A DNA stretch of 64,000 nucleotides from Brevibacterium album DSM 18261 (GTDB lineage: Bacteria; Actinomycetota; Actinomycetes; Actinomycetales; Brevibacteriaceae), in NCBI RefSeq assembly GCF_000426445.1, contig NZ_AUFJ01000009.1:248001-312000 (forward strand), in the 5' to 3' direction. The position numbers were made by a program, and so were the translations under genes. Below, one piece after another: positions 1 through 64,000 of this stretch (position 1 is its first letter; each line of letters opens with the position of its first letter). The notes under the pieces are model-generated. The model was not told where the DNA came from, searched no databases, and saw only the letters and a list, made by a program, of their open reading frames with translations.

Positions 1-1444
1 GCGGACGCGCCTTCCCCCCGGAAGGGCGCAGATCCACGAGCCTGTGCACGGCCTCGGCCCGGCCTCGGAACACCAGATCTGCGAGACGGGCGGCGGAGCC
101 TCCGTCGTCATGGGGCACCCACCGCTGTCTCGCCGCAGCATAGGACTCCGCGAACCTTCCCTGTCGCGGCTCTGCGCGCTCATGGGCGAGGATCTCCCGC
201 AGTGCGTCCGAGAGTCCGTCCAGATCCGTGGTCACGGGACCGGGCAGATCCTCAGTCGGAACGTAGGTGCCGCGGGCGGCGAGGTACTCCGCGTGGTCCT
301 CGGCGAAGAAGACCACGGGAATGTCCGTCGCGAGCGCGTCCATGAAGATCGACGAGAAGTCGGTGACGAGGAGACGGGTCCGGGCCAGCAGTGCGTTCGT
401 CTCGACGGAGTTCTCGACCAGCGCACCCGCAAGCCGTGGGTCATCGGCAACCGCCGCATATACGGACTGGTGCACCTTCAGCCGGATCTCCCAGCCCTCG
501 AGCTCGGGCATGCTCCTGAGACGACTGAGGGTCTCTGCGAGGGCGGCGACCTCGACCTGCGGAGCACGGAAGGACTTCCCCCGCCACGTGGGTGCGTACA
601 GGAGGACGGGCACACCCCGGCCTGTCTCGGTGGAGCTCCCGGCCTCGGCGAACTGCAGGTCGGTGCGCGGAGAGCCGTCCTCGACGATGAGCCCGGAGAA
701 GACCCCCTCCAGCCGGTAGGCATCGCGGTACATGCGCTCTGTCATGTACGGACCGGAGGAGAGCAGATAGTCCGCGGAGAGGAAGTTGCGCAGCACGTTG
801 CGCGAGGCCCAGGCGCCGTCAGGCTCGTCGTAGCCCATGTGCTTGAGTGGGGTGCCGTGCCAGGTGTTGAGATAGACCTGCCCGTCGCGCTTGACGTATT
901 CGACGGGGAAGGTCGCGTTGTTGACGAGGACGGTGGCGCGTTCGAGTAGCGCGAAGTATTCCGGACTGCGATAGGCCGCAGTCCTCACCCGAGGATGGTC
1001 CGCAAATTCGTCGAGCAGCCCCCCGCCAGCGGCGATGGCTTCCGGACGGAGCATCCAGACGTGTGTGAGATGAGTGAGATCGGGCGCATCGACGACCTCG
1101 CGGAACAGCGCCGCCGGGTTGCACAGCGCCCCGTTCCCGCCGAAGCTCTCCCACACCACGAGGCGGGGGTCGAGCGGCTTCGCGCAGGCGGCCTCGAACG
1201 CGCGAGCCCTGCGATACGAGCCCAGGGACCTCCGGGCCTCCCCCACAGCACCGCGCAGGCCGCTCGCAGAGCTGCGCGCAGCGGCTGCCTGCACGCGCGC
1301 CTGCGAGCCGAGCATCGGACGCAGAGAGCGCAGCAGGGCGCCCGCGGAATCGGGCAGCGCCCTGATGGCACCCGACTTCGCAGCTGCGAGCGCTGATCGC
1401 GCCGTGGCCTTCGCCCCGGGCACGCCACTTCGCGGTCGCTTCAT
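1..1444 (-). CDS. CDP-glycerol glycerophosphotransferase family protein (3' end outside window)
   Basis: The open frame runs from an ATG at 1444 to the window edge without a stop, so about 481 residues are visible and the C-terminus is missing or nearly complete. The Glyphos_transf core is clear: WHGTPLK near residue 195 (the catalytic His of the TagF/TagB family), LYAPTWRGK, and VTDFSSIFMDALATDIPVVFF before the C-terminal nucleotide-binding part. Family knowledge: these membrane-associated enzymes transfer glycerol-phosphate from CDP-glycerol to a teichoic acid primer or chain. The start lies 12 bp after the stop of the GT92-like gene, so they are probably co-transcribed. Primase and polymerase roles cannot be told apart from the sequence. 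Confidence 0.9.
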   Translation of the reverse strand, partial: MKRPRSGVPGAKATARSALAAAKSGAIRALPDSAGALLRSLRPMLGSQARVQAAAARSSASGLRGAVGEARRSLGSYRRARAFEAACAKPLDPRLVVWESFGGNGALCNPAALFREVVDAPDLTHLTHVWMLRPEAIAAGGGLLDEFADHPRVRTAAYRSPEYFALLERATVLVNNATFPVEYVKRDGQVYLNTWHGTPLKHMGYDEPDGAWASRNVLRNFLSADYLLSSGPYMTERMYRDAYRLEGVFSGLIVEDGSPRTDLQFAEAGSSTETGRGVPVLLYAPTWRGKSFRAPQVEVAALAETLSRLRSMPELEGWEIRLKVHQSVYAAVADDPRLAGALVENSVETNALLARTRLLVTDFSSIFMDALATDIPVVFFAEDHAEYLAARGTYVPTEDLPGPVTTDLDGLSDALREILAHERAEPRQGRFAESYAAARQRWVPHDDGGSAARLADLVFRGRAEAVHRLVDLRPSGGKARP

Positions 1445-1456
1445 TCTCGGTCTCCT

Positions 1457-2662
1457 TCAGCTCGCAGCGCGCACGTCCTCAGGCAGCCGGTTCTCACCGA
1501 ATGCCTCTGCCAGCGCAGCCACAAGCGGCTCGTCGACATAGTGGATCTCGGGATCGACTGGTCGCACCGCGGACCGCTCCCGCTTCCAATCGGTGTTGAT
1601 CGCGAAGAAGTGCCGGTGACGGATGGACTCATCGACTTCCAGCACTGGGCCGTCCTTCACCCGGTGCACGCAGAACTGCGAATCGTCCGGCATCCTGCGA
1701 GGATCGACCGTCCACTTCTTGGTGCCGAGCATCCGCTTCTTCGAACGGTAGACGAAGTCCCAGAAGTGACGTTCCGCACCGATCTCCCTGGTCGCCACAG
1801 CCTCCACCCAGTTGCACTGATACGCCACGAAGCCCGACTCCGAATCCTTGAGATGATCGAACACCGAACGTCCGTCATCGCAGACCACGAGCTCGTCGAT
1901 GTCGGCATTGATGATGCCCTCTGCGTCTCGGCAAAACCGCCAGCGCATGTGCTCCAGTGCGGTGTACTGGCAGAAATCCGAGTCCCAGGTATCGTCTCGC
2001 GGAGACCCCGGTCCGTAAGGGAAGGGCCACGAGAGCACGCAGCCCTCCTCAATGCCGTCGACCTCGGAGAGCACCTTCGCGAGGTCCTCAGGACGATAGT
2101 CCGGGGAGCCATTGTCGTAGATGACGACGGCGTCGACGCCGTGGATCCGGTGGTAGTACTCGGCCCAGTCGCGCACCCACTCGAGGCGATTCCCCTTCTG
2201 CAGGGTGAAGAGAACCCTGCGACCTGAGAACCGCGCGGCACCGTCCGGCTGGAGCGGCATCCGGAAGCTCGCGGTCCTCCCCTCGGAGGCCACATCGAAC
2301 GACAGGACCCGGCACCCGGCGAGGGCGAGAACAGCCTTGCGCAAGACCTTCCGCGGCAGTGAATAGGTGCCCCAGTCCACGAAGGACCGCTGAGTCTTCC
2401 ACAGGTCGCTGAGCCTGGGCCGCATCGGCAGGAGCCGATCGAGCCTGAAGCTGCCGGAGTCGATCGCTGCACGCAGATTGAACAGCGGCGGGCCGGACAG
2501 GACAATGCGGCCGTCGGAATAGAAAGCATCGCAGAAGACGGTCATGGAATCGTACTGCTTCTCGTAGCCCTCCTGCCTCAGCTCCGAGGGTCGAGGCATC
2601 GCGCGAACTGCGGGGAAGCCTGCCGGGAGCACCGCAGAGCTGACCTGTTCGACTGTGATCAT
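1457..2662 (-). CDS. glycosyltransferase family 92-like / GT2-type protein
   Basis: This 401-residue protein has the conserved block of DUF23/GT92-like transferases: DWAEYYHRIHGVDAVVIYDN at residues 165-184, and the DxD-type metal site NADIDEL near 253-259, followed by a conserved HW/F-rich C-terminal half. The first 150 residues are not recognised. It probably transfers a sugar in the cytoplasm to the wall polymer made by the neighbouring glycerophosphotransferases. That role is inferred from context, since bacterial GT92-like proteins have varied substrates. Its ATG overlaps the upstream stop by 4 bp (ATGA), which indicates translational coupling with the fusion gene. Confidence 0.8.
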   Translation of the reverse strand: MITVEQVSSAVLPAGFPAVRAMPRPSELRQEGYEKQYDSMTVFCDAFYSDGRIVLSGPPLFNLRAAIDSGSFRLDRLLPMRPRLSDLWKTQRSFVDWGTYSLPRKVLRKAVLALAGCRVLSFDVASEGRTASFRMPLQPDGAARFSGRRVLFTLQKGNRLEWVRDWAEYYHRIHGVDAVVIYDNGSPDYRPEDLAKVLSEVDGIEEGCVLSWPFPYGPGSPRDDTWDSDFCQYTALEHMRWRFCRDAEGIINADIDELVVCDDGRSVFDHLKDSESGFVAYQCNWVEAVATREIGAERHFWDFVYRSKKRMLGTKKWTVDPRRMPDDSQFCVHRVKDGPVLEVDESIRHRHFFAINTDWKRERSAVRPVDPEIHYVDEPLVAALAEAFGENRLPEDVRAAS

Positions 2663-5600
2663 CGCCGTTCTCCTGCAGCAGAGGCGGAGCTGGACGATCC
2701 AGACTCCCGAGAGACCACGGCGGCATCCGCCTCTGCGCCGAACCAGCCCGCGGTCTCGAGCTCACACAGCACACGGGCAGAGGCGTGCCCATCATCCCAG
2801 GGTGCGAACCGTTCGACGAACTCCTCATAGCGCTTGTCCCGGAAGGACCCAGGGTCCGCAAGGGCGCGGAGGACCAGGCTCCCCGTCTCCGCCGTGGTCC
2901 GGGTCATCGGCCCGGGGCAGATCTCCCTGAAGTCCAGGTAGAAGCCCCGCGTGGACGACTCGTACTCCTCGAGATCCGGCACGAAGAAGATCATCGGCTT
3001 GCCCGTGACCGCGAAGTCGAAGAGCAGGGAGGAGTAGTCCGTGACCAGGACGTCGGCGGCGAGGAACAGCTCGCTGATCTCCCCATACGTGCCCACGTCG
3101 ATGATGCTGCCCGCATGGGGCGCCAGATCGGGGGGAACGGTGTTCGCATGGCCGCGCACCAGCACCGCTGCCCCCTCCGGCAGCATCGAGGTGAGCTCGG
3201 AGAAGTCCAAGGCCGTGTCGAAGACGAAGCCGCCCGCAGTCCTCTTGGAGTCGCGGAAGGTGGGCGCATAGAGCACGACGGGGGCGTCCTCGTCGATGCC
3301 GAGCCGATGACGCACAGCGGCTCGCGTGCTGGCCGAATCGGGTGAGCGGAGCACATCGTTCCGGGGGTATCCGAGAGCGAGCGTACGACCGGAATACCGG
3401 AACGCGGCAGGCAGGACCTCTTCCGAGAACGGGTTCTGCGCCAGGAGGAACTCCCAGCGCGCGACTTCTCTGCGCATGAGCAGCCGGTAGCCCAGGGAGA
3501 GATTCTCCGGGGGCATGTCCTCGGCGATCCTCTTCATGGGGGTGCCGTGCCAGGTCTGGATGTACCGCTGCCCGTCCTGCAGGCGGGTGTAGCCCGGGAA
3601 GTTGGCATTGTTGACGAGGTAACGGGAGCGGTGGACAGCTTCGAGCCATTCCGGCGTTCCCTGGATGATCCGCACGGCGCCTTCCGGCACCGAGACCGCG
3701 GACGAGGCGACGGACCAGTACGTCTGCAGATGTGGGTGCTGCTCGCGCACGGTCTCCCAGAGGGCGCGCACGCTGTCCGCAAGCTGCTTCCCGTGGTAGC
3801 TCTCGAACACCACAGTCTCCGCGAGACCATCGCGTGCGTTCTGCCGCAATGCCTCGTCGATCATGAGACGCCGACTGCGCAACCCCAATTCCTCTGGTGC
3901 GCTGGGGGCCGAGAATCGGAGCCACAGAGCCCTTCCGCTCCGGGTGCGCGTCGCTCGGATGAGGTTGAAGCGGCCACCGCGCCAAAGAGGGAAGCGGTTG
4001 GCATCGGCATCGGACACGAGTGCCCATTGCACTTCGGCCTGCCCGTCCCCGCGGACCGCGGGGGCTGTCCACCGCAGCGTGTAACCGCCGTGGGACAGCC
4101 CCGTCGTCCGGCCGTACCAGTCTGTGCGGGTGAGGGGGAAGGCTGCGGAATATCTGCCATGCGCGTCCTCCCATTCGAACTCCGACGGCGCGATGTCGAC
4201 CCCGGCGCCGGAGAGGGAGAGAGCGGATGGCTCGACCGGGCTGGAGGACCGGAGCACACCGGTCGTGCGGATCACCGTTCCATCCGGGCTCAGCTCCAGG
4301 CCGTCGCAGGTGAACAGGAAGGGGTGCTCGATCACGCGGAGATAGCCGTGGCTGTTGGCATAGAGCATCAGCGGGGCAGGTGCACAGCTGCGCTCATCGA
4401 ACTCGTGAGTCGAGGAGGACGACGCAACCTGATTGGACCGCCCATCGGCGAACTCCGCCTTGATCTGCCATGTATGACGATCAGCAGTCCGATGCTGGTT
4501 CGGGAGCTGCGGGAGCTCGAAGTCGAACTCTGCACGCCCGCAGTGGTCGTAGCCGACGGGCTTCACAGAGAACGACTGCCACGAGCGTCGATTGGAGACC
4601 ACCAGCTTGAGGATGTGCTTCCCGTTCAGCGCCTCGGCCGTCAGCCTCAGACGCCTGCCGTCAACCTCTTCTGTATGGGCCCAGACCTGCGGGTTCGCAG
4701 ACCTGAGGACCAGCCCGTCGAGATCATCATGGGTGAGCACGGTGCGCACCCCCGCGGAGAAGGAGGAGAACCCCAGCACTGCGGCACCGGCGTCTCCAGC
4801 CCGGGTCTTGACGATCTCGGTCACAGCGTGCCCGCCCACCGTCACGGTGGCGAGCAGTCTCCACAGAACCCCGCCACCGGAATCGGAAGCGATCAGCTCC
4901 CGCGTGTCGATGGTGGTCCGCACCACCGAACCGCGGGCATCTCGCCATTCCGATCCAGAGCCCTCGTTGAGGTGGGGAGCGAGACACCGTTCAGTGCTCA
5001 GCTCCCGTCGCTCTCCGGTTGCGGTGTTCTCGATCGAGAGAGTGATTCCGCCCTCGTCGGGAGCGTCTTCGAAAGCGCTGCGGCAGAACGCGGAGATCTC
5101 CAGCGTCACCCGGTCCCCGTCGAGCCACTGGGCGCGCTCCGCGCGGGTCACGAGCTCCAGGCTCTCCGGCCGGATCTCATAGAGGCGCTCGGGCAGCGCC
5201 GCGCGGAACTCCTCCGCGTATCCGGGCACCGCGAGCAGAGTGGGGCCGCTCTGCTCCAGTCGGTAGCCGGTGCCCCTCGTGATCTTCCCGTTGAGCACGC
5301 TGAGAAGGTCCTCGTACTCACCATTGGCCGCGAAGCGTCCGGCAAGCCGCGGATAGATCGGCACCGCTTCCCAGGGCACCTCATCGAACAGATCCAGGAT
5401 CTCCCGAAGCCCCCGAGAGAGAACCTCGAAGTACTCCGGGCCGGTCCTCGGAACCTGCTCCGCGTACTGGATGAAGTCGTATGCGAGAAGCTTGCGGAAC
5501 CACTCCTCGCGGACAGCCCGATCCGCGTGGGCGAGGATGAGCCGGGCGGAGGCCTGCGTGACCTGCAGACGATCCTCCAGGTCCCGGAGTTTCGTCTTCT

Positions 5601-6408
5601 GCTGTGACAGGGATGACCCGTCGTCCCTGACCCTCCAGTAGTACACCTGATCCGGAATCACATCGAACGCCGACGCTCCCAGATACGATTTGAGCGAGGG
5701 CTCCTGATCCTCGTAGGCGATGCCAGTGGGGAACCCGCCGACGACCTCGCGGAAGAAGGAAGTCCGCCAGAGCTTGTTGCATGCGAACACGTCGAGCATC
5801 ATCTGAGGGTGCTCGGCGAGGGTGATGGAGCGACGCGTCTCACGGTGCGCCGATCGTGCCCAGTGGGGAATCCACTTCCGGTTTCCCTGCAGCCGGACGA
5901 TGGTGCCGACCACGAAATCGGAGCCGGTGCGCCGCAGCGTGCTCAGCATGGCGGAGATCGCATCGGGTGCCAGTTCGTCATCGGAGTCCGCGAACGTGAT
6001 GTACTCGCCCCTCGCCTCCTCAGCACCGGTGTTGCGCGCTGCGCCCAAGCCGCCGTTCTCGCGGCTCACGACGCGGATCCGCGGATCCAGCAGAGCCCAG
6101 GCCCGCGCAATCTGCGCGGAACGGTCCGGGCTCCCATCGTCGATGATGAGGATCTCGAGGTTCCGATATGTCTGAGCGGCGAGGCTGGCCAGAAAGCGCG
6201 GCAGATACGCCTGCACGTTGTAGACGGGCACGACCACCGTGACGAGAGGTCCCTCCCCCGCGCGCCCTCTGCTCGCAAGAGAACGGGCGACGCCCCATGC
6301 GATCGTCGGATCCACGCGCTCACGGGCGCCCTTGCGCACCTTCAGCGGGATGCGAGACAGCAGAGGGGCCGCAGCCCGCATCGTCTTCGTCAGCAGACGT
6401 CTTCTCAT
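2659..6408 (-). CDS. bifunctional GT2 glycosyltransferase / CDP-glycerol glycerophosphotransferase
   Basis: A 1249-residue fusion. The N-terminal GT2 domain (about residues 45-300) shows VTVVVPVYNV, the IDDGSPD nucleotide-binding motif and FADSDDE (DxD). A long middle region (about 320-840) looks beta-rich and is unassigned. The C-terminal Glyphos_transf domain (about 850-1230) has WHGTPMK, LYAPTFRDSK and VTDYSSLLFDF. One polypeptide would therefore add both a sugar and glycerol-phosphate units to a teichoic-acid-like polymer. I chose the ATG at 6408 (MRRRLLTK, with GAGAAG upstream). The frame stays open to 6582, but that part overlaps tagD and has no family similarity. It is 65 bp after tagD and overlaps the GT92 start by 4 bp. 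Confidence 0.88.
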   Translation of the reverse strand: MRRRLLTKTMRAAAPLLSRIPLKVRKGARERVDPTIAWGVARSLASRGRAGEGPLVTVVVPVYNVQAYLPRFLASLAAQTYRNLEILIIDDGSPDRSAQIARAWALLDPRIRVVSRENGGLGAARNTGAEEARGEYITFADSDDELAPDAISAMLSTLRRTGSDFVVGTIVRLQGNRKWIPHWARSAHRETRRSITLAEHPQMMLDVFACNKLWRTSFFREVVGGFPTGIAYEDQEPSLKSYLGASAFDVIPDQVYYWRVRDDGSSLSQQKTKLRDLEDRLQVTQASARLILAHADRAVREEWFRKLLAYDFIQYAEQVPRTGPEYFEVLSRGLREILDLFDEVPWEAVPIYPRLAGRFAANGEYEDLLSVLNGKITRGTGYRLEQSGPTLLAVPGYAEEFRAALPERLYEIRPESLELVTRAERAQWLDGDRVTLEISAFCRSAFEDAPDEGGITLSIENTATGERRELSTERCLAPHLNEGSGSEWRDARGSVVRTTIDTRELIASDSGGGVLWRLLATVTVGGHAVTEIVKTRAGDAGAAVLGFSSFSAGVRTVLTHDDLDGLVLRSANPQVWAHTEEVDGRRLRLTAEALNGKHILKLVVSNRRSWQSFSVKPVGYDHCGRAEFDFELPQLPNQHRTADRHTWQIKAEFADGRSNQVASSSSTHEFDERSCAPAPLMLYANSHGYLRVIEHPFLFTCDGLELSPDGTVIRTTGVLRSSSPVEPSALSLSGAGVDIAPSEFEWEDAHGRYSAAFPLTRTDWYGRTTGLSHGGYTLRWTAPAVRGDGQAEVQWALVSDADANRFPLWRGGRFNLIRATRTRSGRALWLRFSAPSAPEELGLRSRRLMIDEALRQNARDGLAETVVFESYHGKQLADSVRALWETVREQHPHLQTYWSVASSAVSVPEGAVRIIQGTPEWLEAVHRSRYLVNNANFPGYTRLQDGQRYIQTWHGTPMKRIAEDMPPENLSLGYRLLMRREVARWEFLLAQNPFSEEVLPAAFRYSGRTLALGYPRNDVLRSPDSASTRAAVRHRLGIDEDAPVVLYAPTFRDSKRTAGGFVFDTALDFSELTSMLPEGAAVLVRGHANTVPPDLAPHAGSIIDVGTYGEISELFLAADVLVTDYSSLLFDFAVTGKPMIFFVPDLEEYESSTRGFYLDFREICPGPMTRTTAETGSLVLRALADPGSFRDKRYEEFVERFAPWDDGHASARVLCELETAGWFGAEADAAVVSRESGSSSSASAAGERR

Positions 6409-6473
6409 CGCCACTTCTCGATCACCCTTCACGATTGCCTGAAACGCCCCTCCGACCGACCGGCCGATGCACC

Positions 6474-6863
6474 TCAGCTCCCGCCGAGGTCGTTCTTGAT
6501 CTGAGTGGTGGAGATCTCCGGCGTGCGCGGCAGGTAGATGACCTCGACCTTGTCCTTGAGGAAGTCGAACTTCCCGGTCCAATCATCACCCATGACGAAG
6601 GCGTCGATGTGGTACTTTTCCATATCCGCCTCCTTCTGCTCCCAGGTCTCCTCCGGGACGACGAGATCGACATAGCGGATCGCCTCGAGCATGTTGCGTC
6701 GCTCCTCGTAGGAGAAGTACGACTTCTTGCCCTTGCCTGCGTTGAACTCGTCGGTGGAGAGGGCGACGACCAGGTAGTCGCCCTGTGCCTTGCAGCGCTG
6801 AAGCAGGCGGATGTGGCCGTAGTGCAGCAGATCGAAGGTGCCGTAGGTGATGATCCGGCGCAT
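6474..6863 (-). CDS. tagD: glycerol-3-phosphate cytidylyltransferase
   Basis: This 129-residue protein makes CDP-glycerol from CTP and glycerol-3-phosphate, supplying the donor for the glycerophosphotransferases around it. The length equals that of Bacillus subtilis TagD. The nucleotidyltransferase signature HYGH is at residues 14-17 after TYGTFDLL, and the second motif RTPEISTT is at 113-120, where most relatives have RTxGISTT. The ATG at 6863 follows GGAG (CGGAGCATCG). The gene heads the downstream string of four genes, so donor synthesis and polymer assembly are probably expressed together. Confidence 0.95.
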   Translation of the reverse strand: MRRIITYGTFDLLHYGHIRLLQRCKAQGDYLVVALSTDEFNAGKGKKSYFSYEERRNMLEAIRYVDLVVPEETWEQKEADMEKYHIDAFVMGDDWTGKFDFLKDKVEVIYLPRTPEISTTQIKNDLGGS

Positions 6864-6920
6864 CGATGCTCCGTTCGGTGGGTCTGGGGCTGGGCAGGGA
6901 CGGGCGTCCCGAACCCAGAC

Positions 6921-6949
6921 AGATTAACCCACCGTCACCGCGCCGTTCA
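6921..6949 (-). promoter_or_regulatory. candidate promoter for tagD operon
   Basis: Reading the minus strand, TGAACG (6949-6944) and TAATCT (6926-6921) are 17 nt apart. The -10 fits the actinobacterial TANNNT pattern and the -35 is weak. A start near 6914 would give a leader of about 50 nt containing a small GGGACG/CGTCCC hairpin and the tagD ribosome site. Confidence 0.4.
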
Positions 6950-6993
6950 CCCAGCAGTCCCCCAGGCTCGGCCTTCCAAAGCTGCCTCCGGCC

Positions 6994-8304
6994 TCAGCCA
7001 GCCCGTGCCCGCAGGAGGATGACGCGCTCCTCTGCGACACGACGCACCGCGTCAGCAAATCTGCGCATCTGCGCTCCCGGCGCGGTGTCACCGAGGTAGT
7101 GTTCGGCCGCCGCTGCGAGCTCTCTCGTATCCGTCTCTGCGCCCGAGGCACCCCCGCCCTCCCCGGCCGCACCTCCGTGCCCCCCGGAGACTCCGGGGAG
7201 CTGTCGAAGCACGGAGGCCACCGCCTGTGCGGCATTCTCAGCCGGGAACGACGGCACTCGGTCGAACAGCCCGCCCCGCTGCCGCACCGCCCGCGCGTCC
7301 GCAGGCTCCAGCAGCGCCAGCGGCTTGTGCGTCGCCAGCCAGTCGAAGGCGACCGAGGACATCTCCGCGATGCAGGCATCGGCGACGTCGAACTGCCAGC
7401 CCACCGCCGGCGTCACATCGACGAAGCCTCCGGCCTGCGCCACGAGCTCGCTCACTCGTCTGTGTGCATTCCTGAATTCCCGGTCCAGGAACCCCGTCCT
7501 CGGGTGAGGTCGATAGATGATCCGCGCACCCGCGCTCGCCAGCTCCCGGACCAGCGCCTCGCCGCTGCGCGTGAGCGTGCCGTATGCCATGGAAGAGGAA
7601 TCGCCCTCCCACGTGGGCGCCCAGAGGACCGTCTTCCCCGGCCGCGCCGGGTGGCTCGCGGCGAAATCCATCCATTCCCGGGGCAGGGGGCGAGGCTGGT
7701 CCAGCTGCGGGCGCCCCACATCGATCATCCGGTCCTCGCCGAAGCCGATGAGCTGGGACCTCAGCCTCTCCCGCGCTGCCTCCCCCGCCGTGAAGACGAG
7801 ATCATAGGCCTTCAGCTGATTCGTCACCATCGAGGCCTTCTCGCTCTCACCATGCGAGAGATGGACGTGAGCCGGCCGGGGGTGGCGCAGCGCGTGGAAG
7901 TTCTGCGTGGCCTGGTTGACGTAGAGGACGCAGCGCACGGACTCCGCCCCCAGGACCGCATCGAGATCCGCGATGCTCCGCCCATAGCGCACCGGCAGGC
8001 CCGTCCGCCCCGCGATCCGCTCCGCCGTCCGCGCCCCGCGGCACAGGATGCCCACCGACTCCTCCGCGGCCAGCCGCTCCAGGGGCCACAGCCACTGCTC
8101 CAGCTGATAGGCCGAGGCCGCATCACCCGCGAAGTGCACGATCACGGTGAAAGCGTCATCATCGCGCGGGCCCAGAACCCGAGAGGTCCGCGCGGCCGCG
8201 AGTCGATCGGCGGCTGTGCCGCCTGCTCGCCTGGCGAGGGCGGTGCCCCGCCGCACGGCGGAGACGGCCTTCGAAGCGACGGCACGGGGACGGAGTCTGC
8301 TCAT
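6994..8304 (-). CDS. CDP-glycerol glycerophosphotransferase-like protein with SHGES motif
   Basis: This 436-residue protein belongs to the Glyphos_transf superfamily: YVNQATQNFHALRHPRPAHVHLSHGES, then LWAPTWEGD, IIYRPHPRTG and IAEMSSVAFDWLATHKPLALLEP. The canonical WHGTPxK is replaced by SHGESEK, keeping His-Gly but not the Trp or the Thr-Pro-Lys. It may therefore act on a different acceptor, or as a primase-like step. There is no signal peptide; the N-terminus is basic (MSRLRPRAVASK), which fits peripheral membrane association. A Gly/Ala-rich insert lies near residues 375-395. It sits 130 bp upstream of tagD, probably in the same locus but perhaps with its own promoter. Confidence 0.8.
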   Translation of the reverse strand: MSRLRPRAVASKAVSAVRRGTALARRAGGTAADRLAAARTSRVLGPRDDDAFTVIVHFAGDAASAYQLEQWLWPLERLAAEESVGILCRGARTAERIAGRTGLPVRYGRSIADLDAVLGAESVRCVLYVNQATQNFHALRHPRPAHVHLSHGESEKASMVTNQLKAYDLVFTAGEAARERLRSQLIGFGEDRMIDVGRPQLDQPRPLPREWMDFAASHPARPGKTVLWAPTWEGDSSSMAYGTLTRSGEALVRELASAGARIIYRPHPRTGFLDREFRNAHRRVSELVAQAGGFVDVTPAVGWQFDVADACIAEMSSVAFDWLATHKPLALLEPADARAVRQRGGLFDRVPSFPAENAAQAVASVLRQLPGVSGGHGGAAGEGGGASGAETDTRELAAAAEHYLGDTAPGAQMRRFADAVRRVAEERVILLRARAG

Positions 8305-8424
8305 GGTATCCAGCCTAGCGAGAGGAGCACGGAGCTCCTCCCGCGGATCGCCATCGCCTCCTCACGGCGCCTCCCGCACGTTCGCCGGGGAAACGCGTCC
8401 GCTTGTCCGAGAGAACAGGATTCC

Positions 8425-8453
8425 TTGACTGAATACGCGAATCCCGGCATCCT
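8425..8453 (+). promoter_or_regulatory. candidate promoter for the cysteine-rich protein
   Basis: TTGACT at 8425-8430 and CATCCT at 8448-8453 are separated by 17 bp. The -35 is good and the -10 is weak. The rest of the 210-bp gap between the divergent genes at 8304 and 8515 shows two GCGAATC repeats but no clear operator. Confidence 0.35.
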
Positions 8454-8514
8454 GGGACGAAACCGCATATGCACATGTGACCATGCGAATCACCCACTCT
8501 CGGGAGGCAGTGCC

Positions 8515-8748
8515 ATGGCAGTCTGCGAGACCTGCGGAAACACCTACGACAACGCGTTCACCCTGACCCGCGGCGGCGAGTCGCACACATTCGACAGCTT
8601 CGAGTGCGCGGCCCACCGCATGGCCCCGCGCTGTGCGCACTGCGGATGCATGATCCTGGGCCACGGCGTGGAATCGGAGAACTCCACCTACTGCTGTTCG
8701 CACTGCGCGAGGGAGGCCGGCCACCCCCAGGCCCGCGATCAGGTGTGA
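8515..8748 (+). CDS. small cysteine-rich metal-binding protein (prokaryotic metallothionein-like)
   Basis: The 77-residue product has nine cysteines (4, 7, 31, 40, 43, 45, 60, 61, 64) and several histidines in the pattern CxxC, CAHCGC and YCCSHC. That matches the small actinobacterial proteins assigned to the prokaryotic metallothionein family. It probably binds zinc, copper or cadmium in the cytoplasm, either as a buffer or as a zinc-ribbon fold. The ATG at 8515 follows GGGAGG at good spacing. The frame is open for hundreds of codons upstream, but that part is only a shadow of the minus-strand transferase gene. It stands alone, without a metal sensor or exporter beside it. Confidence 0.75.
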   Translation: MAVCETCGNTYDNAFTLTRGGESHTFDSFECAAHRMAPRCAHCGCMILGHGVESENSTYCCSHCAREAGHPQARDQV

Positions 8749-8888
8749 AGCTCCGCCCGGCTCCGTCCGGTGCCGGACCGCTTCCCCCAGCCCCGAGCGG
8801 CGTTCCATCCGACAGGACCTCGACGGTATCCGAGCCGGTGCATTTTCCGGTTTCGCGCACTAGACTGAGGGCGGCGGAAGGAGCGTCC

Positions 8889-9569
8889 ATGATCCCCGAG
8901 CAGCTCTCCCACACCCGGAACGCATCCGATATGCAGGCCGATACGGCTCTTGCAGAGATGGGCCTGAGAGCAGACGACCTCACCTCGGCGGTGGCCGCGG
9001 GCGTGCGGGCTGCGGGCCGGATCACTGCGGACCACCCGGTCACCGCTCCCGGCTTCACCCTGTGGTCAGAGACTGTCGCGCACCTGCGCCACACCCTCGG
9101 CGAACGCGGGTGGAAGCGCGTGAACCCGGGGAACTCACCCCGGATCGTCTCCCCCGACGGCCGCATCACGCTCATGCCCGTCCGCGGCAACCACGCCACC
9201 GGCGTATCACCGGATGTGGAGCCCTCCACCTTCAGCCACCGCGGCCCGGCCACGGTCGATGCCGTCCGCCGCAATGCCCAGACCGGCCTCGCCCTGCTGA
9301 GCCCGGAGGCCGAACCCGCGGATCTCACCGCGGACCACATCTGGTTCCTCCTCTACCACTGGTTCGAGGACAGCCCGGAGTTCCGCGCAGAGCTCTCCCT
9401 GCCCCTCCTCTCCGGAAGCGGCGACGACGAGCCCGACGCCGTGGTCTTCTCCCGCTGGCGGCGGCGCATCCTCCTGCCCCCTGTGGACACCTCCGGCTTC
9501 GAGGTGCCGATGCGTCCGCACCATCACACCGATGACGAGGTTCCCTTCGACATCGACGAGATCGCGTGA
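8889..9569 (+). CDS. hypothetical protein paired with XRE/ImmA metallopeptidase
   Basis: I do not recognise this 226-residue protein. It is acidic at the C-terminus (DDEVPFDIDEIA), has no membrane segment or signal peptide, and carries a Trp-rich stretch DHIWFLLYHWFED near residue 150 and FSRWRRRILLP near 190. The ATG at 8889 follows GGAAGGAG. A TAGACT -10 candidate lies at 8861-8866. Its last codons overlap the GTG of the downstream regulator (GTGA), so the two are translationally coupled. Such tight pairing with an HTH/ImmA protein suggests a toxin-antitoxin-like or stress-regulated module. That is inference, and the gene could equally be a housekeeping partner of the peptidase. Confidence 0.75.
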   Translation: MIPEQLSHTRNASDMQADTALAEMGLRADDLTSAVAAGVRAAGRITADHPVTAPGFTLWSETVAHLRHTLGERGWKRVNPGNSPRIVSPDGRITLMPVRGNHATGVSPDVEPSTFSHRGPATVDAVRRNAQTGLALLSPEAEPADLTADHIWFLLYHWFEDSPEFRAELSLPLLSGSGDDEPDAVVFSRWRRRILLPPVDTSGFEVPMRPHHHTDDEVPFDIDEIA

Positions 9570-10720
9570 GACTCGAGCCCACCCGCATCACCCTCGCCCG
9601 CGCCCGTGCAGGACTCACGAAGGCGGAGCTCGCACGGCACCTGGGAGTCGAGCCGCGGTCAGTCACGAACTACGAGACCCGCGGGGCACCCGAGCGCCTC
9701 GCCCCCGCCCTCGCCCAGGCCACGGGCTTCCGGCTCGGCTACTTCACCCGCGGCGAGGTCGAGCCCATCGACGGCACCCGCGCCTTCTTCCGCGCCCGCA
9801 GGCGCACCTCCGCGCGCGTCAAGCACTCCGCTGTGGCCGCGGGCCGGACCGGGACCGAGGTCTACCGCCTCATCACGGACCGGTTCCGCCTGCCCGCGCT
9901 GAACCTGCCCGACCTCAGCGGCATGGAGCCGGAGAGCGCTGCGGTGACCGTGCGCGCACAGTGGGACCTCGGCGTCATGCCCGCTCCCAACCTCGTCCAG
10001 CTCGCGGAGTCGAAAGGGGTGCGCGTCCTCGGTCTGCCCGGCTCGACCTCGGATGTGGACGCTTTCAGCGTGTGGGACGACGGCGCCCCATACGTCTTCC
10101 TGTCCCGGCAGAAGACCGCGGAGCGCGCCCGCTTCGACCTCGCCCACGAGCTCGGCCACCTCGTGCTCCACTCGGGTTCGTGCCTGGACGAGACCGCCGT
10201 GACGGACATCGAGCGGGAGGCGGATCATTTCGCCTCGGCGTTCCTGCTGCCCGCGGCCGAGGTCTCCGCGGTACTGGGCCGAGAGCCGTCCGTCACCTCT
10301 ATCCTCGCGGCGAAGAGGCGGTTCCGGGTCTCGGCGGTCGCGCTGGCCTACCGGCTGCGGACCACGGGGCAGCTGACGGAGTGGACCTACCGGACCACGG
10401 CCGGGGAGCTCGCCTCCCTCGGCTACCGGACGGGCGAGCCCGACGGCATCCTCCACGAGCGCTCACGCGTATTCACCACCGTGCTCGCCCGCCTGCGCGA
10501 GAAGCACGGACTCGGCACCGAGGCGATGGCAGACCTCCTGGGCGTGCCCGCCGAGGAGATCCACGGGCTCACCCTCGGCCATGCGCTCACGGCATCGGGG
10601 ACGGGCACGCCTCCGCCGGCCGACTCGGCCTCGGCTGCCGGCAGCCACGACGGCCCCGCGGCAGGCGAGGCTCCCACCGCCGAGGCCGGCTCCCGCCCCC
10701 GGCTGCGCGTGGTCCGCTGA
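9566..10720 (+). CDS. XRE-family regulator with ImmA/IrrE metallopeptidase domain
   Basis: This 384-residue protein has an N-terminal HTH_XRE (about residues 7-62, with LTKAELARHLGVEPRSVTNYE) and a central zinc peptidase domain with HELGH at 194-198. A second acidic ligand region, EREADHFASAFLLP, follows near 213. The C-terminal 60 residues are Ala/Gly/Pro-rich and likely disordered. Related ImmA/IrrE proteins cleave or titrate partner repressors in response to stress. Here the DNA-binding and peptidase parts are in one chain. Translation starts at a GTG at 9566 that overlaps the preceding stop. The upstream gene product is the obvious candidate partner or substrate. Confidence 0.88.
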   Translation: MRLEPTRITLARARAGLTKAELARHLGVEPRSVTNYETRGAPERLAPALAQATGFRLGYFTRGEVEPIDGTRAFFRARRRTSARVKHSAVAAGRTGTEVYRLITDRFRLPALNLPDLSGMEPESAAVTVRAQWDLGVMPAPNLVQLAESKGVRVLGLPGSTSDVDAFSVWDDGAPYVFLSRQKTAERARFDLAHELGHLVLHSGSCLDETAVTDIEREADHFASAFLLPAAEVSAVLGREPSVTSILAAKRRFRVSAVALAYRLRTTGQLTEWTYRTTAGELASLGYRTGEPDGILHERSRVFTTVLARLREKHGLGTEAMADLLGVPAEEIHGLTLGHALTASGTGTPPPADSASAAGSHDGPAAGEAPTAEAGSRPRLRVVR

Positions 10721-10768
10721 CACTGCATCTCCTCCCCTCCACGGGCAAAGACAGAAAGGCATCACACG

Positions 10769-11773
10769 ATGGAATTCCGCTATCTGGGCAACTCCGGTCT
10801 CAAGGTCTCCGAGGTCACCTACGGCAACTGGCTCACGCACGGCTCGCAGATCGAGAACGAGGCGGCGGCCAGCTGCGTGCGCGCCGCTCTCGACGCGGGA
10901 GTCACCACTTTCGACACCGCCGATGTCTATGCCAACACCGTCGCCGAATCCGTCCTCGGCGAGGCGCTGGAAGGCGAGCGCCGCGAATCCCTCGAGATCC
11001 TCACCAAGGTCTACTGGCCCACCGGCCCCAGGGGCCACAACGACTCCGGGCTGTCCCGCAAGCACATCATGGAGTCCATCAACGGCTCGCTGAAGCGCCT
11101 GCGCACGGACTACGTCGACCTCTATCAGGCCCACCGCTACGACCACGAGACCCCGCTCGAGGAGACGATGCAGGCGTTCGCGGACGTGGTCCGCCAGGGC
11201 AAGGCGCTCTACATCGGCGTCTCCGAGTGGAACGCCGAGCAGATCCGCGCCGGCCACGCGCTCGCGAAGGACCTGGGCATTCAGCTCGTCTCCAACCAGC
11301 CCCAGTACAACATGCTCTGGCGCGTCATCGAGGCCGAGGTGATTCCCGCCTCCCGCGAGCTCGGCATGAGCCAGATCGTCTGGTCGCCCATCGCGCAGGG
11401 CGCCCTCACCGGCAAGTACCGGCCGGGGCAGCCCCTGCCTGCAGGCTCCCGCGCCACGGACGAGCACGGCGGGGCGAGGGCCATCGAGAAGTTCCTCGCC
11501 GAGGACACCCTCCGCGCCGTCGCGAAGCTCGAGCCGATCGCCGCCGACCTCGGCCTCACGATGGCCCAGCTCGCCATCGCCTGGGTGCTCGCCAACGACA
11601 ACGTGGCCTCGGCCCTTGTGGGCGCCTCGCGGCCGGAGCAGATCGAATCGAACGCGCTGGCCGCAGGCGTGGAGCTCGACGCCGAGACCCTCACGGCGAT
11701 CGACGAGGCCGTGGGCGCCCTGGCCGAGCGCGACCCGGCGAAGACGGTCTCCCCGGAGACCCGCCCCAGCTGA
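10769..11773 (+). CDS. aldo/keto reductase
   Basis: A 334-residue (beta/alpha)8 oxidoreductase of the AKR superfamily, close to the Kv-beta/YghZ type. Visible marks are TFDTADVYANTVAESVLGEAL (Asp and Tyr of the catalytic tetrad), ILTKVYWP (Lys), YVDLYQAHRYD (His) and the C-terminal NADPH-binding segment ALVGASRPEQIESN. It reduces an aldehyde or ketone with NADPH; the substrate cannot be read from the sequence. The start at 10769 follows AGAAAGG. It lies 48 bp after the XRE/ImmA gene and may be read through from it. Confidence 0.92.
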   Translation: MEFRYLGNSGLKVSEVTYGNWLTHGSQIENEAAASCVRAALDAGVTTFDTADVYANTVAESVLGEALEGERRESLEILTKVYWPTGPRGHNDSGLSRKHIMESINGSLKRLRTDYVDLYQAHRYDHETPLEETMQAFADVVRQGKALYIGVSEWNAEQIRAGHALAKDLGIQLVSNQPQYNMLWRVIEAEVIPASRELGMSQIVWSPIAQGALTGKYRPGQPLPAGSRATDEHGGARAIEKFLAEDTLRAVAKLEPIAADLGLTMAQLAIAWVLANDNVASALVGASRPEQIESNALAAGVELDAETLTAIDEAVGALAERDPAKTVSPETRPS

Positions 11774-11794
11774 CACGGCACGGGATCCGCGCTG

Positions 11795-11819
11795 GGCTCT
11801 GTGAGCCGGGGGCAGAGCC
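11795..11819 (+). terminator. weak hairpin after aldo/keto reductase
   Basis: GGCTCTG (11795-11801) pairs with CAGAGCC (11813-11819) across an 11-nt loop, in the short gap between the convergent genes ending at 11773 and 11878. There is no T-run. Confidence 0.35.
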
Positions 11820-11877
11820 GCGGAGGTGCGCACCGCCCGCGGGCGCCCTCCGGCCTCGTGCCCCTACGCCCTCCGGC

Positions 11878-13137
11878 TCACTGCTTCCCGATGAAGTAGG
11901 CGTCGTCCGCCGAGGTGGACCGCCCTCCCGCCGTCCGCCCCTCGGTGAACCGCGAGGGCCGGAAGTCCGCGAGCAGTGCGGACTCCTCACCCGCGAGCTC
12001 CTGAGCCGTCAGCTGTGCGAACAGCGCGGCCAGCGTCATCCCGCTGTGCGTCACCGCGCAGTAGACGGTCTCCGCCTCGTCGAGGAAGCCGATGATCGAG
12101 AGCCCGTCCTCCGGGAAGCTCCGGCCCGAGAAGATCACGGTCTCCATCGGCACGCGTACGCCGAAGAGGCGCTCCAGCTCCTCCTCCATCACGGCGGACA
12201 CCTCGGCCAGCAGCTCCGGGGACTCCCCTTCGGCCACGCGCGCCTCCACCCGCGGCACCTGGACCCACAGCCGGCCGTCGTGCCGCGGTCGGACATTGAT
12301 GCGATCGGAGATGAACACATGACGCAGGTCCACGTCCGCAGGCTGGGTGAGCCCGAGGAGGCTGTGCGTGCGCTCGCTCGCGGTGCTGAGATCCGCCATG
12401 GGGATGCTCAGGCCCGAGGCCGCGGCCAGCTCCCGCGAAGCCGCCCCAGCCGCGACCACGATCCGGTCGAAGGCCTCCGAGCTGCCGTCCGAGAAGTGCA
12501 CACGCGCACCGCCTGCGAGCCCGGCCGCGCCACCGACGCCATCCGCCGCGCCATCGGTCCCGCCGCCGGCAGCAGAATCGCCCGCAGCAGTCCCGCTCTC
12601 CACCCGCACCGCCTCGGCGGTCCGGATCTCCACGCCGCGCTGTGCGAGTGCCGCCTGCAGCACCTCACCCAGCACGTCGTTGTCGAGGTAGCCCTCGGAG
12701 GGGTGGAGCAGGGCCTCGTCGAGGTCCTCGGGCCAGGCGATCGCCGGCTCCAGCTCCCGGAGTTCGGCGGCGGCGACGCGGCGGACGGGATAGCCTTCCG
12801 CCTCGGCATCCGCGATCCGCTTCGCATAGGTCGCGGTCCGCTCTCCGCCGAAGTCCGCGAGGATGCCCCCGCTCACATGGAACCAGGTCTCCCCGTCCTC
12901 GCTCCGGGTGTGCGCGAGCCGCTCCTGCAGCTGTGCGTGCGCGCGGATGCCCTCCGCATTGATGCTGTGGTAGGAGGATGGGAACTTGTTGTTCGCATTG
13001 ATCCACGCGAACGAACGGCGGCTCGCACCCGCGAACGGACGCTCCCGCTCCACCACCGTCACGGCGTGGCCCGCCGCGCTCAGCTCGCAGGCGATGCCCA
13101 GCCCGAGCACTCCCGCGCCGATGACACAGATCTTCAC
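11878..13137 (-). CDS. FAD-dependent amino acid/amine oxidoreductase (DAO family)
   Basis: This 419-residue flavoprotein has the dinucleotide-binding motif GAGVLGLG at residues 7-14, the DAO-family segment FAWINANNKFPSSYHSIN, and a C-terminal FAD clamp YCAVTHSGMTLAALFAQL. Family members oxidise glycine, D-amino acids or N-methylated glycines. An Ala/Gly-rich insertion near residues 185-215 is unusual and probably a surface loop. It lies 57 bp behind the symporter in the GntR operon, so it probably handles a product or relative of the sarcosine-oxidase-like enzyme's substrate. Confidence 0.88.
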   Translation of the reverse strand: MKICVIGAGVLGLGIACELSAAGHAVTVVERERPFAGASRRSFAWINANNKFPSSYHSINAEGIRAHAQLQERLAHTRSEDGETWFHVSGGILADFGGERTATYAKRIADAEAEGYPVRRVAAAELRELEPAIAWPEDLDEALLHPSEGYLDNDVLGEVLQAALAQRGVEIRTAEAVRVESGTAAGDSAAGGGTDGAADGVGGAAGLAGGARVHFSDGSSEAFDRIVVAAGAASRELAAASGLSIPMADLSTASERTHSLLGLTQPADVDLRHVFISDRINVRPRHDGRLWVQVPRVEARVAEGESPELLAEVSAVMEEELERLFGVRVPMETVIFSGRSFPEDGLSIIGFLDEAETVYCAVTHSGMTLAALFAQLTAQELAGEESALLADFRPSRFTEGRTAGGRSTSADDAYFIGKQ

Positions 13138-13194
13138 TGGCCGATCACTTCCTCGTTCTCCTCTGCGGCCCCTGGACGGGACCGGACTGCATGT

Positions 13195-14694
13195 TCATGG
13201 ACGGGGCTCCCCGGCGGGAGCGGCACCCGGGCTCTCCTCAAAGGCGGCGCCCGAGGCGTCCTCGGGCACCTCGGGCACGGCGCCCCCGGGCATCCGCACG
13301 GGCCGGACGAACAGCAGCGCGAGCAGATAGCCGGCGAGGCTCGCACAGATCCCGAACACCGCGTACGGCACCTCGGTGCCGAGCACATGCGCTCCTGCGC
13401 ACCCGATCACTCCCGCGATCATAGAGGCGTAGGCCACCGGCGTGCGCACCCGGTACCGGCGACTCATGACGATGCCCAGCAGCAGGGGGACGGCGAGGAG
13501 TGAGGCGGAATAGGCGTACGTGGCGACGAGCCAGCCCAGCGCCTCGGGGTAGACGATCGCGAGCACCGCCGCCACGAGCGTGACGCCCACGGTGCACCAG
13601 CGGGACAGCGAGATCCGCGTGCGCTCGCTCGTCTCCCGGGTGACATAGGCATTGCGCAGATCGCTGATCATGTTCGCCACGACCGACTGCAGGGCGGAGC
13701 CCGTGGTCGAGACGATCGTCGCCATGAGGAACGCGCCGTAGACCGCGAGCAGCCACACCGGGACCTGCGCGAGGAACCAGCCCGCCGCACCCTCGCGTCC
13801 GTCCACGCCCAGGTCCGGATGCATCGCACGGACGGCGAGGCCGATGAGGAGGGCGTATCCGCCTGCCACCATGACCATGACCGCGCTGAGGTAGATGCCG
13901 GTGCGCGCCTCCTTCCCGGACTTCGCCGCGAACACCCGCTGGTAGTACAGCTGGTTCGTGAGGGTGCCGGGCAGGATCGCGAACAGCCACAGGAGGATCG
14001 TGGTCCACCCGGCAGCGGCCAGGCCCTCCGGCATCGCGAACAGCTCATCCGGCACCTGTGCCGCGATGCTGCCCCAGCCCCCGGCCATCCAGACCGCATA
14101 GCCGGCGACCACGACCGAGGCCACGATCATGAAAACGCCGAAGAAGAAGTCCGACCACGCCACCGAGGTGAGCCCGCCGGGCAGCACGAACAGCAGGCTG
14201 ATGAGCGCCATGACGATGATGAGCGGCGCGAAGGGCACGCCGGTCACCTCGCTGAAGAGGTTGGCGAAGGCGACGAACTGGGTGGCGAGCCAGCCGAAGG
14301 GCACGATGATGACGCTCACCGCCGTGACCGTCAGCAGCACCTTGTGCTGTCCGTAGAGCCGGGTGAAGACCTCGGGGATGGTGGCGAAGCGCCGCCTGCG
14401 CAGCCAGTTCGCGAAAAGCGCGATGATGAGCATGCCCACCACCACGAAGGCCTCGTACCAGAAGACCGAGAAGCCCCAGGAGTAGGCGATGCCCACGTGC
14501 GCCACCAGCACGCCGCCCCCCACCGCGGTCGCGTACTGGGTGAAGGCGAGGACGTAGACGGGCAGGCTGCGACCGCCCACCATCCAGTCCGCCTCGGACT
14601 TGTGCCGGCGGCTCACGAGGAAGGAGATGAGCGCGCCGAGCCCGATGACGATGAGCGAGGCGAGCCCGATCATGAGCGTGATCCCGACGTTCAT
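13195..14694 (-). CDS. sodium:solute symporter family transporter
   Basis: A 499-residue polytopic protein with about 13 hydrophobic segments and the SSS-family N-terminal layout: DWMVGGRSLPVYVLAFTQYA, ATIPEVFTRLYG, and GGLTSVAWSDFFFGVFMIV. It would import a substrate with Na+. Its start codon overlaps the stop of the sarcosine-oxidase-like gene by 4 bp, so the cargo is most likely the amine or amino acid oxidised by the flanking flavoenzymes. The C-terminal 45 residues are hydrophilic and Pro/Glu-rich. Confidence 0.9.
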   Translation of the reverse strand: MNVGITLMIGLASLIVIGLGALISFLVSRRHKSEADWMVGGRSLPVYVLAFTQYATAVGGGVLVAHVGIAYSWGFSVFWYEAFVVVGMLIIALFANWLRRRRFATIPEVFTRLYGQHKVLLTVTAVSVIIVPFGWLATQFVAFANLFSEVTGVPFAPLIIVMALISLLFVLPGGLTSVAWSDFFFGVFMIVASVVVAGYAVWMAGGWGSIAAQVPDELFAMPEGLAAAGWTTILLWLFAILPGTLTNQLYYQRVFAAKSGKEARTGIYLSAVMVMVAGGYALLIGLAVRAMHPDLGVDGREGAAGWFLAQVPVWLLAVYGAFLMATIVSTTGSALQSVVANMISDLRNAYVTRETSERTRISLSRWCTVGVTLVAAVLAIVYPEALGWLVATYAYSASLLAVPLLLGIVMSRRYRVRTPVAYASMIAGVIGCAGAHVLGTEVPYAVFGICASLAGYLLALLFVRPVRMPGGAVPEVPEDASGAAFEESPGAAPAGEPRP

Positions 14695-15860
14695 GCCCGC
14701 TCACCCCCGGCCGCGCTCCGGCTCCAGCGCAGCGAGTCCATGACGGAGACCGCGTCTGCGGATGCTCCGTGCTCCGCGTAGTCCGCGAGGATGCTGCCCA
14801 CCATCGGGGAGAACTTGAAGCCCTGCCCGGACATGCCCACCGCGAGCAGGATGCGCTCGTCCTCAGGCGAGGGCCCCACGACGGGTGCCCCGTCGGCGGT
14901 GAAGCCCTCCGTCCAGGTCGAGATGCGGATCGCCGTGGGATCGAGCCCCGGCATGAGGCGGGCGACGGCCCGCTCCGCCGCCTGGACGAGCTCCGGCTCG
15001 ACGAAGCGCGGGAGCTGCCCCACCGTCTCCAGGTCCTGCCAGGGCAGGTGGTGGGGCAGGATCTTCACCGCCATCCCGTCGAGCACGGGGAAGCAGGAGA
15101 AGCCGCCCTCGGGGTGTCTGCGGATGGAGATGGGCATGCGCGCAGGCCGGTGCAGCTCGACGTCGCCGGCGGGGAACCAGCCCGCCACGAGGCGCCTCGG
15201 CGCGAGGACCTCGCGTCCGAGGCCGCTGAGCTCGTTCGCCCACGGCCCCGAGGCGAGGACGACGGTGTCAAAGGCCTCGGCCCCGGCCGCGGTGTCGACC
15301 ATGACCCCGAAGCTCTGCGGGCGGATGTTGAGGACGCGCGCATATGTGCGGTACTCGGCTCCCGCGCGCATGCCCGCATCGCGTGCGGCGAGGACCGCGA
15401 GCTCGGGGCGGAACACCCCGGCCGCGGGATCGAGCACCCCGACCTCGTCGTCATCGAGCCGGAACTGCGGGTACTCGCGGGCCATCGTCTCGGCGTCGAG
15501 GACGCGGTGCTCGAGCCCCGCGCTCTCCGCACAGGCGATCACGGCGGCGACGTCCGGCTCCTCGGGACGGCCGATCGTCAGGCCGCCGCACATCTCGAGG
15601 ATCTGCGCACCGCGCGCTCCCCGCTGCAGCCGGTCCCACTGGTCCCGGGACTTCTGCAGGAGCGGCACGTACTCCGCCCCCTCCTTGTAGACCGTGCGGA
15701 AGATGCGGGATTCCCCCGCCGAGGCGCCCCGGTCGTTGGGCGTGTTCCACTGTTCGAAGACGGTGACCGAGAAACCGCGCTCGGCCAGCTGCCAGGCGGT
15801 CATGGTCCCGATCACGCCGGCTCCGACGACGGCGATGCGCGTGCTCTCATGTGGCTTCAA
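14691..15860 (-). CDS. sarcosine oxidase / N-methyl-L-tryptophan oxidase family flavoprotein
   Basis: A 389-residue monomeric sarcosine oxidase (MSOX/SolA)-type enzyme that would oxidise an N-methyl amino acid to the amine, formaldehyde and H2O2. It shows GAGVIGTMTAWQLAERG, the MSOX-specific GASAGESRIFRTVY, and GMSGQGFKFSP near residue 342 with the oxygen-activating Lys at about 349. By eye, the residue aligned with the Cys that covalently binds FAD in MSOX (CTYT motif) is Ser314 (STWT), so FAD may be held non-covalently. It overlaps the GntR gene by 14 bp and the symporter by 4 bp. Confidence 0.88.
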   Translation of the reverse strand: MKPHESTRIAVVGAGVIGTMTAWQLAERGFSVTVFEQWNTPNDRGASAGESRIFRTVYKEGAEYVPLLQKSRDQWDRLQRGARGAQILEMCGGLTIGRPEEPDVAAVIACAESAGLEHRVLDAETMAREYPQFRLDDDEVGVLDPAAGVFRPELAVLAARDAGMRAGAEYRTYARVLNIRPQSFGVMVDTAAGAEAFDTVVLASGPWANELSGLGREVLAPRRLVAGWFPAGDVELHRPARMPISIRRHPEGGFSCFPVLDGMAVKILPHHLPWQDLETVGQLPRFVEPELVQAAERAVARLMPGLDPTAIRISTWTEGFTADGAPVVGPSPEDERILLAVGMSGQGFKFSPMVGSILADYAEHGASADAVSVMDSLRWSRSAAGGERA

Positions 15861-16569
15861 GCTGACTCACCTCCATGGTGATGTTCGTGGGATGGAAGAG
15901 GAACTCCGCGACTTCCAGCGAAGTCCCCTCCCCGATGTGGATGGTCCGCACCTGCCGCAGGATCGGAGTGTCCTCGGCGACCCCCAAGAGGGCCGCATCC
16001 TGAGCGCTCAGGTGCACCGCGCTCAGCACCGAGGTCACGCGTCGGTCCGCGATTCCGCGGGCGGTGTAGTGGGCAGTGGTGGTGAGGTGGACGAGGTCCT
16101 GTTCGAGGAGGTCCGGCACCTGGGAGAGGTCGACGATGCACCGCTCCAGCGCGATCGGCGCGGAGCCGGAGTCGAGTTTGGTGCGCACGAGCTCGGCCAG
16201 CGGTGCGCTGTCGCTCAGCACGCCCGCGGCCAGGGGGAAGGACGCCGCGGTCGCGACCCGCACGCCGTCGACCCGGTGGGCTCCCGCGACCTCCGGCTCC
16301 GTCAGCCTGGTGTCGAGCGTGCGCAGCAGGTTTCCGCGCAGTCCCGTGGAAGCCACGAGGCTGCCGGCCCCGCGCCGCCGCACGACGAGGCCGGACTCCA
16401 CGAGCCCGGACATCGCCTTCTGCACGGGGTTCCGGCTCACGCCGAACATCGCCATGAGCTCGGCCTCCGTGGGGAGCCGGTCGCCGATCGCGAAGCGCCC
16501 CGCGCGGATCTCACCCTCGATCCACTCCCGGACCTCGGTGTGCTTGGGCATGTGCGTCCCTGCTGCCAT
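15847..16569 (-). CDS. GntR-family (HutC-type) transcriptional regulator
   Basis: This 240-residue regulator has a winged HTH (about residues 8-72, with GDRLPTEAELMAMFGVSRNPVQKAM) followed by a UTRA ligand-binding domain (about 95-235). It is the first gene of the string GntR, MSOX-like oxidase, symporter, DAO oxidase, so it probably represses its own operon and is released by the imported amine. The ATG at 16569 has no ribosome site upstream and sits 6 nt after a -10 box, which suggests leaderless translation. Confidence 0.9.
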   Translation of the reverse strand: MAAGTHMPKHTEVREWIEGEIRAGRFAIGDRLPTEAELMAMFGVSRNPVQKAMSGLVESGLVVRRRGAGSLVASTGLRGNLLRTLDTRLTEPEVAGAHRVDGVRVATAASFPLAAGVLSDSAPLAELVRTKLDSGSAPIALERCIVDLSQVPDLLEQDLVHLTTTAHYTARGIADRRVTSVLSAVHLSAQDAALLGVAEDTPILRQVRTIHIGEGTSLEVAEFLFHPTNITMEVSQLEAT

Positions 16570-16575
16570 GATGTG

Positions 16576-16604
16576 ACCTTAGACACGCAACTTTGTCATG
16601 ACAA
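16576..16604 (-). promoter_or_regulatory. leaderless promoter with palindromic operator for the GntR operon
   Basis: On the minus strand TTGTCA (16604-16599) and TAAGGT (16581-16576) are 17 nt apart, and CACATC then leads straight into the start ATG. The -35 lies inside the perfect 12-bp palindrome TTGTCATGACAA at 16593-16604, which fits the GT-N-AC style of GntR/HutC operators. Binding there would block the polymerase. Confidence 0.6.
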
Positions 16605-16751
16605 TAGACCGAATGAGATGTCTTTGATCGTGAGACGGCACAGGCGTGAGGACAGCCGGTTTCCCCCTGGTCCACCGCCGGGCCACCTGCCCGCAACCAT
16701 CCGTCACTACCGTCCCGGGAGCCCCTCAAGCCCCCAGCGGAAAGCCGAGCG

Positions 16752-18083
16752 ATGACCCACCGCCGACACCTGCCCCCGGACGCCGAGAGAGGCGCGAGGA
16801 CCACAGGAGCCGCTCAGGCGCACTCGCCTCCGGAGGGCTGTGCCTCTCACCGCGAACCGCGGCCCGTCCGCGAGGCTCCCACGCGCCCGTGCCCCTCGCG
16901 GCCCACCCCCTCACGCGGAAGCCCGGCCGCCGGCGCCTACCGGGGCGATGTCGACCTCCTCCGCCTCACCGCCTGCCTCACGGTCATGCTCGGCCATGCC
17001 GGGGGCACGCTGATCCGCCGCGCGCGGGACGAACACCCGGAGTCCGCGGCGCTCCTCGTGGGCCATCTGGCCGAGGCGGTGAATCCCTGGGCCGTGCCGA
17101 TGTTCTTCGCCGTCGCCGGCTGGGCGGTCCTCGCAGGAGCTCCGCCCACGGGAGAGGCGACGATGGTCAGGAGGATCGTGCGGCACGCCGTCCCGCTGGC
17201 CTTCTGGTCTCTGGCGTACCTCCTCGTGCACAAGCTCCTCGACTGGGACCGGACCGACCTCCGCGGCACGCTCGCCCAGCTGCCCTTCAGCGCGGCCGGA
17301 CCGGGATACCACCTGTGGTACCTCTACCTGTACATCCCCCTCATCGCGGTGTTCGGCGCTGCCGTCCTCGTCGTCCGCGGCGGGAGGCCGTGGAGGCTGG
17401 CCGCACTCGGGCTCCTGTTCTCCGCCGGGCCGGTGCTGTTCGAAGTCGCGCAGAGCACGGTCACGGGCGACCTCGGCGGCTGGAGATGGGGCCTGACCAC
17501 GTACGCCGTCGTCTACTTCGTCGGAGGCGGTCTGCTCATCCACGCGGCGGAGACCCTGCAGCTGCGGCCGTGGGCGCACTGGGCGACGGGGCTCGTCTTC
17601 GTCGCAGCGGCGGGCGCGGTCTTCCTCTGGGAGACGCGCATCCACTATCCCATCGAGAACGCGAACCCGCTCACCGCCTTCCTCGGCGTCTGCGTCGTCC
17701 TGCTCGCATCCGCACTGTGGCGGCGCTTCGGGGAGAGGCCCGGCGCCCGAGGCGGAACCGGCCCCCGCGGCACAGAGGGCTCCGAGGGGCGAACCGGAAC
17801 CGGGGGCGGGAAGGCACCGGGCTCCGGGACCGGCGCGGCAGCTGCGCAGCCGCCGTCGAGGCGCGTCACGAGGCTCCGCACGCTCGCGGGCGCCTCCTTC
17901 GGGGCCTTCCTCGTCCACGTGCTCCTCATCGACGCTGTGTTCGGGGCCCTGTTCCCCCTCGAGCTGGGCTTCGCAGCGACGGCGGTGCTCTTCGTCTGCC
18001 TCTGGCTCGGCTGCTTCGCGGTCTCGCTCGCGGCGAGCCTGCTGTGGGGCCGCGTTCCGGGAGCCAGGCGCCTGCTCGGATGA
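16752..18083 (+). CDS. acyltransferase family membrane protein
   Basis: A 443-residue protein of the acyltransferase-3 type (OafA/NolL-like, PF01757). After a disordered Pro/Arg-rich N-terminus of about 65 residues it has roughly ten transmembrane segments. The first carries VDLLRLTACLTVMLGHAGG, where the His corresponds to the conserved family His, followed by VPMFFAVAGWAVL. A Gly/Arg-rich loop at about 330-375 precedes the last two segments. Such proteins move acyl groups onto sugars or wall polymers at the membrane; the substrate is unknown. The true start could be internal, because the first 60 residues carry no family signal. Confidence 0.8.
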   Translation: MTHRRHLPPDAERGARTTGAAQAHSPPEGCASHREPRPVREAPTRPCPSRPTPSRGSPAAGAYRGDVDLLRLTACLTVMLGHAGGTLIRRARDEHPESAALLVGHLAEAVNPWAVPMFFAVAGWAVLAGAPPTGEATMVRRIVRHAVPLAFWSLAYLLVHKLLDWDRTDLRGTLAQLPFSAAGPGYHLWYLYLYIPLIAVFGAAVLVVRGGRPWRLAALGLLFSAGPVLFEVAQSTVTGDLGGWRWGLTTYAVVYFVGGGLLIHAAETLQLRPWAHWATGLVFVAAAGAVFLWETRIHYPIENANPLTAFLGVCVVLLASALWRRFGERPGARGGTGPRGTEGSEGRTGTGGGKAPGSGTGAAAAQPPSRRVTRLRTLAGASFGAFLVHVLLIDAVFGALFPLELGFAATAVLFVCLWLGCFAVSLAASLLWGRVPGARRLLG

Positions 18084-18134
18084 CACGGCCCGCCCAGGCG
18101 TCGGCACCGCCTACCGCATGGCCCCCGGCAGCGC
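18049..18134. repeat. copy A of a duplicated gene-tail junction
   Basis: About 85 bp covering the acyltransferase C-terminus (RRLLG stop) and the sequence beyond it recur imperfectly at 18346-18428. Read on the minus strand, copy A contains a ghost of the NUDIX C-terminus (PALPGAMR stop versus PALLEAMR stop). Confidence 0.65.
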
Positions 18135-18212
18135 GGGAGCGGCATGACCGAGCTCGTTCACCGCACCACCCGGGTCCCGCCTGCGTGTGCCACCGCGCGA
18201 TCATTCGCTAAG

Positions 18213-18282
18213 TCATCACTGACGGATCACTCATCATGAGTGATGATCACTGATCCGTCAGTGATGAGTGATCCGCCAGTGA
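18213..18282. repeat. iteron-like palindromic cluster
   Basis: A 17-bp inverted repeat (18213-18229 with 18251-18267) encloses a second palindrome (ATCACTCAT at 18226-18234, ATGAGTGAT at 18236-18244), so two alternative hairpins are possible. The 14-mer TGATCCGYCAGTGA occurs at 18251-18264 and 18269-18282 and inverted at 18216-18229. It lies between convergent genes, where a terminator would be expected, but the repeat layout looks more like a protein-binding array. Confidence 0.65.
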
Positions 18283-18345
18283 CGGGCGCGATCGCGGAAA
18301 GCCCCGCACTGCGACCGCCGCAGCCGGTTCTTCATCACCCAGGCG

Positions 18346-18428
18346 GCCGCGTCCCCGGAGGAGGCGCCTGCTCGGCTGATGCGGCCCGCCGAGGCACCGC
18401 CTACCGCATGGCCTCCAGCAGTGCGGGG
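18346..18428. repeat. copy B of the duplicated gene-tail junction
   Basis: Imperfect second copy of 18049-18134. It includes an RRLLG-stop sequence in the plus direction and the real last codons of the NUDIX gene in the minus direction. Confidence 0.65.
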
Positions 18429-18838
18429 ACCACATGGTCCCTGGTGAGCGGTGCGACCTGTCGCTCCGGGGTGTCCTCCGGCAGCTCCCGCAGCGGCATC
18501 CAGGCGAGCTCCGCGATCTCCGCCTCTCCGATGAGGGCCGCAGGGTCGAAGTCCTGTCGCAGATCGCTGAAGACGAACACGCTGCTCTCGACCACGTGAT
18601 CCGGTTCGTTCGCAGCCCCTGCCGTGAACCGTCCGAGGAGGCCGATCTCATCCCCGCTCACGGACAGCCCCAGCTCCTCCGAGACCTCCCTGACCACGGC
18701 CTCGGCGGCGGTCTCCCCCGCTTCCAGCTTCCCGCCGGGGAGGATGAAGGAGGTGGTGCCGTGCTTGCGGACGGTGAGCAGATTCTCCCCCGCCATGATC
18801 ACGAGGGCGGCGACGGCTATGGTGCGGTTCTGCGACAT
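18401..18838 (-). CDS. NUDIX hydrolase
   Basis: A 145-residue protein with a complete Nudix box at residues 36-58 (G-KLEAG-E-TAAEAVV-RE-V-SEE-LG), which coordinates Mg2+ for pyrophosphate hydrolysis of a nucleoside-diphosphate-linked substrate. A typical beta-strand start (RTIAVAALVIMAGENLLTVRK) precedes it. The substrate (8-oxo-dGTP, NDP-sugar or other) cannot be assigned. The ATG at 18838 follows AAAGGAAG. It is divergent from the DUF805 gene with 109 bp between them. Confidence 0.92.
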   Translation of the reverse strand: MSQNRTIAVAALVIMAGENLLTVRKHGTTSFILPGGKLEAGETAAEAVVREVSEELGLSVSGDEIGLLGRFTAGAANEPDHVVESSVFVFSDLRQDFDPAALIGEAEIAELAWMPLRELPEDTPERQVAPLTRDHVVPALLEAMR

Positions 18839-18947
18839 CGGCTTCCTTTCCAGCGGACTCGTCTCCCCTATATTGTCTTCCTACGGAGGGGTCGCACGTC
18901 CTCGCCACCGCACGCAGCACCCGAGAACGCAGACTGGAGACTGAACC

Positions 18948-19775
18948 ATGTCCCACGGAAGCAATCCGTACGATCCCTCGCAGAGCGGGCAGCCGTACGG
19001 ATCAGGTCCCGCACAGCCCTACGGCTCCGGGCCGGTCCAGCCTCCCGTCGCTCCTCAGCCGGGAGACCCGGGCGGCTCCGGCGGTCAGCCCCCGTACGGC
19101 GCACCCCAGCAGGGCCAGGCCCCCTACGGCCAGCCGCAGAACGCCCCCTACGGCACTCCCGAGGGCTCCCCGTACGGCGCCCCCGGCACCTATGGCGCTC
19201 CCGGAGCACAGGGCGCCCCGGGCTTCGCCCCCACCAGCACCACCGTGCTGCCGGGAGGCCCTCAGGCGGTCGGTCCCGACGGTGAGCCCGTGCTCAGCCA
19301 GCCCCTCTACGGGGCCACATTCATGCAGGCTCTCAAGCGCTACTTCAAGAAGTACGCGCGCTTCTCAGGCTACGCCTCGCTGAGCGAGTTCTGGTGGGCG
19401 CAGCTGGGCATCGGCCTCATCGGACTGGTGCTGTCGATCCCGCTCATGATCGGCTACTTCGCGATGATCGCCAGCGCGGTCTCCGCCTCAGCCACCTACG
19501 AGTCGGGGATGAGCACCGGAGCCACCGCCGGCATGGGCGTCGGCGGGGTCTTCCTGATCCTCGGGGCGATCCTCTCCGGCCTGTTCAGCCTGGCCATCAT
19601 CGTCCCGAGCCTCGCGATCACCTCGCGCCGTCTCCACGACGCCGGGTTCTCCGCCTGGTTCATGCTCCTGTACCTCGTGCCCTCCGTGGGCAGCCTCATC
19701 GTCCTCGTGCTGACGATCCTGCCCACCAAGCCCGAGGCCCGCCGCGGCGAGTGGGACGACCACAACGGCGACTGA
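18948..19775 (+). CDS. DUF805 family membrane protein with PYG-rich N-terminus
   Basis: The 275-residue product has a low-complexity cytoplasmic N-terminus (about residues 1-115) built of repeated PYG/GQPPYG units, then a DUF805 domain with about four transmembrane segments. The family marker FWWAQLGIGLIGL is at the start of the domain and TSRRLHDAGFSAWFMLLYLVPSVG near residue 225. The function of DUF805 proteins is not established. Gly/Pro/Tyr-rich leaders of this kind are common on actinobacterial membrane proteins. The start follows GGAGACTGAACC. Confidence 0.9.
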   Translation: MSHGSNPYDPSQSGQPYGSGPAQPYGSGPVQPPVAPQPGDPGGSGGQPPYGAPQQGQAPYGQPQNAPYGTPEGSPYGAPGTYGAPGAQGAPGFAPTSTTVLPGGPQAVGPDGEPVLSQPLYGATFMQALKRYFKKYARFSGYASLSEFWWAQLGIGLIGLVLSIPLMIGYFAMIASAVSASATYESGMSTGATAGMGVGGVFLILGAILSGLFSLAIIVPSLAITSRRLHDAGFSAWFMLLYLVPSVGSLIVLVLTILPTKPEARRGEWDDHNGD

Positions 19776-19813
19776 GCCGCCTCCGGGCTGAGCGCACTCC
19801 GGGAGAGATGAGA

Positions 19814-19863
19814 GCACAGAGAGGGGGTGCAGGACCGCCGGGTCCTGCACCCCCTCTCTGTGC
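19814..19863. terminator. bidirectional terminator
   Basis: A perfect 23-bp inverted repeat (19814-19836 with 19841-19863) with a 4-nt loop (GCCG) lies between convergent genes ending at 19775 and 19885. It should stop transcription from both sides. Confidence 0.8.
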
Positions 19864-19884
19864 GTGCGACTCCTCCTGAGCCGC

Positions 19885-21264
19885 TCAGCCCTTCTTGAAG
19901 ACGAGCTGTTTGTTCACGAACTCGTCCATCGCGAGCGGTCCCAGCTCCCGACCCACACCCGAACGCTTCACCCCACCGAACGGCAGGAACTCCCGCGTGG
20001 TCTCAGGCGTGTTGAGGAAGACCATGCCCGCGTCGATCCGGGACCCCACACGCTCTGCACGCTCGAGATCATCGGAGAACACCGCGGACCCCAGCCCGAA
20101 GGGCGTGTCATTGGCCAGCTCCACCGCCTCGTCCTCGCTGCTGACCTTGAACAGCATGAACGCCGGACCGAAGAGCTCCTCATGGTAGCCGCGCATGCCC
20201 GGCCTCACGTCCTCGAACACCACCGGCTGCACGAACGCCCCCGGTATGTCATAGGCCTCACCACCGGCCAGGACCTTCGCACCATCGGCCTTGACCGCCT
20301 CCACCTGCTCCATGAACCGCTCCCGCGCGGCAGGCGAAGACAACGGAGACAGGGGTGAACCCTCCACCGTCGGATCCTCCGGCGTGCTGGCTTTCGCCAG
20401 AGCCGTCAGCTCAGCGGCGAACTCGTCATAGATGTCCTCGGCGACGATCATCCGCTTCGGGCTGTTGCATGCCTGACCCGTATTGCCCATACGGGTGGCG
20501 AAGAACGTCTCCGCCGACTTCTTCACATCCGAAGAATCCAAAAGTATGTACGGGTCCGAACCACCGAGTTCGAGCACGACCTTCTTCAGGTTCTTCCCGG
20601 CTTCGGCAGCGACCGCGGACCCGGCCCGCTCCGACCCCGTCACCGAGACTCCGTGATTCAGGGGTGAGGGCAGGAGGATGTCCGCGACCTGCTCATTCGT
20701 GGCATACACATTGATGTAGGCATCCGCAGGCACCCCGGCCTCATGGAAGATCTCTTCCATGACCGCAGAGGACTTCGGGTCCTGGGGTGCGTGCTTGAGG
20801 ATGATCGTGTTGCCCAACGCCAGGTTCGGGGCGGCGAAGCGGGCGACCTGGTAGTAGGGGAAGTTCCAGGGCATGATCCCCAGGATCGACCCCACCGGAC
20901 GGCGACGCACGAACGCCTGATCCTCGGCCGCCGTCCCGCGGAGGGGCTCATCGGCCATGAACGCCTCGGCGTGCTCGGCGAAGTACCGATAGATCAGCTG
21001 GCACAGCTTCAGCTCGCCCTTGGCCTCGGCGATCTTCTTGCCCATCTCCTGGTGGATGATCTCCGCGAGCTCGTCCGAGCGCTCGGCGTAGAGGTCCGCG
21101 ACCCGGTTCAGGACCGCCGCCCGCTCGGCCACAGGCCGGGCCGCCCACTCGGCGAAGGCGTCATGGGAACGCTGCTGGGCCTCGGCGATCTGAGCGTCCG
21201 TGGCCGTGGGATACGTCTCCACGACCTCACCGGTCGCGGGATTGAGAATCTGATAGATCGACAT
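19885..21264 (-). CDS. NAD(P)-dependent aldehyde dehydrogenase, succinate-semialdehyde type
   Basis: A 459-residue aldehyde dehydrogenase. It shows MPWNFPYYQVARFAAP, the VLELGGSDPYILLD segment with the general-base Glu, and the nucleophilic Cys in NTGQACNSPKR. The closest family type is YneI/GabD-like succinate-semialdehyde dehydrogenase, oxidising succinate semialdehyde to succinate, though related aldehydes are possible. The start is the ATG at 21264 (MSIYQILNPATG) behind AGAAGGAG. The 45 upstream codons have no family similarity. It is transcribed alone. Confidence 0.9.
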   Translation of the reverse strand: MSIYQILNPATGEVVETYPTATDAQIAEAQQRSHDAFAEWAARPVAERAAVLNRVADLYAERSDELAEIIHQEMGKKIAEAKGELKLCQLIYRYFAEHAEAFMADEPLRGTAAEDQAFVRRRPVGSILGIMPWNFPYYQVARFAAPNLALGNTIILKHAPQDPKSSAVMEEIFHEAGVPADAYINVYATNEQVADILLPSPLNHGVSVTGSERAGSAVAAEAGKNLKKVVLELGGSDPYILLDSSDVKKSAETFFATRMGNTGQACNSPKRMIVAEDIYDEFAAELTALAKASTPEDPTVEGSPLSPLSSPAARERFMEQVEAVKADGAKVLAGGEAYDIPGAFVQPVVFEDVRPGMRGYHEELFGPAFMLFKVSSEDEAVELANDTPFGLGSAVFSDDLERAERVGSRIDAGMVFLNTPETTREFLPFGGVKRSGVGRELGPLAMDEFVNKQLVFKKG

Positions 21265-21528
21265 CGATGCACTCCTTCTCTCACATGGTGCACGCACGGC
21301 AGTGCCTGCACGGTCACGGGGACCAGCGCTCCAGCCGACGGAGCCGCCAGCTAGTGTGGTTCCTACGTTAGGCAGGTCACAGAGCAGGACGCAAAGCACA
21401 GTGAAGGATGCTGAGACTCATCACAGCTTCGCGGCTCTCACAGCCTCGGGCCGTGTTTCACGCTCCGCAACCCGACCTCCGGTTCCCAGTCCCGACCGCC
21501 CCGCACACCGCCACCCGAGGAGAGACCC

Positions 21529-21909
21529 ATGACCGAGCAGCCTTCCGCTCCGCCGCAGACCCATGCCGAGCAGCTCGCCGCGCACTACTACACCACCGTG
21601 GACGCCGGCGACGCGGATGCGACCATCGCGCTCTTCGCCCCCGATGCCACCTACGACAGGCCCGGCTATCCCACTCTGCGCGGTGCGGAGATCGCGGACT
21701 TCTACCGGGGCGAGCGCATCATCGTCACGGGCAGCCACACCGTGACGGAGACGGTGGCCGACGGCGACCGGGTGGCCGTACGCGGCACCTTCTCCGGCAC
21801 GCTCAAGGACGGCTCCGAGGCGCGCGAGGGCTTCGCCGACTTCATGCGCTTCGACGAGGCCGGCCTGATCGCCTCCCGGACCACCTACTTCTTCCGCGCC
21901 GCCGTCTGA
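21529..21909 (+). CDS. nuclear transport factor 2 (SnoaL-like) family protein
   Basis: A 126-residue protein with the NTF2-like cone fold pattern: LAAHYYTTVDAGDADATIALFAPDATYDRPGYPTLRG, then DFYRG and the final strands FADFMRFDEAGLIASRTTYFF. Family members are small binding proteins, ketosteroid-isomerase-like enzymes or limonene-epoxide-hydrolase relatives. No catalytic set can be assigned with confidence. The ATG at 21529 follows GAGGAGAGACCC. Confidence 0.85.
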   Translation: MTEQPSAPPQTHAEQLAAHYYTTVDAGDADATIALFAPDATYDRPGYPTLRGAEIADFYRGERIIVTGSHTVTETVADGDRVAVRGTFSGTLKDGSEAREGFADFMRFDEAGLIASRTTYFFRAAV

Positions 21910-21922
21910 GGGCTCCCAGCCC

Positions 21923-22854
21923 TCAGCCCTCAGCCCTCAGCCGGAGTATCGCCTCCTGCACGCGGTCCCGCTCCTCCGCGATCCGGGCCTCGGGCGGGAG
22001 TCCGTACGCCTCCTCGGCCTGCGTGATGACGGGCTCCGTCCCGGCCTCAGACATGTCCGGTTCGTGCACATCGATCGCGGCGAACGAGGGGCCGATGTGC
22101 TCCATGAACGCCCGCAGCCCTCCGGTGCCCCCGCCCAGGTGCATGCCCTCGAGCGGTCCCACGGCCGCCCAGCGCAGCCCCAGCGAGTTCCTCACCGCCG
22201 TGTCCAGATCCGCGACCTCGACCACGCCCGATTGCACGAGGTGCACCGCCTCCCGCAGGACGGCGTTCTGCAGCCGGTTCCCCACGAACCCGCGCACCTC
22301 CCGCCGCAGCCGGATGGGCGCCCTGCCGTAGGCCCGGTAGAGGGCCGGTGCGACCTCGGTCGCCGCGGCGGAGGTCCGCTCCCCCGGCACCACCTCCACC
22401 AGCGGCATGATGTGCGGCGGGTTGAACGGGTGCCCGATCAGCACGCGGGCGGCGGTCTCCGCAGGCAGCTCCTCGGCGATGCGCGTGGCGGGTATCGCCG
22501 AGGAGGAGGACAGCAGCAGCGCGTGTGCCGGTGCCGCCTCTGCCAGGCGCGCGAAGAGCTCCCGCTTCGCTGCGGGAACCTCCGGTCCGCTCTCCTGCAC
22601 GAAGTCCGCGCCCGAGGCGGCCTCCTCCGGTGAGTCCGCCCGCACCAGCGTGCCCGGCGGCAGGCCGGCGGCAGGCCGGCGGCCGACTCCGTCTCGCGCA
22701 GGGCCGCGGCGAGGTCCTCACGCGGGTCGAAGACCGTGACGGCAGTGCCGTGGGAAGCGAAGAGCCGCGCCCATGACAGCCCGATCGTGCCGGCGCCGAT
22801 CACCGCCGCGCGCGCCGGAGGCTCTGGAACCCGTGTCTCCTCGTCTGCGTCCAT
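21923..22854 (-). pseudogene. 3-hydroxyacyl-CoA / carnitine dehydrogenase-like gene broken by an 11-bp duplication
   Basis: The N-terminal Rossmann part (MDADEETRV..., AAVIGAGTIGLSWARLFASHG) starts at ATG 22854 in one frame. The rest (SGADFVQESGPEVPAAKRE, IGHPFNPPHIMPLVEVVPGE, VRGFVGNRLQNA) continues in another from about 22660. At the switch the 11-mer GCCGGCGGCAG (minus-strand CTGCCGCCGGC) is tandemly repeated at 22653-22674. Removing one copy joins the frames into a 306-residue protein without other changes. The product would be a paralogue of the carnitine dehydrogenase at 48090-49094. The gene is either inactivated, slippage-switchable or a sequencing error. Confidence 0.85.
22653..22685. 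repeat. 11-bp tandem repeat causing the frameshift
   Basis: Three consecutive 11-bp units (22653-22663, 22664-22674, 22675-22685) read CCCGGCGGCAG, GCCGGCGGCAG, GCCGGCGGCCG. A normal gene would need one unit fewer to stay in frame. Confidence 0.85.
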
Positions 22855-22978
22855 GCACCTCACTCTAGAGTCCCGGGCCGGACGCAAAGGGGCTCAGGAC
22901 CTGCCCCTGCGCACGGCTCCTGCTCGCGATCCCTGTGTTCACCGGCGCAGACGCTCCTTGCGGTGGCAGAATAACGTC

Positions 22979-23908
22979 ATGGACGACGCAGCAGGAACCA
23001 GGTCCCGGACCATCGAGGCGGCAGAGCGCGAACTCGAACAGGCGCAGGAGCGCGCCGGGGTCGAGCTGCGGCTCATCCACGACCCGCAGACCGCCGCCGA
23101 GGCCTCCCTCCTCCTCGACGAGGTGTGGAATGTGGGCGCGGCCGGCACCACGGTGATGGAGCCCAGCCTCCTCATGGCCCTCGCGCACGCCCAGAACTAC
23201 GTCGCCGCGGCGGTGGTGCCGGAGACGGGTGAGCTGATCGGCGTGACGGTGGGCTTCTTCTCCTCCCCGCCGGAGTGGTCGATGCACTCGCACATCGCCG
23301 GGGTCAGGCACGACGAGGTAGGCCGCGGCACGGGGGCGGCGATGAAGCTCCACCAGCGTCTGTGGTGCCTGCAGCGCGGCATCACGGAGATGACGTGGAC
23401 TTTCGATCCGCTCATCAGCAGGAACGCATACTTCAACATCGGCCGCCTGGGCGCCCGGGCGATCGAGTACCACGAGGACTTCTACGGCCAGATGCGCGAC
23501 GGCGTCAATGAGGGCACCGCCTCGGACCGGCTGCTCGTGAGCTGGGACCTCGAGCGCTCCGTGGGCTGGGGCGGGGCACCGGCTGCGGCGGGAGCCCATG
23601 CCGGAGGGTCGGGAGCAGCGACTGCGGGAGCCGAGGATACACCGGCCGCCCGCCCCCGGCTCGCCGATGCCGCCCCCGCACTCAGCATCGACGCCGGCGG
23701 CCGGCCCATCGAGCTCGACGTCCCCCGCGAGGCCGAGCTCGTGTCGCTCGCGATCCCCAGCGACATCGAGACGCTGCGCGGAACGGACCCGCAGCTCGCT
23801 GACGCATGGCGCCACGCCCTCCGCCGCGGGATCACGGAGCTGACCGCGGACGGCTGGCAGATCACGGACTTCGACCGCTCCGGCGCCTATCTGCTCACCC
23901 ACCCCTGA
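22979..23908 (+). CDS. GNAT-superfamily acetyltransferase-like protein (COG3375 type)
   Basis: A 309-residue protein of the large predicted GNAT group. It shows LLDEVWNVG, ELIGVTVGFFSSPPEWSMHSHIAGV, GRGTGAAMKLHQRLWCLQRGITEMTWTFDPLISRNAYFNIGRLGA (acetyl-CoA-binding helix followed by the family-specific TFDPL block) and YHEDFYG. The acceptor is unknown. An Ala/Gly-rich linker (about 205-225) separates this from a C-terminal segment that may hold the second half of the fold. The ATG at 22979 is supported by the onset of similarity; no strong ribosome site is visible. Confidence 0.82.
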   Translation: MDDAAGTRSRTIEAAERELEQAQERAGVELRLIHDPQTAAEASLLLDEVWNVGAAGTTVMEPSLLMALAHAQNYVAAAVVPETGELIGVTVGFFSSPPEWSMHSHIAGVRHDEVGRGTGAAMKLHQRLWCLQRGITEMTWTFDPLISRNAYFNIGRLGARAIEYHEDFYGQMRDGVNEGTASDRLLVSWDLERSVGWGGAPAAAGAHAGGSGAATAGAEDTPAARPRLADAAPALSIDAGGRPIELDVPREAELVSLAIPSDIETLRGTDPQLADAWRHALRRGITELTADGWQITDFDRSGAYLLTHP

Positions 23909-23946
23909 ACCCGCGGACCGCGCACGCGCAGCCCCGACACCCGTGC

Positions 23947-24000
23947 GCACGGAATCTCCGCATCTACACGCTGCAGCGCGTGTCTGCGGAGTGTCCGTGC
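23947..24000. terminator. interrupted hairpin between convergent genes
   Basis: Three paired blocks, GCACGGA/TCCGTGC, CTCCGCA/TGCGGAG and ACACGC/GCGTGT, separated by small bulges, fold into one long stem (23947-24000) downstream of the GNAT gene. Confidence 0.55.
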
Positions 24001-24018
24001 GCCGATCACCCGCATGCG

Positions 24019-24070
24019 CACGAAAGCTCGGGTCGCACACGCAATTGCTTGTGCGACCCGAGCTTTCGTG
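24019..24070. terminator. perfect 21-bp hairpin
   Basis: 24019-24039 pairs exactly with 24050-24070 around a 10-nt loop (CGCAATTGCT). It lies just downstream of the GyrI-like gene ending at 24113 and probably acts as its terminator. Confidence 0.7.
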
Positions 24071-24112
24071 ACGCCGGCCTGCCCGCGCTGAACAGACGCG
24101 CAGAGCAGCCTC

Positions 24113-24750
24113 TCAGTCGCGCAGCGCCGTGAAGAGGTCGGTGCGCAGATCGGCCGGGTCCATGTCCGGGCTGGGCTCGGTCACGTAGACCTCCCAGAAC
24201 GGCATCGCGGGCGCCTCACCGCGTGAGCCCAAGGTCTCGAGGAACGTCCCCCAGGCCTCGCCCAGCCCGTCGAAGCCGCCGAGGTGCGTAGCGGCTCCCA
24301 GCCGTCCGCCGGGCAGCGCCGAGGCCACGGCCACCAGCTGCGCCTCTCCCGCACCGGGCACGTCCACCGCGCCGAGGTCGATCTCGCCGCCGAGCACCCG
24401 ATCCACCGGGATCCCCACCTCGATGTCCACCGTCTCCCCCGGGAGGGAGGTGTAGAGGGCGTGCGCCGGTCCTGCGGGGTTCACGCCCACACGCGCCAGG
24501 GCAGGGAACAGCCGGGAGAAGACCCCGTCGAACAGAACCGCGAGATGTTCCGTGGGGAAGCCCTCGGCACGGACGCCCACCGTCACGCGCTCCGCCGCCT
24601 CGATCACGCTGGGGCTGCCGGGTGCACCATAGGGTCCGGGTGTCTGCTCCGCGCCCTGCTCAGGACCGGTGCCCTGCTCAGAGCCGGCATCCCGCTCAGG
24701 GACTGCACCCTGTCCGGAGTCAGCGCCCTGGCCGGAGCCGGCGCCCGCAC

Positions 24751-24754
<4 letters not shown>
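24113..24754 (-). CDS. GyrI-like / effector-binding domain protein
   Basis: A 213-residue protein with an N-terminal Gly/Gln/Glu repeat-like linker (about 1-50) and a GyrI-like (AraC_E_bind) domain: VTVGVRAEGFPTEHLAVLFDGVFSRLF, AHALYTSLPGETVDIEVGIPV and FWEVYVTEPSPD. The fold binds small molecules; there is no DNA-binding part. The GTG at 24754 overlaps the CoA ligase stop (GTGA) and follows GGCGGAGG, so the protein is translationally coupled to the ligase and may bind a ligase-related metabolite (inference). Confidence 0.82.
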
Positions 24755-26394
<1,640 letters not shown>

Positions 26395-26473
26395 GGAGGC
26401 CTCCATCGTGTCGGAGCGGACGGGGACGCCGCAGGCGGAACCCGCCGCGGCGACGCGGAGGGTGCCTCGGCAC

Positions 26474-26518
26474 CGAGCCGGTGCCGCGGAGGACTGCGCG
26501 TCCCGCGGCACCGGCTCG
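26474..26518 (-). terminator. hairpin between SDR and CoA ligase genes
   Basis: A perfect 16-bp stem (26474-26489 with 26503-26518) with a 13-nt loop follows the SDR stop at 26553 on the minus strand. It separates the upstream acyl-CoA operon from the ligase unit. Confidence 0.7.
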
Positions 26519-26552
26519 CGCACGCACAGGGATGTGACGCGCGTCTCGCTGC

Positions 26553-27362
26553 TCAGAATACGGTGTAACCGCCGTCGATGACGAACTGCTGCCCGTTGAC
26601 GAACGACGAGCCCGGCGAGGCGAGGTACACGGCGGCGGCCGCGAAGTCCTCGGGCGTGCCCCAGCGGCGGTAGGGGACCCGCGAGATCACCTTGCGCGTG
26701 AACACCTCGCTGCTCACGGAGCCCTGCGTCATCTCCGTCTCGATCCAGCCGGGCAGGATCGCGTTCGCGCGGATGCCCTCACGCCCGTACTCGACCGCGA
26801 TCGCGCGCATGAGCGCGAGGACCGCGCCCTTGGTCGCACCGTAGAGCGAGTTCCGGCCCGCGCCCTCGATGCCCGCGAGCGAGGCCAGCAGCACGAGCGA
26901 GCCGCCCTCCCCCTGGTCCAGGAACTGCCTGATCGCGGCCTGGCAGCCGGAGATCACGCCCTCCACGTTCACCGCCGAGACCTTCCGCCAGGCCTCGAGG
27001 TCGAGCTCGTGCAGGCGGCCGTACATGCCGGACACGCCCGCGTTCGCGATGAGCGAGTCCAGCCGGCCGAACCGCTCCAGCGTCTGCTCCATCGCACGGT
27101 TCACCTGTGCGGGGTCCGAGACGTCGCAGGCGAATGCCGCGACCCCGGGGGCCAGGCCGGCGGAGGCGTCGGAGCCCGCGGTCCCGCGCTCCTCGGCGAG
27201 CGCGCGCAGCTGGGCCGCGGCCTCGGCGTTGACCTCCTCATTACGTCCCCAGATCGCGATGTCCGCCCCGGCCTCCACGAGGCCCCTGGCCATGCCGAGG
27301 CCGATGCCCCGGTTGCCGCCCGTGACGACGACGGTGCGGCCGGTGAGATCGAGCGCCTGCAT
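26553..27362 (-). CDS. SDR family oxidoreductase
   Basis: A 269-residue classical short-chain dehydrogenase. It has the cofactor loop TGGNRGIG at residues 14-21, IANAG, the catalytic Ser-Tyr-Lys region ASLAG...LYGATKG, and the C-terminal VNGQQFVIDGGYTVF typical of 3-oxoacyl-ACP-reductase-like enzymes. An insert near residues 58-72 (Gly/Ser/Ala-rich) is longer than usual. It is 1 bp behind the quinone-reductase gene, so the two are surely co-transcribed in the acyl-CoA cluster. Confidence 0.9.
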   Translation of the reverse strand: MQALDLTGRTVVVTGGNRGIGLGMARGLVEAGADIAIWGRNEEVNAEAAAQLRALAEERGTAGSDASAGLAPGVAAFACDVSDPAQVNRAMEQTLERFGRLDSLIANAGVSGMYGRLHELDLEAWRKVSAVNVEGVISGCQAAIRQFLDQGEGGSLVLLASLAGIEGAGRNSLYGATKGAVLALMRAIAVEYGREGIRANAILPGWIETEMTQGSVSSEVFTRKVISRVPYRRWGTPEDFAAAAVYLASPGSSFVNGQQFVIDGGYTVF

Positions 27363-27363
27363 C

Positions 27364-28371
27364 TCAGCCCTCCCCGTTCTCGCCGGACTCCGCCCGCACC
27401 TCGAGCAGCACCTTGCCCCGGACGGCCCGCGTCTCGAGCTGCCGGATCGCCTCGGCGGCGGATTCGAGCGGATAGACGCCGTGGATCACCGGATCGAGCC
27501 GGCCCGCGGCGAGGTGGTCCCACATGGCCTCCCACTGGCGGCGGACGAGGTCGCGGTCCTTCGCGAAGGCCGCGCCCCAGCCCACGCCGGCCACGCCGAC
27601 GTTGTTGAGCAGCAGGCGGTTGACCTTGACCTCGGGGATCGCACCGGCCGTGAAGCCGAGGACGAGGACCGTGCCGAACGTGCTCAGGCAGCGGAGCGAA
27701 TCGGTGAAGCGGTCGCCGTCCTTCGGATTGCCCACGGGGTCCGCGACGAGGTCCACGCCGCCGGGGAACAGCTCCTTGACCGCGTCCTTGAAGCCGTCGC
27801 TGAGCACCGCGTGCGCAGCGCCCAGGGCGCGGACGGTCTCCGCCTTCTCCTCCGTGGAGACGACGCCGACCACGGTGGCGCCCATCGCCACCGCGATCTG
27901 CACGAGCGCGGTGCCGAGGCCGCCGGCCGCGCCGTGGACGAGCACCGTCTGGCCGGGCTCCAGACGGCCGCGCACACGCAGCGCGAAGTCCGCCGTCAGG
28001 AGGTTCATGGGCATGCCTGCCGCGGCCTTGAGCGAGACCGAGTCCGGCAGCTTCACGGTGGCGTTCGCGGGGGCGACCATCGCCTCGGCGTAGCCGCCCT
28101 TGTTCGAGATCGTGGCGACGCGGTCGCCGGGCGCGAAGCCCTCGACGCCCTCGCCCACCGCGGTGACCGTGCCGGAGGCCTCGGCGCCCAGCGTGAACGG
28201 CGGCTCGTGCTTGAGCTGGTAGAGCCCTCGCGTCTGCAGCAGCTCGGGGAATGTCACCCCGGAGTAGGCGACGTCGATGAGGATCTCACCGGGTCCGGGC
28301 GCGGGGGCTGCGACCTCGCGCAGTTCGATGGAATCGGGTCCGTCGAGGGTGACGACCTGTACAGCTTTCAT
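27364..28371 (-). CDS. NADPH:quinone oxidoreductase family (zinc-independent MDR) protein
   Basis: A 335-residue medium-chain reductase of the quinone oxidoreductase type. GroES-like N-terminus with YSGVTFPELLQTRGLYQ, then the Rossmann motif VLVHGAAGGLGTALVQIA. No structural-zinc cysteine cluster is present. Probably reduces an enone or enoyl-type substrate with NADPH; the genes around it suggest an acyl-CoA intermediate. The start at 28371 (MKAVQVV) follows AAAGGACG. The frame is open far upstream, but this is only shadow of the crotonase gene. Confidence 0.88.
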   Translation of the reverse strand: MKAVQVVTLDGPDSIELREVAAPAPGPGEILIDVAYSGVTFPELLQTRGLYQLKHEPPFTLGAEASGTVTAVGEGVEGFAPGDRVATISNKGGYAEAMVAPANATVKLPDSVSLKAAAGMPMNLLTADFALRVRGRLEPGQTVLVHGAAGGLGTALVQIAVAMGATVVGVVSTEEKAETVRALGAAHAVLSDGFKDAVKELFPGGVDLVADPVGNPKDGDRFTDSLRCLSTFGTVLVLGFTAGAIPEVKVNRLLLNNVGVAGVGWGAAFAKDRDLVRRQWEAMWDHLAAGRLDPVIHGVYPLESAAEAIRQLETRAVRGKVLLEVRAESGENGEG

Positions 28372-28474
28372 GGCGTCCTTTGCGTTGTCGATGGGTGTGC
28401 GTGCGTTCGGTGGCGGGAACGGGACAGCGGGTGCAGGGAGCACAGATGCGCGGAGGTGCCGTGCCGGTCCCCGC

Positions 28475-29251
28475 TCAGCGCCCGGTGAAGACCGCCGCGC
28501 GCTTCTCGCGGAAGGCCGCCCCGCCCTCCGCGAAGTCCTCGGAGACCAGCAGCAGGCCCTGTCCGACGGTCTCGCGGTCCAGCACCTCCTGCAGGGTGCC
28601 GAGCGTCTCCGCGTTGACGGCCCGGCGGGTGGCGGCGAGCGAGAGCGGGGGCCCTGCCGCGAAGGAGGCGGCGACCTCGGCCGCGCGCTCCTGCGGGGTC
28701 TGATCGGTGACGAGCTCGCTCGCGAGCCCCCACTCGTAGGCGCGCTCGCCGTAGACGCGCTCGGCGGTGAGCGCCATGCGCATGGCGCGGTGACGGCCCG
28801 CCGAGGCCGCGACGAGGGCGCTCGCACCGCCGTCGGGCATGAGGCCGATCTTCGTGAAGGCGAGCATGAGGAAGGACTTCTCGTCCATGATCACGTAGTC
28901 GCAGGCCAGGGCCAGCGAGCAGCCCACGCCGGCGGCCGCGCCGGAGACCGCGGCGACCGTCGGGACGGCGGAATCGCGCAGGATCACCATGATCTGGTTG
29001 ATCTCCGTGAGGATTCCTCCCGTCGCACCGGGATCGCGCTTGGCCTGGAGATCGGCGCCCGAGGAGAACGCACGGTCGCCGCCGGTGAGGACGATCGCGC
29101 GCGTGCCGTCGGTCTGCGCGGCGCGGAGGGCCTCGAGCAGCCCCACCGCCACCTCCTTGCTCAGCGCGTTGAGCGTCTCGGGGCGGTTGAAGCGGAGGGT
29201 CGTGATGCCCGAGTCGTCGGTGGTGACGACGAGGGGTGCCTGCTCTGTCAT
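28475..29251 (-). CDS. enoyl-CoA hydratase/isomerase (crotonase) family protein
   Basis: A 258-residue crotonase. It has the oxyanion-hole segments RAFSSGADLQAK and SGAAAGVGCSLALACDYVIM. Where hydratases carry the first catalytic Glu (QPEI), this protein has LAFTKIGLMPDGGAS, the FxKIGLxPDxG pattern of PaaG-like isomerases. It may isomerise or ring-shift an enoyl-CoA rather than hydrate it. The ATG at 29251 follows AAAGAGGA. It lies 50 bp after the CoA ligase at 29302. Confidence 0.88.
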   Translation of the reverse strand: MTEQAPLVVTTDDSGITTLRFNRPETLNALSKEVAVGLLEALRAAQTDGTRAIVLTGGDRAFSSGADLQAKRDPGATGGILTEINQIMVILRDSAVPTVAAVSGAAAGVGCSLALACDYVIMDEKSFLMLAFTKIGLMPDGGASALVAASAGRHRAMRMALTAERVYGERAYEWGLASELVTDQTPQERAAEVAASFAAGPPLSLAATRRAVNAETLGTLQEVLDRETVGQGLLLVSEDFAEGGAAFREKRAAVFTGR

Positions 29252-29301
29252 GGTCCTCTTTCTCTGTCTTCCTTCTGGGTGGGTGCTGCGCGGGCCGGGC
29301 C

Positions 29302-30843
29302 TCAGCCGCGGGCCAGCGAGGGATCGAGCTTCCTCTTGACCAGTTTGCCGGTGGGCGTGCGGGGCAGCGCATCGATCACGCGGATGCGCCGGGGAACCTT
29401 GAACTTCGAGAGGCGGCCGGTCAGCCATTCCCGCACCTCGGAGCCGAGGTCCCGCTCGGGGGACACGTGCTCCTCGGGCTCGATGTAGGCGACGGCGACC
29501 TCGCCGAGCTCCTCGTCCGGCTCCCCCACCACGGCGACGTCCCGGACGTCCGGGTGGAGGGCGAGCGCGTTCTCGATCTCCTGCGGGTAGATGTTGACGC
29601 CGCCGGTGATGATGAGGAAGCCCCTGCGCTCGGAGAGGTACAGGTAGCGGTCCTCGTCGATCCAGCCGAGGTCTCCCGTGGTCGCCCAGCGTTCGTGGAC
29701 GGGGTGGCGGGAGGCCGCGGTCTTCGCCTCGTCGCCGAAGTAGCGGAACATCGGCTTGTCGGGATCGACCTCGAAGTAGATGGTGCCCACCTCTCCCGCG
29801 GGCAGCTCCTCGCCGTCCGGTCCGCAGATGCGGATGGTGCCCAGATAGCCGTCGCGGCCCACGGAGCCGGGTTTGGCGAGCGCCTCCTCGGAGCTGATGA
29901 GCGTGACCCCGGGCCCCTCGGTGGAGGAGTAGTACTCGTAGACGACGGGCCCGAACCACTCGATCATCTGCCGCTTGACCTCGACGGGGCACGGCGCGGC
30001 TGCGTGGATGGCGGCCCGCAGCGAGGACACGTCATAGGACTCGCGCACCTCCCGATCCAGTTTGAGCATGCGGATGAACATGGTGGGCACCCACTGCGAG
30101 TGCGTGACCCGGTGCTTCTCGATGGCGGCGAGGGCGGCCTCGGCGTCGAAGCGGGGCATGATGACGGCGGTGCCGCCGCGGGCGTGGGTGGTCCGGACGA
30201 AGCGCAGGGGCGCGGCGTGGTAGAGCGGCGCCGGGGAGAGGTAGACGGTGTCGGGGCCGAACCCGTAGACGCCTGTGAAGAGCTGCACGATGGGGATGTT
30301 GGGGTCCTCGACGGACTGGTCCTTGAGCTCCGGGAGGATGCCCTTGGGCCTGCCCGTGGTGCCGGAGGAGTAGAGCATGTCGTCGCCGCAGGGCTCGTAG
30401 TCCGGGCGCTCGGCCGAGGCCGCGGCGAGCACCTCCTCGTAGGGGTCGAAACCGGGCAGGGGCGCGCCGATCCAGATCCGATGGGGCACATCGGCGCAGC
30501 GCTCGGCGAGCTCCGCGGCATCGTCCAGCTCACCGGACAGGAGCACGATCTCGGCCTGGCAGTCGTGGACGATGTAGGAGGCCTCCTCCGCCGTGAGATG
30601 GGAGTTCACGGCGGTGATGAGGGTGCCGGTGCGCAGTGCGGCCCACATCGCCTCGACGATCTCGAAGCGGTTCTCCGCGATGATCGCGAGGTGCTGGCCG
30701 GGCAGCACGCCCAGGGAGCGGAAGTGGTTGGCCAGCCGCAGGGAGCGCTCCTCGAGCTCGGCATAGGTGAGGACCGCGCCGGTGTCGGCGAGGATGAGGG
30801 CGGGCTTGTCCGGGTGCTGGGCCGCGTGGGCTCCTGGGTACAT
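29302..30843 (-). CDS. acyl-CoA synthetase (AMP-binding)
   Basis: A 513-residue CoA ligase. The P-loop MLYSSGTTGRPKGI is near residue 175, YEYYSSTEGPGVTLI is A5, TTGDLGWIDEDRYLYLSERRGFLIITGGVNIYPQEIE covers A7-A8 and PRTPTGKLVKRKL bears the catalytic Lys. The family (FadD/bile-acid-CoA-ligase-like) activates aliphatic or cyclic carboxylic acids. It is first in the minus-strand acyl-CoA operon and probably feeds the crotonase and dehydrogenases. The 222-bp divergent gap to the thioesterase contains AAGGACCTT and an AACGTT core that could be operators. Confidence 0.92.
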   Translation of the reverse strand: MYPGAHAAQHPDKPALILADTGAVLTYAELEERSLRLANHFRSLGVLPGQHLAIIAENRFEIVEAMWAALRTGTLITAVNSHLTAEEASYIVHDCQAEIVLLSGELDDAAELAERCADVPHRIWIGAPLPGFDPYEEVLAAASAERPDYEPCGDDMLYSSGTTGRPKGILPELKDQSVEDPNIPIVQLFTGVYGFGPDTVYLSPAPLYHAAPLRFVRTTHARGGTAVIMPRFDAEAALAAIEKHRVTHSQWVPTMFIRMLKLDREVRESYDVSSLRAAIHAAAPCPVEVKRQMIEWFGPVVYEYYSSTEGPGVTLISSEEALAKPGSVGRDGYLGTIRICGPDGEELPAGEVGTIYFEVDPDKPMFRYFGDEAKTAASRHPVHERWATTGDLGWIDEDRYLYLSERRGFLIITGGVNIYPQEIENALALHPDVRDVAVVGEPDEELGEVAVAYIEPEEHVSPERDLGSEVREWLTGRLSKFKVPRRIRVIDALPRTPTGKLVKRKLDPSLARG

Positions 30844-31065
30844 CGGATCACTTCCTCGTGACGGGGCGATGCGGACTCGCTCTGCGCGGGGCCTGCCCGC
30901 ACAGAGCTACACTGCGAGGGACGACAGCTCTGACTGAACGTTTGCTAAGGACCTTAACCGGAACGGCATCCGCAGACAAGAACGCCGGAGCGTCCCGCCT
31001 CATCCGCCGGCGCACGCCGGCCGACCGCCCACCGGCTCATGCCGACTGACAGCAGAGAGGACGCG

Positions 31066-31818
31066 ATGACCAGCGTCTCCCCCTTCGCCGAGCACAGCAC
31101 CCGCCTCACGCGCAGCCTCATCAATGCGCTCGTCTCCGAACGGGACGATGCCGCTCTCGCAGCGCGCATCAGGGAGATCGCCGCGGACCTCTCCGCCGCA
31201 GCAGAGGCCCCCGAGGCCGTCGAGGTGAGCGATCCTGCGCCGCCCCGGGCCCGCTTCTCGCGCGACATCACCCCGGCCTCCTCGGCCCGCAATCCGATCG
31301 CACCGCCCCTCGTGATCCGGCACAGGCGGCTCGATCCCGCGGGCGGCGAGGATGTGCCCGCGGGCGGGCCGGCCTCGTCCGCGCCCGAGGCAGGTGCGAG
31401 CGCGGCGGGTGGAGCGTCCGCTGCCGAGGGGGCGCCGGTGGCCGCAGCCGGAGTGGCCGCGGACGGCACCGGCACCCACGAGTCCTATGCGGACGTCGTG
31501 CTGCCGCTGCAGTACCAGGGGCCTCCCGGACGCGTGCACGGCGGGATCGTCGCGCTCATGCTCGACCAGATCCTCGGCGATGCCGCGCACTCCTCGGGGC
31601 TGCCGCCGGCGTTCACCCGCGAGCTCACGCTCACCTACGATGCCGGCACTCCCCTCGACGCCGAGGTGCGTGTGAGCGGCCGCCTCATCCGTGTGGAGGG
31701 CCGCAAGCGGTTCATGGAGGGGGAGATCACGGCGGACGGCACCGTCACGGCCCGGGCCCGAGGCCTGTGGATCGCACCGCGCGAGCTCGATCCCAGCGCT
31801 TTCAACGTCCGCGGCTGA
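31066..31818 (+). CDS. PaaI-family (hotdog) thioesterase
   Basis: A 250-residue protein with a C-terminal 4HBT hotdog domain (about 135-245): RVHGGIVALMLDQILGDAAH is the family HGG...D helix, followed by FTRELTLTYDAGTPLDAEVRVSGRL. The first 130 residues contain a helical segment and a long Ala/Gly/Pro-rich linker not seen in typical 140-residue members. It would hydrolyse an acyl-CoA, probably one from the divergent ligase operon. The start at 31066 follows AGAGAGGA. Confidence 0.87.
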   Translation: MTSVSPFAEHSTRLTRSLINALVSERDDAALAARIREIAADLSAAAEAPEAVEVSDPAPPRARFSRDITPASSARNPIAPPLVIRHRRLDPAGGEDVPAGGPASSAPEAGASAAGGASAAEGAPVAAAGVAADGTGTHESYADVVLPLQYQGPPGRVHGGIVALMLDQILGDAAHSSGLPPAFTRELTLTYDAGTPLDAEVRVSGRLIRVEGRKRFMEGEITADGTVTARARGLWIAPRELDPSAFNVRG

Positions 31819-31888
31819 GCACATCTCCCTCCGACTCTCCGGACTCCGCGGGGCAGCGAAAGCAGCTGCGTGCCGATCGGCGCTTCAG

Positions 31889-32071
31889 TGCGAGCTCGTC
31901 GACAGTGTCGTCGATGAGGTCTCCGGCCACCGGGGTCGCGCCGGAGGAGGCGACGGTGTCGGCCTGATCGGGGCTGCGGTGCATACCCGAGGCCGTGTCG
32001 CCGTGGGCGGTGAGCGCTGCAGCCAGGCGTGTGCCGACACGTCCGGCAGCGCCGATGAGAAGCACCTCCAC
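31889..32071 (-). pseudogene. truncated NAD(P)-binding (NmrA/SDR-like) protein
   Basis: From ATG 32071 the first 61 residues match the start of actinobacterial atypical SDRs (MEVLLIGAAGRVGTRLAAAL, GMHRSPDQADTV, ATPVAGDLIDDTVDELA). Similarity then ends abruptly and the frame runs 27 unrelated codons to a stop at 31802. Roughly the last two thirds of the gene are missing. Confidence 0.75.
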
Positions 32072-32210
32072 AGGGTCTTCCTTTCAACAGTGAGTGAGGC
32101 CGGCGAGCGCGGCTCATCGGTGCCGCCGCCGGTCAGGTGGGCGAGGCGGAGGCCGTCGATAGAACCGGTGATCGGGACGCGCGACATGCTGCAGGCTCCG
32201 GTCTGCTGGT

Positions 32211-32625
32211 TCACCAGGGCTGGTTGGCCGGGCAGATCGTCGCGGTGCGGATGTTCGTGCCCTCCTGGGCCGATTCCATGCGCAGCACCTCCATGAAGTC
32301 GCGCACGAACCACTTCGTGCCGCCGTAGACCGCGTTGAGGAAGGTCGCATCGAGACGCCCGCATGTGTCCTGGGCGAGCTGCACGATCGCATCGTCGCCT
32401 TCTTGCACTGTGACGTCGAGAACCTGTGCGACGGCCTGGCCGCCTGCGGCTTCGATATCGGAGACGATCCGGTCGAGCTTGTCCTGACGCCTGGCGCCGA
32501 GGACGACTTTCGCGCCCCGGCCGGCGAGCAGCTTCGCGGCTGCCTCGCCGATCCCGGAGGAGGCGCCGGTGATGACGACGACATGCGGGAGTTCCTGATC
32601 TCCCGGCGCGCGAACATCACCCCCC
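32211..32625 (-). pseudogene. SDR gene remnant with internal deletion and missing start
   Basis: One open frame reads HVVVITGASSGIGEAAAKLL, RRQDKLDRIVSDIEA, CGRLDATFLNA, then jumps directly to VYGGTKWFVRDFMEVLRMES and NIRTATICP before TGA at 32211. About 60 residues between the NAG-type motif and the YxxTK active-site Tyr/Lys are absent, in frame, and the C-terminus is cut. No start codon with a ribosome site is visible at the 5' end. Confidence 0.75.
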
Positions 32626-32632
32626 GAACAGG

Positions 32633-32998
32633 CCCGACTGCCCGCTGGCCTGCAGCCTCACCGCGGCGATGCTGCGCTTCCATGCCGGACGCGCCCCCCT
32701 CAACGCCGACCTCACCGCGCTCATCGGGGAGCTCTCCACCCGCAGCCCGCAGTTCCGGCAGGACTGGGCCGACCATGACGTCCACGAGCACCGCACCGGG
32801 CAGAAGACCTACCGCCACCCCGAGGTCGGCGACCTCCACGTCGCCTACGACGTGCTCGAGATGCCCGGCGAACCCGGCATCTCCATCACCACCTGCAGCG
32901 CCGGGCCCGACAGCCCCACCGAGGAGCGCTTCCGCCTCCTCGCAAGCTGGACCAACACCACCGTGCCGGCCTCTGACCACGTTCGTCAGACCGAATAG
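32633..32998 (+). pseudogene. 5'-truncated XRE/MmyB-type regulator
   Basis: The frame ending at 32998 carries the MmyB ligand-binding C-terminal half: LTAAMLRFHAGRAPLNADLTALIGELSTRSPQFRQDWADHDV, TYRHPEVGDLHVAYDVLEMPG and EERFRLLASW. The HTH half is missing; similarity stops where the opposite-strand SDR remnant begins. Intact members are usually divergent from an SDR gene they control, so one deletion may have damaged both. Confidence 0.75.
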
Positions 32999-33072
32999 GT
33001 CGCAAGGTCACCACCTGGAACCCGGCACGCCGCGGAGCAGCAGAAGCAGCGTCCTCCTCTGTCGCGGACCTT

Positions 33073-34248
33073 CTAGCGTTCACGAGGCTTCCCCGGTGAT
33101 CGTATCTGCGCAGCGAGAGCGACGAGGGTGATGCACGCTGCTGCCGTGATCGCGATGGGAAGCGACGCGATCGTTGTGATGCCTCCGATCGCGGGTGTGA
33201 GCGCGATGGTGGCGGCTCGCATGATCCAGTTGACCCAGGTCACTCCGGCATGCGCCTTGAGGCCCGGCAGCGCATCAGCGCCCGCGAACGCCAGCGGCAC
33301 GGTGATCGCGCAGCCGAGGCCCGCCAACGCGAAGCCTGTCAGGGTCAGTGGCACCCAAGACGTCCAGGCGGCCGTGATGAGTCCGCCGGCGATGAGGATG
33401 AGACTGGTGATGACGGCCGGCCTGTTTCCGACCCGGTCGATGAAGCGATCCCCGATCATCCGCCCGATGAACTGCGCCCCCAGGATCACGCTCAACCCGA
33501 TACCTGCCATCGACGGGGAAACGTCGCGCTCGGCGGCGAGGAACACGGCCGACCAGTTGTTGCCGACATCCTCAACGGAGACGCCGGCCAGAGCGACGAG
33601 CGCGAGCGGGATGAGCAGCCACGCGGCGCGACGACCGAGCGGCTCCGATGCAGGACCTTCTCCTGCGCTGGCCGCACGGTCGGGAAGAAACGAACGCGCA
33701 GCGCACGCCATCGTGACAGTGCAGAGCACGCCCCACACAGCCAGGTGGATCAGCAGCGGCACTTCGGCCGACGCCATGATGGTTCCCACGATGCCGCCGG
33801 CAGCGGCACCGATGCTCCATCCTGCGTGCATCGAGGACAGCAGCGAGCGCCGGTGGGCCTCCTGCACTCGGAGCCCTTGGGAGTTCTGCGCGACATCGAC
33901 TACGGCGTCTCCGTATCCGGCCAGCACCAGGCCGGCCGTGAAGATCCACGGATTGCCCAGCGCGACACCGGCGGCAGCGAGGAGGAACGCAGCGGCCATC
34001 CATGCGGTGCCGAGCGAGGTCACCCAGCGGCTGCCCCAGCGTCGCAGGAACGCTCCCGGCGTCTGGAAGGCTCCGGCTGCGCCGATCATGAATCCCGCGA
34101 CGAGGAGCCCGAAGACCCCGGCGTCCGCATCGAGCGCGTCCTTCACCTCGGCGTAGCGGGCGAGCAGTGTGGCCGGGAGCGTCCCGTTCGTGGCGAACGC
34201 GACCATCGTCGCCGCGCGCGCCCGCCGACCGGCCTGTGACTGTTGCAT
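33073..34248 (-). CDS. MFS transporter
   Basis: A 391-residue major facilitator with about 12 hydrophobic segments. Loop motifs include FLRRWGSRWVTSLGTAW between helices 2 and 3, and YGDAVVDVAQNSQGLRVQEAHRR, typical of the YbjJ/fucose-permease-like MFS branch. Substrate unknown; the divergent DeoR-type regulator suggests a sugar or sugar derivative. I chose ATG 34248 (MQQSQAGRR); an ATG at 34284 would overlap the divergent regulator's start. Confidence 0.87.
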   Translation of the reverse strand: MQQSQAGRRARAATMVAFATNGTLPATLLARYAEVKDALDADAGVFGLLVAGFMIGAAGAFQTPGAFLRRWGSRWVTSLGTAWMAAAFLLAAAGVALGNPWIFTAGLVLAGYGDAVVDVAQNSQGLRVQEAHRRSLLSSMHAGWSIGAAAGGIVGTIMASAEVPLLIHLAVWGVLCTVTMACAARSFLPDRAASAGEGPASEPLGRRAAWLLIPLALVALAGVSVEDVGNNWSAVFLAAERDVSPSMAGIGLSVILGAQFIGRMIGDRFIDRVGNRPAVITSLILIAGGLITAAWTSWVPLTLTGFALAGLGCAITVPLAFAGADALPGLKAHAGVTWVNWIMRAATIALTPAIGGITTIASLPIAITAAACITLVALAAQIRSPGKPRER

Positions 34249-34263
34249 GTCCAGCACTCTCGC

Positions 34264-34276
34264 GTTTGAATCGAAC
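34264..34276. promoter_or_regulatory. candidate DeoR operator
   Basis: GTTTGA-A-TCGAAC, an imperfect inverted repeat, lies in the 30-bp gap between the divergent starts at 34248 and 34279, the only space for a shared control site. Confidence 0.4.
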
Positions 34277-34278
34277 AC

Positions 34279-35037
34279 ATGCAACGTTCAGTTCGCCTCA
34301 AAACGATCATCAATGCCGTCAGGGTGCCGGGCGGCGCACGGGTGGGCGAGCTGGCACGCGTAACGGAGACCTCGACGATGACGATCCGGCGAGACCTCGC
34401 CGAACTCGAACGCCAAGGCATGCTCCGCCGCACACACGGAGGCGCAGTCAGCCTCCCCGCACGAGGCGCACGGCTGCCCTACAGCATGCGAGCCGACAGC
34501 GGCATCGAGCAGAAACAGACCATCGCCGCGAAAGCGGCGACGCTGATTCCCGATGGTGCGAGCGTGATCGTCGACACCGGCACGACCTGCGCCGCCGTCG
34601 CGCAAGCCCTCGCCGGGCGCGACATCACCGCTCTCGTGTTGTCGGTTCCGGCTGCATCAGCACTGGGCGCATGTCCTGGGGCTAGGATCATCACCCCGGG
34701 AGGCGAGCTCGACCTCGAGGAGCTTGCCTGGTCGGGGCATCGCGCGATCCGGGAGATACGCGAGTTCCGGGCCGACTGCGCCGTGGTCGGCGTCTGCGCC
34801 TGGGATGAGGAAGCCGGGCTGACCGCGACGTCGACGCACGACGCCGAGGTCAAGAAAGCGATCATCGACTCGGCCCAGCGCGTCCTCGCCGTCTCGACCG
34901 CGGACAAGATCGGCACCTCAGCCACGTTCACGGCGTGCCCGACCGATCGAGTCCACGCGCTCGTGACGCACAACCTCGGCGACGAAGCCAGAGCATGGAT
35001 GACCGCTGCCGGCGTCGACATCATCGACAATGCGTAA
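34279..35037 (+). CDS. DeoR/GlpR-family transcriptional regulator
   Basis: A 252-residue regulator. N-terminal HTH_DeoR (about 6-60: VGELARVTETSTMTIRRDLAELERQGMLRRTHGGAV) and C-terminal DeoRC sugar-phosphate sensor (about 75-230: ADSGIEQKQTIAAKAATLIPDGASVIVDTGTT, DAEVKKAIIDSAQRVLAVSTADKIG). It probably represses the divergent MFS gene and itself and responds to a phosphorylated sugar. With only 30 bp to the MFS start, both promoters must overlap. No ribosome site precedes the ATG. Confidence 0.92.
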   Translation: MQRSVRLKTIINAVRVPGGARVGELARVTETSTMTIRRDLAELERQGMLRRTHGGAVSLPARGARLPYSMRADSGIEQKQTIAAKAATLIPDGASVIVDTGTTCAAVAQALAGRDITALVLSVPAASALGACPGARIITPGGELDLEELAWSGHRAIREIREFRADCAVVGVCAWDEEAGLTATSTHDAEVKKAIIDSAQRVLAVSTADKIGTSATFTACPTDRVHALVTHNLGDEARAWMTAAGVDIIDNA

Positions 35038-35171
35038 GCACCAGCTTCGCCCGGTGAGGCCGTGGCGGAGCCGCTACTCGGAACCCGGCACTCCGCTGAG
35101 ACGTTTCCCACCTGCGGCGCTCTGCGGTGGGCTCCGCAACCCCTCTTGTGGTTGACTGTTGTGCTGCACAT

Positions 35172-35220
35172 GAGGCGAGCCCGGCGGCTGAAGGACACAC
35201 TCCGGCCCCCGGCTCGCCTC
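35172..35220 (+). promoter_or_regulatory. hairpin in the leader region of the BCCT gene
   Basis: GAGGCGAGCC (35172-35181) pairs with GGCTCGCCTC (35211-35220). It could be a terminator for the DeoR gene or part of the BCCT leader. A smaller GACGC/GCGTC stem follows. The rest of the 270-bp gap shows no clear promoter. Confidence 0.4.
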
Positions 35221-35307
35221 GACGCCTCTGAAGCGTCGTGCAGCGCAACCGCAGCGCCTCGGCCGTCCGGCCGAGCGCGCAGCGCACCTCAACGTTAGCG
35301 AGAACCG

Positions 35308-36954
35308 ATGCCCGAGCGCTCCAGCGCCGCGTCCCCTCAGCCCGCACGTCCCTCCGCACCCGACCGCCCGGTCGCCTTCATCAGCATCGGCGTCCTGGCC
35401 ATGTTCATCCTCCTGGCCCTCGTGTTCCGCGACGCCGTCACGAGCGGCATCGACACCGCGTTCGCCGCCTCCTCGGAGTGGTTCGGCGGCTACTGGCAGC
35501 TCCTGCTGCTCGCCACCTTCCTCGCGGCAGTCGTCCTGGCCTTCACCCCCTATGCCCGCGCACGCATGGGCGGCACCGCCACCGTGGAGTACAGCCGCTT
35601 CAAGTGGCTGGCGATGATCATGTCCACGCTGCTGGCCGGCGGGGGCGTGTTCTGGGCGGCCGCCGAACCGGTGGCCCACTACCTCGACGAGCCGCCGCAC
35701 TTCGGCGCGGCGGCCACCGCGCAGGAGCGGGTCACCAATGCGCTGGCGCAGAGTTTCGTGGACTGGGGCTTCCTCGCCTGGGCGATCCTGGGCACCCTGG
35801 GCGCCGTCGTGATGTCCCACGCACACTCGAAGGGCATGCCGCTGCGCCCGCGCACGCTGCTCTACCCGGTGATGGGGAAGAGGATCCTCACCAGCTGGGT
35901 GGGCACGGTGGCGGACATCGTCTCCGTCCTCGCCGTCGTCGCCGGCACGGTGGGGCCCATCGGCTTCCTGGGTCTGCAGGTCTCCTACGGGATCTCCGTG
36001 CTGACCGGGATCCCCGACGGCTACCCCATGCAGCTGACCATCATCGCGGTGCTCACCGGCATGGCGGCGCTCTCCGTCTCCTCCGGCCTCGGCAGGGGCA
36101 TCCAGATCCTGAGCCGCGTGAACATCTGGATGGCGCTGATCCTCATGGCCGCGGTCCTGCTGCTGGGCTCCGCCGGCTACGTCCTGCGCGCCTGGGCGGG
36201 CGGATTCGCCACCTATGTCACCGACTTCTTCAGCCTGTCCCTCTACCAGGGCGACCAGGCGTGGCTCTCCGGCTGGACCGTGTTCTTCTTCGGCTGGTTC
36301 GTGGGCTACGCGCCGCTCATGTCCGTTTTCGTCGCCCGGATCTCCCACGGCCGCACCGTTCGCGACCTGCTGCTCAGCAACGCCGTGCTCGCGCCCGTCG
36401 TCACCACTCTCTGGTTCGCGGTGCTGGGCGGCACGGGCCTCGCGCTGGAACTGCGGAACCCGGGCAGCGTCACCGGCGCGTACGCGTCCGACGGCGTTCC
36501 CGCCGTCGTCATGTCGATCTCCGCGCAGCTGCCGCTCTCGCTGCCCGTCACTGTGTTCTTCCTGGTCCTCACCACGATGTTCGTCACCACGACGACGGAC
36601 TCCATGTCGTTCGCGATCGCGCAGTCCTGCACCGCCTCCGGCGAGCCCTCCACGCGCCTGCGGGCGACGTGGGCGGTCGTCATGGGCATCGCCGCGGCGG
36701 TCCTCATCTCGATCGGCGACGGCGGGATCGGCGCACTGCAGTCGGTCATCGTCATCACCGCCGCCCCGGTGGGCTTCCTCATGCTCCCGTCCGTGTTCGC
36801 CGCTCCGGTGTTCGTGCGCCGCATGGCGATCGAGCAGGGTGTGGTCACCCCGCGCGGCGGCGCTGCGGCGCCGGCTGAGGCGGAGGGCTCTGCAGAGCCC
36901 GTGCCCGAGGCGGATGCATCCGCAGCTCAGTCCTCTGCATCCAGGAGCATCTGA
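35308..36954 (+). CDS. BCCT family transporter (betaine/carnitine/choline type)
   Basis: A 548-residue secondary transporter with 12 predicted transmembrane segments. The BCCT marks are [20 protein letters not shown] and the signature region [28 protein letters not shown], with a hydrophilic acidic C-terminal tail (about 505-548) as in osmosensing members. It would import a quaternary amine with Na+ or H+. Given the carnitine genes at 48-50 kb, carnitine or glycine betaine is a reasonable cargo, but the aromatic-box residues cannot be checked by eye. It ends 28 bp inside the convergent TetR gene. Confidence 0.9.
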
Positions 36955-37646
36955 GCGGAGGCGAGCCAGGTGGCGCGCATCGGCTCGGTGTCCATCGGCC
37001 TGCCGGAGAACGCGTAGGTGAGCGCCATGCCGCGCATGCTGGTGAAGAGCAGGTCCAGCACCTGCGGGAACCGCGGATGCGCACTGAGCCGCGGACCCGC
37101 GAGCACATGGGCGTTGGCCCGCACCCTCCGGAGCACGCTCCGCTCATGGTCGACGATCTGCCCTGCGAGCTCCGCGTCCGTGCGCGCGGCCACCCAGGTC
37201 TCCACCGCCGCCCAGAAATTGGGCTCGGAGAAGCTCGACCACAGCCGGTCCAGCATCCACTCCAGCCGAGCACCCCGGTCCTCGGCGGGCGGTGCACCCG
37301 CGATCTCACCGGAGGAGCCGCTGTCCGCGCCGCCATTCGCAGCTGTTCCCTCCGGCGAGCCCGCCGCCGCACCGGCACCGGCCTCGGCGCCCTCCTCCGA
37401 CAGCCCCACGGCGGCCAGGCGATCCTCCGTCAGCCGGCGGGTGGCGGCGGCGAGCAGCTCCCGCTTGGACGGGAAGTGGTGGAGCAGCTTGCCGCGCGAG
37501 ACGCCCGCGCGCTGCTGTACGCGCAGGGTCGTCGTCGCGGCGTAGCCGTCCTCGAGCAGGCACGCGATCGCGGCGGAGAGGATGGCCTCCTTGGCCTCCC
37601 TCCCCCGCCGCTGACCGGGCTGCGCCGTCTGGCCGGGCGTCTCCAC
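36927..37646 (-). CDS. TetR/AcrR family transcriptional regulator
   Basis: A 239-residue regulator with the TetR HTH at about 18-62 ([45 protein letters not shown]), an Ala/Gly-rich linker (83-120) and a helical ligand domain. It is 14 bp downstream of the SDR gene and so likely co-transcribed with it. A 20-bp palindrome upstream of that SDR is the natural candidate for its operator, which would place SDR, TetR, thiolase and acyl-CoA dehydrogenase under one switch. Confidence 0.9.
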
Positions 37647-37660
37647 CTCGCGGCTGCGGA

Positions 37661-38413
37661 TCAGCGCGGCGCCATCCGGATGGAGCCGTCCAGGCGGATG
37701 GTCTCGCCGTTGAGCATGGGGTTCTCCACGATCTGCGCGGCCAGCAGACCGTACTCGGACGGCTCGCCCAGACGCTTGGGGTGCGGGACCTGCTCGCCCA
37801 GCGACTTCAGCGTCTCCTCCGAGGCGCCCAGCATGAGCGGGGTCTTGAAGATGCCGGGGGCGATCGTCATGACGCGGATCTTCTGGCTCGCGAGGTCGCG
37901 GGCGGCCGGCAGCGTCAGGCCCACGATCCCGCCCTTCGAGGACGAGTACGCGGCCTGGCCGATCTGGCCGTCGAAGGCCGCGGCGGAGGCCGTGTTGATG
38001 ATGACGCCGCGCTCCTCGCCCGCCGGCTCGATCTCCGCCATGAAGGCCGCACCCAGGCGGAGCACGTTGAAGGAGCCGATGAGATTGACGTTGATGATCT
38101 TCTTGTAGACGTCGAGGGGGAAGACTCCCTTGCGACCCACGATGCGGTGCGAGCCGCCGATGCCCGCGCAGTTGACGACGACGCGCAGGTCACCCAGCTC
38201 CTTCGTCCGCTCCAGGGCGGCCTGGACGGCGTCCTCGTCAGTGACATCGCCCTCGACGACGATGACGTCGTCACCCAGCGCATCGGCCTCGGGCGTGGTC
38301 TTGAGGTCGAAGACGACGACCTTGGCACCGCGGCTCAGGAACTCCCTGACCGTGGCGAGGCCGAGGCCGGACGCGCCTCCCGTGACGAATGCGACCTGAT
38401 CCTTGATCTGCAT
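37661..38413 (-). CDS. 3-hydroxyacyl-CoA dehydrogenase type-2-like SDR
   Basis: A 250-residue SDR of the HSD17B10/3-hydroxy-2-methylbutyryl-CoA dehydrogenase type: [17 protein letters not shown] with an Asp-rich NAD specificity loop ([11 protein letters not shown]), [57 protein letters not shown] (Ser, Tyr, Lys) and [13 protein letters not shown]. It would oxidise a 3-hydroxyacyl-CoA with NAD+. The divergent thiolase and acyl-CoA dehydrogenase complete most of a beta-oxidation round. The start at 38413 follows GAAGGGGAG. Confidence 0.92.
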
Positions 38414-38468
38414 GTGATGACTCCCCTTCGAGCGAGTGCGTCTGCGAATCTGCGGTGCCTCTCACCGC

Positions 38469-38488
38469 ACCAGTCCATATTGACTGGT
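38469..38488. promoter_or_regulatory. palindromic operator candidate between SDR-TetR and thiolase operons
   Basis: ACCAGTC-CATATT-GACTGGT, with perfect 7-bp arms, lies 55 bp before the SDR start and 105 bp before the thiolase start. TTGACT (38480-38485) inside it could be a -35 for the thiolase direction, although no good -10 follows. Confidence 0.55.
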
Positions 38489-38593
38489 TTGCGGCGATAT
38501 GTGAAGCTGAACGCACGATAAGTACCGTCTCGACAGGTGCGTCGCCAAGCATGCCGGCCGTGTGAGCGTCCGGCCCATTCGAAGGAGAATCCC

Positions 38594-39736
38594 ATGCCAG
38601 ACGCAGTCATCGTGGCCGCCCGCCGCACCCCCACGGGCAAGCGCGACGGAGCCCTCTCCGGCATCCACCCCGCAGACCTCTCCGCCGCCGTGCTCGAGGA
38701 CCTCGTCGCCACCGCGGGCGTCGATCCCGCTCTCGTCGAGGACGTCATCTGGGGCTGCGTCACCCAGGCCGGCGAGCAGACCGGCGACATCGCCCGCACC
38801 GCAGCGCTGTCCGCGGGCTTCCCCGAGACCGTCACGGGCGTCACCGTCGATCGCCAGTGCGGCTCCTCGCAGCAGGCCGTCCACTTCGCGGCCGCCGGCA
38901 TCGTCTCCGGCCAGTACGACATCGTCATCGCCGGCGGCGTCGAGTCGATGTCCCGCAACCCGATGGGCTCCTCCTCCCAGGGGAAGAGCCCCTACGGCGA
39001 GAAGTTCGGCGTCCGCTACGACGGCGTGCGCCCCAACCAGGGCATCGGCGCGGAGATGATCGCCGAGCAGTGGGGCTTCACCCGCGAGCAGCTGGACTCC
39101 TTCTCCCTCGACTCGCACGCCAAGGCTCAGGCCGCGACCGAGGCCGGGCGCTTCGAGAGCCAGATCGTGCCGATCGAGACCGCTGACGGCACCGTCACGA
39201 AGGACGAGGGCATCCGCCCCGGCGGCACGCTGGAGAAGCTCGCCAAGCTGCCCACGGTCTTCAAGGAGGACGGCGTCATCCACGCCGGCAACGCCTCGCA
39301 GATCTCCGACGGCTCCGCAGCCCTCCTCATGATGAGCGGCGACCGGGCGAAGGAGCTGGGACTCAAGCCGCTCGCACGCGTCCACACCGCCGTGCTCGCC
39401 GGCTCCGACCCCGTCATCATGCTGACCGCCCCCATCCCCGCCACGCAGAAGGCGCTCAAGCGCTCGGGGCTCAGCATCGACGACATCGGCGCCTTCGAGG
39501 TCAACGAGGCCTTCGCACCGGTGCCGATGGCCTGGCTGCAGGACCTGGGAGCGGACGCCTCGCGCCTCAACCCCAACGGCGGCGCCATCGCGATGGGCCA
39601 CCCGCTCGGCGGCTCCGGCGCGCGCCTCATGACCACCCTGGTCCACCACATGGCCGACAATGGCATCCGCTACGGCCTGCAGACCATGTGCGAGGGCGGC
39701 GGACAGGCCAACGCCACCATCCTCGAGCTGCTCTGA
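38594..39736 (+). CDS. acetyl-CoA C-acyltransferase (thiolase)
   Basis: A 380-residue thiolase. The acylated Cys is in TVDRQCGSSQQAVHFAA, the GHPLGGSGARLM motif holds the His, and the C-terminal active-site Cys is in MCEGGGQANATILEL. It cleaves 3-ketoacyl-CoA to acetyl-CoA, or acetoacetyl-CoA to two acetyl-CoA. The start is the ATG at 38594 behind GAAGGAG. The acyl-CoA dehydrogenase begins 14 bp downstream, so they form one operon. Confidence 0.95.
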   Translation: MPDAVIVAARRTPTGKRDGALSGIHPADLSAAVLEDLVATAGVDPALVEDVIWGCVTQAGEQTGDIARTAALSAGFPETVTGVTVDRQCGSSQQAVHFAAAGIVSGQYDIVIAGGVESMSRNPMGSSSQGKSPYGEKFGVRYDGVRPNQGIGAEMIAEQWGFTREQLDSFSLDSHAKAQAATEAGRFESQIVPIETADGTVTKDEGIRPGGTLEKLAKLPTVFKEDGVIHAGNASQISDGSAALLMMSGDRAKELGLKPLARVHTAVLAGSDPVIMLTAPIPATQKALKRSGLSIDDIGAFEVNEAFAPVPMAWLQDLGADASRLNPNGGAIAMGHPLGGSGARLMTTLVHHMADNGIRYGLQTMCEGGGQANATILELL

Positions 39737-39750
39737 GGGGGACGGGAAGC

Positions 39751-40911
39751 ATGAAGAGGGATCTCTACACCCAGGACCACGAGGACTTCCGCGCCACCGT
39801 CTCGGCCTTCCTCGACAAGGAGGTCGTCCCCCACTTCGAGCGGTGGGAGGAGGCGAAGATCGTCGACCGCTCCATGTGGAAGGCGGCTGCCGAGGCCGGT
39901 GTCATCGGCTTCGCCCACCCCGAGGAGCACGGCGGCGGGGGCATCGAGGACTTCCGCTTCGAGATGGTCCGCGCGGAGGAGGTCGCCCGGCGGGGCGTGG
40001 GCTCGGCCACGGGCGGCTGGGGCGTGTCCGACGGCATCGTGCCCGGCTACCTCACCGCCTTCGGCTCCGAGCACCTCAAGGAGAAGTACCTGCCGGGCCT
40101 GGCCTCGGGCGATCTCATCAGCGCCATCGCGATGACGGAGCCCGGAGCGGGCTCGGACCTCCAGAACATCCGCACACGTGCCGTCAGGGACGGCGACGAC
40201 TGGGTCATCAACGGCGCGAAGACGTTCATCACGAACGGCCAGAACTGCGATTTCGTCGTGGTCGTCGCGCGGACGGACCCCGAGGCCAAGGGCTCCCGCG
40301 GCACCTCGCTGTTCATCGTGGACGCGGGCACCCCCGGCTTCACCAAGGGGCGCAACCTCGACAAGGTGGGGCTGGCCGCCCAGGACACCTCGGAGCTGAG
40401 CTTCGAGGACGTCCGCGTGCCGGACTCGCAGCTGCTCGGCGAGCTCAACCAGGGGTTCATCCACCTCATGGTGAACCTGCCCTATGAGCGCCTCACGATC
40501 GCCTCCGGCGCGATCGCCGGAGCCCGTGCCGCGCTCGACGGCACCGCGGAGTACGTCTTCAGCCGCGAGGCCTACGGACGGACGATCGGCGATCTGCAGA
40601 ACACGCAGTTCGAGCTCGCGGAGATGGAGGCCCGCCTCGATGCGGTCGAGGCCTATGTAGACAAGTGCGCACTCGCCCTCAACGCGGGCGAGCTCACCGC
40701 GGTGGACGCCTCGAAGGCCAAGATGGTCGCCGCCGAGCTCCAGGTCGAGATCGTCAACCGGTGCCTGCAGCTCCACGGCGGGTTCGGCTACATGCTCGAG
40801 TACCCCATCGGCAGGGCCTTCCGCGACACCCGGATCCAGACGATCTACGGCGGCGCCACCGAGGTCATGAAGCACATCATCGGCAAGGACATCCGCTCCC
40901 GCCACCGCTGA
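39751..40911 (+). CDS. acyl-CoA dehydrogenase
   Basis: A 386-residue FAD enzyme that would make the trans-2 double bond in an acyl-CoA. It shows AMTEPGAGSDLQNIRTRA, WVINGAKTFITNGQNCDFVVVVART, LQLHGGFGYMLEYPIGRAFRDTRIQTIYGGATEVMK, with the catalytic Glu of the GGATE position used by short/medium-chain members. Start ATG 39751 follows GAGGGGGACGGGA. Chain-length preference cannot be read. It closes the thiolase operon and is followed by a strong hairpin. Confidence 0.94.
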   Translation: MKRDLYTQDHEDFRATVSAFLDKEVVPHFERWEEAKIVDRSMWKAAAEAGVIGFAHPEEHGGGGIEDFRFEMVRAEEVARRGVGSATGGWGVSDGIVPGYLTAFGSEHLKEKYLPGLASGDLISAIAMTEPGAGSDLQNIRTRAVRDGDDWVINGAKTFITNGQNCDFVVVVARTDPEAKGSRGTSLFIVDAGTPGFTKGRNLDKVGLAAQDTSELSFEDVRVPDSQLLGELNQGFIHLMVNLPYERLTIASGAIAGARAALDGTAEYVFSREAYGRTIGDLQNTQFELAEMEARLDAVEAYVDKCALALNAGELTAVDASKAKMVAAELQVEIVNRCLQLHGGFGYMLEYPIGRAFRDTRIQTIYGGATEVMKHIIGKDIRSRHR

Positions 40912-40970
40912 GGCCCCTCCCTCCGCCCGCCCGGGCACCACAGGTCCCGCACCACCCGAATCCCAACAAC

Positions 40971-41023
40971 AAGTTGCGTCTGCGCACCGGCCGTGATGCA
41001 CGGCCGGCACGCAGACGCAACTT
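40971..41023 (+). terminator. terminator after thiolase/acyl-CoA dehydrogenase operon
   Basis: 25-nt arms (40971-40995 with 40999-41023) pair with two mismatches around a 3-nt loop. Confidence 0.75.
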
Positions 41024-41140
41024 GCATAGGGGGAGGAATGAGCGGGCGGCGAACGAGGCAGCGAGCGGACACCGGTTTCGGACCCTCCGCGTTCCGCAGG
41101 TCACAACTTGAGAACTTCGTCAGATATCCTCGGGAGCACA

Positions 41141-41169
41141 TTGCGGTTGTGATGATCATTCGATAAGTT
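41141..41169 (+). promoter_or_regulatory. candidate promoter of the TRAP operon
   Basis: TTGCGG (41141-41146) and TAAGTT (41164-41169) are 17 bp apart. The spacer contains the palindrome ATGATCAT (41152-41159), a possible operator. The start codon of dctQ is about 63 nt downstream of the likely start site. Confidence 0.5.
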
Positions 41170-41237
41170 CATCCACGTCGTCCGCGGCCGTGCACACTCG
41201 GCGTGCGGCATACAGATGAAGGCAAAGGTGACTTCAT

Positions 41238-41774
41238 ATGCACAATATGAACCAGATCGTCGACCGGGTGCTCTCCGCCGTGACAGCGCTCGCCGTCATC
41301 GCGATGATGCTCCACGTCGTCGCCCACGCGCTCATGCGCTTCTTCTTCAACGCCCCCATCTACGGGACCAACGAGATCGTCGCGTACTGGTGGCTGCCGG
41401 CCGTCGCACTGCTCGGCATCCCTGCAGCTCACCTGCAGAAGGAGCACATCACCGTCACGCTCGTGACCGACCGGCTCTCGCAGCGCACCGGCAACATCTT
41501 CAAGATCTTCGCCTGCATCGTGTGCGGCCTCGCGAGCGTGGGCTTCATGGTGTTCGGGTTCCAGGAGGCGATGAAGAACTTCTCGATCGGCTCGACGGCC
41601 GGCGTCACCGACATCATCACCTGGCCGGTCTACTTCCTCGTCCCCCTCGTCTTCGCGAGCATGGCGGTGCTCTACATCCTCGACATCGTCGTCATCGCCC
41701 GCACCGGCCGCAGCGATCTCGATCCCCTCACGGGCGAGAAGGTCGAGACCGATCCCGCAGAGACGACGCTGTGA
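41238..41774 (+). CDS. TRAP transporter small permease (DctQ family)
   Basis: A 178-residue membrane protein with four hydrophobic segments and the DctQ pattern VVAHALMRFFFNAPIYGTNEIVAYWWLPAVALLGIPAAHLQKEHITVTLVTDRLS. With DctM it forms the membrane part of a Na+-driven, binding-protein-dependent importer of carboxylate-type solutes. The short gap to dctM (41 bp) shows one operon. The ATG at 41238 has only a weak ribosome site; an ATG four codons on is an alternative. Confidence 0.9.
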   Translation: MHNMNQIVDRVLSAVTALAVIAMMLHVVAHALMRFFFNAPIYGTNEIVAYWWLPAVALLGIPAAHLQKEHITVTLVTDRLSQRTGNIFKIFACIVCGLASVGFMVFGFQEAMKNFSIGSTAGVTDIITWPVYFLVPLVFASMAVLYILDIVVIARTGRSDLDPLTGEKVETDPAETTL

Positions 41775-41815
41775 GCCCCGGCTCGCCGCTGACGGACCAC
41801 GAACGGAACACCGCT

Positions 41816-43339
41816 ATGACCTCCACTCAGACCTCCGCCGAGGCGCAGACGCTCCCCCCGCTGCTGCCATCGGCCCGCCGCGGCTCCAAGCCCGGCTACG
41901 TCACCCTTCTCGTCTGCTTCGGCCTGCTGGCCGTCACGCTCGCAGGCTTCTTCACCTCCGGCTCCGGCCCCACCGCCGGCCTGTGGTGCATCGGCATGAT
42001 GCTCGTGCTCCTGTTCATGGGCGTGCCCGTCGCGATCGCACTGGCCGTGCCCAGCCTCATCGGCGTCTACGGCCTGGCCGGCATCCCCGCGACCACGAAC
42101 ATCCTCGCGACCGCGCCCTTCAACTCGGTCTCGAAGTGGTCCTACTCCGTCCTGCCCATGTTCATCTTCATGGGCATGCTGCTGGCGCAGTCGGGCATGG
42201 CCTCCCGGATCTACCGGGCCACGGACCGCTGGTTCTCCTGGCTGCCCGGCGGCATCGGCATCGGCACGACCGCCGCAGGTGCGGGTCTGGCCTCCGTCTC
42301 CGGCTCCACGATCGGCATGACCTACACCCTGGGCCGCGCCGGCATCCCGGAGATGCTCAAGGCGGGCTTCGACAAGCGCATGGCCGTGGGCACCGTCATC
42401 GTCTCCGGCCTGCCCGGCGGGCTCATCCCGCCCTCGATCCTCCTCGTCATCTTCGCCGGGATCGCCTCCGTGCCCGTGGGCCCGCAGCTCATGGCCGGCG
42501 CCGTGCCGGGCATCCTCATCGCCGTCACGTACGGGATCTTCATCTTCTGCATCGGCATCTTCGCCCCCAGCCTGGTGGGCCGCGGCAAGAAGGGCACGGG
42601 TGAGAGGAAGGTCGTGACCTGGGGCGAGCGCTTCCAGTCGCTCGGCGAGATCTGGGGTTTCCCGGTCATCATGATCGTGCTGTTCGGCGGCATGTTCTCC
42701 GGCGCCTTCACCCCCACCGAGGCCGGCGCGGCCGCCGCCCTCACCGCACTCCTGCTGACCCTCCTGCACACCCGCAGGGACAGGCCGTTCAGCAAGGTCG
42801 GCCATGCGGCGATGTCCACCGTCTCCGCAACCGCAGCGATCTTCTTCATCATGATCGGCGCGGAGATGCTCACCCGCCTGCTCGCGATCACCGGCCTCGC
42901 CCCGATGGTCACGGACTTCATCGTGGGCCTGGGGCTGAGCCGGCTGGGCTTCCTGCTCGTCCTCATCGTCCTCTACGTCATCATGGGCATGTTCTTCGAC
43001 ACCCTGTCGATGATGCTCCTGACCGTCCCGATCCTGCTGCCCACGCTGGCGGCGATGGATGTCAACCCCCTGTGGTTCGGCGTGTTCGTCGTCCTCCTCG
43101 GCGAGCTCGGCATGATCACCCCGCCCGTGGGCCTGCTGCCGTTCATCGTGCACAACATCACGAAGAACCCCGAGGTCAACATGGGCCAGGACATCACCCT
43201 CAAGGACGTGTTCGTCTCCCTCATCTGGTTCCTGCCCATCGTCATCCTGTTCCTCGTCATCATGATCTTCGTGCCCCAGATGACCGAATGGCTGCCGGCC
43301 CTGCTCGAACGGGCGGCCGGAGGCACCGCCACCCAGTAG
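41816..43339 (+). CDS. TRAP transporter large permease (DctM family)
   Basis: A 507-residue membrane protein with about 12 segments. DctM features: LLFMGVPVAIALAVPSLIGVYGLAG, FIFMGMLLAQSGMASRIYRATDRWFSWLPGGIGIGTTAAGAGLASVSGS, SGLPGGLIPPSILLVIFAGIA and GELGMITPPVGLLPFIVHN, the paired loops that bind Na+ and solute. It carries out the translocation step with DctQ. Only one DctQM pair is present for three downstream binding proteins. Confidence 0.93.
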   Translation: MTSTQTSAEAQTLPPLLPSARRGSKPGYVTLLVCFGLLAVTLAGFFTSGSGPTAGLWCIGMMLVLLFMGVPVAIALAVPSLIGVYGLAGIPATTNILATAPFNSVSKWSYSVLPMFIFMGMLLAQSGMASRIYRATDRWFSWLPGGIGIGTTAAGAGLASVSGSTIGMTYTLGRAGIPEMLKAGFDKRMAVGTVIVSGLPGGLIPPSILLVIFAGIASVPVGPQLMAGAVPGILIAVTYGIFIFCIGIFAPSLVGRGKKGTGERKVVTWGERFQSLGEIWGFPVIMIVLFGGMFSGAFTPTEAGAAAALTALLLTLLHTRRDRPFSKVGHAAMSTVSATAAIFFIMIGAEMLTRLLAITGLAPMVTDFIVGLGLSRLGFLLVLIVLYVIMGMFFDTLSMMLLTVPILLPTLAAMDVNPLWFGVFVVLLGELGMITPPVGLLPFIVHNITKNPEVNMGQDITLKDVFVSLIWFLPIVILFLVIMIFVPQMTEWLPALLERAAGGTATQ

Positions 43340-43463
43340 CCCGCTTGCCCGCCGAGGCGCGGTGCAGCGGTCCGCCGCACCGCGCCTCGGGCGTGTCCGG
43401 GGCCGGGCCCCGGCCCTTCCCCTCACAGTTCCCATCCACACAAGAAGAAAGCGAATCCCACCC

Positions 43464-44768
43464 ATGGCACTGCCCGCCACCTCCCCTCGCAGGACCGGCC
43501 GCACCCGGCGCCTCACAGGCGCCATCTCCGCCGCAGCCGCCCTGTCCCTCACGCTGAGCGCCTGCGCCGGCTCCGCCGGCAGCGGGGGCGGCGCAGGAGC
43601 AGGCGGGGGAGGTGAGGGCTACGAGGCCGGAGCCGACCAGGCCGCAATCGACGAGGCGCTCGCGGACCTCGACCCGGTCACGATCATCTACCAGCCCTCG
43701 GCGGCCTCGCAGGAGTCCGTCCAGTCTCCCTCCGGCACCGTGCTCGCCGAGGCGATCGAAGAGCGCTCCGGCGGCAAGATCACCGTCGACATGGTGTGGG
43801 GTCAGGCCATCGCCCCCTATGGCGAACTGGATTCCGCGCTTGCGGACGGCCGCGTGGACCTCGCATACTCCCTGCCCGTGTACAAGCCTGCGGAGTACCC
43901 CGCACTGAACGCCCTCGGTGACGCCCTCGGCGGCAGCGACCCCTCCCCCTTCGTCGGGGAGATGGTGACGAACGCGATGGCCCTCGACGTCGCCTGGAAC
44001 ACCCCGGAGATCGTCGCCGAGTACGAGGAGAAGGGCCTCACCCCGATCTCTCCGATCACGGCCTCGGGCGGCTACTACTCCGTCTGCAGCGCCACGGGCA
44101 TGACGCAGGAGGACTTCCAGGGCCGCCAGGTGCGCATCGCCTCGAAGACACAGGGGGAGCTCATCTCCCACATGGGTGCCTCGCCGGTGTCGATGGAGTA
44201 CACGGAGACCTACGAGGCCCTGCAGCGCGGCACTGTCGACTGCACGCTCGGACAGCTCGTGCCCTCTGCGGAGGCCGGCATCTTCGAGGTCGCGCCCAAT
44301 GTCGGCTACATGACGGAGACGAGCTTCTCCCGCGCCCCCGGCGCGCTCGTGGCGGGATCCGGCTTCGCCGAGCTGCCGCTGGCCTACCAGCAGGTCATCT
44401 TCGACTCCTATGCCGACTACTTCCAGGGCCAGATGATGACGACCATCGGAGGCAACGCCGACGGCATCCGGCAGGCCAAGGAGGCCGGCGGGGAGATCGA
44501 GCAGTTCCCGGAGGAGTTCCAGACGGAGATCGCCGCGTTCAACGAGGAGAACCTCGCGAAGATCAATGAGTCCGGCCCCATCGAGGGTGACCTCGAGGCC
44601 GCGGTCACCGCGGCCTCGGAGAAGTGGACCGCCAAGGCCGCAGAGCTGGGCTACGAGGACGGCGGCACCACCGCGGACATGGACCAGTGGTACGACGTCG
44701 ACTCCGACTTCCGTCCCCTCGGCCAGGCCATCTACGACGAGGTGCTCCTCCCCCACCGCCCGTCCTGA
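43464..44768 (+). CDS. TRAP transporter substrate-binding lipoprotein (DctP family), copy 1
   Basis: A 434-residue lipoprotein: basic N-terminus, hydrophobic stretch and lipobox LSAC near residue 34, then a Gly/Ala-rich linker. The DctP fold shows ERSGGKITVDMVWGQAIAPYGELDSALADGRVDLAYSLPVY and GRQVRIASKTQG with the Arg that salt-bridges substrate carboxylates in this family. It would deliver the solute to DctQM. It is clearly less similar to copies 2 and 3 than those are to each other. Confidence 0.92.
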   Translation: MALPATSPRRTGRTRRLTGAISAAAALSLTLSACAGSAGSGGGAGAGGGGEGYEAGADQAAIDEALADLDPVTIIYQPSAASQESVQSPSGTVLAEAIEERSGGKITVDMVWGQAIAPYGELDSALADGRVDLAYSLPVYKPAEYPALNALGDALGGSDPSPFVGEMVTNAMALDVAWNTPEIVAEYEEKGLTPISPITASGGYYSVCSATGMTQEDFQGRQVRIASKTQGELISHMGASPVSMEYTETYEALQRGTVDCTLGQLVPSAEAGIFEVAPNVGYMTETSFSRAPGALVAGSGFAELPLAYQQVIFDSYADYFQGQMMTTIGGNADGIRQAKEAGGEIEQFPEEFQTEIAAFNEENLAKINESGPIEGDLEAAVTAASEKWTAKAAELGYEDGGTTADMDQWYDVDSDFRPLGQAIYDEVLLPHRPS

Positions 44769-44777
44769 CCGATCGCG

Positions 44778-44800
44778 GGGCGCCCTGCCCGAGGGCGCCC
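44778..44800 (+). terminator. hairpin after binding protein 1
   Basis: GGGCGCCCT (44778-44786) pairs with AGGGCGCCC (44792-44800) around 5 nt. Confidence 0.5.
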
Positions 44801-44824
44801 GCCGGAGTCCGCTGAGACTCCCGG

Positions 44825-44856
44825 GGTGTGCGCCGCCGACGCCGGCGGCGCACACC
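44825..44856 (+). terminator. second hairpin after binding protein 1
   Basis: A perfect 13-bp stem (44825-44837 with 44844-44856) with a 6-nt loop. Together with the one at 44778 it may reduce rather than end transcription into copy 2. Confidence 0.5.
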
Positions 44857-44962
44857 CTCACCCACAGCAACCGGAGCGACAGCACGGTCGCCCGGCCTCA
44901 GCGCAGCTGAGACCCCTGAGCACGGACGTGCTCGCAGAAGTTCGACTCGAAGGAGAGCCGAG

Positions 44963-46261
44963 ATGACGACAGTGAAGACAGTCCGCTCCGCACTGCCCCG
45001 TGCGGTGACCGCCGTCGCCGGGGGCGCAGCCCTCGCCCTCGCACTCACGGCCTGCGCCGGATCCGCCGGCACGGAAGGCGGAGGCAGCGGAGAAGGCTCA
45101 GCAGAGGGGTTCGAGTACGGTGCCGCCCAGGAGGACGTCGACGCGCTCCTGGCCGACCTCGATCCCGTCACCATCAAGTTCCAGCCCTCGGCGGCCTCGC
45201 CCGATTCCGTCATGGCGCCGGCCGGCACCGTCTTCAAGGAGATGGTCGAGGAGCGCTCCGGCGGCAAGATCGAGGTCGAGCTCATCTGGGGCCAGGCCAT
45301 CGCCGGCTACGGCGAGGTCCACGACGCCCTCTCCGACGGCCGCCTCGACATGGCCTACACCCTGCCCCCGTATCAGCCCGCGGAGTTCCCGGCGATCAAC
45401 GACCTCGGCACCGTCATGGCGGCGCTGCCGGCCTCGCCCTTCCACGGCGAGCTCGTCGCCAATGCCGTGGGCAATGAGCTCGGCTGGGAGAACGAATCCG
45501 TCCTGGGCGCCTACGAGGAGCGGGGACTGACCCCGCTGACGCCGCTCGCGGCCTCGGGCGGCTACTACTCCGTGTGCACGAACCCCGCGAGCTCCCCCGA
45601 TGACTGGCAGGGCCTGCAGGCGCGGGCCGGCTCCAGCTCGCAGGGCAAGCTCATCCAGCACCTGGGCGGTTCCCCCGTCTCGATGGAGTACGCCGAGACC
45701 TTCGAAGCCCTCCAGCGCGGCACCGTCGACTGCACCGTGGGCCAGCTCGTGCCCTCCGCGGAATCCGGCATCTTCGAGGTCGCACCGCACCTGGGCTACT
45801 CCACGACGGCGAGCATCCCGCGTCTGCCCGGCGCGTACCTCGCCGGCTCGAGCTTCCAGGACCTGCCGCTCGCGTACCAGCAGATCATCTTCGACTCCAA
45901 CGCCCTCGCCTCCTCCGGCGGCATGCAGGCGGTGATCGGCGGCAACGCCGCGGCGGTGGGCCAGGCGAAGGAGGCCGGCGGCGAGGTGACCGCGTTCAGC
46001 GACGAGCTGCAGGACCAGATCGCCTCGTACTCCGAGGAGCTGACGAACGAGGCGATCGGCAACGGCCACATCTCCGAGGACATCCTCGCGGAGATCACCG
46101 CGAAGCAGTCCGAATGGGACGAGCGGTTCACCGAGCTCGGCTACGAGGACCAGGGCACCGTCGCGGACTTCGACGAGTGGTTCGATCCGGAGACGGACTT
46201 CCTGCCCTACGCCGAGGCCAGCTACGAGAACGGCAACGCGATGGAGCACCGCCCCAACTGA
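44963..46261 (+). CDS. TRAP transporter substrate-binding lipoprotein (DctP family), copy 2
   Basis: A 432-residue lipoprotein with lipobox LTAC near residue 31. The DctP core reads ERSGGKIEVELIWGQAIAGYGEVHDALSDGRLDMAYTLPPY, and the region of the ligand Arg is GLQARAGSSSQG, differing from the VRIAS of copies 1 and 3. The changed pocket neighbourhood suggests a changed ligand. Start at 44963 behind AAGGAG. No membrane component follows, so it probably uses DctQM upstream. Confidence 0.92.
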   Translation: MTTVKTVRSALPRAVTAVAGGAALALALTACAGSAGTEGGGSGEGSAEGFEYGAAQEDVDALLADLDPVTIKFQPSAASPDSVMAPAGTVFKEMVEERSGGKIEVELIWGQAIAGYGEVHDALSDGRLDMAYTLPPYQPAEFPAINDLGTVMAALPASPFHGELVANAVGNELGWENESVLGAYEERGLTPLTPLAASGGYYSVCTNPASSPDDWQGLQARAGSSSQGKLIQHLGGSPVSMEYAETFEALQRGTVDCTVGQLVPSAESGIFEVAPHLGYSTTASIPRLPGAYLAGSSFQDLPLAYQQIIFDSNALASSGGMQAVIGGNAAAVGQAKEAGGEVTAFSDELQDQIASYSEELTNEAIGNGHISEDILAEITAKQSEWDERFTELGYEDQGTVADFDEWFDPETDFLPYAEASYENGNAMEHRPN

Positions 46262-46317
46262 GCGCGGGGCGGCCCCTGAGGAGCGCGCAGGTGCGGTGAG
46301 CGCATGCGCGCGGTGAC

Positions 46318-46366
46318 CGCATGAGGGCGGGGCCGGAACACTCCGTTCAGGCCCCGCCCTCATGCG
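46318..46366 (+). terminator. terminator after binding protein 2
   Basis: 17-bp perfect arms (46318-46334 with 46350-46366), 15-nt loop, 57 bp after the stop. Confidence 0.75.
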
Positions 46367-46405
46367 TGTGATCCCGCGTGTGATCTCGCGTGTGCTCGTG
46401 AGAGC

Positions 46406-46456
46406 GGTCTGCCGTGCGAACGGCCACAGAGGGTTCTCGCGTTCGCACGGCAGACC
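46406..46456. repeat. palindromic element, copy 1
   Basis: 17-bp arms (46406-46422 with 46440-46456; core GTCTGCCGTGCGAAC) around 17 nt. It recurs after binding protein 3 with conserved outer flanks (CGTGAGAG before) and TTCTCGC before the right arm. Confidence 0.75.
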
Positions 46457-46562
46457 ACGCTGCGGATGGGGGAAGGGGCCTCGCGCACGCCTTTGGGCAA
46501 GCGCCCCGCGCACGACTCTGAACATACGCTCGATCACCCTTCCGAATGTGGGCTGCGTCACA

Positions 46563-46568
46563 TACAGT
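46563..46568 (+). promoter_or_regulatory. weak -10 candidate before binding protein 3
   Basis: TACAGT fits TANNNT; TTCCGA at 46540-46545 is 17 bp upstream. The preceding terminator makes a separate promoter plausible. Confidence 0.3.
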
Positions 46569-46599
46569 CTCCTTAGCGTCGACTCGAAGGAGAGCAGCG

Positions 46600-47898
46600 A
46601 TGACACACAGGACGACAGTCCACAGGCACGCGACCACGGCCTCGGCACTCACAGCAGGAGGTGCGGCACTCGCCCTTGCGCTCACCGCCTGCGCCGGATC
46701 CGCCGGCACGGAAGGCGGAGGCGGCGGAGAAGGCTCAGCAGAGGGCTTCGAGTACGGAGCCCCCCAGGAGGACGTCGACGCGCTCCTGGCCGACCTCGAC
46801 CCCGTCACCATCAAGTTCCAGCCCTCAGCCGCCTCCCCCGACTCCGTCATGGCACCCGCAGGCACCGTCTTCAAGGAGATCGTCGAAGAGCGCTCCGGCG
46901 GCAAGATCGAGGTCGAGCTCATCTGGGGCCAGGCCATCGCCGGCTACGGCGAAGTCCACGACGCCCTCTCCGACGGCCGCCTCGACCTCGCCTACACCCT
47001 GCCGGTCTACCTCCCCGCCGAATTCCCCGCGGTCAACGACCTCGGCACCGCACTCGCCGGCATGCCCGCCTCCCCCTTCGTCGGGGAGCTCGTGACCAAC
47101 GCCGTGGGCAATGAGCTCGGCTGGGAGAACGAATCCGTCCTCGAGGCCTACGAGGAGCGCAATCTCACCCCGTTGACCCCGCTGGCCGCTTCCGGCGGCT
47201 ACTACACGGTCTGCAACCGGGAGGTGGACAGCGCCGACGACTTCGCCGGCCTGCAGGTGCGCATCGCCTCGGCCTCGCAGTCGGCCCAGGTCCAGCACCT
47301 GGGCGGCTCTCCCGTCTCGATGGAGTACGCGGAGACCTTCGAGGCCCTCCAGCGCGGCACCGTCGACTGCACCCTGGGTCAGCTCGTGCCTTCGGCGGAG
47401 TCCGGCATCTTCGAGGTCGCGCCGCACCTCGGCTACACGACGACCGCGAGCTTCTCGCGCTCGCCCGGCGCCTACCTGGCCGGCTCGAGGTTCCAGGACC
47501 TGCCGCTGGCCTACCAGCAGATCATCTTCGACTCCAACGCCCTCGCCTCCTCCGGCGGCATGCTCGCCGTCATCGGGGGCAACGCCGCCGCGGTGGGCCA
47601 GGCGAAGGACGCCGGCGGCACCGTCACCGCGTTCGACGATCAGCTGCAGGAGGAGATCAGCACCTACTCCGCCGAGCTCACCGAGGAGGCGATCGGCAAC
47701 GGCCTCGTGAGCGAGACCCTCACCGAGGACGTGCAGGACAAGCGTGCGGAATGGGAGGAGCGGTTCGCGGAGCTCGGCTACGAGGACCAGGGCACCGTCG
47801 AGGATCTCGACGAGTGGTTCGACCCGGAGACGGACTTCCTCCCCTACGCCCAGGCGAGCTACGAGAACGGCAGGGCCATGGAGCATCGCCCCAGCTGA
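46600..47898 (+). CDS. TRAP transporter substrate-binding lipoprotein (DctP family), copy 3
   Basis: A 432-residue lipoprotein nearly colinear with copy 2: lipobox LTAC, ERSGGKIEVELIWGQAIAGYGEVHDALSDGRLDLAYTLPVY, GLQVRIASASQS (ligand Arg) and LPLAYQQIIFDSNALASSGGM. The differences concentrate around residues 205-235, next to the substrate pocket. Start at 46600 behind AAGGAG. Divergence after duplication points to widened substrate range of one TRAP transporter (inference). Confidence 0.92.
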   Translation: MTHRTTVHRHATTASALTAGGAALALALTACAGSAGTEGGGGGEGSAEGFEYGAPQEDVDALLADLDPVTIKFQPSAASPDSVMAPAGTVFKEIVEERSGGKIEVELIWGQAIAGYGEVHDALSDGRLDLAYTLPVYLPAEFPAVNDLGTALAGMPASPFVGELVTNAVGNELGWENESVLEAYEERNLTPLTPLAASGGYYTVCNREVDSADDFAGLQVRIASASQSAQVQHLGGSPVSMEYAETFEALQRGTVDCTLGQLVPSAESGIFEVAPHLGYTTTASFSRSPGAYLAGSRFQDLPLAYQQIIFDSNALASSGGMLAVIGGNAAAVGQAKDAGGTVTAFDDQLQEEISTYSAELTEEAIGNGLVSETLTEDVQDKRAEWEERFAELGYEDQGTVEDLDEWFDPETDFLPYAQASYENGRAMEHRPS

Positions 47899-47937
47899 GC
47901 GCAGGGGCTCATCTGCGGAGAGCACACGGCGACCGCA

Positions 47938-47978
47938 CGAGGGCGGGGCCGGAGCACGATGTTCCGGCCCCGCCCTCG
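47938..47978 (+). terminator. terminator after binding protein 3
   Basis: 16-bp perfect arms (47938-47953 with 47963-47978) and a 9-nt loop; same GAGGGCGGGGCC core as after copy 2. Confidence 0.75.
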
Positions 47979-48010
47979 CATGCGTGGTCCAGCACGTGCG
48001 CGTGAGAGTC

Positions 48011-48059
48011 GTCTGCCGTGCGAACAGGAAAAGGCGCTTCTCGCGTTCGCACGGCAGAC
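48011..48059. repeat. palindromic element, copy 2
   Basis: 15-bp arms (48011-48025 with 48045-48059) matching the arms of 46406-46456; the loop differs in sequence. Confidence 0.75.
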
Positions 48060-48089
48060 CACAGCGCCGGACGGTCCGAGCTCGGCCGC

Positions 48090-49094
48090 TCAGTCCTCCG
48101 GCAGTGAGGCCCCGGAGCCGTAGCCTGCCGCGCGGAAGCCGTCGATGACCCTGCGGACGGCGATGATCGCCCGGTCCCGCTCCGCCACGAGGTGCGGGAC
48201 CGTGCGGACGCCGGCCTCCTCGTCGCAGCCGGCCACGACGGCATCGCGCAGCTCGCGCGTGAGCTCCGGGGCGTCCAGACGGGTCCACGGCGAGAGCAGC
48301 GACGGGCCGAAGTGGTCGAGCATGTGCGCCATGCCGCCGGGACCTCCCGCCAGGTGGAACGTGAGCATGGGGCCGTGCATGGGCCAGCGGAGACCGGGAC
48401 CGTCCGTGATCGAGCGGTCGATCTGCTCGACCGTCGCCTCGCCGTTCGCGACCATGTGCAGCGCCTCGCGCCACAGGGCCTCCTGCAGGCGGTTGGCGAT
48501 GAAGCCGGGCACCTCGCGGTCCATCGTGATGACGGACTTGCCGATGAACTCGTACCAGCGCGAGGCCCATTCCACGGCCTCCGGCGCCGTCTGCTCACCG
48601 CCCACGACCTCGACGAGCGGGATGAGGTACGGCGGGTTGAAGGGGTGGCCCACCACGAGGCGTTCCGGAGTCGCCGCCTCGACGGCCATCTCCGTCATCG
48701 AATAGCCCGAGGTGGAGGAGGCGATGACGACGCCCGGCGCGGCCGCGGCGTCGATGTCCCGGAGCAGTCCGCGCTTCATCTCGAGCACCTCGGGCGCGGA
48801 CTCCTGGACGAACTGCGCTCCCTCGAGGGCCTCGGCGAGGTCGGTGTGCACGGAGATGTTCCGCGGATCGGCGCCCTCGGCCAGTCCCAGCTCCGTGAGG
48901 GCCGGCCAGGCGGCGTCGATGAGCGCGTGGACGCGGGCCTCTGCCGCGGGCGAGGGATCCCATGCTCGCACCCGGAAGCCGCGGGCCAGGAAGTACGCCG
49001 CCCAGCCGCCGCCGATGGTGCCGATGCCCACGCAGGCCACCGTCGTCATCGACTCCAGCGCAGGAGGAGCAGTGCGCGGTTCGAGGTCTCCCAT
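48090..49094 (-). CDS. cdhA: L-carnitine dehydrogenase / 3-hydroxyacyl-CoA dehydrogenase family protein
   Basis: A 334-residue NAD+-dependent dehydrogenase with GIGTIG at residues 23-28, HTDLAEALEGAQFVQESAPE, the active-site region VIASSTSGYSMTEM and VGHPFNPPYLIPLVEVVGGE. That combination, and a beta-keto-acid cleavage enzyme gene directly upstream, match bacterial carnitine dehydrogenase, which makes 3-dehydrocarnitine. Start ATG 49094 overlaps the upstream stop by one base; an internal ATG at 49049 is possible. A frameshifted paralogue lies at 21923-22854. Confidence 0.85.
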   Translation of the reverse strand: MGDLEPRTAPPALESMTTVACVGIGTIGGGWAAYFLARGFRVRAWDPSPAAEARVHALIDAAWPALTELGLAEGADPRNISVHTDLAEALEGAQFVQESAPEVLEMKRGLLRDIDAAAAPGVVIASSTSGYSMTEMAVEAATPERLVVGHPFNPPYLIPLVEVVGGEQTAPEAVEWASRWYEFIGKSVITMDREVPGFIANRLQEALWREALHMVANGEATVEQIDRSITDGPGLRWPMHGPMLTFHLAGGPGGMAHMLDHFGPSLLSPWTRLDAPELTRELRDAVVAGCDEEAGVRTVPHLVAERDRAIIAVRRVIDGFRAAGYGSGASLPED

Positions 49095-49984
49095 CAGCGT
49101 CCCGCCTTCCCGAGCCCGAGGATCTCGCGGGCCTCGTCCGGGGTCGCCACGGACTCCCCGAGGCCGTCGATGAGGTCGACCGCCTTCTCCACCAGCTGTG
49201 CGTTGGTGGCCATGACCCCCTTGCTGAGGTAGAGGTTGTCCTCGAGTCCCACGCGGACGTGCCCGCCCATCGTGACGGAGAGCGCGGCCCATTTGAACTG
49301 GTTGCGGCCGATCGCGAAGGACGTCCACTGCGCGCCTTCGGGCAGCATGTTCACCTCGGCGGTGAGGAGGCCCGCGTCCGCCGGTGCGCCGTAGGGGATG
49401 CCCATGCACAGCTGGTACAGCGGCGGCGGGTCCACGAGCCCCTCCTCGACGAGGATGTTCGCGAACCACAGGTTGCCGGTGTCGAAGATCTCGAGCTCCG
49501 GCTTCACTCCCAGCTCGCGGATGCGGGCCGCGCCCTCGCGCATCATGTCAGGGGTGCTCACGTAGATCGAGCTGCCCTCGCCGAAGTTGAGGCTGCCGCA
49601 GTCGATCGTGCAGATCTCCGGGCGCAGCTCCTCGACGTGCGGGAGGCGGTCGAGACCGCTCACGAGGTCCGTGCCGGGCAGCTGCCGCGTGGGCTCGGAG
49701 GGATCGATCACGAGATCGCCGCCCATGCCGGCCGTGAGGTTGATGACGGGGTCCACATCGCTCGCGGCGATGAGCTCCACCGTCTCCCGGTAGAGGTCCG
49801 TATCGCGTGAGGGGCGCCCGGTCACCACATCGCGGACGTGGATGTGGACGACCGAGGCGCCGGCCCGGGCGGCGGCGATCGCATCGTTCGCGATCTGCTC
49901 CGGGGTGACCGGCACGTGCTCGCTCTTGCCGGTGGTGTCGCCGGCTCCGGTGAGCGCGGCGGTGAGGATGACCTTGCGGCCCAT
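49094..49984 (-). CDS. 3-keto-5-aminohexanoate cleavage (BKACE) family protein
   Basis: A 296-residue TIM-barrel enzyme that condenses a beta-keto acid with acetyl-CoA. It has AALTGAGDTTGKSEHVPVTPEQIANDAI, ASVVHIHVRD (metal-binding HxH), NLTAGMGGD and GGHVRVGLEDNLYLSKG. Beside carnitine dehydrogenase the expected substrate is 3-dehydrocarnitine, giving glycine betaine and acetoacetyl-CoA. Start at 49984 behind GAAAGGGG. The 152-bp gap to the regulator contains two TGCGGTGTCYGGGTCGGG repeats. Confidence 0.92.
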   Translation of the reverse strand: MGRKVILTAALTGAGDTTGKSEHVPVTPEQIANDAIAAARAGASVVHIHVRDVVTGRPSRDTDLYRETVELIAASDVDPVINLTAGMGGDLVIDPSEPTRQLPGTDLVSGLDRLPHVEELRPEICTIDCGSLNFGEGSSIYVSTPDMMREGAARIRELGVKPELEIFDTGNLWFANILVEEGLVDPPPLYQLCMGIPYGAPADAGLLTAEVNMLPEGAQWTSFAIGRNQFKWAALSVTMGGHVRVGLEDNLYLSKGVMATNAQLVEKAVDLIDGLGESVATPDEAREILGLGKAGR

Positions 49985-50023
49985 GGGGTGCCCCTTTCGG
50001 GTCGGGAGCGCTGGGCTCCGAAG

Positions 50024-50069
50024 TGCGGTGTCTGGGTCGGGGGTGGACGGATGCGGTGTCCGGGTCGGG
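50024..50069. repeat. direct repeat upstream of the BKACE gene
   Basis: TGCGGTGTCTGGGTCGGG (50024-50041) recurs with one change at 50052-50069, 28 bp apart. It could be a regulator site or simple drift in GC-rich spacer. Confidence 0.45.
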
Positions 50070-50136
50070 AGTGCTGGGGTCAGGAGTGCGAGTGTGTGCG
50101 GGTCTGCGCTGCCGCGCCGGTGAGCTGGGCGGCCCC

Positions 50137-51072
50137 TCAGGTGTGCGCGAGCAGGACGCGGTCGATGAAGCTGTCCACCTGCGCGCGCATGCGCTCAGGC
50201 GTCACGGTGCCCACGAGCACCTTGATGCCCAGCCCGTCGAACAGGCTCGTGAGCTGTGTGGCGAGGTCCTCCGTGGGGGCATCGGCGAAGATCCCCGAGT
50301 CCTGCCCCTCGGCGATCACGTCGTAGACGGTCCGGTACCAGCGGCGGTAGGCCTGTGTGTGGTTCTCCCGCGAACCGCCCTCGACCGCCACCGAGTTCCA
50401 GCTCTGGAGCCAGATCGACCAGTCCGCCCGCAGGCCCTCGTCGTCCGGCAGCTGCAGGGCCATGAGATGCCTGAGCCGCTCCAGGGGACCGGCCGCCAGG
50501 TGCAGCGTCGCCACCTGGCAGTCGAAGGCGAGCTTGACGGAGAACCGCAGGCACTCCTCGAACAGCTCCTGTTTGTCCTGGAAGTGGTAGTGCACGGCGG
50601 AGCTGCTCACCCCGCAGGCCCGCGCGATGTCCGCGATCCGCGTCCGGTGCAGGCCGCGGTCGGCGAACAGCCGCCAGGCGGCCTCGATGATCTCGCGCCG
50701 CTTCTGCACGTGATCGGGGGTGTCCCGGACGCGGCGGGGCAGGCTGGAGGGCAGCGGCACCGCGGTGGTGCCCGCCGAGGAGTCGGAGCCGGTGAGCAGC
50801 CAGTTCACCGTCACACCGGCGACCGTCGCGATCCGCACGAGCTCATCGGGTTTGAACCGGCGCACGCCGCGCAGCGACTTCGACAGCTTGGTCTCGTCGA
50901 GATCCACCCGCCGGGAGAACTCGCGCTGCGGTGCGCCGGACTCCGAGATGCACGCCTTCACCCGGTTCCTGAGACCGAGCGCGGCAGCCGATGATTGCGA
51001 TTCTGTGGCCACGGACTGAATGCTAGTCAGCGCTTGCGAACCGGACAATGCCGCATCGTCCACTGTGATCAC
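50137..51072 (-). CDS. double-HTH regulator: XRE-like domain fused to TetR family
   Basis: A 311-residue protein with two DNA-binding domains. Residues about 33-95 resemble an XRE HTH (GLRNRVKACISESG, EFSRRVDLDETKLSKSLRG, ELVRIATVAGVTVNWLLTG), and 124-170 are a TetR HTH (EAAWRLFADRGLHRTRIADIARACGVSSSAVHYHFQDKQEL) followed by a TetR ligand domain. The GTG at 51072 follows GGAGGAG. A GTG at 51012, placed 7 nt after a TAGCAT -10, is an alternative leaderless start that still keeps both domains. It likely controls the flanking ABC/hydrolase and carnitine genes. Confidence 0.85.
   Translation of the reverse strand: MITVDDAALSGSQALTSIQSVATESQSSAAALGLRNRVKACISESGAPQREFSRRVDLDETKLSKSLRGVRRFKPDELVRIATVAGVTVNWLLTGSDSSAGTTAVPLPSSLPRRVRDTPDHVQKRREIIEAAWRLFADRGLHRTRIADIARACGVSSSAVHYHFQDKQELFEECLRFSVKLAFDCQVATLHLAAGPLERLRHLMALQLPDDEGLRADWSIWLQSWNSVAVEGGSRENHTQAYRRWYRTVYDVIAEGQDSGIFADAPTEDLATQLTSLFDGLGIKVLVGTVTPERMRAQVDSFIDRVLLAHT
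51020..51048 (-). promoter_or_regulatory. candidate leaderless promoter of the double-HTH regulator
   Basis: TTGTCC (51048-51043) and TAGCAT (51025-51020) are 17 nt apart, and a GTG in frame starts 7 nt further. TTGCGA motifs at 51034-51039 and 50995-51000 (plus orientation) flank the -10. Confidence 0.45.
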
Positions 51073-51104
51073 CGCCTCTCCTCCCCGCTGCTGCGGAATG
51101 CCCG

Positions 51105-52313
51105 TCAGCCGTCCGCCTCCGCGAGGACGGCCAGGAGGTCCTTGACCCTGCGGTCGACGTCCTCGCTCTGCATCTCGCTGGTGAGGAACGAGAACGCGAG
51201 TCCCCGCTCCGGCCATGCCCCGTGCAGACCTCCGCCCGCTCCCGTGTGGCCGAAGGCGGGGCGCACGGGACCGTAGGTGCCGATGGGGTCGTCGAGTTCG
51301 TAGCCGAGGCCGAACCGCACGGGCCGGTCGTTGATCGCGTCCTTCCCCTCGGACCATGTGCGGGTGAAGAGTGCGAGGGTCTCCGCGGACACCACGGGAT
51401 GATCGCCGGCGATGAGCAGCGAGTACAGGCGCGACATCGACTCCGCCGTGCCGAGCGCCCCGCCCGCCGACATCTCCGCCGCGTGGTAGGTCCGCGTGTT
51501 GAAGGGCATGTCACCGCCCGTGAGACTCGAGCCGTACATGCGGTCCACGATGGCCCGCCGCTCGGGATCGTCCTTGAGGAAGGTCGAGATGCGGTAGCCC
51601 TCGGCGCGGAAGATCGGGGCGACGCGGGCCTCCTCCGCCTCGGGCAGCCCGAGGTGGAGGTCGAGGCCCAGCGGCTCTGCCAGCTCCGTGCGCAGCAGGG
51701 TGCCCACGGTGGTCCCGGAGACGCGCAGGATCAGCTCGCTCATGAGGTACCCGTAGGTGAGCGCGTGGTAGGCGACCCGGGTGCCGGGCTCCCACAGCGG
51801 CGCCTGTGCGGCCAGCCGGGCGGCCATGAGGCGGTTGTCGACGCGCTCCTCCGCCGAGGACGGGTCCGGATCGACGTACGGCAGCCCCACCGTGTGCGAG
51901 AGGAGGTGGTGCACGCGCACGTCCTCCTTGCCGCCGGCTGCGAACTCGGGCCAGTACCGGGCGACGGGGGCCTCGGGATCGAGCAGGCCGCGGTCGGTCA
52001 GCAGTGCTGCGACGGTCGCGGTCAGCCCCTTCGTCCCGGAGAACAGGACCGCGAGCGTGTCCGCGCCCCACGGCTGCTCCCCGCCCCGCTCCGTGACTCC
52101 GCCGTGCAGGCGCACGAGCGGCTCGCCGCCGGCGCGGTGCACCGCGAAGGACATGCCGCCGGCTCCCGCCTCGGCGTGGGAGGCGAAGACCTCCGCGAGC
52201 CTCTCCGCGGCGGGGAAGCCGTCTGCGAATGCCGCTGTCACGGGCACTCGGGCGGACGCCTCCCGGGGGACGAGAGGCGCCTCGGCGGCGGGGGCATCAG
52301 AGCGTGGGGACAT
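51105..52313 (-). CDS. serine hydrolase of the beta-lactamase/esterase VIII family
   Basis: A 402-residue protein with the class C-like serine fold: SGTKG (SxxK) near residue 92, YHALTYGYL (YxN-like Tyr) near 182, and FGHTGAGGGLHGA (HTG, in place of KTG) near 360. No signal peptide is apparent, so it probably acts in the cytoplasm as an esterase or amidase. It overlaps the ABC ATPase gene by 17 bp, suggesting it processes the compound imported by that transporter. Confidence 0.87.
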   Translation of the reverse strand: MSPRSDAPAAEAPLVPREASARVPVTAAFADGFPAAERLAEVFASHAEAGAGGMSFAVHRAGGEPLVRLHGGVTERGGEQPWGADTLAVLFSGTKGLTATVAALLTDRGLLDPEAPVARYWPEFAAGGKEDVRVHHLLSHTVGLPYVDPDPSSAEERVDNRLMAARLAAQAPLWEPGTRVAYHALTYGYLMSELILRVSGTTVGTLLRTELAEPLGLDLHLGLPEAEEARVAPIFRAEGYRISTFLKDDPERRAIVDRMYGSSLTGGDMPFNTRTYHAAEMSAGGALGTAESMSRLYSLLIAGDHPVVSAETLALFTRTWSEGKDAINDRPVRFGLGYELDDPIGTYGPVRPAFGHTGAGGGLHGAWPERGLAFSFLTSEMQSEDVDRRVKDLLAVLAEADG

Positions 52314-54231
52314 TCGCGAGCAGCTCCTTCGTGTAGGCGTGCGTGGGAGAGGTGAGGACCGCGTCCGTGGGGCCCTCGTCGACGATGCGGCCCTGGTTGA
52401 GCACGGCCACCCGCGCGGACACGTGGCGGGCGAGCGCGATGTTGTGGGTGACGAACAGCATCGTCAGCCCGCGCTCCTCCCGCAGACGCGAGAGCAGGTC
52501 GATGATGCTGGCCTGCACCGAGACGTCGAGGGCCGAGGTGATCTCGTCGCAGATGAGCACGGTGGGCATGTTCACGAGCGCGCGGGCGATCGCCGCGCGC
52601 TGCCGCTCACCGCCGGAGAGGTCGCCGGGCCGGCGATCGCGGAAGGCCCGGCCCAGCCGGACGGCGTCGAGGGCTGTGTCCACGCGCTCCCGGCGCTCGG
52701 CCGCGCTCAGCCCGCTCGACATCTCGAGCGGCACGCTGATCGACTCCCCCAGCGTGCGGCGCGGGTTGAGCGAGGAGAACGGCGACTGGAAGATGTACTG
52801 GATCTCCCGCCGCTGGTCCACGGTCCGCCTGCGGGTGGACGGTGCGAGCTCCTCCCCGCGGTACGCCACCGAGCCCGTCCAGGTGTCGAGGATGCCCGCG
52901 AGCGAGCGCGAGAGCGTCGTCTTCCCGGAGCCCGACTCTCCCAGCAGCATGGTGCACTCGCCGGCGCGCAGGTCCAGGTCGATGCCGTCGAGCACCGTCT
53001 TGCGCCCGTAGGCGAGCGTGAGACCGCGCACCTGCACGACGGGTTCGGCCGGAGCGTCGCCCTCGGCGGCACCCGTCGCGGCCTCGGCGGTGGCGGAGGC
53101 GCCTGCAGCAGCGGTGGTGGCGCCCCCCGAGTCGGAGCCCGTGCCCGAGGCGCCTGCGGCGGGACCGGCGGCGACGCTCCCGGCAGAATCGGTGCCGGCG
53201 ACGGCGCTGCCGGCCTCGGCACCGGTCTCGGTCTCGGCCTCGGCGCCTTCCTCGACGATCCCGAACCCGCCCGTGCTCAGCTCCTCCTCACCCGCGGCCG
53301 CGCGGCGCCGGGCCTCGAACTCGCTGATCCGGTTGCGGCCGGCGAGGTCCGGGACGGCGGCGATGAGCGTCTTCGTGTACGTGTGGCGCGGCGCGCGGAG
53401 GACCTCCTCGGCGGCTCCCTCCTCGACGAGCTCACCGGAGAGCATGACGGCCACGCGGTCGGCGATCTCGGCCACGACGGCGAGGTCATGGGTGATGTAG
53501 AGGCCCGCGGCGTTGTTCTTCACCGTCATCTCGCGGATGGTCTCGAGGACGAGCGCCTGCGTGGAGACGTCGAGGCCCGTGGTGGGCTCGTCGAGCACGA
53601 GGACGTCCGGGTACATCGCGAAGGCCATCGCGATCCCGATCCGCTGCTGCTGCCCGCCGGAGAGCTGGTGCGGCCAGCGGCTCTGGTAGGCGTCGTCGTC
53701 CGGCAGGCCCACCTCGCGCAGCACGCTCCGCACGCGCTCGGCGCGCTCCTCGGCGCTCGTGCCGAACCGGTGGATGTCGAGCACCTCGCGGATCTGCTCG
53801 CCCACGCGCATGCTGGGGTTCAGCGACAGCGCGGGATCCTGCGGGATGTAGGAGACGCGGGCGCCGCGCAGACGGCGCAGGGAGGCGTCGTCCAGGCTCG
53901 TCATCTCCGCGGGCTCCGTGCTGTTCGACGGGCACAGGGTGACGGTGCCGCCGGTGAGCGCGAGTCCGCGGCGCAGGTGGCCCAGCGCCGTGAGGCCCAC
54001 CGTGGTCTTGCCGGAGCCGGACTCGCCCACGAGCGCGAGGATCTCCGCCGGCCGCAGGCTCAGGCTCACGCCCTTGATGATCTCCCTCCCCGCGGTCGAG
54101 CCGATGCGCAGGTCCTCGATCTCGAGGATGTTCCCGCCGCTCTCCCTGCGGGCGTGCCAGATGGAGCCGGCGACCATGGGGGCGCCGGTCGCGGACATGA
54201 CCGTCGTGTCTGCGTGGGGATGCGCCATCAT
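52297..54231 (-). CDS. dipeptide/oligopeptide-type ABC transporter ATP-binding protein (two NBDs fused)
   Basis: A 644-residue DppD-DppF-type fusion. NBD1 (about 30-290) has Walker A GESGSGKTTVGL, signature LSGGQQQRIGIAMA and Walker B VLVLDEPTTGLD. NBD2 (about 400-635) has GESGSGKTTLSR, LSGGERQRAAIARAL and VLICDEITSALD. The linker (about 290-390) is Ala/Gly/Glu-rich. It drives the two permeases encoded just upstream. The ATG at 54231 overlaps the permease stop (ATGA); the next codon is also ATG. Confidence 0.93.
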   Translation of the reverse strand: MMAHPHADTTVMSATGAPMVAGSIWHARRESGGNILEIEDLRIGSTAGREIIKGVSLSLRPAEILALVGESGSGKTTVGLTALGHLRRGLALTGGTVTLCPSNSTEPAEMTSLDDASLRRLRGARVSYIPQDPALSLNPSMRVGEQIREVLDIHRFGTSAEERAERVRSVLREVGLPDDDAYQSRWPHQLSGGQQQRIGIAMAFAMYPDVLVLDEPTTGLDVSTQALVLETIREMTVKNNAAGLYITHDLAVVAEIADRVAVMLSGELVEEGAAEEVLRAPRHTYTKTLIAAVPDLAGRNRISEFEARRRAAAGEEELSTGGFGIVEEGAEAETETGAEAGSAVAGTDSAGSVAAGPAAGASGTGSDSGGATTAAAGASATAEAATGAAEGDAPAEPVVQVRGLTLAYGRKTVLDGIDLDLRAGECTMLLGESGSGKTTLSRSLAGILDTWTGSVAYRGEELAPSTRRRTVDQRREIQYIFQSPFSSLNPRRTLGESISVPLEMSSGLSAAERRERVDTALDAVRLGRAFRDRRPGDLSGGERQRAAIARALVNMPTVLICDEITSALDVSVQASIIDLLSRLREERGLTMLFVTHNIALARHVSARVAVLNQGRIVDEGPTDAVLTSPTHAYTKELLANVPTL

Positions 54232-55163
54232 GCGTCTCCGATGTTCGCTGTGGCGGACGCCCGTGCGATCGCGTCCGCGATGAGGTTCGTGCCGATCGTG
54301 AGGATCGCGATGGCGAGCACGGGGAGCATGACGCCCCACGGCTGGACCGCCAGCGCGATGCGGTTCTCGTTGATCATGAGGCCCCAGTCGGCGGCCGGCG
54401 GCTGCATGCCCAGGCCCAGGAAGGACAGCGAGGCGATGGAGCCGATCGAGTACGTGAGCCGCAGCCCGGCCTCCACCGCGAGGGGACCGGTGATGTTCGG
54501 CAGGATCTCGCGGAAGAGGATGCGCGCCCGCGGCATCGCATACATCTCCGCGGCCCTGATGTAGTCCTCGTTGATGACGCCGAGCGCGGCCGACCTCGCC
54601 ACGCGGGCGATGCGGGGCGCATGCGTGATCGCGATGACGGTGACGAGCACCCACGGCTGCGGGCCGAGCACCGTGATGGCGAGCAGGGCGAACACGAGCT
54701 GCGGGATCGCGAGCAGCACGTCGTTGGCCCGCATGATGACGGAGTCGAGCGCCCCGCCCACATAGGCGGAGACCATGCCGAAGAGCAGGCCGAGGAACAT
54801 GCCGAGCGCCGTCGCGAGGACGGAGTAGAGGAGCAGCGAGACGCCGCCTGCGAGGAACCGGGAGAGCACATCGCGGCCGAGGTCGTCGGTGCCGAAGACG
54901 CCGGAGCCCTGGAACGGGCGGTCGGCGAACTCCGTCTGCGTGTAGCCCGTGGCCCATGGCAGCAGGAGCGGGCCCAGGAACGCCACGAGCACGACGAGGG
55001 CGGTGAGCGCCACGCCCAGCCGCGACTGGCGCTGCGCCCAGAAGCGGGTGACGACGGTGTTCCGCCTCCCCGTGCCCGCTGCGCGCTCCGGGTCCGCGGC
55101 CTGCGCCACGGCCGGCTCCACCACGGGATCCGTGCGAGTGCTGTCTGCGTTTGTGCTCATCAC
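54228..55163 (-). CDS. ABC transporter permease (DppC/OppC family)
   Basis: A 311-residue inner-membrane protein with six segments. It has the OppC N-terminal region LGVALTALVVLVAFLGPLLLPW and FGTDDLGRDVLSRFLAGGVSLL, and the EAA loop near 195-215 (SAALGVINEDYIRAAEMYAMPRARILFREILPNI). Forms the channel with the DppB-like partner, whose gene it overlaps by 4 bp. Confidence 0.93.
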   Translation of the reverse strand: MMSTNADSTRTDPVVEPAVAQAADPERAAGTGRRNTVVTRFWAQRQSRLGVALTALVVLVAFLGPLLLPWATGYTQTEFADRPFQGSGVFGTDDLGRDVLSRFLAGGVSLLLYSVLATALGMFLGLLFGMVSAYVGGALDSVIMRANDVLLAIPQLVFALLAITVLGPQPWVLVTVIAITHAPRIARVARSAALGVINEDYIRAAEMYAMPRARILFREILPNITGPLAVEAGLRLTYSIGSIASLSFLGLGMQPPAADWGLMINENRIALAVQPWGVMLPVLAIAILTIGTNLIADAIARASATANIGDA

Positions 55164-56137
55164 TTCTCACCTCCGGTGCGGAGCTTGGGATTGGCCAGGA
55201 TGCCCACGATGTCCGCCAGCAGGTTCACGATCACGTAGATCACCGCCACGAGCATCGTGATCGCCTGGACCACCTGGACGTCGCGGTAGTTGACCGCGTC
55301 GATGAGCGCCTGGCCGAGCCCCGGGAAGCGGAACAGGAACTCGACGACGACCACGCCTCCGGCCATCCACGCCAGCTGGATCGCGGCGACCTGGGCGACC
55401 GGCCCGATCGCGTGCGGCAGCGCGTGGCGGAGGATGACCCGCCGCTCCGGCACGCCCTTGAGGCGGGCCATCTCGACGTAGCCGGAGTCGAGCACCTCGA
55501 GCATCGTCGCGCGCATCATGCGGGCGATGTAGGGGGTGACCACGAGGACGAGCACCGCGGTGGGCAGGATGAGCTGGCTGGGGAAGTCCCAGACGTCCGT
55601 GCCCGGCGGAGCCATCGTCACGGCGGGCAGGAGCCGGAAGACGGTGGTCGCGAACAGCGCCACGAGGGCGATGCCGATGACGAACTCCGGGAGCGCGGCG
55701 AGCACGAGGGCGATGCCGGTGATCGCGGAGTCGACGGCGCGGCCGCGGCGCAGGGCCGACCAGATGCCGAGCAGGATGCCCGCCGGGACGCTGATGACCG
55801 CTGCGGCGATCATGAGGAAGACGGACGCCGAGAGCCGGTCGCCGACCACCTCGGACACGGGCTGGCCGGAGGCCACCGAGGTGCCGAGGTCGCCCGTGAA
55901 CAGACCGCCCAGCCAGGCGAGGTAGCGCTGCCAGGCGGGGTCGTCCAGGCGCATCTGCGCGTTGATCGCGGCGATGCGCTCGGGCGTGGCCTGCTGGCCC
56001 AGGATCGCCCGGGCCGGGTCGCCCGGCAGCAGGAGTGTCGCGAAGAAGACGATGAGCGAGATCGCCAGCAGGATGAGGAGGCTGATGGAGAGCCTCTTGG
56101 CGATGAGCTTGGCGATCATCCGACGTCTCCGATCCAC
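55160..56137 (-). CDS. ABC transporter permease (DppB/OppB family)
   Basis: A 325-residue permease with six segments: LLILLAISLIVFFATLLLPGDPARAILG at the start, an EAA loop near residues 205-245 (DSGYVEMARLKGVPERRVILRHALPHAIGPV), and GVVVVEFLFRFPGLGQALIDAVNYRDVQVVQ. Starts 22 bp inside the end of the binding-protein gene, so the four transporter parts are translated as a block. Confidence 0.93.
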   Translation of the reverse strand: MDRRRRMIAKLIAKRLSISLLILLAISLIVFFATLLLPGDPARAILGQQATPERIAAINAQMRLDDPAWQRYLAWLGGLFTGDLGTSVASGQPVSEVVGDRLSASVFLMIAAAVISVPAGILLGIWSALRRGRAVDSAITGIALVLAALPEFVIGIALVALFATTVFRLLPAVTMAPPGTDVWDFPSQLILPTAVLVLVVTPYIARMMRATMLEVLDSGYVEMARLKGVPERRVILRHALPHAIGPVAQVAAIQLAWMAGGVVVVEFLFRFPGLGQALIDAVNYRDVQVVQAITMLVAVIYVIVNLLADIVGILANPKLRTGGEK

Positions 56138-57741
56138 ACCCTGTGCAGCTGGAAGCCGGACAGCGGAATGCCGCTGCGGTCCTCCTGCAGTCCGCCCACA
56201 TAGCTCTGGTACGCGTCGATCTGGTTGGCGAAGCCCCAGATGATGAGCCCGCCCCGGTCGTAGAGGATCTGCTGGGCCTGCCCGATCAGCTCACCGCGCC
56301 GCACCTCGTCCGTCTCCGAGCGGATGCGGCCCACGAGCTCGATGTACTCCTCGTCGTCCCAGTGCGTCTCGTTGAACGGCGCGTCCGGCATCATGCCCGC
56401 ATTGGACTGGCCGAGGAAGTCGCGCGTGTACCAGAAGGTCTGCGAGAAGTCGTAGCTGAGGTAGTCCGTCCAGTAGGCGGTGAGGTCCATGCGGTTGATC
56501 GTGATCCGGATGCCGGCCTCGGCGGCCTGCTCCGCGAACACCTGAGCGGCCTCGACCACACCGGACTGGATGGGCGCGGTGACGAGCTCGACATCGATGC
56601 CGTCGGGGTGGCCGGCCTCGGCGAGCAGCCGGCGGGCCTCCTCGAGGTCCTGCTCACGCTGCGGCAGCTCGTCCGGATACCCCTCGCTGAAGACGGCGAA
56701 CATGTCGTTGCCCACCGTCCCGCGGCCGGAGAGGACCTGCTCGACCATCCCGGGCCGGTCGACCGCCAGGCGGAAGGCCTGGCGGACGCGGACGTCGTCG
56801 AAGGGCGCGCGATCCACCCGCATCGTGAAGGGCAGGTACATGCCGGTGACGGAGTCGAGGATGTTGATGCGCTCATCGGCGCCGATCACCTCGACGAGCG
56901 CCGGCGGGATCTGCGCGATGGCATCCACCTGGTTGGACAGGAGGGCGTTGATGAGCGCATCGGTGTCGTTGAAGTTCAGGAGGCTGACCTCGTCGAGGTA
57001 CGGCCCCTCATCGCCCCAGTAGTGGGGGTTGCGCACGAGGACCGTGGACTGCGCGGCGGTGAAGCTCTCGAGCATGAAGGGGCCCGAGCCGATGGGGTTC
57101 GCCGGGTCGAAGTCCTCGGGGACGATGATGTTGCTGTAGCCGCCGAAGTTGCCGTCGAGCGCCGCGTCCGGCACCGAGAGGCGGAACTCGAGGGTGTGCG
57201 GACCGACCTTGGCGATCTCGTCGAGGTGGGACAGCGAGGCCGCACCGGACTTGGGGTCCTCGGGGTCGATGATGCGCATGTAGCTGGCGATCACGTCCTC
57301 GGGGCGGACGGGCCGCCCGTCGCAGAACTTCGCGTCATCGCGGAGTTCGACCGTCCAGACGGTGGCGTCGTCATTGGGCACGGCCGAGGTCGCGAGCATG
57401 GGACGGAGCACGTAGTCGTGGTCGAAGTGCATGAGCGTGTCGTACATGTTGATCGCCCGCGCGATATCGCCCAGATTGGTCGCGACCGCGCCGTCGAGCG
57501 TGTCCGAGGCGCCGCCGCCGACGAAGCCGACCCTCAGCGCCCCGCCCTCGACGGGAGGGCCCTGCACATCGACCTGGGGCGAGGCCGCGGGCGTCTCCCC
57601 GCAGGCCGAGAGCAGCGCCGCCAGGCCCAGGCCCAGAGCACCGCCGAGCACTGCGCGCCGTGAGGCCGTCCACATGGCGGGGGCCGGCAGTGGTGGCCGT
57701 TCGCCCGCCATGCATCGCCCCGGATTCTCCGGTGGATTCAT
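56116..57741 (-). CDS. ABC transporter substrate-binding lipoprotein (SBP_bac_5 family)
   Basis: A 541-residue extracellular lipoprotein. The signal region has a twin-Arg-like RRAVLGGALGLGLAALLSAC with lipobox LSAC near residue 47. The mature part shows VWTVELRDDAKFCDGRPVRPEDVIASYMRI and RQAFRLAVDRPGMVEQVLSGRG, hallmarks of peptide/nickel-type family 5 binding proteins. ATG 57741 follows AAGGAG; the ATG at 57762 has none. The ligand may be a peptide or an amide hydrolysed by the beta-lactamase-like enzyme downstream (inference). Confidence 0.92.
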   Translation of the reverse strand: MNPPENPGRCMAGERPPLPAPAMWTASRRAVLGGALGLGLAALLSACGETPAASPQVDVQGPPVEGGALRVGFVGGGASDTLDGAVATNLGDIARAINMYDTLMHFDHDYVLRPMLATSAVPNDDATVWTVELRDDAKFCDGRPVRPEDVIASYMRIIDPEDPKSGAASLSHLDEIAKVGPHTLEFRLSVPDAALDGNFGGYSNIIVPEDFDPANPIGSGPFMLESFTAAQSTVLVRNPHYWGDEGPYLDEVSLLNFNDTDALINALLSNQVDAIAQIPPALVEVIGADERINILDSVTGMYLPFTMRVDRAPFDDVRVRQAFRLAVDRPGMVEQVLSGRGTVGNDMFAVFSEGYPDELPQREQDLEEARRLLAEAGHPDGIDVELVTAPIQSGVVEAAQVFAEQAAEAGIRITINRMDLTAYWTDYLSYDFSQTFWYTRDFLGQSNAGMMPDAPFNETHWDDEEYIELVGRIRSETDEVRRGELIGQAQQILYDRGGLIIWGFANQIDAYQSYVGGLQEDRSGIPLSGFQLHRVWIGDVG

Positions 57742-57779
57742 GTCTGTGCGCTCCTTCGGCATCGTTGCGTCTGCGCTTC

Positions 57780-57808
57780 ACCCTAGAGAGCGATTGCGAC
57801 TATCGCAA
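57780..57808 (-). promoter_or_regulatory. promoter of the ABC operon with TTGCGA palindrome
   Basis: On the minus strand TTGCGA (57808-57803) and TAGGGT (57785-57780) are 17 nt apart. The -35 is one arm of TTGCGA-N3-TCGCAA (57794-57808); a third TCGCAA lies at 57835-57840. Similar TTGCGA motifs flank the regulator start near 51.0 kb. Confidence 0.6.
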
Positions 57809-57881
57809 CCACTCCTGTCTGTGAAACAGGAAAATCGCAAACCTGGGGGTGCGGGCATCAGCCGCGGAGCGGGCGGCGGAA

Positions 57882-57933
57882 CGTATGCAGTTCCTGCAGG
57901 ATTCAGCGTCTACAGCCGCAGGGAGTGCATACG
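57882..57933. repeat. 52-bp palindromic element, copy 1
   Basis: Starts CGTATGCAG and ends GTGCATACG, with inner GCAG/CTGC-type pairing. Same 52-bp length as copies 2 and 3 and the most diverged of the three. Confidence 0.75.
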
Positions 57934-57974
57934 CGGCGGAAGGACCGGAGCGGGCAGCGGCGCTCCGGGCTGCG

Positions 57975-58026
57975 CGTATGCACTTCCTGCAGAGATCAGC
58001 GCTCAGCGCCGCAGAAAGTGCATACG
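57975..58026. repeat. 52-bp palindromic element, copy 2
   Basis: Outer arms CGTATGCACTT and AAGTGCATACG, inner ATCAGCGCTCAG centre. Direct orientation to copy 1, 41 bp apart. Sits just downstream of the trans-sulfuration gene stop, so may also terminate its transcript. Confidence 0.8.
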
Positions 58027-58046
58027 CTGTGGAGCGGCCCCTGCGT

Positions 58047-59279
58047 TCAGGCCCCGGCGACGCCGAGCGCGCGGTCGAGGTCAGCCCACAGGTCCTCGAC
58101 GTGCTCGATCCCCACGCTCAGCCGGATGAGGCCCTCGGGCACGGTGAGGGGCTCGGCGGTGTGGCGGCGTCTGCGCTCGATGAGGCTCTCGACCCCGCCC
58201 AGCGAGGTCGCGGGCGTCCACAGCCGGCATGCCTCCACTGCGGCCTCGGCGGCCTCGGCGGAGCCCAGGTCGATCGAGATGATCGCGCCGAACCCGCTCA
58301 TCTGCGCCTTCGCCCTCTCGTGCCCGATGTCCGCGGACAGCCCGGGATAGCGGATCGCACGCACGGCGGGGTGGTCGGCGAGACGCTCGGCGACCACCTG
58401 CGCGCTCTCGCAGGCCCGCTCCACCCGCAGGGCCAGGGTCCGCAGTCCGCGCAGAGCCAGCCAGGCCTCGAAGGGACCGGCGATCCCGCCGCGGATCGAC
58501 CTGTCGTGCAGCAGCGCATCGCGCACTCCGGAATCCTTCGCGACAGCGGCGCCGAGCACCACATCGGAGTGCCCCGCGAGGTACTTCGTCACCGAGTGCA
58601 CCACGACGTCCGCACCCACCTCGAGGGGGCGCTGGAGCAGGGGCGTGGCGAAGGTGTTGTCGGCGATGACGAGGGCCCCGTGGGCATGCGCACCGGAGGC
58701 GAGCGCCGGAAGGTCCGCGACCTCGAGCATGGGGTTGGTGGGCGATTCGACCCACAGGACGACCGCGTGCTCGCCGGGCCGGGCGGTGTGCCTCAGCCCC
58801 GCCTTCTCCTCGGCGGCGCGGGCGACGGCGGCGAGGACCGCCTCGGTGTCCGCGATGTCCACGGTGACGAGGTCGAAGCGACCCTTCTCCGCGGTCTCCT
58901 GCGCCCCCAGGAGGGCGCCCTGGTAGGTGTGCTCGGGCATGATGACGGTGCCGCCGGGGGCCGTGAGCTCGAGCGCCGAGGCGATCGCGGCGAGCCCGGA
59001 GCCGTACAGCAGGCCGGGCAGCTCGCAGCCCTCGAGCCGGGCGAGCGCCTCCTCGAAGGGGTCCCAGGTGGGATTGGAGTAGCGGCCGTAGGCACGGGCG
59101 CCGTCCGCCACCGCACCCGTGCCCACATAGGTGGACGAGACCATGATGGGCGGGTTCACAGGGGCGTCATCCGTGCGCGGCGGTCGAGCAGTCTCGACGA
59201 CCACGGTCTCGGGGCGGAGGGGGGCGGCGGCTGTGTGCGCGGCGGCTGCGGGCTGGGCGGAGTCTCCGGGGTGCGACAT
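58047..59279 (-). CDS. PLP-dependent trans-sulfuration enzyme (cystathionine gamma-synthase/lyase family)
   Basis: A 410-residue Cys/Met-metabolism PLP enzyme. It has YGRYSNPTWDPFEEALARLEG, LLYGSGLAAIASAL, WVESPTNPMLEVADL, the aldimine Asp in VIADNTFATPLLQRPLEVGAD, the PLP Lys in HSVTKYLAGHSD, and RLSVGIEHVEDLWADLD. It makes or breaks a C-S bond of cystathionine, homocysteine or O-acylhomoserine; direction cannot be read. ATG 59279 lies 6 nt after TACCCT (59291-59286) with no ribosome site, suggesting a leaderless mRNA. Confidence 0.9.
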   Translation of the reverse strand: MSHPGDSAQPAAAAHTAAAPLRPETVVVETARPPRTDDAPVNPPIMVSSTYVGTGAVADGARAYGRYSNPTWDPFEEALARLEGCELPGLLYGSGLAAIASALELTAPGGTVIMPEHTYQGALLGAQETAEKGRFDLVTVDIADTEAVLAAVARAAEEKAGLRHTARPGEHAVVLWVESPTNPMLEVADLPALASGAHAHGALVIADNTFATPLLQRPLEVGADVVVHSVTKYLAGHSDVVLGAAVAKDSGVRDALLHDRSIRGGIAGPFEAWLALRGLRTLALRVERACESAQVVAERLADHPAVRAIRYPGLSADIGHERAKAQMSGFGAIISIDLGSAEAAEAAVEACRLWTPATSLGGVESLIERRRRHTAEPLTVPEGLIRLSVGIEHVEDLWADLDRALGVAGA

Positions 59280-59285
59280 GGGATC

Positions 59286-59291
59286 AGGGTA
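59286..59291 (-). promoter_or_regulatory. -10 box directly before the trans-sulfuration gene
   Basis: TACCCT, then GATCCC, then the start ATG. The -35 region is not convincing. Confidence 0.35.
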
Positions 59292-59409
59292 GACCTCGTG
59301 AGGGCCGCGTCCCCCGCCTGTCCGCAATGTGCACGGCCGTGACGCGGTTCCGGGCGGACGGGAGGAGCCGCCCGGGAATGCCATCCGCGAGGCGGCACTG
59401 CGATTCAGA

Positions 59410-60393
59410 TCAGACCGGCCGGCGGATGACCCGCAGCAGGTCAGCGGCCGGCCCGCGCAGGCGGCTTCCGGACGGCCAGAGTGCGCGGAGCCTGCGGGCG
59501 AGGCGCACCTCGGGCACGTGCGGGACCTCGACCAGCGCCCCCGTCCGCACCGCCTCGTGCAGTGCAAGCCGTGAGAGCGCGCACGGTGCGATGCCCGCAC
59601 GTGCGGCCACCCGAATCGCCGCGTTCGAGGCGTGCTCGGCGGCGATGGCGGGCCCGCCCCAGGGTGCGAGCGCGACCTCCACCGCATCGCGCGTGCCGGA
59701 ACCGGGCTCGCGGACGAGGAGGGGCGCGGCCGCGAGCTCCTCCCCCGTGACCGGCGCCGTGCGGTGCGCCCACGGATGGTCAGGACCCACCGCGAGGATG
59801 AGCTCGTCCTCGCCGATCACCTGGGAAGACAGCCCCACCGGAGCGCCCGGCGCCTCGATGAGCCCGAGGTCCGCGCGGCTGGAGCGGACCGCCTCGGCGA
59901 CGTCGTGGGAATTGGCGACGTCGAGCTGGATCCGCACCTCGGGATGGGCGGCGCGGAACCGTTCGAGCCACACCGGCAGGAGGAACTCCGCCACCGTGAG
60001 GGACGCGCACACGCGTACCTGCGCCGTGCTCTCCTGCCGCAGGGCGGCGATGCCGGCGCTGAGGCGGTCGAGCCCGTCCACCACCGGCTCGGCCCATGCG
60101 GCCACCGCCCGCCCCTGTTCCGTGAGCGCGGTGCCGCGCGGGGAGCGGACGAGCAGACGAAGGCCGGTCTGCGCCTCGAAGGTGCGCAGAGCGCGCGAGG
60201 CATGGGGCTGCGCGAGTCCGGCCGCCCGCGCGGCCTCGCCGATCGAGCTCAGCGTCCCGCCGCGGCCGGCGCGCAGGAGATGGACGAGGAGGAGCAGGAC
60301 GCGGGTGTCCGGCAGATCGCGGACCGGGAGGGAGCCGATGCTCTGGTCCGGCTCTGCGCGGTTCGGCCCGGCGGGACTCGGAGGCAGGGTCAT
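59410..60393 (-). CDS. LysR family transcriptional regulator
   Basis: A 327-residue LTTR. HTH at about 45-95 (TLSSIGEAARAAGLAQPHASRALRTFEAQTGLRLLVRSPRGTALTEQG) preceded by an unusual 30-residue leader, then the two-lobed co-inducer domain (from VRVCASLTVAEFLLPVWLERF) as in regulators beside YeiH exporters and sulfur genes. Divergent from the YeiH-like gene, which it probably activates. Confidence 0.92.
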   Translation of the reverse strand: MTLPPSPAGPNRAEPDQSIGSLPVRDLPDTRVLLLLVHLLRAGRGGTLSSIGEAARAAGLAQPHASRALRTFEAQTGLRLLVRSPRGTALTEQGRAVAAWAEPVVDGLDRLSAGIAALRQESTAQVRVCASLTVAEFLLPVWLERFRAAHPEVRIQLDVANSHDVAEAVRSSRADLGLIEAPGAPVGLSSQVIGEDELILAVGPDHPWAHRTAPVTGEELAAAPLLVREPGSGTRDAVEVALAPWGGPAIAAEHASNAAIRVAARAGIAPCALSRLALHEAVRTGALVEVPHVPEVRLARRLRALWPSGSRLRGPAADLLRVIRRPV

Positions 60394-60412
60394 CTCCGCA
60401 GTCTCCCACAGC

Positions 60413-60431
60413 CCATACAGATCCGGTATGG
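60413..60431. promoter_or_regulatory. LysR-type operator candidate
   Basis: CCATAC-N7-GTATGG contains ATAC-N7-GTAT, fitting the T-N11-A LTTR box, in the 94-bp divergent gap. A TGAGA-A-TCTCA palindrome follows at 60438-60448. Confidence 0.55.
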
Positions 60432-60487
60432 GGTGGGTGAGAATCTCAGGCTACCGCCGAGGCCGGCCCCGGCGGAGAGTGGCAGGC

Positions 60488-61609
60488 ATGTCCTCTCCCG
60501 CCCCCTCCCGCCAGTCCTCCGCACCCACCGTGCATGCGGGCATTCGCGCTCTTCTTCCCGGCCGCGAGGTGCTGCCCACCCGTGCGATGCTGCCCGGACT
60601 CGCTCTCGCGGCCGCCGCGACCCTCGCCTCCGTCCTCCTCGCCAGCACGCTCAGCGCGCTCAGCCCGCTGCTCGTCGCCATCGTCCTGGGCGCGGTCATC
60701 GCGAACGCGGCCCGCCTGCCGACAGTGCTGGCGCCCGGGCTCGGCTATGCCGCGAAGACGCTGCTGCGCGCCGGCGTGGTGCTGCTCGGGGCACAGCTGG
60801 CCCTCGGCGATGTGCTCGCGCTCGGGGCGGGAGGCCTCGGCCTCGTGGTGCTGGTGGTGCTGGCGGGATTCGGGACGGCGCTGCTGAGCGGGCGGCTGCT
60901 GCGCGTGCCCGCCGATCTCACGCTGCTCGTCGGCGCGGGCTTCTCGATCTGCGGGGCCGCCGCCGTCGCCGGAGCGCACTCCGCGGTGCGCGCGACCCGG
61001 GAGCACGCGGCTGCCGCGGTCGCGCTCGTCGTGGCCTTCGGGACGCTCATGATCGCGCTCGTGCCGCTGGTGAGCGCCGCGCTCGGGCTGTCTCCCGAGG
61101 CCGCGGGTCTGTGGGCGGGCGCGAGCGTCCACGAGGTAGCGCAGGTCGTGGCGATCGGCGGGATCGTGGGCGGCGGGGCGCTGGAGACGGCGGTCGTCGC
61201 CAAGCTCGCGAGGGTCGCCCTGCTCGCGCCCGTCGTCGCCGTCCTCGCCGTCACCGGGGCACGTGCGGTGCGTACGGCATGCGCCGCGAGAGCTCCCTCG
61301 GAAGGAACCTCGGCAGCGGCACCCGCACCCTCCGCCGGCCCCGTGGCCCGAACCCCGCTGGTCCCGGGCTTCCTCCTCGGCTTCTTGCTGCTCGTGGCCG
61401 TACGCAGCCTCGGCTGGATCCCGGAAGGCGCGCTGACCCCGCTGGCGACGGTGCAGACCGCATGCCTCACGGCCGCGATGTTCGCCCTGGGCACGCAGGT
61501 GAGCGTGGGGCAGCTGCGCAGGCTCGGCCTCGGCCCCGTGCTCGTCGCCGCTCTCACGACGCTCGTGGTGGCGGCGCTCGGCCTGGGCGGCGCCCTCCTC
61601 CTGGGGTGA
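60488..61609 (+). CDS. YeiH family putative sulfate exporter
   Basis: A 373-residue membrane protein of the UPF0324/YeiH type with about ten segments: GYAAKTLLRAGVVLLGAQLALGDV, GAGFSICGAAAVAGAHSAV, AGLWAGASVHEVAQVVAIGGIVG and a C-terminal FALGTQVSVGQLRRLG. Family members are annotated as sulfate or sulfite-linked exporters on limited evidence. Start at 60488 behind GGAGAG. Together with the LysR gene and the trans-sulfuration enzyme it forms a sulfur-related neighbourhood (inference). Confidence 0.88.
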   Translation: MSSPAPSRQSSAPTVHAGIRALLPGREVLPTRAMLPGLALAAAATLASVLLASTLSALSPLLVAIVLGAVIANAARLPTVLAPGLGYAAKTLLRAGVVLLGAQLALGDVLALGAGGLGLVVLVVLAGFGTALLSGRLLRVPADLTLLVGAGFSICGAAAVAGAHSAVRATREHAAAAVALVVAFGTLMIALVPLVSAALGLSPEAAGLWAGASVHEVAQVVAIGGIVGGGALETAVVAKLARVALLAPVVAVLAVTGARAVRTACAARAPSEGTSAAAPAPSAGPVARTPLVPGFLLGFLLLVAVRSLGWIPEGALTPLATVQTACLTAAMFALGTQVSVGQLRRLGLGPVLVAALTTLVVAALGLGGALLLG

Positions 61610-61657
61610 GGACGCCTGCGCTCCCGGCTCCCGCAGCGGGGCAGCCGTGCGAGCCCG

Positions 61658-61709
61658 CGTATGCACTTCTTGCGGCACTGAGCGCTGATCCCTGCAGGAA
61701 GTGCATACG
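61658..61709. repeat. 52-bp palindromic element, copy 3 (inverted)
   Basis: Its reverse complement matches copy 2 at all but about four or five of 52 positions. It lies 49 bp after the YeiH-like stop, in the 242-bp gap before the MatC-like gene; the rest of the gap shows nothing clear. Confidence 0.8.
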
Positions 61710-61851
61710 TGTCGCCGCGTCACGAGGAGACGCCTCCGGGGCGGGGCCGCCTCCCTCCCCGGACGCGGTATGCTTCTTCGTCGCTCCTGTGAGAGCCCCA
61801 CACCTGCACGCACACGCGCACGTGCCGTCCGCTCGCGTACTCTGAGGAACC

Positions 61852-63222
61852 ATGACTGAACAGCTCATCGCCCTGGCGATCTTCGTCGCCATGTTCGCGC
61901 TCGGCGCGATCCGGGGCATCCCGATCGGCGTGCTCATGCTCGCCGGCGCAGCGGGAACGGCCCTGCTGCTCACCGACATCCCGCTCGACGACGTGATCGC
62001 GGGCTTCCCGCTCAGCATCATGGTCCTGCTCGCCGGCGTCACCCTCTTCTTCGCGATCGCCCAGATCAACGGGACCATCGACAAGCTCATCGACAGGGCG
62101 CTCGCCAAGGTCGGCTCGAACGCGCTCCTGCTCCCCCTCGTCTTCTTCGTCATCACCGCCGCGATCGCCTCGATGGGCGCGCCGCTGGCCGGCCTCGTCA
62201 TGATGCCGGTGGGCATGCAGGTCGCCCGACGCTACGGCGTCGACTTCGCGCTCATGGGCCTGGCGATGTGCTTCGCGATCGGTGCCGGCGGCTTCGCGCC
62301 CACGAGCCTCTACGGCATCGTCACCTACTCCACCGCGCACGGTGCGGGCATCGAACTCAACCCGTTCCTGCTGTTCGGCATCGCCGTGGGCGTCTACGCC
62401 CTCATGCTCGTCTTCTCCTATGCGGTCTGGGGCCGTCGCCGGACCCCCATTACCGCCGAGGCCGGAGTCGCCGCCGCCGTCTCCCGCGGCTCGGCCTCGA
62501 CCTCGTCCATCGAGTTCGGCGAGGGCGATGATGACGACGCCCGCTTCTCCGAGCAGCGGGACGAACCCGCCGAGGGCGGCGCCGGTTTCTCCCGGGTCGA
62601 ACCCTTCACGCCCGTCCAGTGGGCGACGGTCGCCGCGATCATCGTCCTGCTCGCCTCCGTCGTGATCATCGCCGCGACCGGCGGGGACCCGGACATCGGG
62701 CTCCTGTGCTTCGCGCTCTCCGGTCTGCTGCTGCTCATCGACCCGAGTCAGGGCAGGGCGGCCGTCGCGAAGATCGACTGGTCGACCGTGCTCCTGGTGG
62801 GCGGCATCATCACCTTCGTGGGCCTGCTCGAGGAGATGGGCGCCGTCGAGCTCCTCGGCGACGCCGCGAAGTCCGTGGGCTCGCCGCTCATCGCCGCCTT
62901 CGTGCTGTGCCTCGTGGGCGGGCTGGTCTCCGCCTTCGCCTCGACCACCGGCATCCTCGCAGCGCTCGTGCCGCTGGCCCTGCCGCTCATCGCCGACGGC
63001 AGCCTGCCGGGCTGGGCGCTCATCGCGGCCCTCGGCGTGTGCTCGGCGGTCGTGGACGTCTCGCCGTTCTCGACCCTGGGCGCCACGGTGGTCGCGACCG
63101 CCCCCGAGGAGGAGAAGAGCCGCCTCACCCGCCTCCTCGTGCGCTTCGGCCTCTCGATGGTGATCGTGGGACCGGTCGTGCTCGTGGGCGGACTGGTGCT
63201 GCCGGCGATGCTCGCCGGCTGA
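61852..63222 (+). CDS. SLC13/MatC-like dicarboxylate carrier family permease
   Basis: A 456-residue ion-transporter-superfamily protein with about 12 segments. The N-terminal half matches MatC_N (ALGAIRGIPIGVLMLAGAAGTALLL, GFAPTSLYGIVTYSTAHGAGIELNP), then a hydrophilic acidic loop (about 205-245) and a second half with FASTTGILAALVPLALPL and VVDVSPFSTLGATVVA. It would exchange or import malonate-, succinate- or similar dicarboxylates. It is a single-gene unit followed by a hairpin. Confidence 0.87.
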   Translation: MTEQLIALAIFVAMFALGAIRGIPIGVLMLAGAAGTALLLTDIPLDDVIAGFPLSIMVLLAGVTLFFAIAQINGTIDKLIDRALAKVGSNALLLPLVFFVITAAIASMGAPLAGLVMMPVGMQVARRYGVDFALMGLAMCFAIGAGGFAPTSLYGIVTYSTAHGAGIELNPFLLFGIAVGVYALMLVFSYAVWGRRRTPITAEAGVAAAVSRGSASTSSIEFGEGDDDDARFSEQRDEPAEGGAGFSRVEPFTPVQWATVAAIIVLLASVVIIAATGGDPDIGLLCFALSGLLLLIDPSQGRAAVAKIDWSTVLLVGGIITFVGLLEEMGAVELLGDAAKSVGSPLIAAFVLCLVGGLVSAFASTTGILAALVPLALPLIADGSLPGWALIAALGVCSAVVDVSPFSTLGATVVATAPEEEKSRLTRLLVRFGLSMVIVGPVVLVGGLVLPAMLAG

Positions 63223-63236
63223 GGCCGCCGCGCCCC

Positions 63237-63274
63237 GAGGCGCTCGCTCCGCTGCCGTGCGGGGCGGGCGCCTC
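63237..63274 (+). terminator. hairpin after MatC-like gene
   Basis: GAGGCGC (63237-63243) pairs with GCGCCTC (63268-63274), with an inner CCGC/GCGG stem. Confidence 0.5.
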
Positions 63275-63410
63275 TTCCGTACCCGCTGAGGTCTGCGGTC
63301 CGGATGTCCGCAGCGCGAATCCGTGACCACCGGCACTCTCGCGGCTCCGGCGCGGGAGCCCATCATCGGGGGTGAGCCTCTGCACGCCCCGACGAGATGA
63401 GCCCGACCGC

Positions 63411-64000
63411 ATGACCTCCTCCTCCGCACAGGCAGCCCTTCCCCAGCGACTCCTCGCCCCCGATGCGGCTCGCGGCGTGATGCTGCTGCTCATCGCGATG
63501 GCCTACGCCGGTGCCTACGCAGGCGCAGGGTTCGGCGTGGACGCCTCCGCCGAACCCGCCCCCGATCGGGCCGCGACGTTCGCGGCGATCCTGCTCCTGG
63601 ACAACCGCGCATTCGCGCTGTTCGCGATCCTCTTCGGCTACGGTGTCGCATGGAGCGTCGCCCGGCAGGAGTCCCGGCGCACGGCACCTGCAGACATCAG
63701 GCGCGCCGTGCGGCGCCGGGCGCTCCTGCTCCTCCTGTTCGGCGCGGCCCACGCGCTCCTCGTGTTCCCCGGCGAGATCCTCACCGCCTACGGCTTCGCC
63801 CTGCTGGTGACGGGCTGGCTGTTGCACCGGTCCGACCGCGCGCTCAATCTCGCCCTGCTGGTCACCGGCCTCTTCTCCCTCGTGACGGTCCCCCTGCTCA
63901 TGACGGGGGCCGCCGTCGCCCCCGAGGAAGGTTTCGCACAGACCGTCCCGGGCTGTACATACCTGGAGGACTGGATCGACCGGCTCGTCGGCGTGCCCCT
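63411..64000 (+). CDS. DUF418 family membrane protein (3' end outside window)
   Basis: The first 196 residues show the start of a DUF418-type protein: LLAPDAARGVMLLLIAMAYAGAY, DNRAFALFAILFGYGVAWSVARQ, and RRRALLLLLFGAAHALLVFPGEILTAYGFALLVTGWLL. Several transmembrane helices are visible. The function of the family is unproven (acyltransferase-like membrane proteins are the nearest relatives). An ATG at 63397 is out of frame, so 63411 is the first in-frame start; it lacks a strong ribosome site. Confidence 0.82.
   Translation, partial: MTSSSAQAALPQRLLAPDAARGVMLLLIAMAYAGAYAGAGFGVDASAEPAPDRAATFAAILLLDNRAFALFAILFGYGVAWSVARQESRRTAPADIRRAVRRRALLLLLFGAAHALLVFPGEILTAYGFALLVTGWLLHRSDRALNLALLVTGLFSLVTVPLLMTGAAVAPEEGFAQTVPGCTYLEDWIDRLVGVP

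Follow-up and report, generated by a model that had tools for sequence, protein, structure and literature searches.

The window, a stretch of 64,000 nucleotides of Brevibacterium album DSM 18261, contains three palindromes of identical length, and the question raised by this locus is what these elements are and with which enzyme, if any, they are associated. The first-pass annotation had placed them at 57882-57933, 57975-58026 and 61658-61709, and all of them were found there (Table 1). Their length is constant as claimed, but it is not 52 bp, the conserved core being of 50 bp and the full dyad of 56 bp. The shared ends (GTATG/CATAC) were also recovered, but a 'ATCAGCGCTCAG'-like centre is not a feature of the family, since copy 1 has a different centre. 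A search with a degenerate pattern gave 3 matches in the window and none in 100 shuffled sequences, so that the copies are real and not expected by chance. Copy 3 had been described as almost identical to copy 2 when reversed, and the two agree at 19 of the 22 otherwise variable positions, above the maximum of 16 obtained by shuffling, so that both copies share recent ancestry. Element 2 is located 22 nt from the stop codon of a minus-strand gene of the PLP-dependent Cys/Met-metabolism type, and 50 nt separate the stop codon of a YeiH-like gene from element 3.

Table 1. Palindromic elements located in the window (positions of the whole stretch).
Feature	Coordinates	Strand	Remarks
F6 palindrome	40971-41023	.	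53 bp
F4 palindrome	46402-46460	.	59 bp, first window copy
F4 palindrome	48006-48064	.	59 bp, second window copy, within a tandem duplication of substrate-binding genes
F1 element 1	57880-57935	.	core 57883-57932; left member of a tandem pair
F1 element 2	57973-58028	.	core 57976-58025; 93 bp (9 helical turns) from element 1
F1 element 3	61656-61711	.	core 61659-61708; inverted local relative of element 2

That only three copies were seen is an effect of the window. The search of the full genome and of relatives that the first-pass annotation had proposed gave about 50 copies of this family (F1), mostly intergenic and distributed over 35 sites (15 tandem pairs and 20 singles), and none in relatives; the copies are neither limited to three nor conserved in all relatives, which favours a dispersed family. 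The core (GTATG...CATAC) is of exactly 50 bp in every copy, and both symmetry and conservation reach 3 bases beyond it, giving a 56-bp dyad with the consensus C-R-C-GTATG-Y-R-S-N-N-N-CTGCGC, an unconserved centre of about 16 bp and the inverted repeat, in which GTATG is nearly invariant. In the DNA around the sites, position-weight scores were at least 29 for the copies and below 9 for the next matches, the gap being empty, and a looser pattern with free spacer length gave 47 matches in the genome, 46 of them of exactly 50 bp. No copy was found by pattern search in 56 other Brevibacterium species (one weak match with three mismatches) or in 395 other genomes of the order, and IMG/VR gave 0 matches; F1 is restricted to one Brevibacterium species. 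The Rfam search matched only a tRNA, and nothing relevant was found in the literature on Brevibacterium palindromes.

The first-pass interpretation of a mobile palindrome of the REP/MITE type is sustained insofar as F1 is a dispersed, species-specific intergenic family, but no target-site duplications have been found beside the copies. Classical elements, either REP/RAYT or MITE, whose movement depends on a Y1 or DDE transposase, would fit the dispersion of intergenic palindromes and the existence of local relatives 1.6-3.7 kb apart, of which there are three pairs (577808/579473, 810905/813978 and 305976/309659, the latter inverted); with these local pairs excepted, the copies match each other at the 22 variable positions as shuffled ones do (mean 8.16 versus 8.20). 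However, the Y1/RAYT check proposed in the first pass gave 0 matches to Y1_Tnp (PF01797) in the genome, with positive controls detected, the ends are GTATG instead of GTAG/CGTC heads, and the zero-mismatch half-sites of the strict pattern were all within F1 elements, with 0 as ends of larger transposons. Such an origin is considered very improbable, and movement by a RAYT is contradicted by the absence of this transposase from the genome.

A side role as terminator had also been suggested. Bidirectional transcription terminators or mRNA 3' hairpins would be expected to form strong hairpins, which are predicted for F1, and the siting at gene ends claimed in the first pass holds for most copies, which start mostly 17-60 nt past the stop codon and are enriched in convergent regions (11 of the 35 sites versus 16 per cent of the background). 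However, the hairpin is not followed by a U-tract (no T-run), and the variation of the arms is not that of an RNA. Positions -2, 6 and 7 are purine-only or pyrimidine-only, and there the left and right halves vary independently, with pairing at chance; arm pairing above chance is clear at position 8 and weak at 9-11 and 12-17. With each element oriented according to its upstream gene, the sense strand has 44 G-U pairs, no more than the A-C pairs (53), and the sequence itself is invariant in the arms, beyond mere complementarity. The step at positions 6-7 (57888-57889 in the window, and equivalents) is TG, CA or CG, with TA in 0 of about 50 copies (100 half-sites).

The location of some copies also speaks against the terminator explanation. 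Two sites (C1:907993 and C5:251484) lie between divergent genes (2 of 35, fewer than the 28 per cent of background intergenic regions that are divergent). The linker of an OleBC-like hydrolase/AMP-ligase fusion contains, in frame, an F1 pair with a spacing of 72 bp (L033:2672-2793), a position that speaks against termination at this site. Rickettsia palindromic elements can likewise sit in frame inside proteins; those elements are longer and have near-identical copies, unlike F1, and to our knowledge they have no enzyme partner. Termination as a conserved function of F1 is thus without any sign and is judged improbable. Because the halves vary nearly independently and the sense strand has no G-U bias, an RNA hairpin with compensatory pairing was rejected, and by its pattern of variation F1 behaves as a double-stranded, predicted protein site.

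The tandem pairs are regularly spaced, with start-to-start distances of 72 bp (4 pairs), 73 bp (8), 83 bp (2) and 93 bp (1), equal to 7, 8 or 9 turns of the B-DNA helix. Spacers and outer flanks align no better than background, except at C2:842869, and tandem duplication was therefore rejected as the origin of the fixed spacing. Such distances are those that would be needed for two protein complexes to be bound on the same face of the double helix. The right half of C2 and the contig C8 carry F1 at a several-fold higher density than C1, C3 and C4, possibly because of an origin-proximal bias; a parS cluster at C8:56-61 kb (G000) marks the origin.

These properties are also compatible with fixed, immobile sites, limited to this lineage, of a protein that organises the chromosome or regulates genes, comparable to the sites of RacA, Noc or MatS, with a putative nuclease gene (described below) having simply landed between two of them. 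Sites of a chromosome-organising protein would yield much of the same pattern, including the independent half-sites with helical phasing, the copies unrelated at variable positions and the higher density on the right half of C2 and on C8, which bears the parS cluster. Nevertheless, this explanation is held to be unlikely: locally copied F1 elements exist, whole inserts are found relative to the nearest relative, and like palindromes bracket the same class of enzyme in other genomes.

The nearest relative, Brevibacterium sp. MAG feces_ps_bin.5 (G058), lacks F1 at L053, L045 and L048, the three places at which orthologous DNA was compared. At L045:2570-2880 a 14-bp direct repeat (TGCTGCGCACCTGC) surrounds an F1 pair and its flanks, and the intergenic DNA of G058 at this place is only about 52 bp. 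At L053 a gene for a protein of 326 amino acids (L053:3060-4040) is located between two F1 pairs; this place (F1 pair, gene, F1 pair) occupies 1.74 kb versus 218 bp in G058, which is without both F1 and this gene. The protein resembles MTES_1575, a Vsr/DUF559-type endonuclease, with E values of 1e-5 to 1e-6 that are under the curated cut-off, and it had 0 matches in NCBIfam. In the nuclease part, E222, D253, G267 and R283 are invariant and E264, H270 and D280 nearly so, and weak matches were obtained to Vsr-like structures (PDB 3hrl, E 3e-4) and, distantly, to the mobile-intron nuclease 3r3p. Nothing was found when this protein was searched in plasmid and viral sequences.

The tblastn searches with the L170 protein and its Arthrobacter relative revealed homologs in Arthrobacter and Tsukamurella, and AbiEi models (PADLOC) matched the N-terminal part of six of these homologs (L267, L268 and L271-L274; best E per protein 1e-6 to 6e-18), with no match for L053, L170, L126 or L128. 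An AlphaFold model of the B. celere homolog (L126), made without alignment, was poor (pLDDT 37). Every clear homolog in the Brevibacterium DNA examined adjoins a long palindrome. In the own genome, L170 has F4 on one side only, as has the weaker homolog L168 with F5; L263 of G058 has F7 on both sides, and L126 and its Brevibacterium ortholog L128 have a palindrome on one side only. The homologs of Arthrobacter (L267, L268 and L269) and Tsukamurella (L271, L272, L273 and L274) are bracketed, each by a different palindrome or repeat, the Tsukamurella records being labelled as plasmids and looking like chromosome pieces.

The alignment of 5' and 3' flanks reached a score of at least 56 in 8 of 12 nuclease test genes versus 2 of 405 control genes, with a binomial P of ~2e-16 that is indicative only, because paralogs of the same genome are not fully independent, because the boundaries of some homologs are approximate, and because the list of 12 omits the score of one B. 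celere-type ortholog and contains weak homologs such as L168. The two bracketed controls were a tandem-duplicated substrate-binding gene that carries F4 along and a substrate-binding gene (L181:11691-13113) located between two F2 copies; the latter means that bracketing by itself is no proof of partnership, and a few unrelated genes (L031 and L034) likewise have F1 on both sides. Two bracketing palindromes were checked, and both are dispersed in their genomes. That of L272 is present in T. tyrosinosolvens only, in about 10 copies of 64 bp, all near full length; in nine copies read, the arms are 92 per cent identical and the 18-nt centres near random, and seven dispersed copies start 0-31 nt past a stop codon. 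That of L269 has about 5 copies in one Arthrobacter. From these sequence comparisons, genes for AbiEi-like/MTES_1575/DUF559 (Vsr-like) nucleases tend to sit between matching palindromes, with a different family for each paralog. The transposase partner suggested in the first pass would thus be replaced: Y1/RAYT is absent, but such families appear to accompany a cognate enzyme gene that they bracket. For F1 itself the bracketing of a nuclease gene concerns one locus, L053, whose flank-alignment score is 38 (p 0.011), and this pairing is the weakest link. A search of open-licence papers found none tying DUF559/MTES_1575 proteins to such palindromes.

Besides F1, at least five other families of palindromes with fixed length exist in this genome. 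The general palindrome scan covered about 0.66 Mb and the family scan about 0.83 Mb of it, so that the counts for the other families come from sampled DNA: F2 (55 bp) has 18 copies, 17 of exact length, F3 (62 bp) 8 copies, F4 (59 bp) 6, F5 (72 bp) 3 and F6 (53 bp) 2, and these copies are also mostly at gene ends. In the window a gene for a TRAP-type substrate-binding protein is tandemly duplicated (44828-46261 and 46546-47898), two F4 palindromes flank one of the copies, and these gene-end palindromes were duplicated together with the gene. G058 carries F6 and a 57-bp family, F7. For each of these two families, one copy is at an orthologous place in the two species, its arms being altered and its centre diverged; the window F6 is kept at L243:9997-10051 of G058, with a wholly different centre of 7-9 nt. 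This retention of F6 and F7 at orthologous places means that any mobility must be slow. A near-perfect palindrome of 56-70 bp with a short conserved centre, F8 (CTACCTGACGGCGGCCCAGCAACCT...; L098, L104, L115, L117 and L207), is common to B. sediminis, B. epidermidis, B. iodinum and relatives.

The closest parallel among known systems is the REP/RAYT partnership, or REPtron (Nunvar et al. 2010, PMC2817692), in which a pair of inverted REPs invariably flanks the RAYT gene. As in that system, the palindromes are dispersed, extragenic, species-specific and often paired, a nuclease gene is enclosed on both sides by its own palindrome (for F1, at L053 only), and different paralogs have different families. 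Nevertheless, F1 is not a member of REP/RAYT, because the RAYT enzyme is absent and the type of palindrome differs: REPs are hairpins of 20-40 bp with a GTAG/CGTC head, whereas the elements described here are dyads of 50-72 bp with random centre, F1 behaves as double-stranded sites, and the enzyme would be an AbiEi-like and Vsr-like nuclease instead of a Y1 HUH transposase. Together, the F1-type families and the nuclease look like a system parallel to the mobile palindromes of REP/RAYT that had not been recognised before.

Two other systems resemble parts of this arrangement. The operator bound by AbiEi is an inverted dyad of 49 bp made up of 23-bp half-sites, which are most conserved at their outer 11 bp; each half-site takes one monomer, whose wHTH is placed on these outer bases (Dy et al. 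2014, PMC3985639). F1 is of similar size, with a conservation gradient that is strongest outward; unlike here, where tens of sites and a nuclease are present, AbiEi acts as an antitoxin, lacks a nuclease domain and has a single operator. The EDxHD homing endonuclease I-Bth0305I, of the same Vsr-like superfamily according to the weak profile match, acts as a dimer on a long target of nearly 60 bp (PMC3943268), with mobility by cutting, a property that is predicted for its counterpart here. Homing endonucleases cut the empty allele and insert an intron, whereas in this case the palindrome itself is dispersed.

Taken as a whole, it is somewhat probable that F1 elements are dispersed double-stranded recognition sites of a cognate MTES_1575/DUF559-type nuclease, in a REP/RAYT-like partnership built on another enzyme, whose binding, cleavage and mobility are predictions from sequence. 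The L053-type protein would bind F1, the nuclease would cut at or near it, and this activity would have spread the copies. In the predicted enzyme a DNA-binding part of the AbiEi type would be joined to a Vsr-like endonuclease. Each of two subunits would read one half-site of about 20 bp, with CRCGTATGYRS as its outer and CTGCGC as its inner part, and the two would come together above the 16-bp centre that neither reads. From the AbiEi operator and the I-Bth0305I target we infer that the arms are read by such a dimer, which may cut within the centre or close to it. Paired sites would be kept on one face of the helix, and the enzyme gene would be enclosed by its own palindromes, which in the course of time would have multiplied within one species and been retained where harm is small, just past stop codons, between convergent genes or in a protein linker. 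As a speculation, resemblances between arms, or to a neighbouring arm in inverted order, would fit copying during break repair or template switching.

For Actinobacteria, we give even chances to the existence of a whole class of selfish or domesticated units, each composed of an AbiEi-like/Vsr-like nuclease and a private 50-75 bp dyad that co-evolve, the dyads seeding gene ends across the genome with centres uncopied or unconstrained; this would be a second, unrelated invention of the REP/RAYT strategy. There is a fair chance that the F1/nuclease system deserves its own class. The DUF559/MTES_1575 proteins are annotated as hypothetical or endonuclease-domain proteins whose role is not known, and the bracketing by palindromes gives these enzymes a predicted DNA target that is directly testable. 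If true, a second kind of enzyme would be added to the REP-type palindromes, and the gene-end palindromes that resemble odd terminators in these genomes would be explained.
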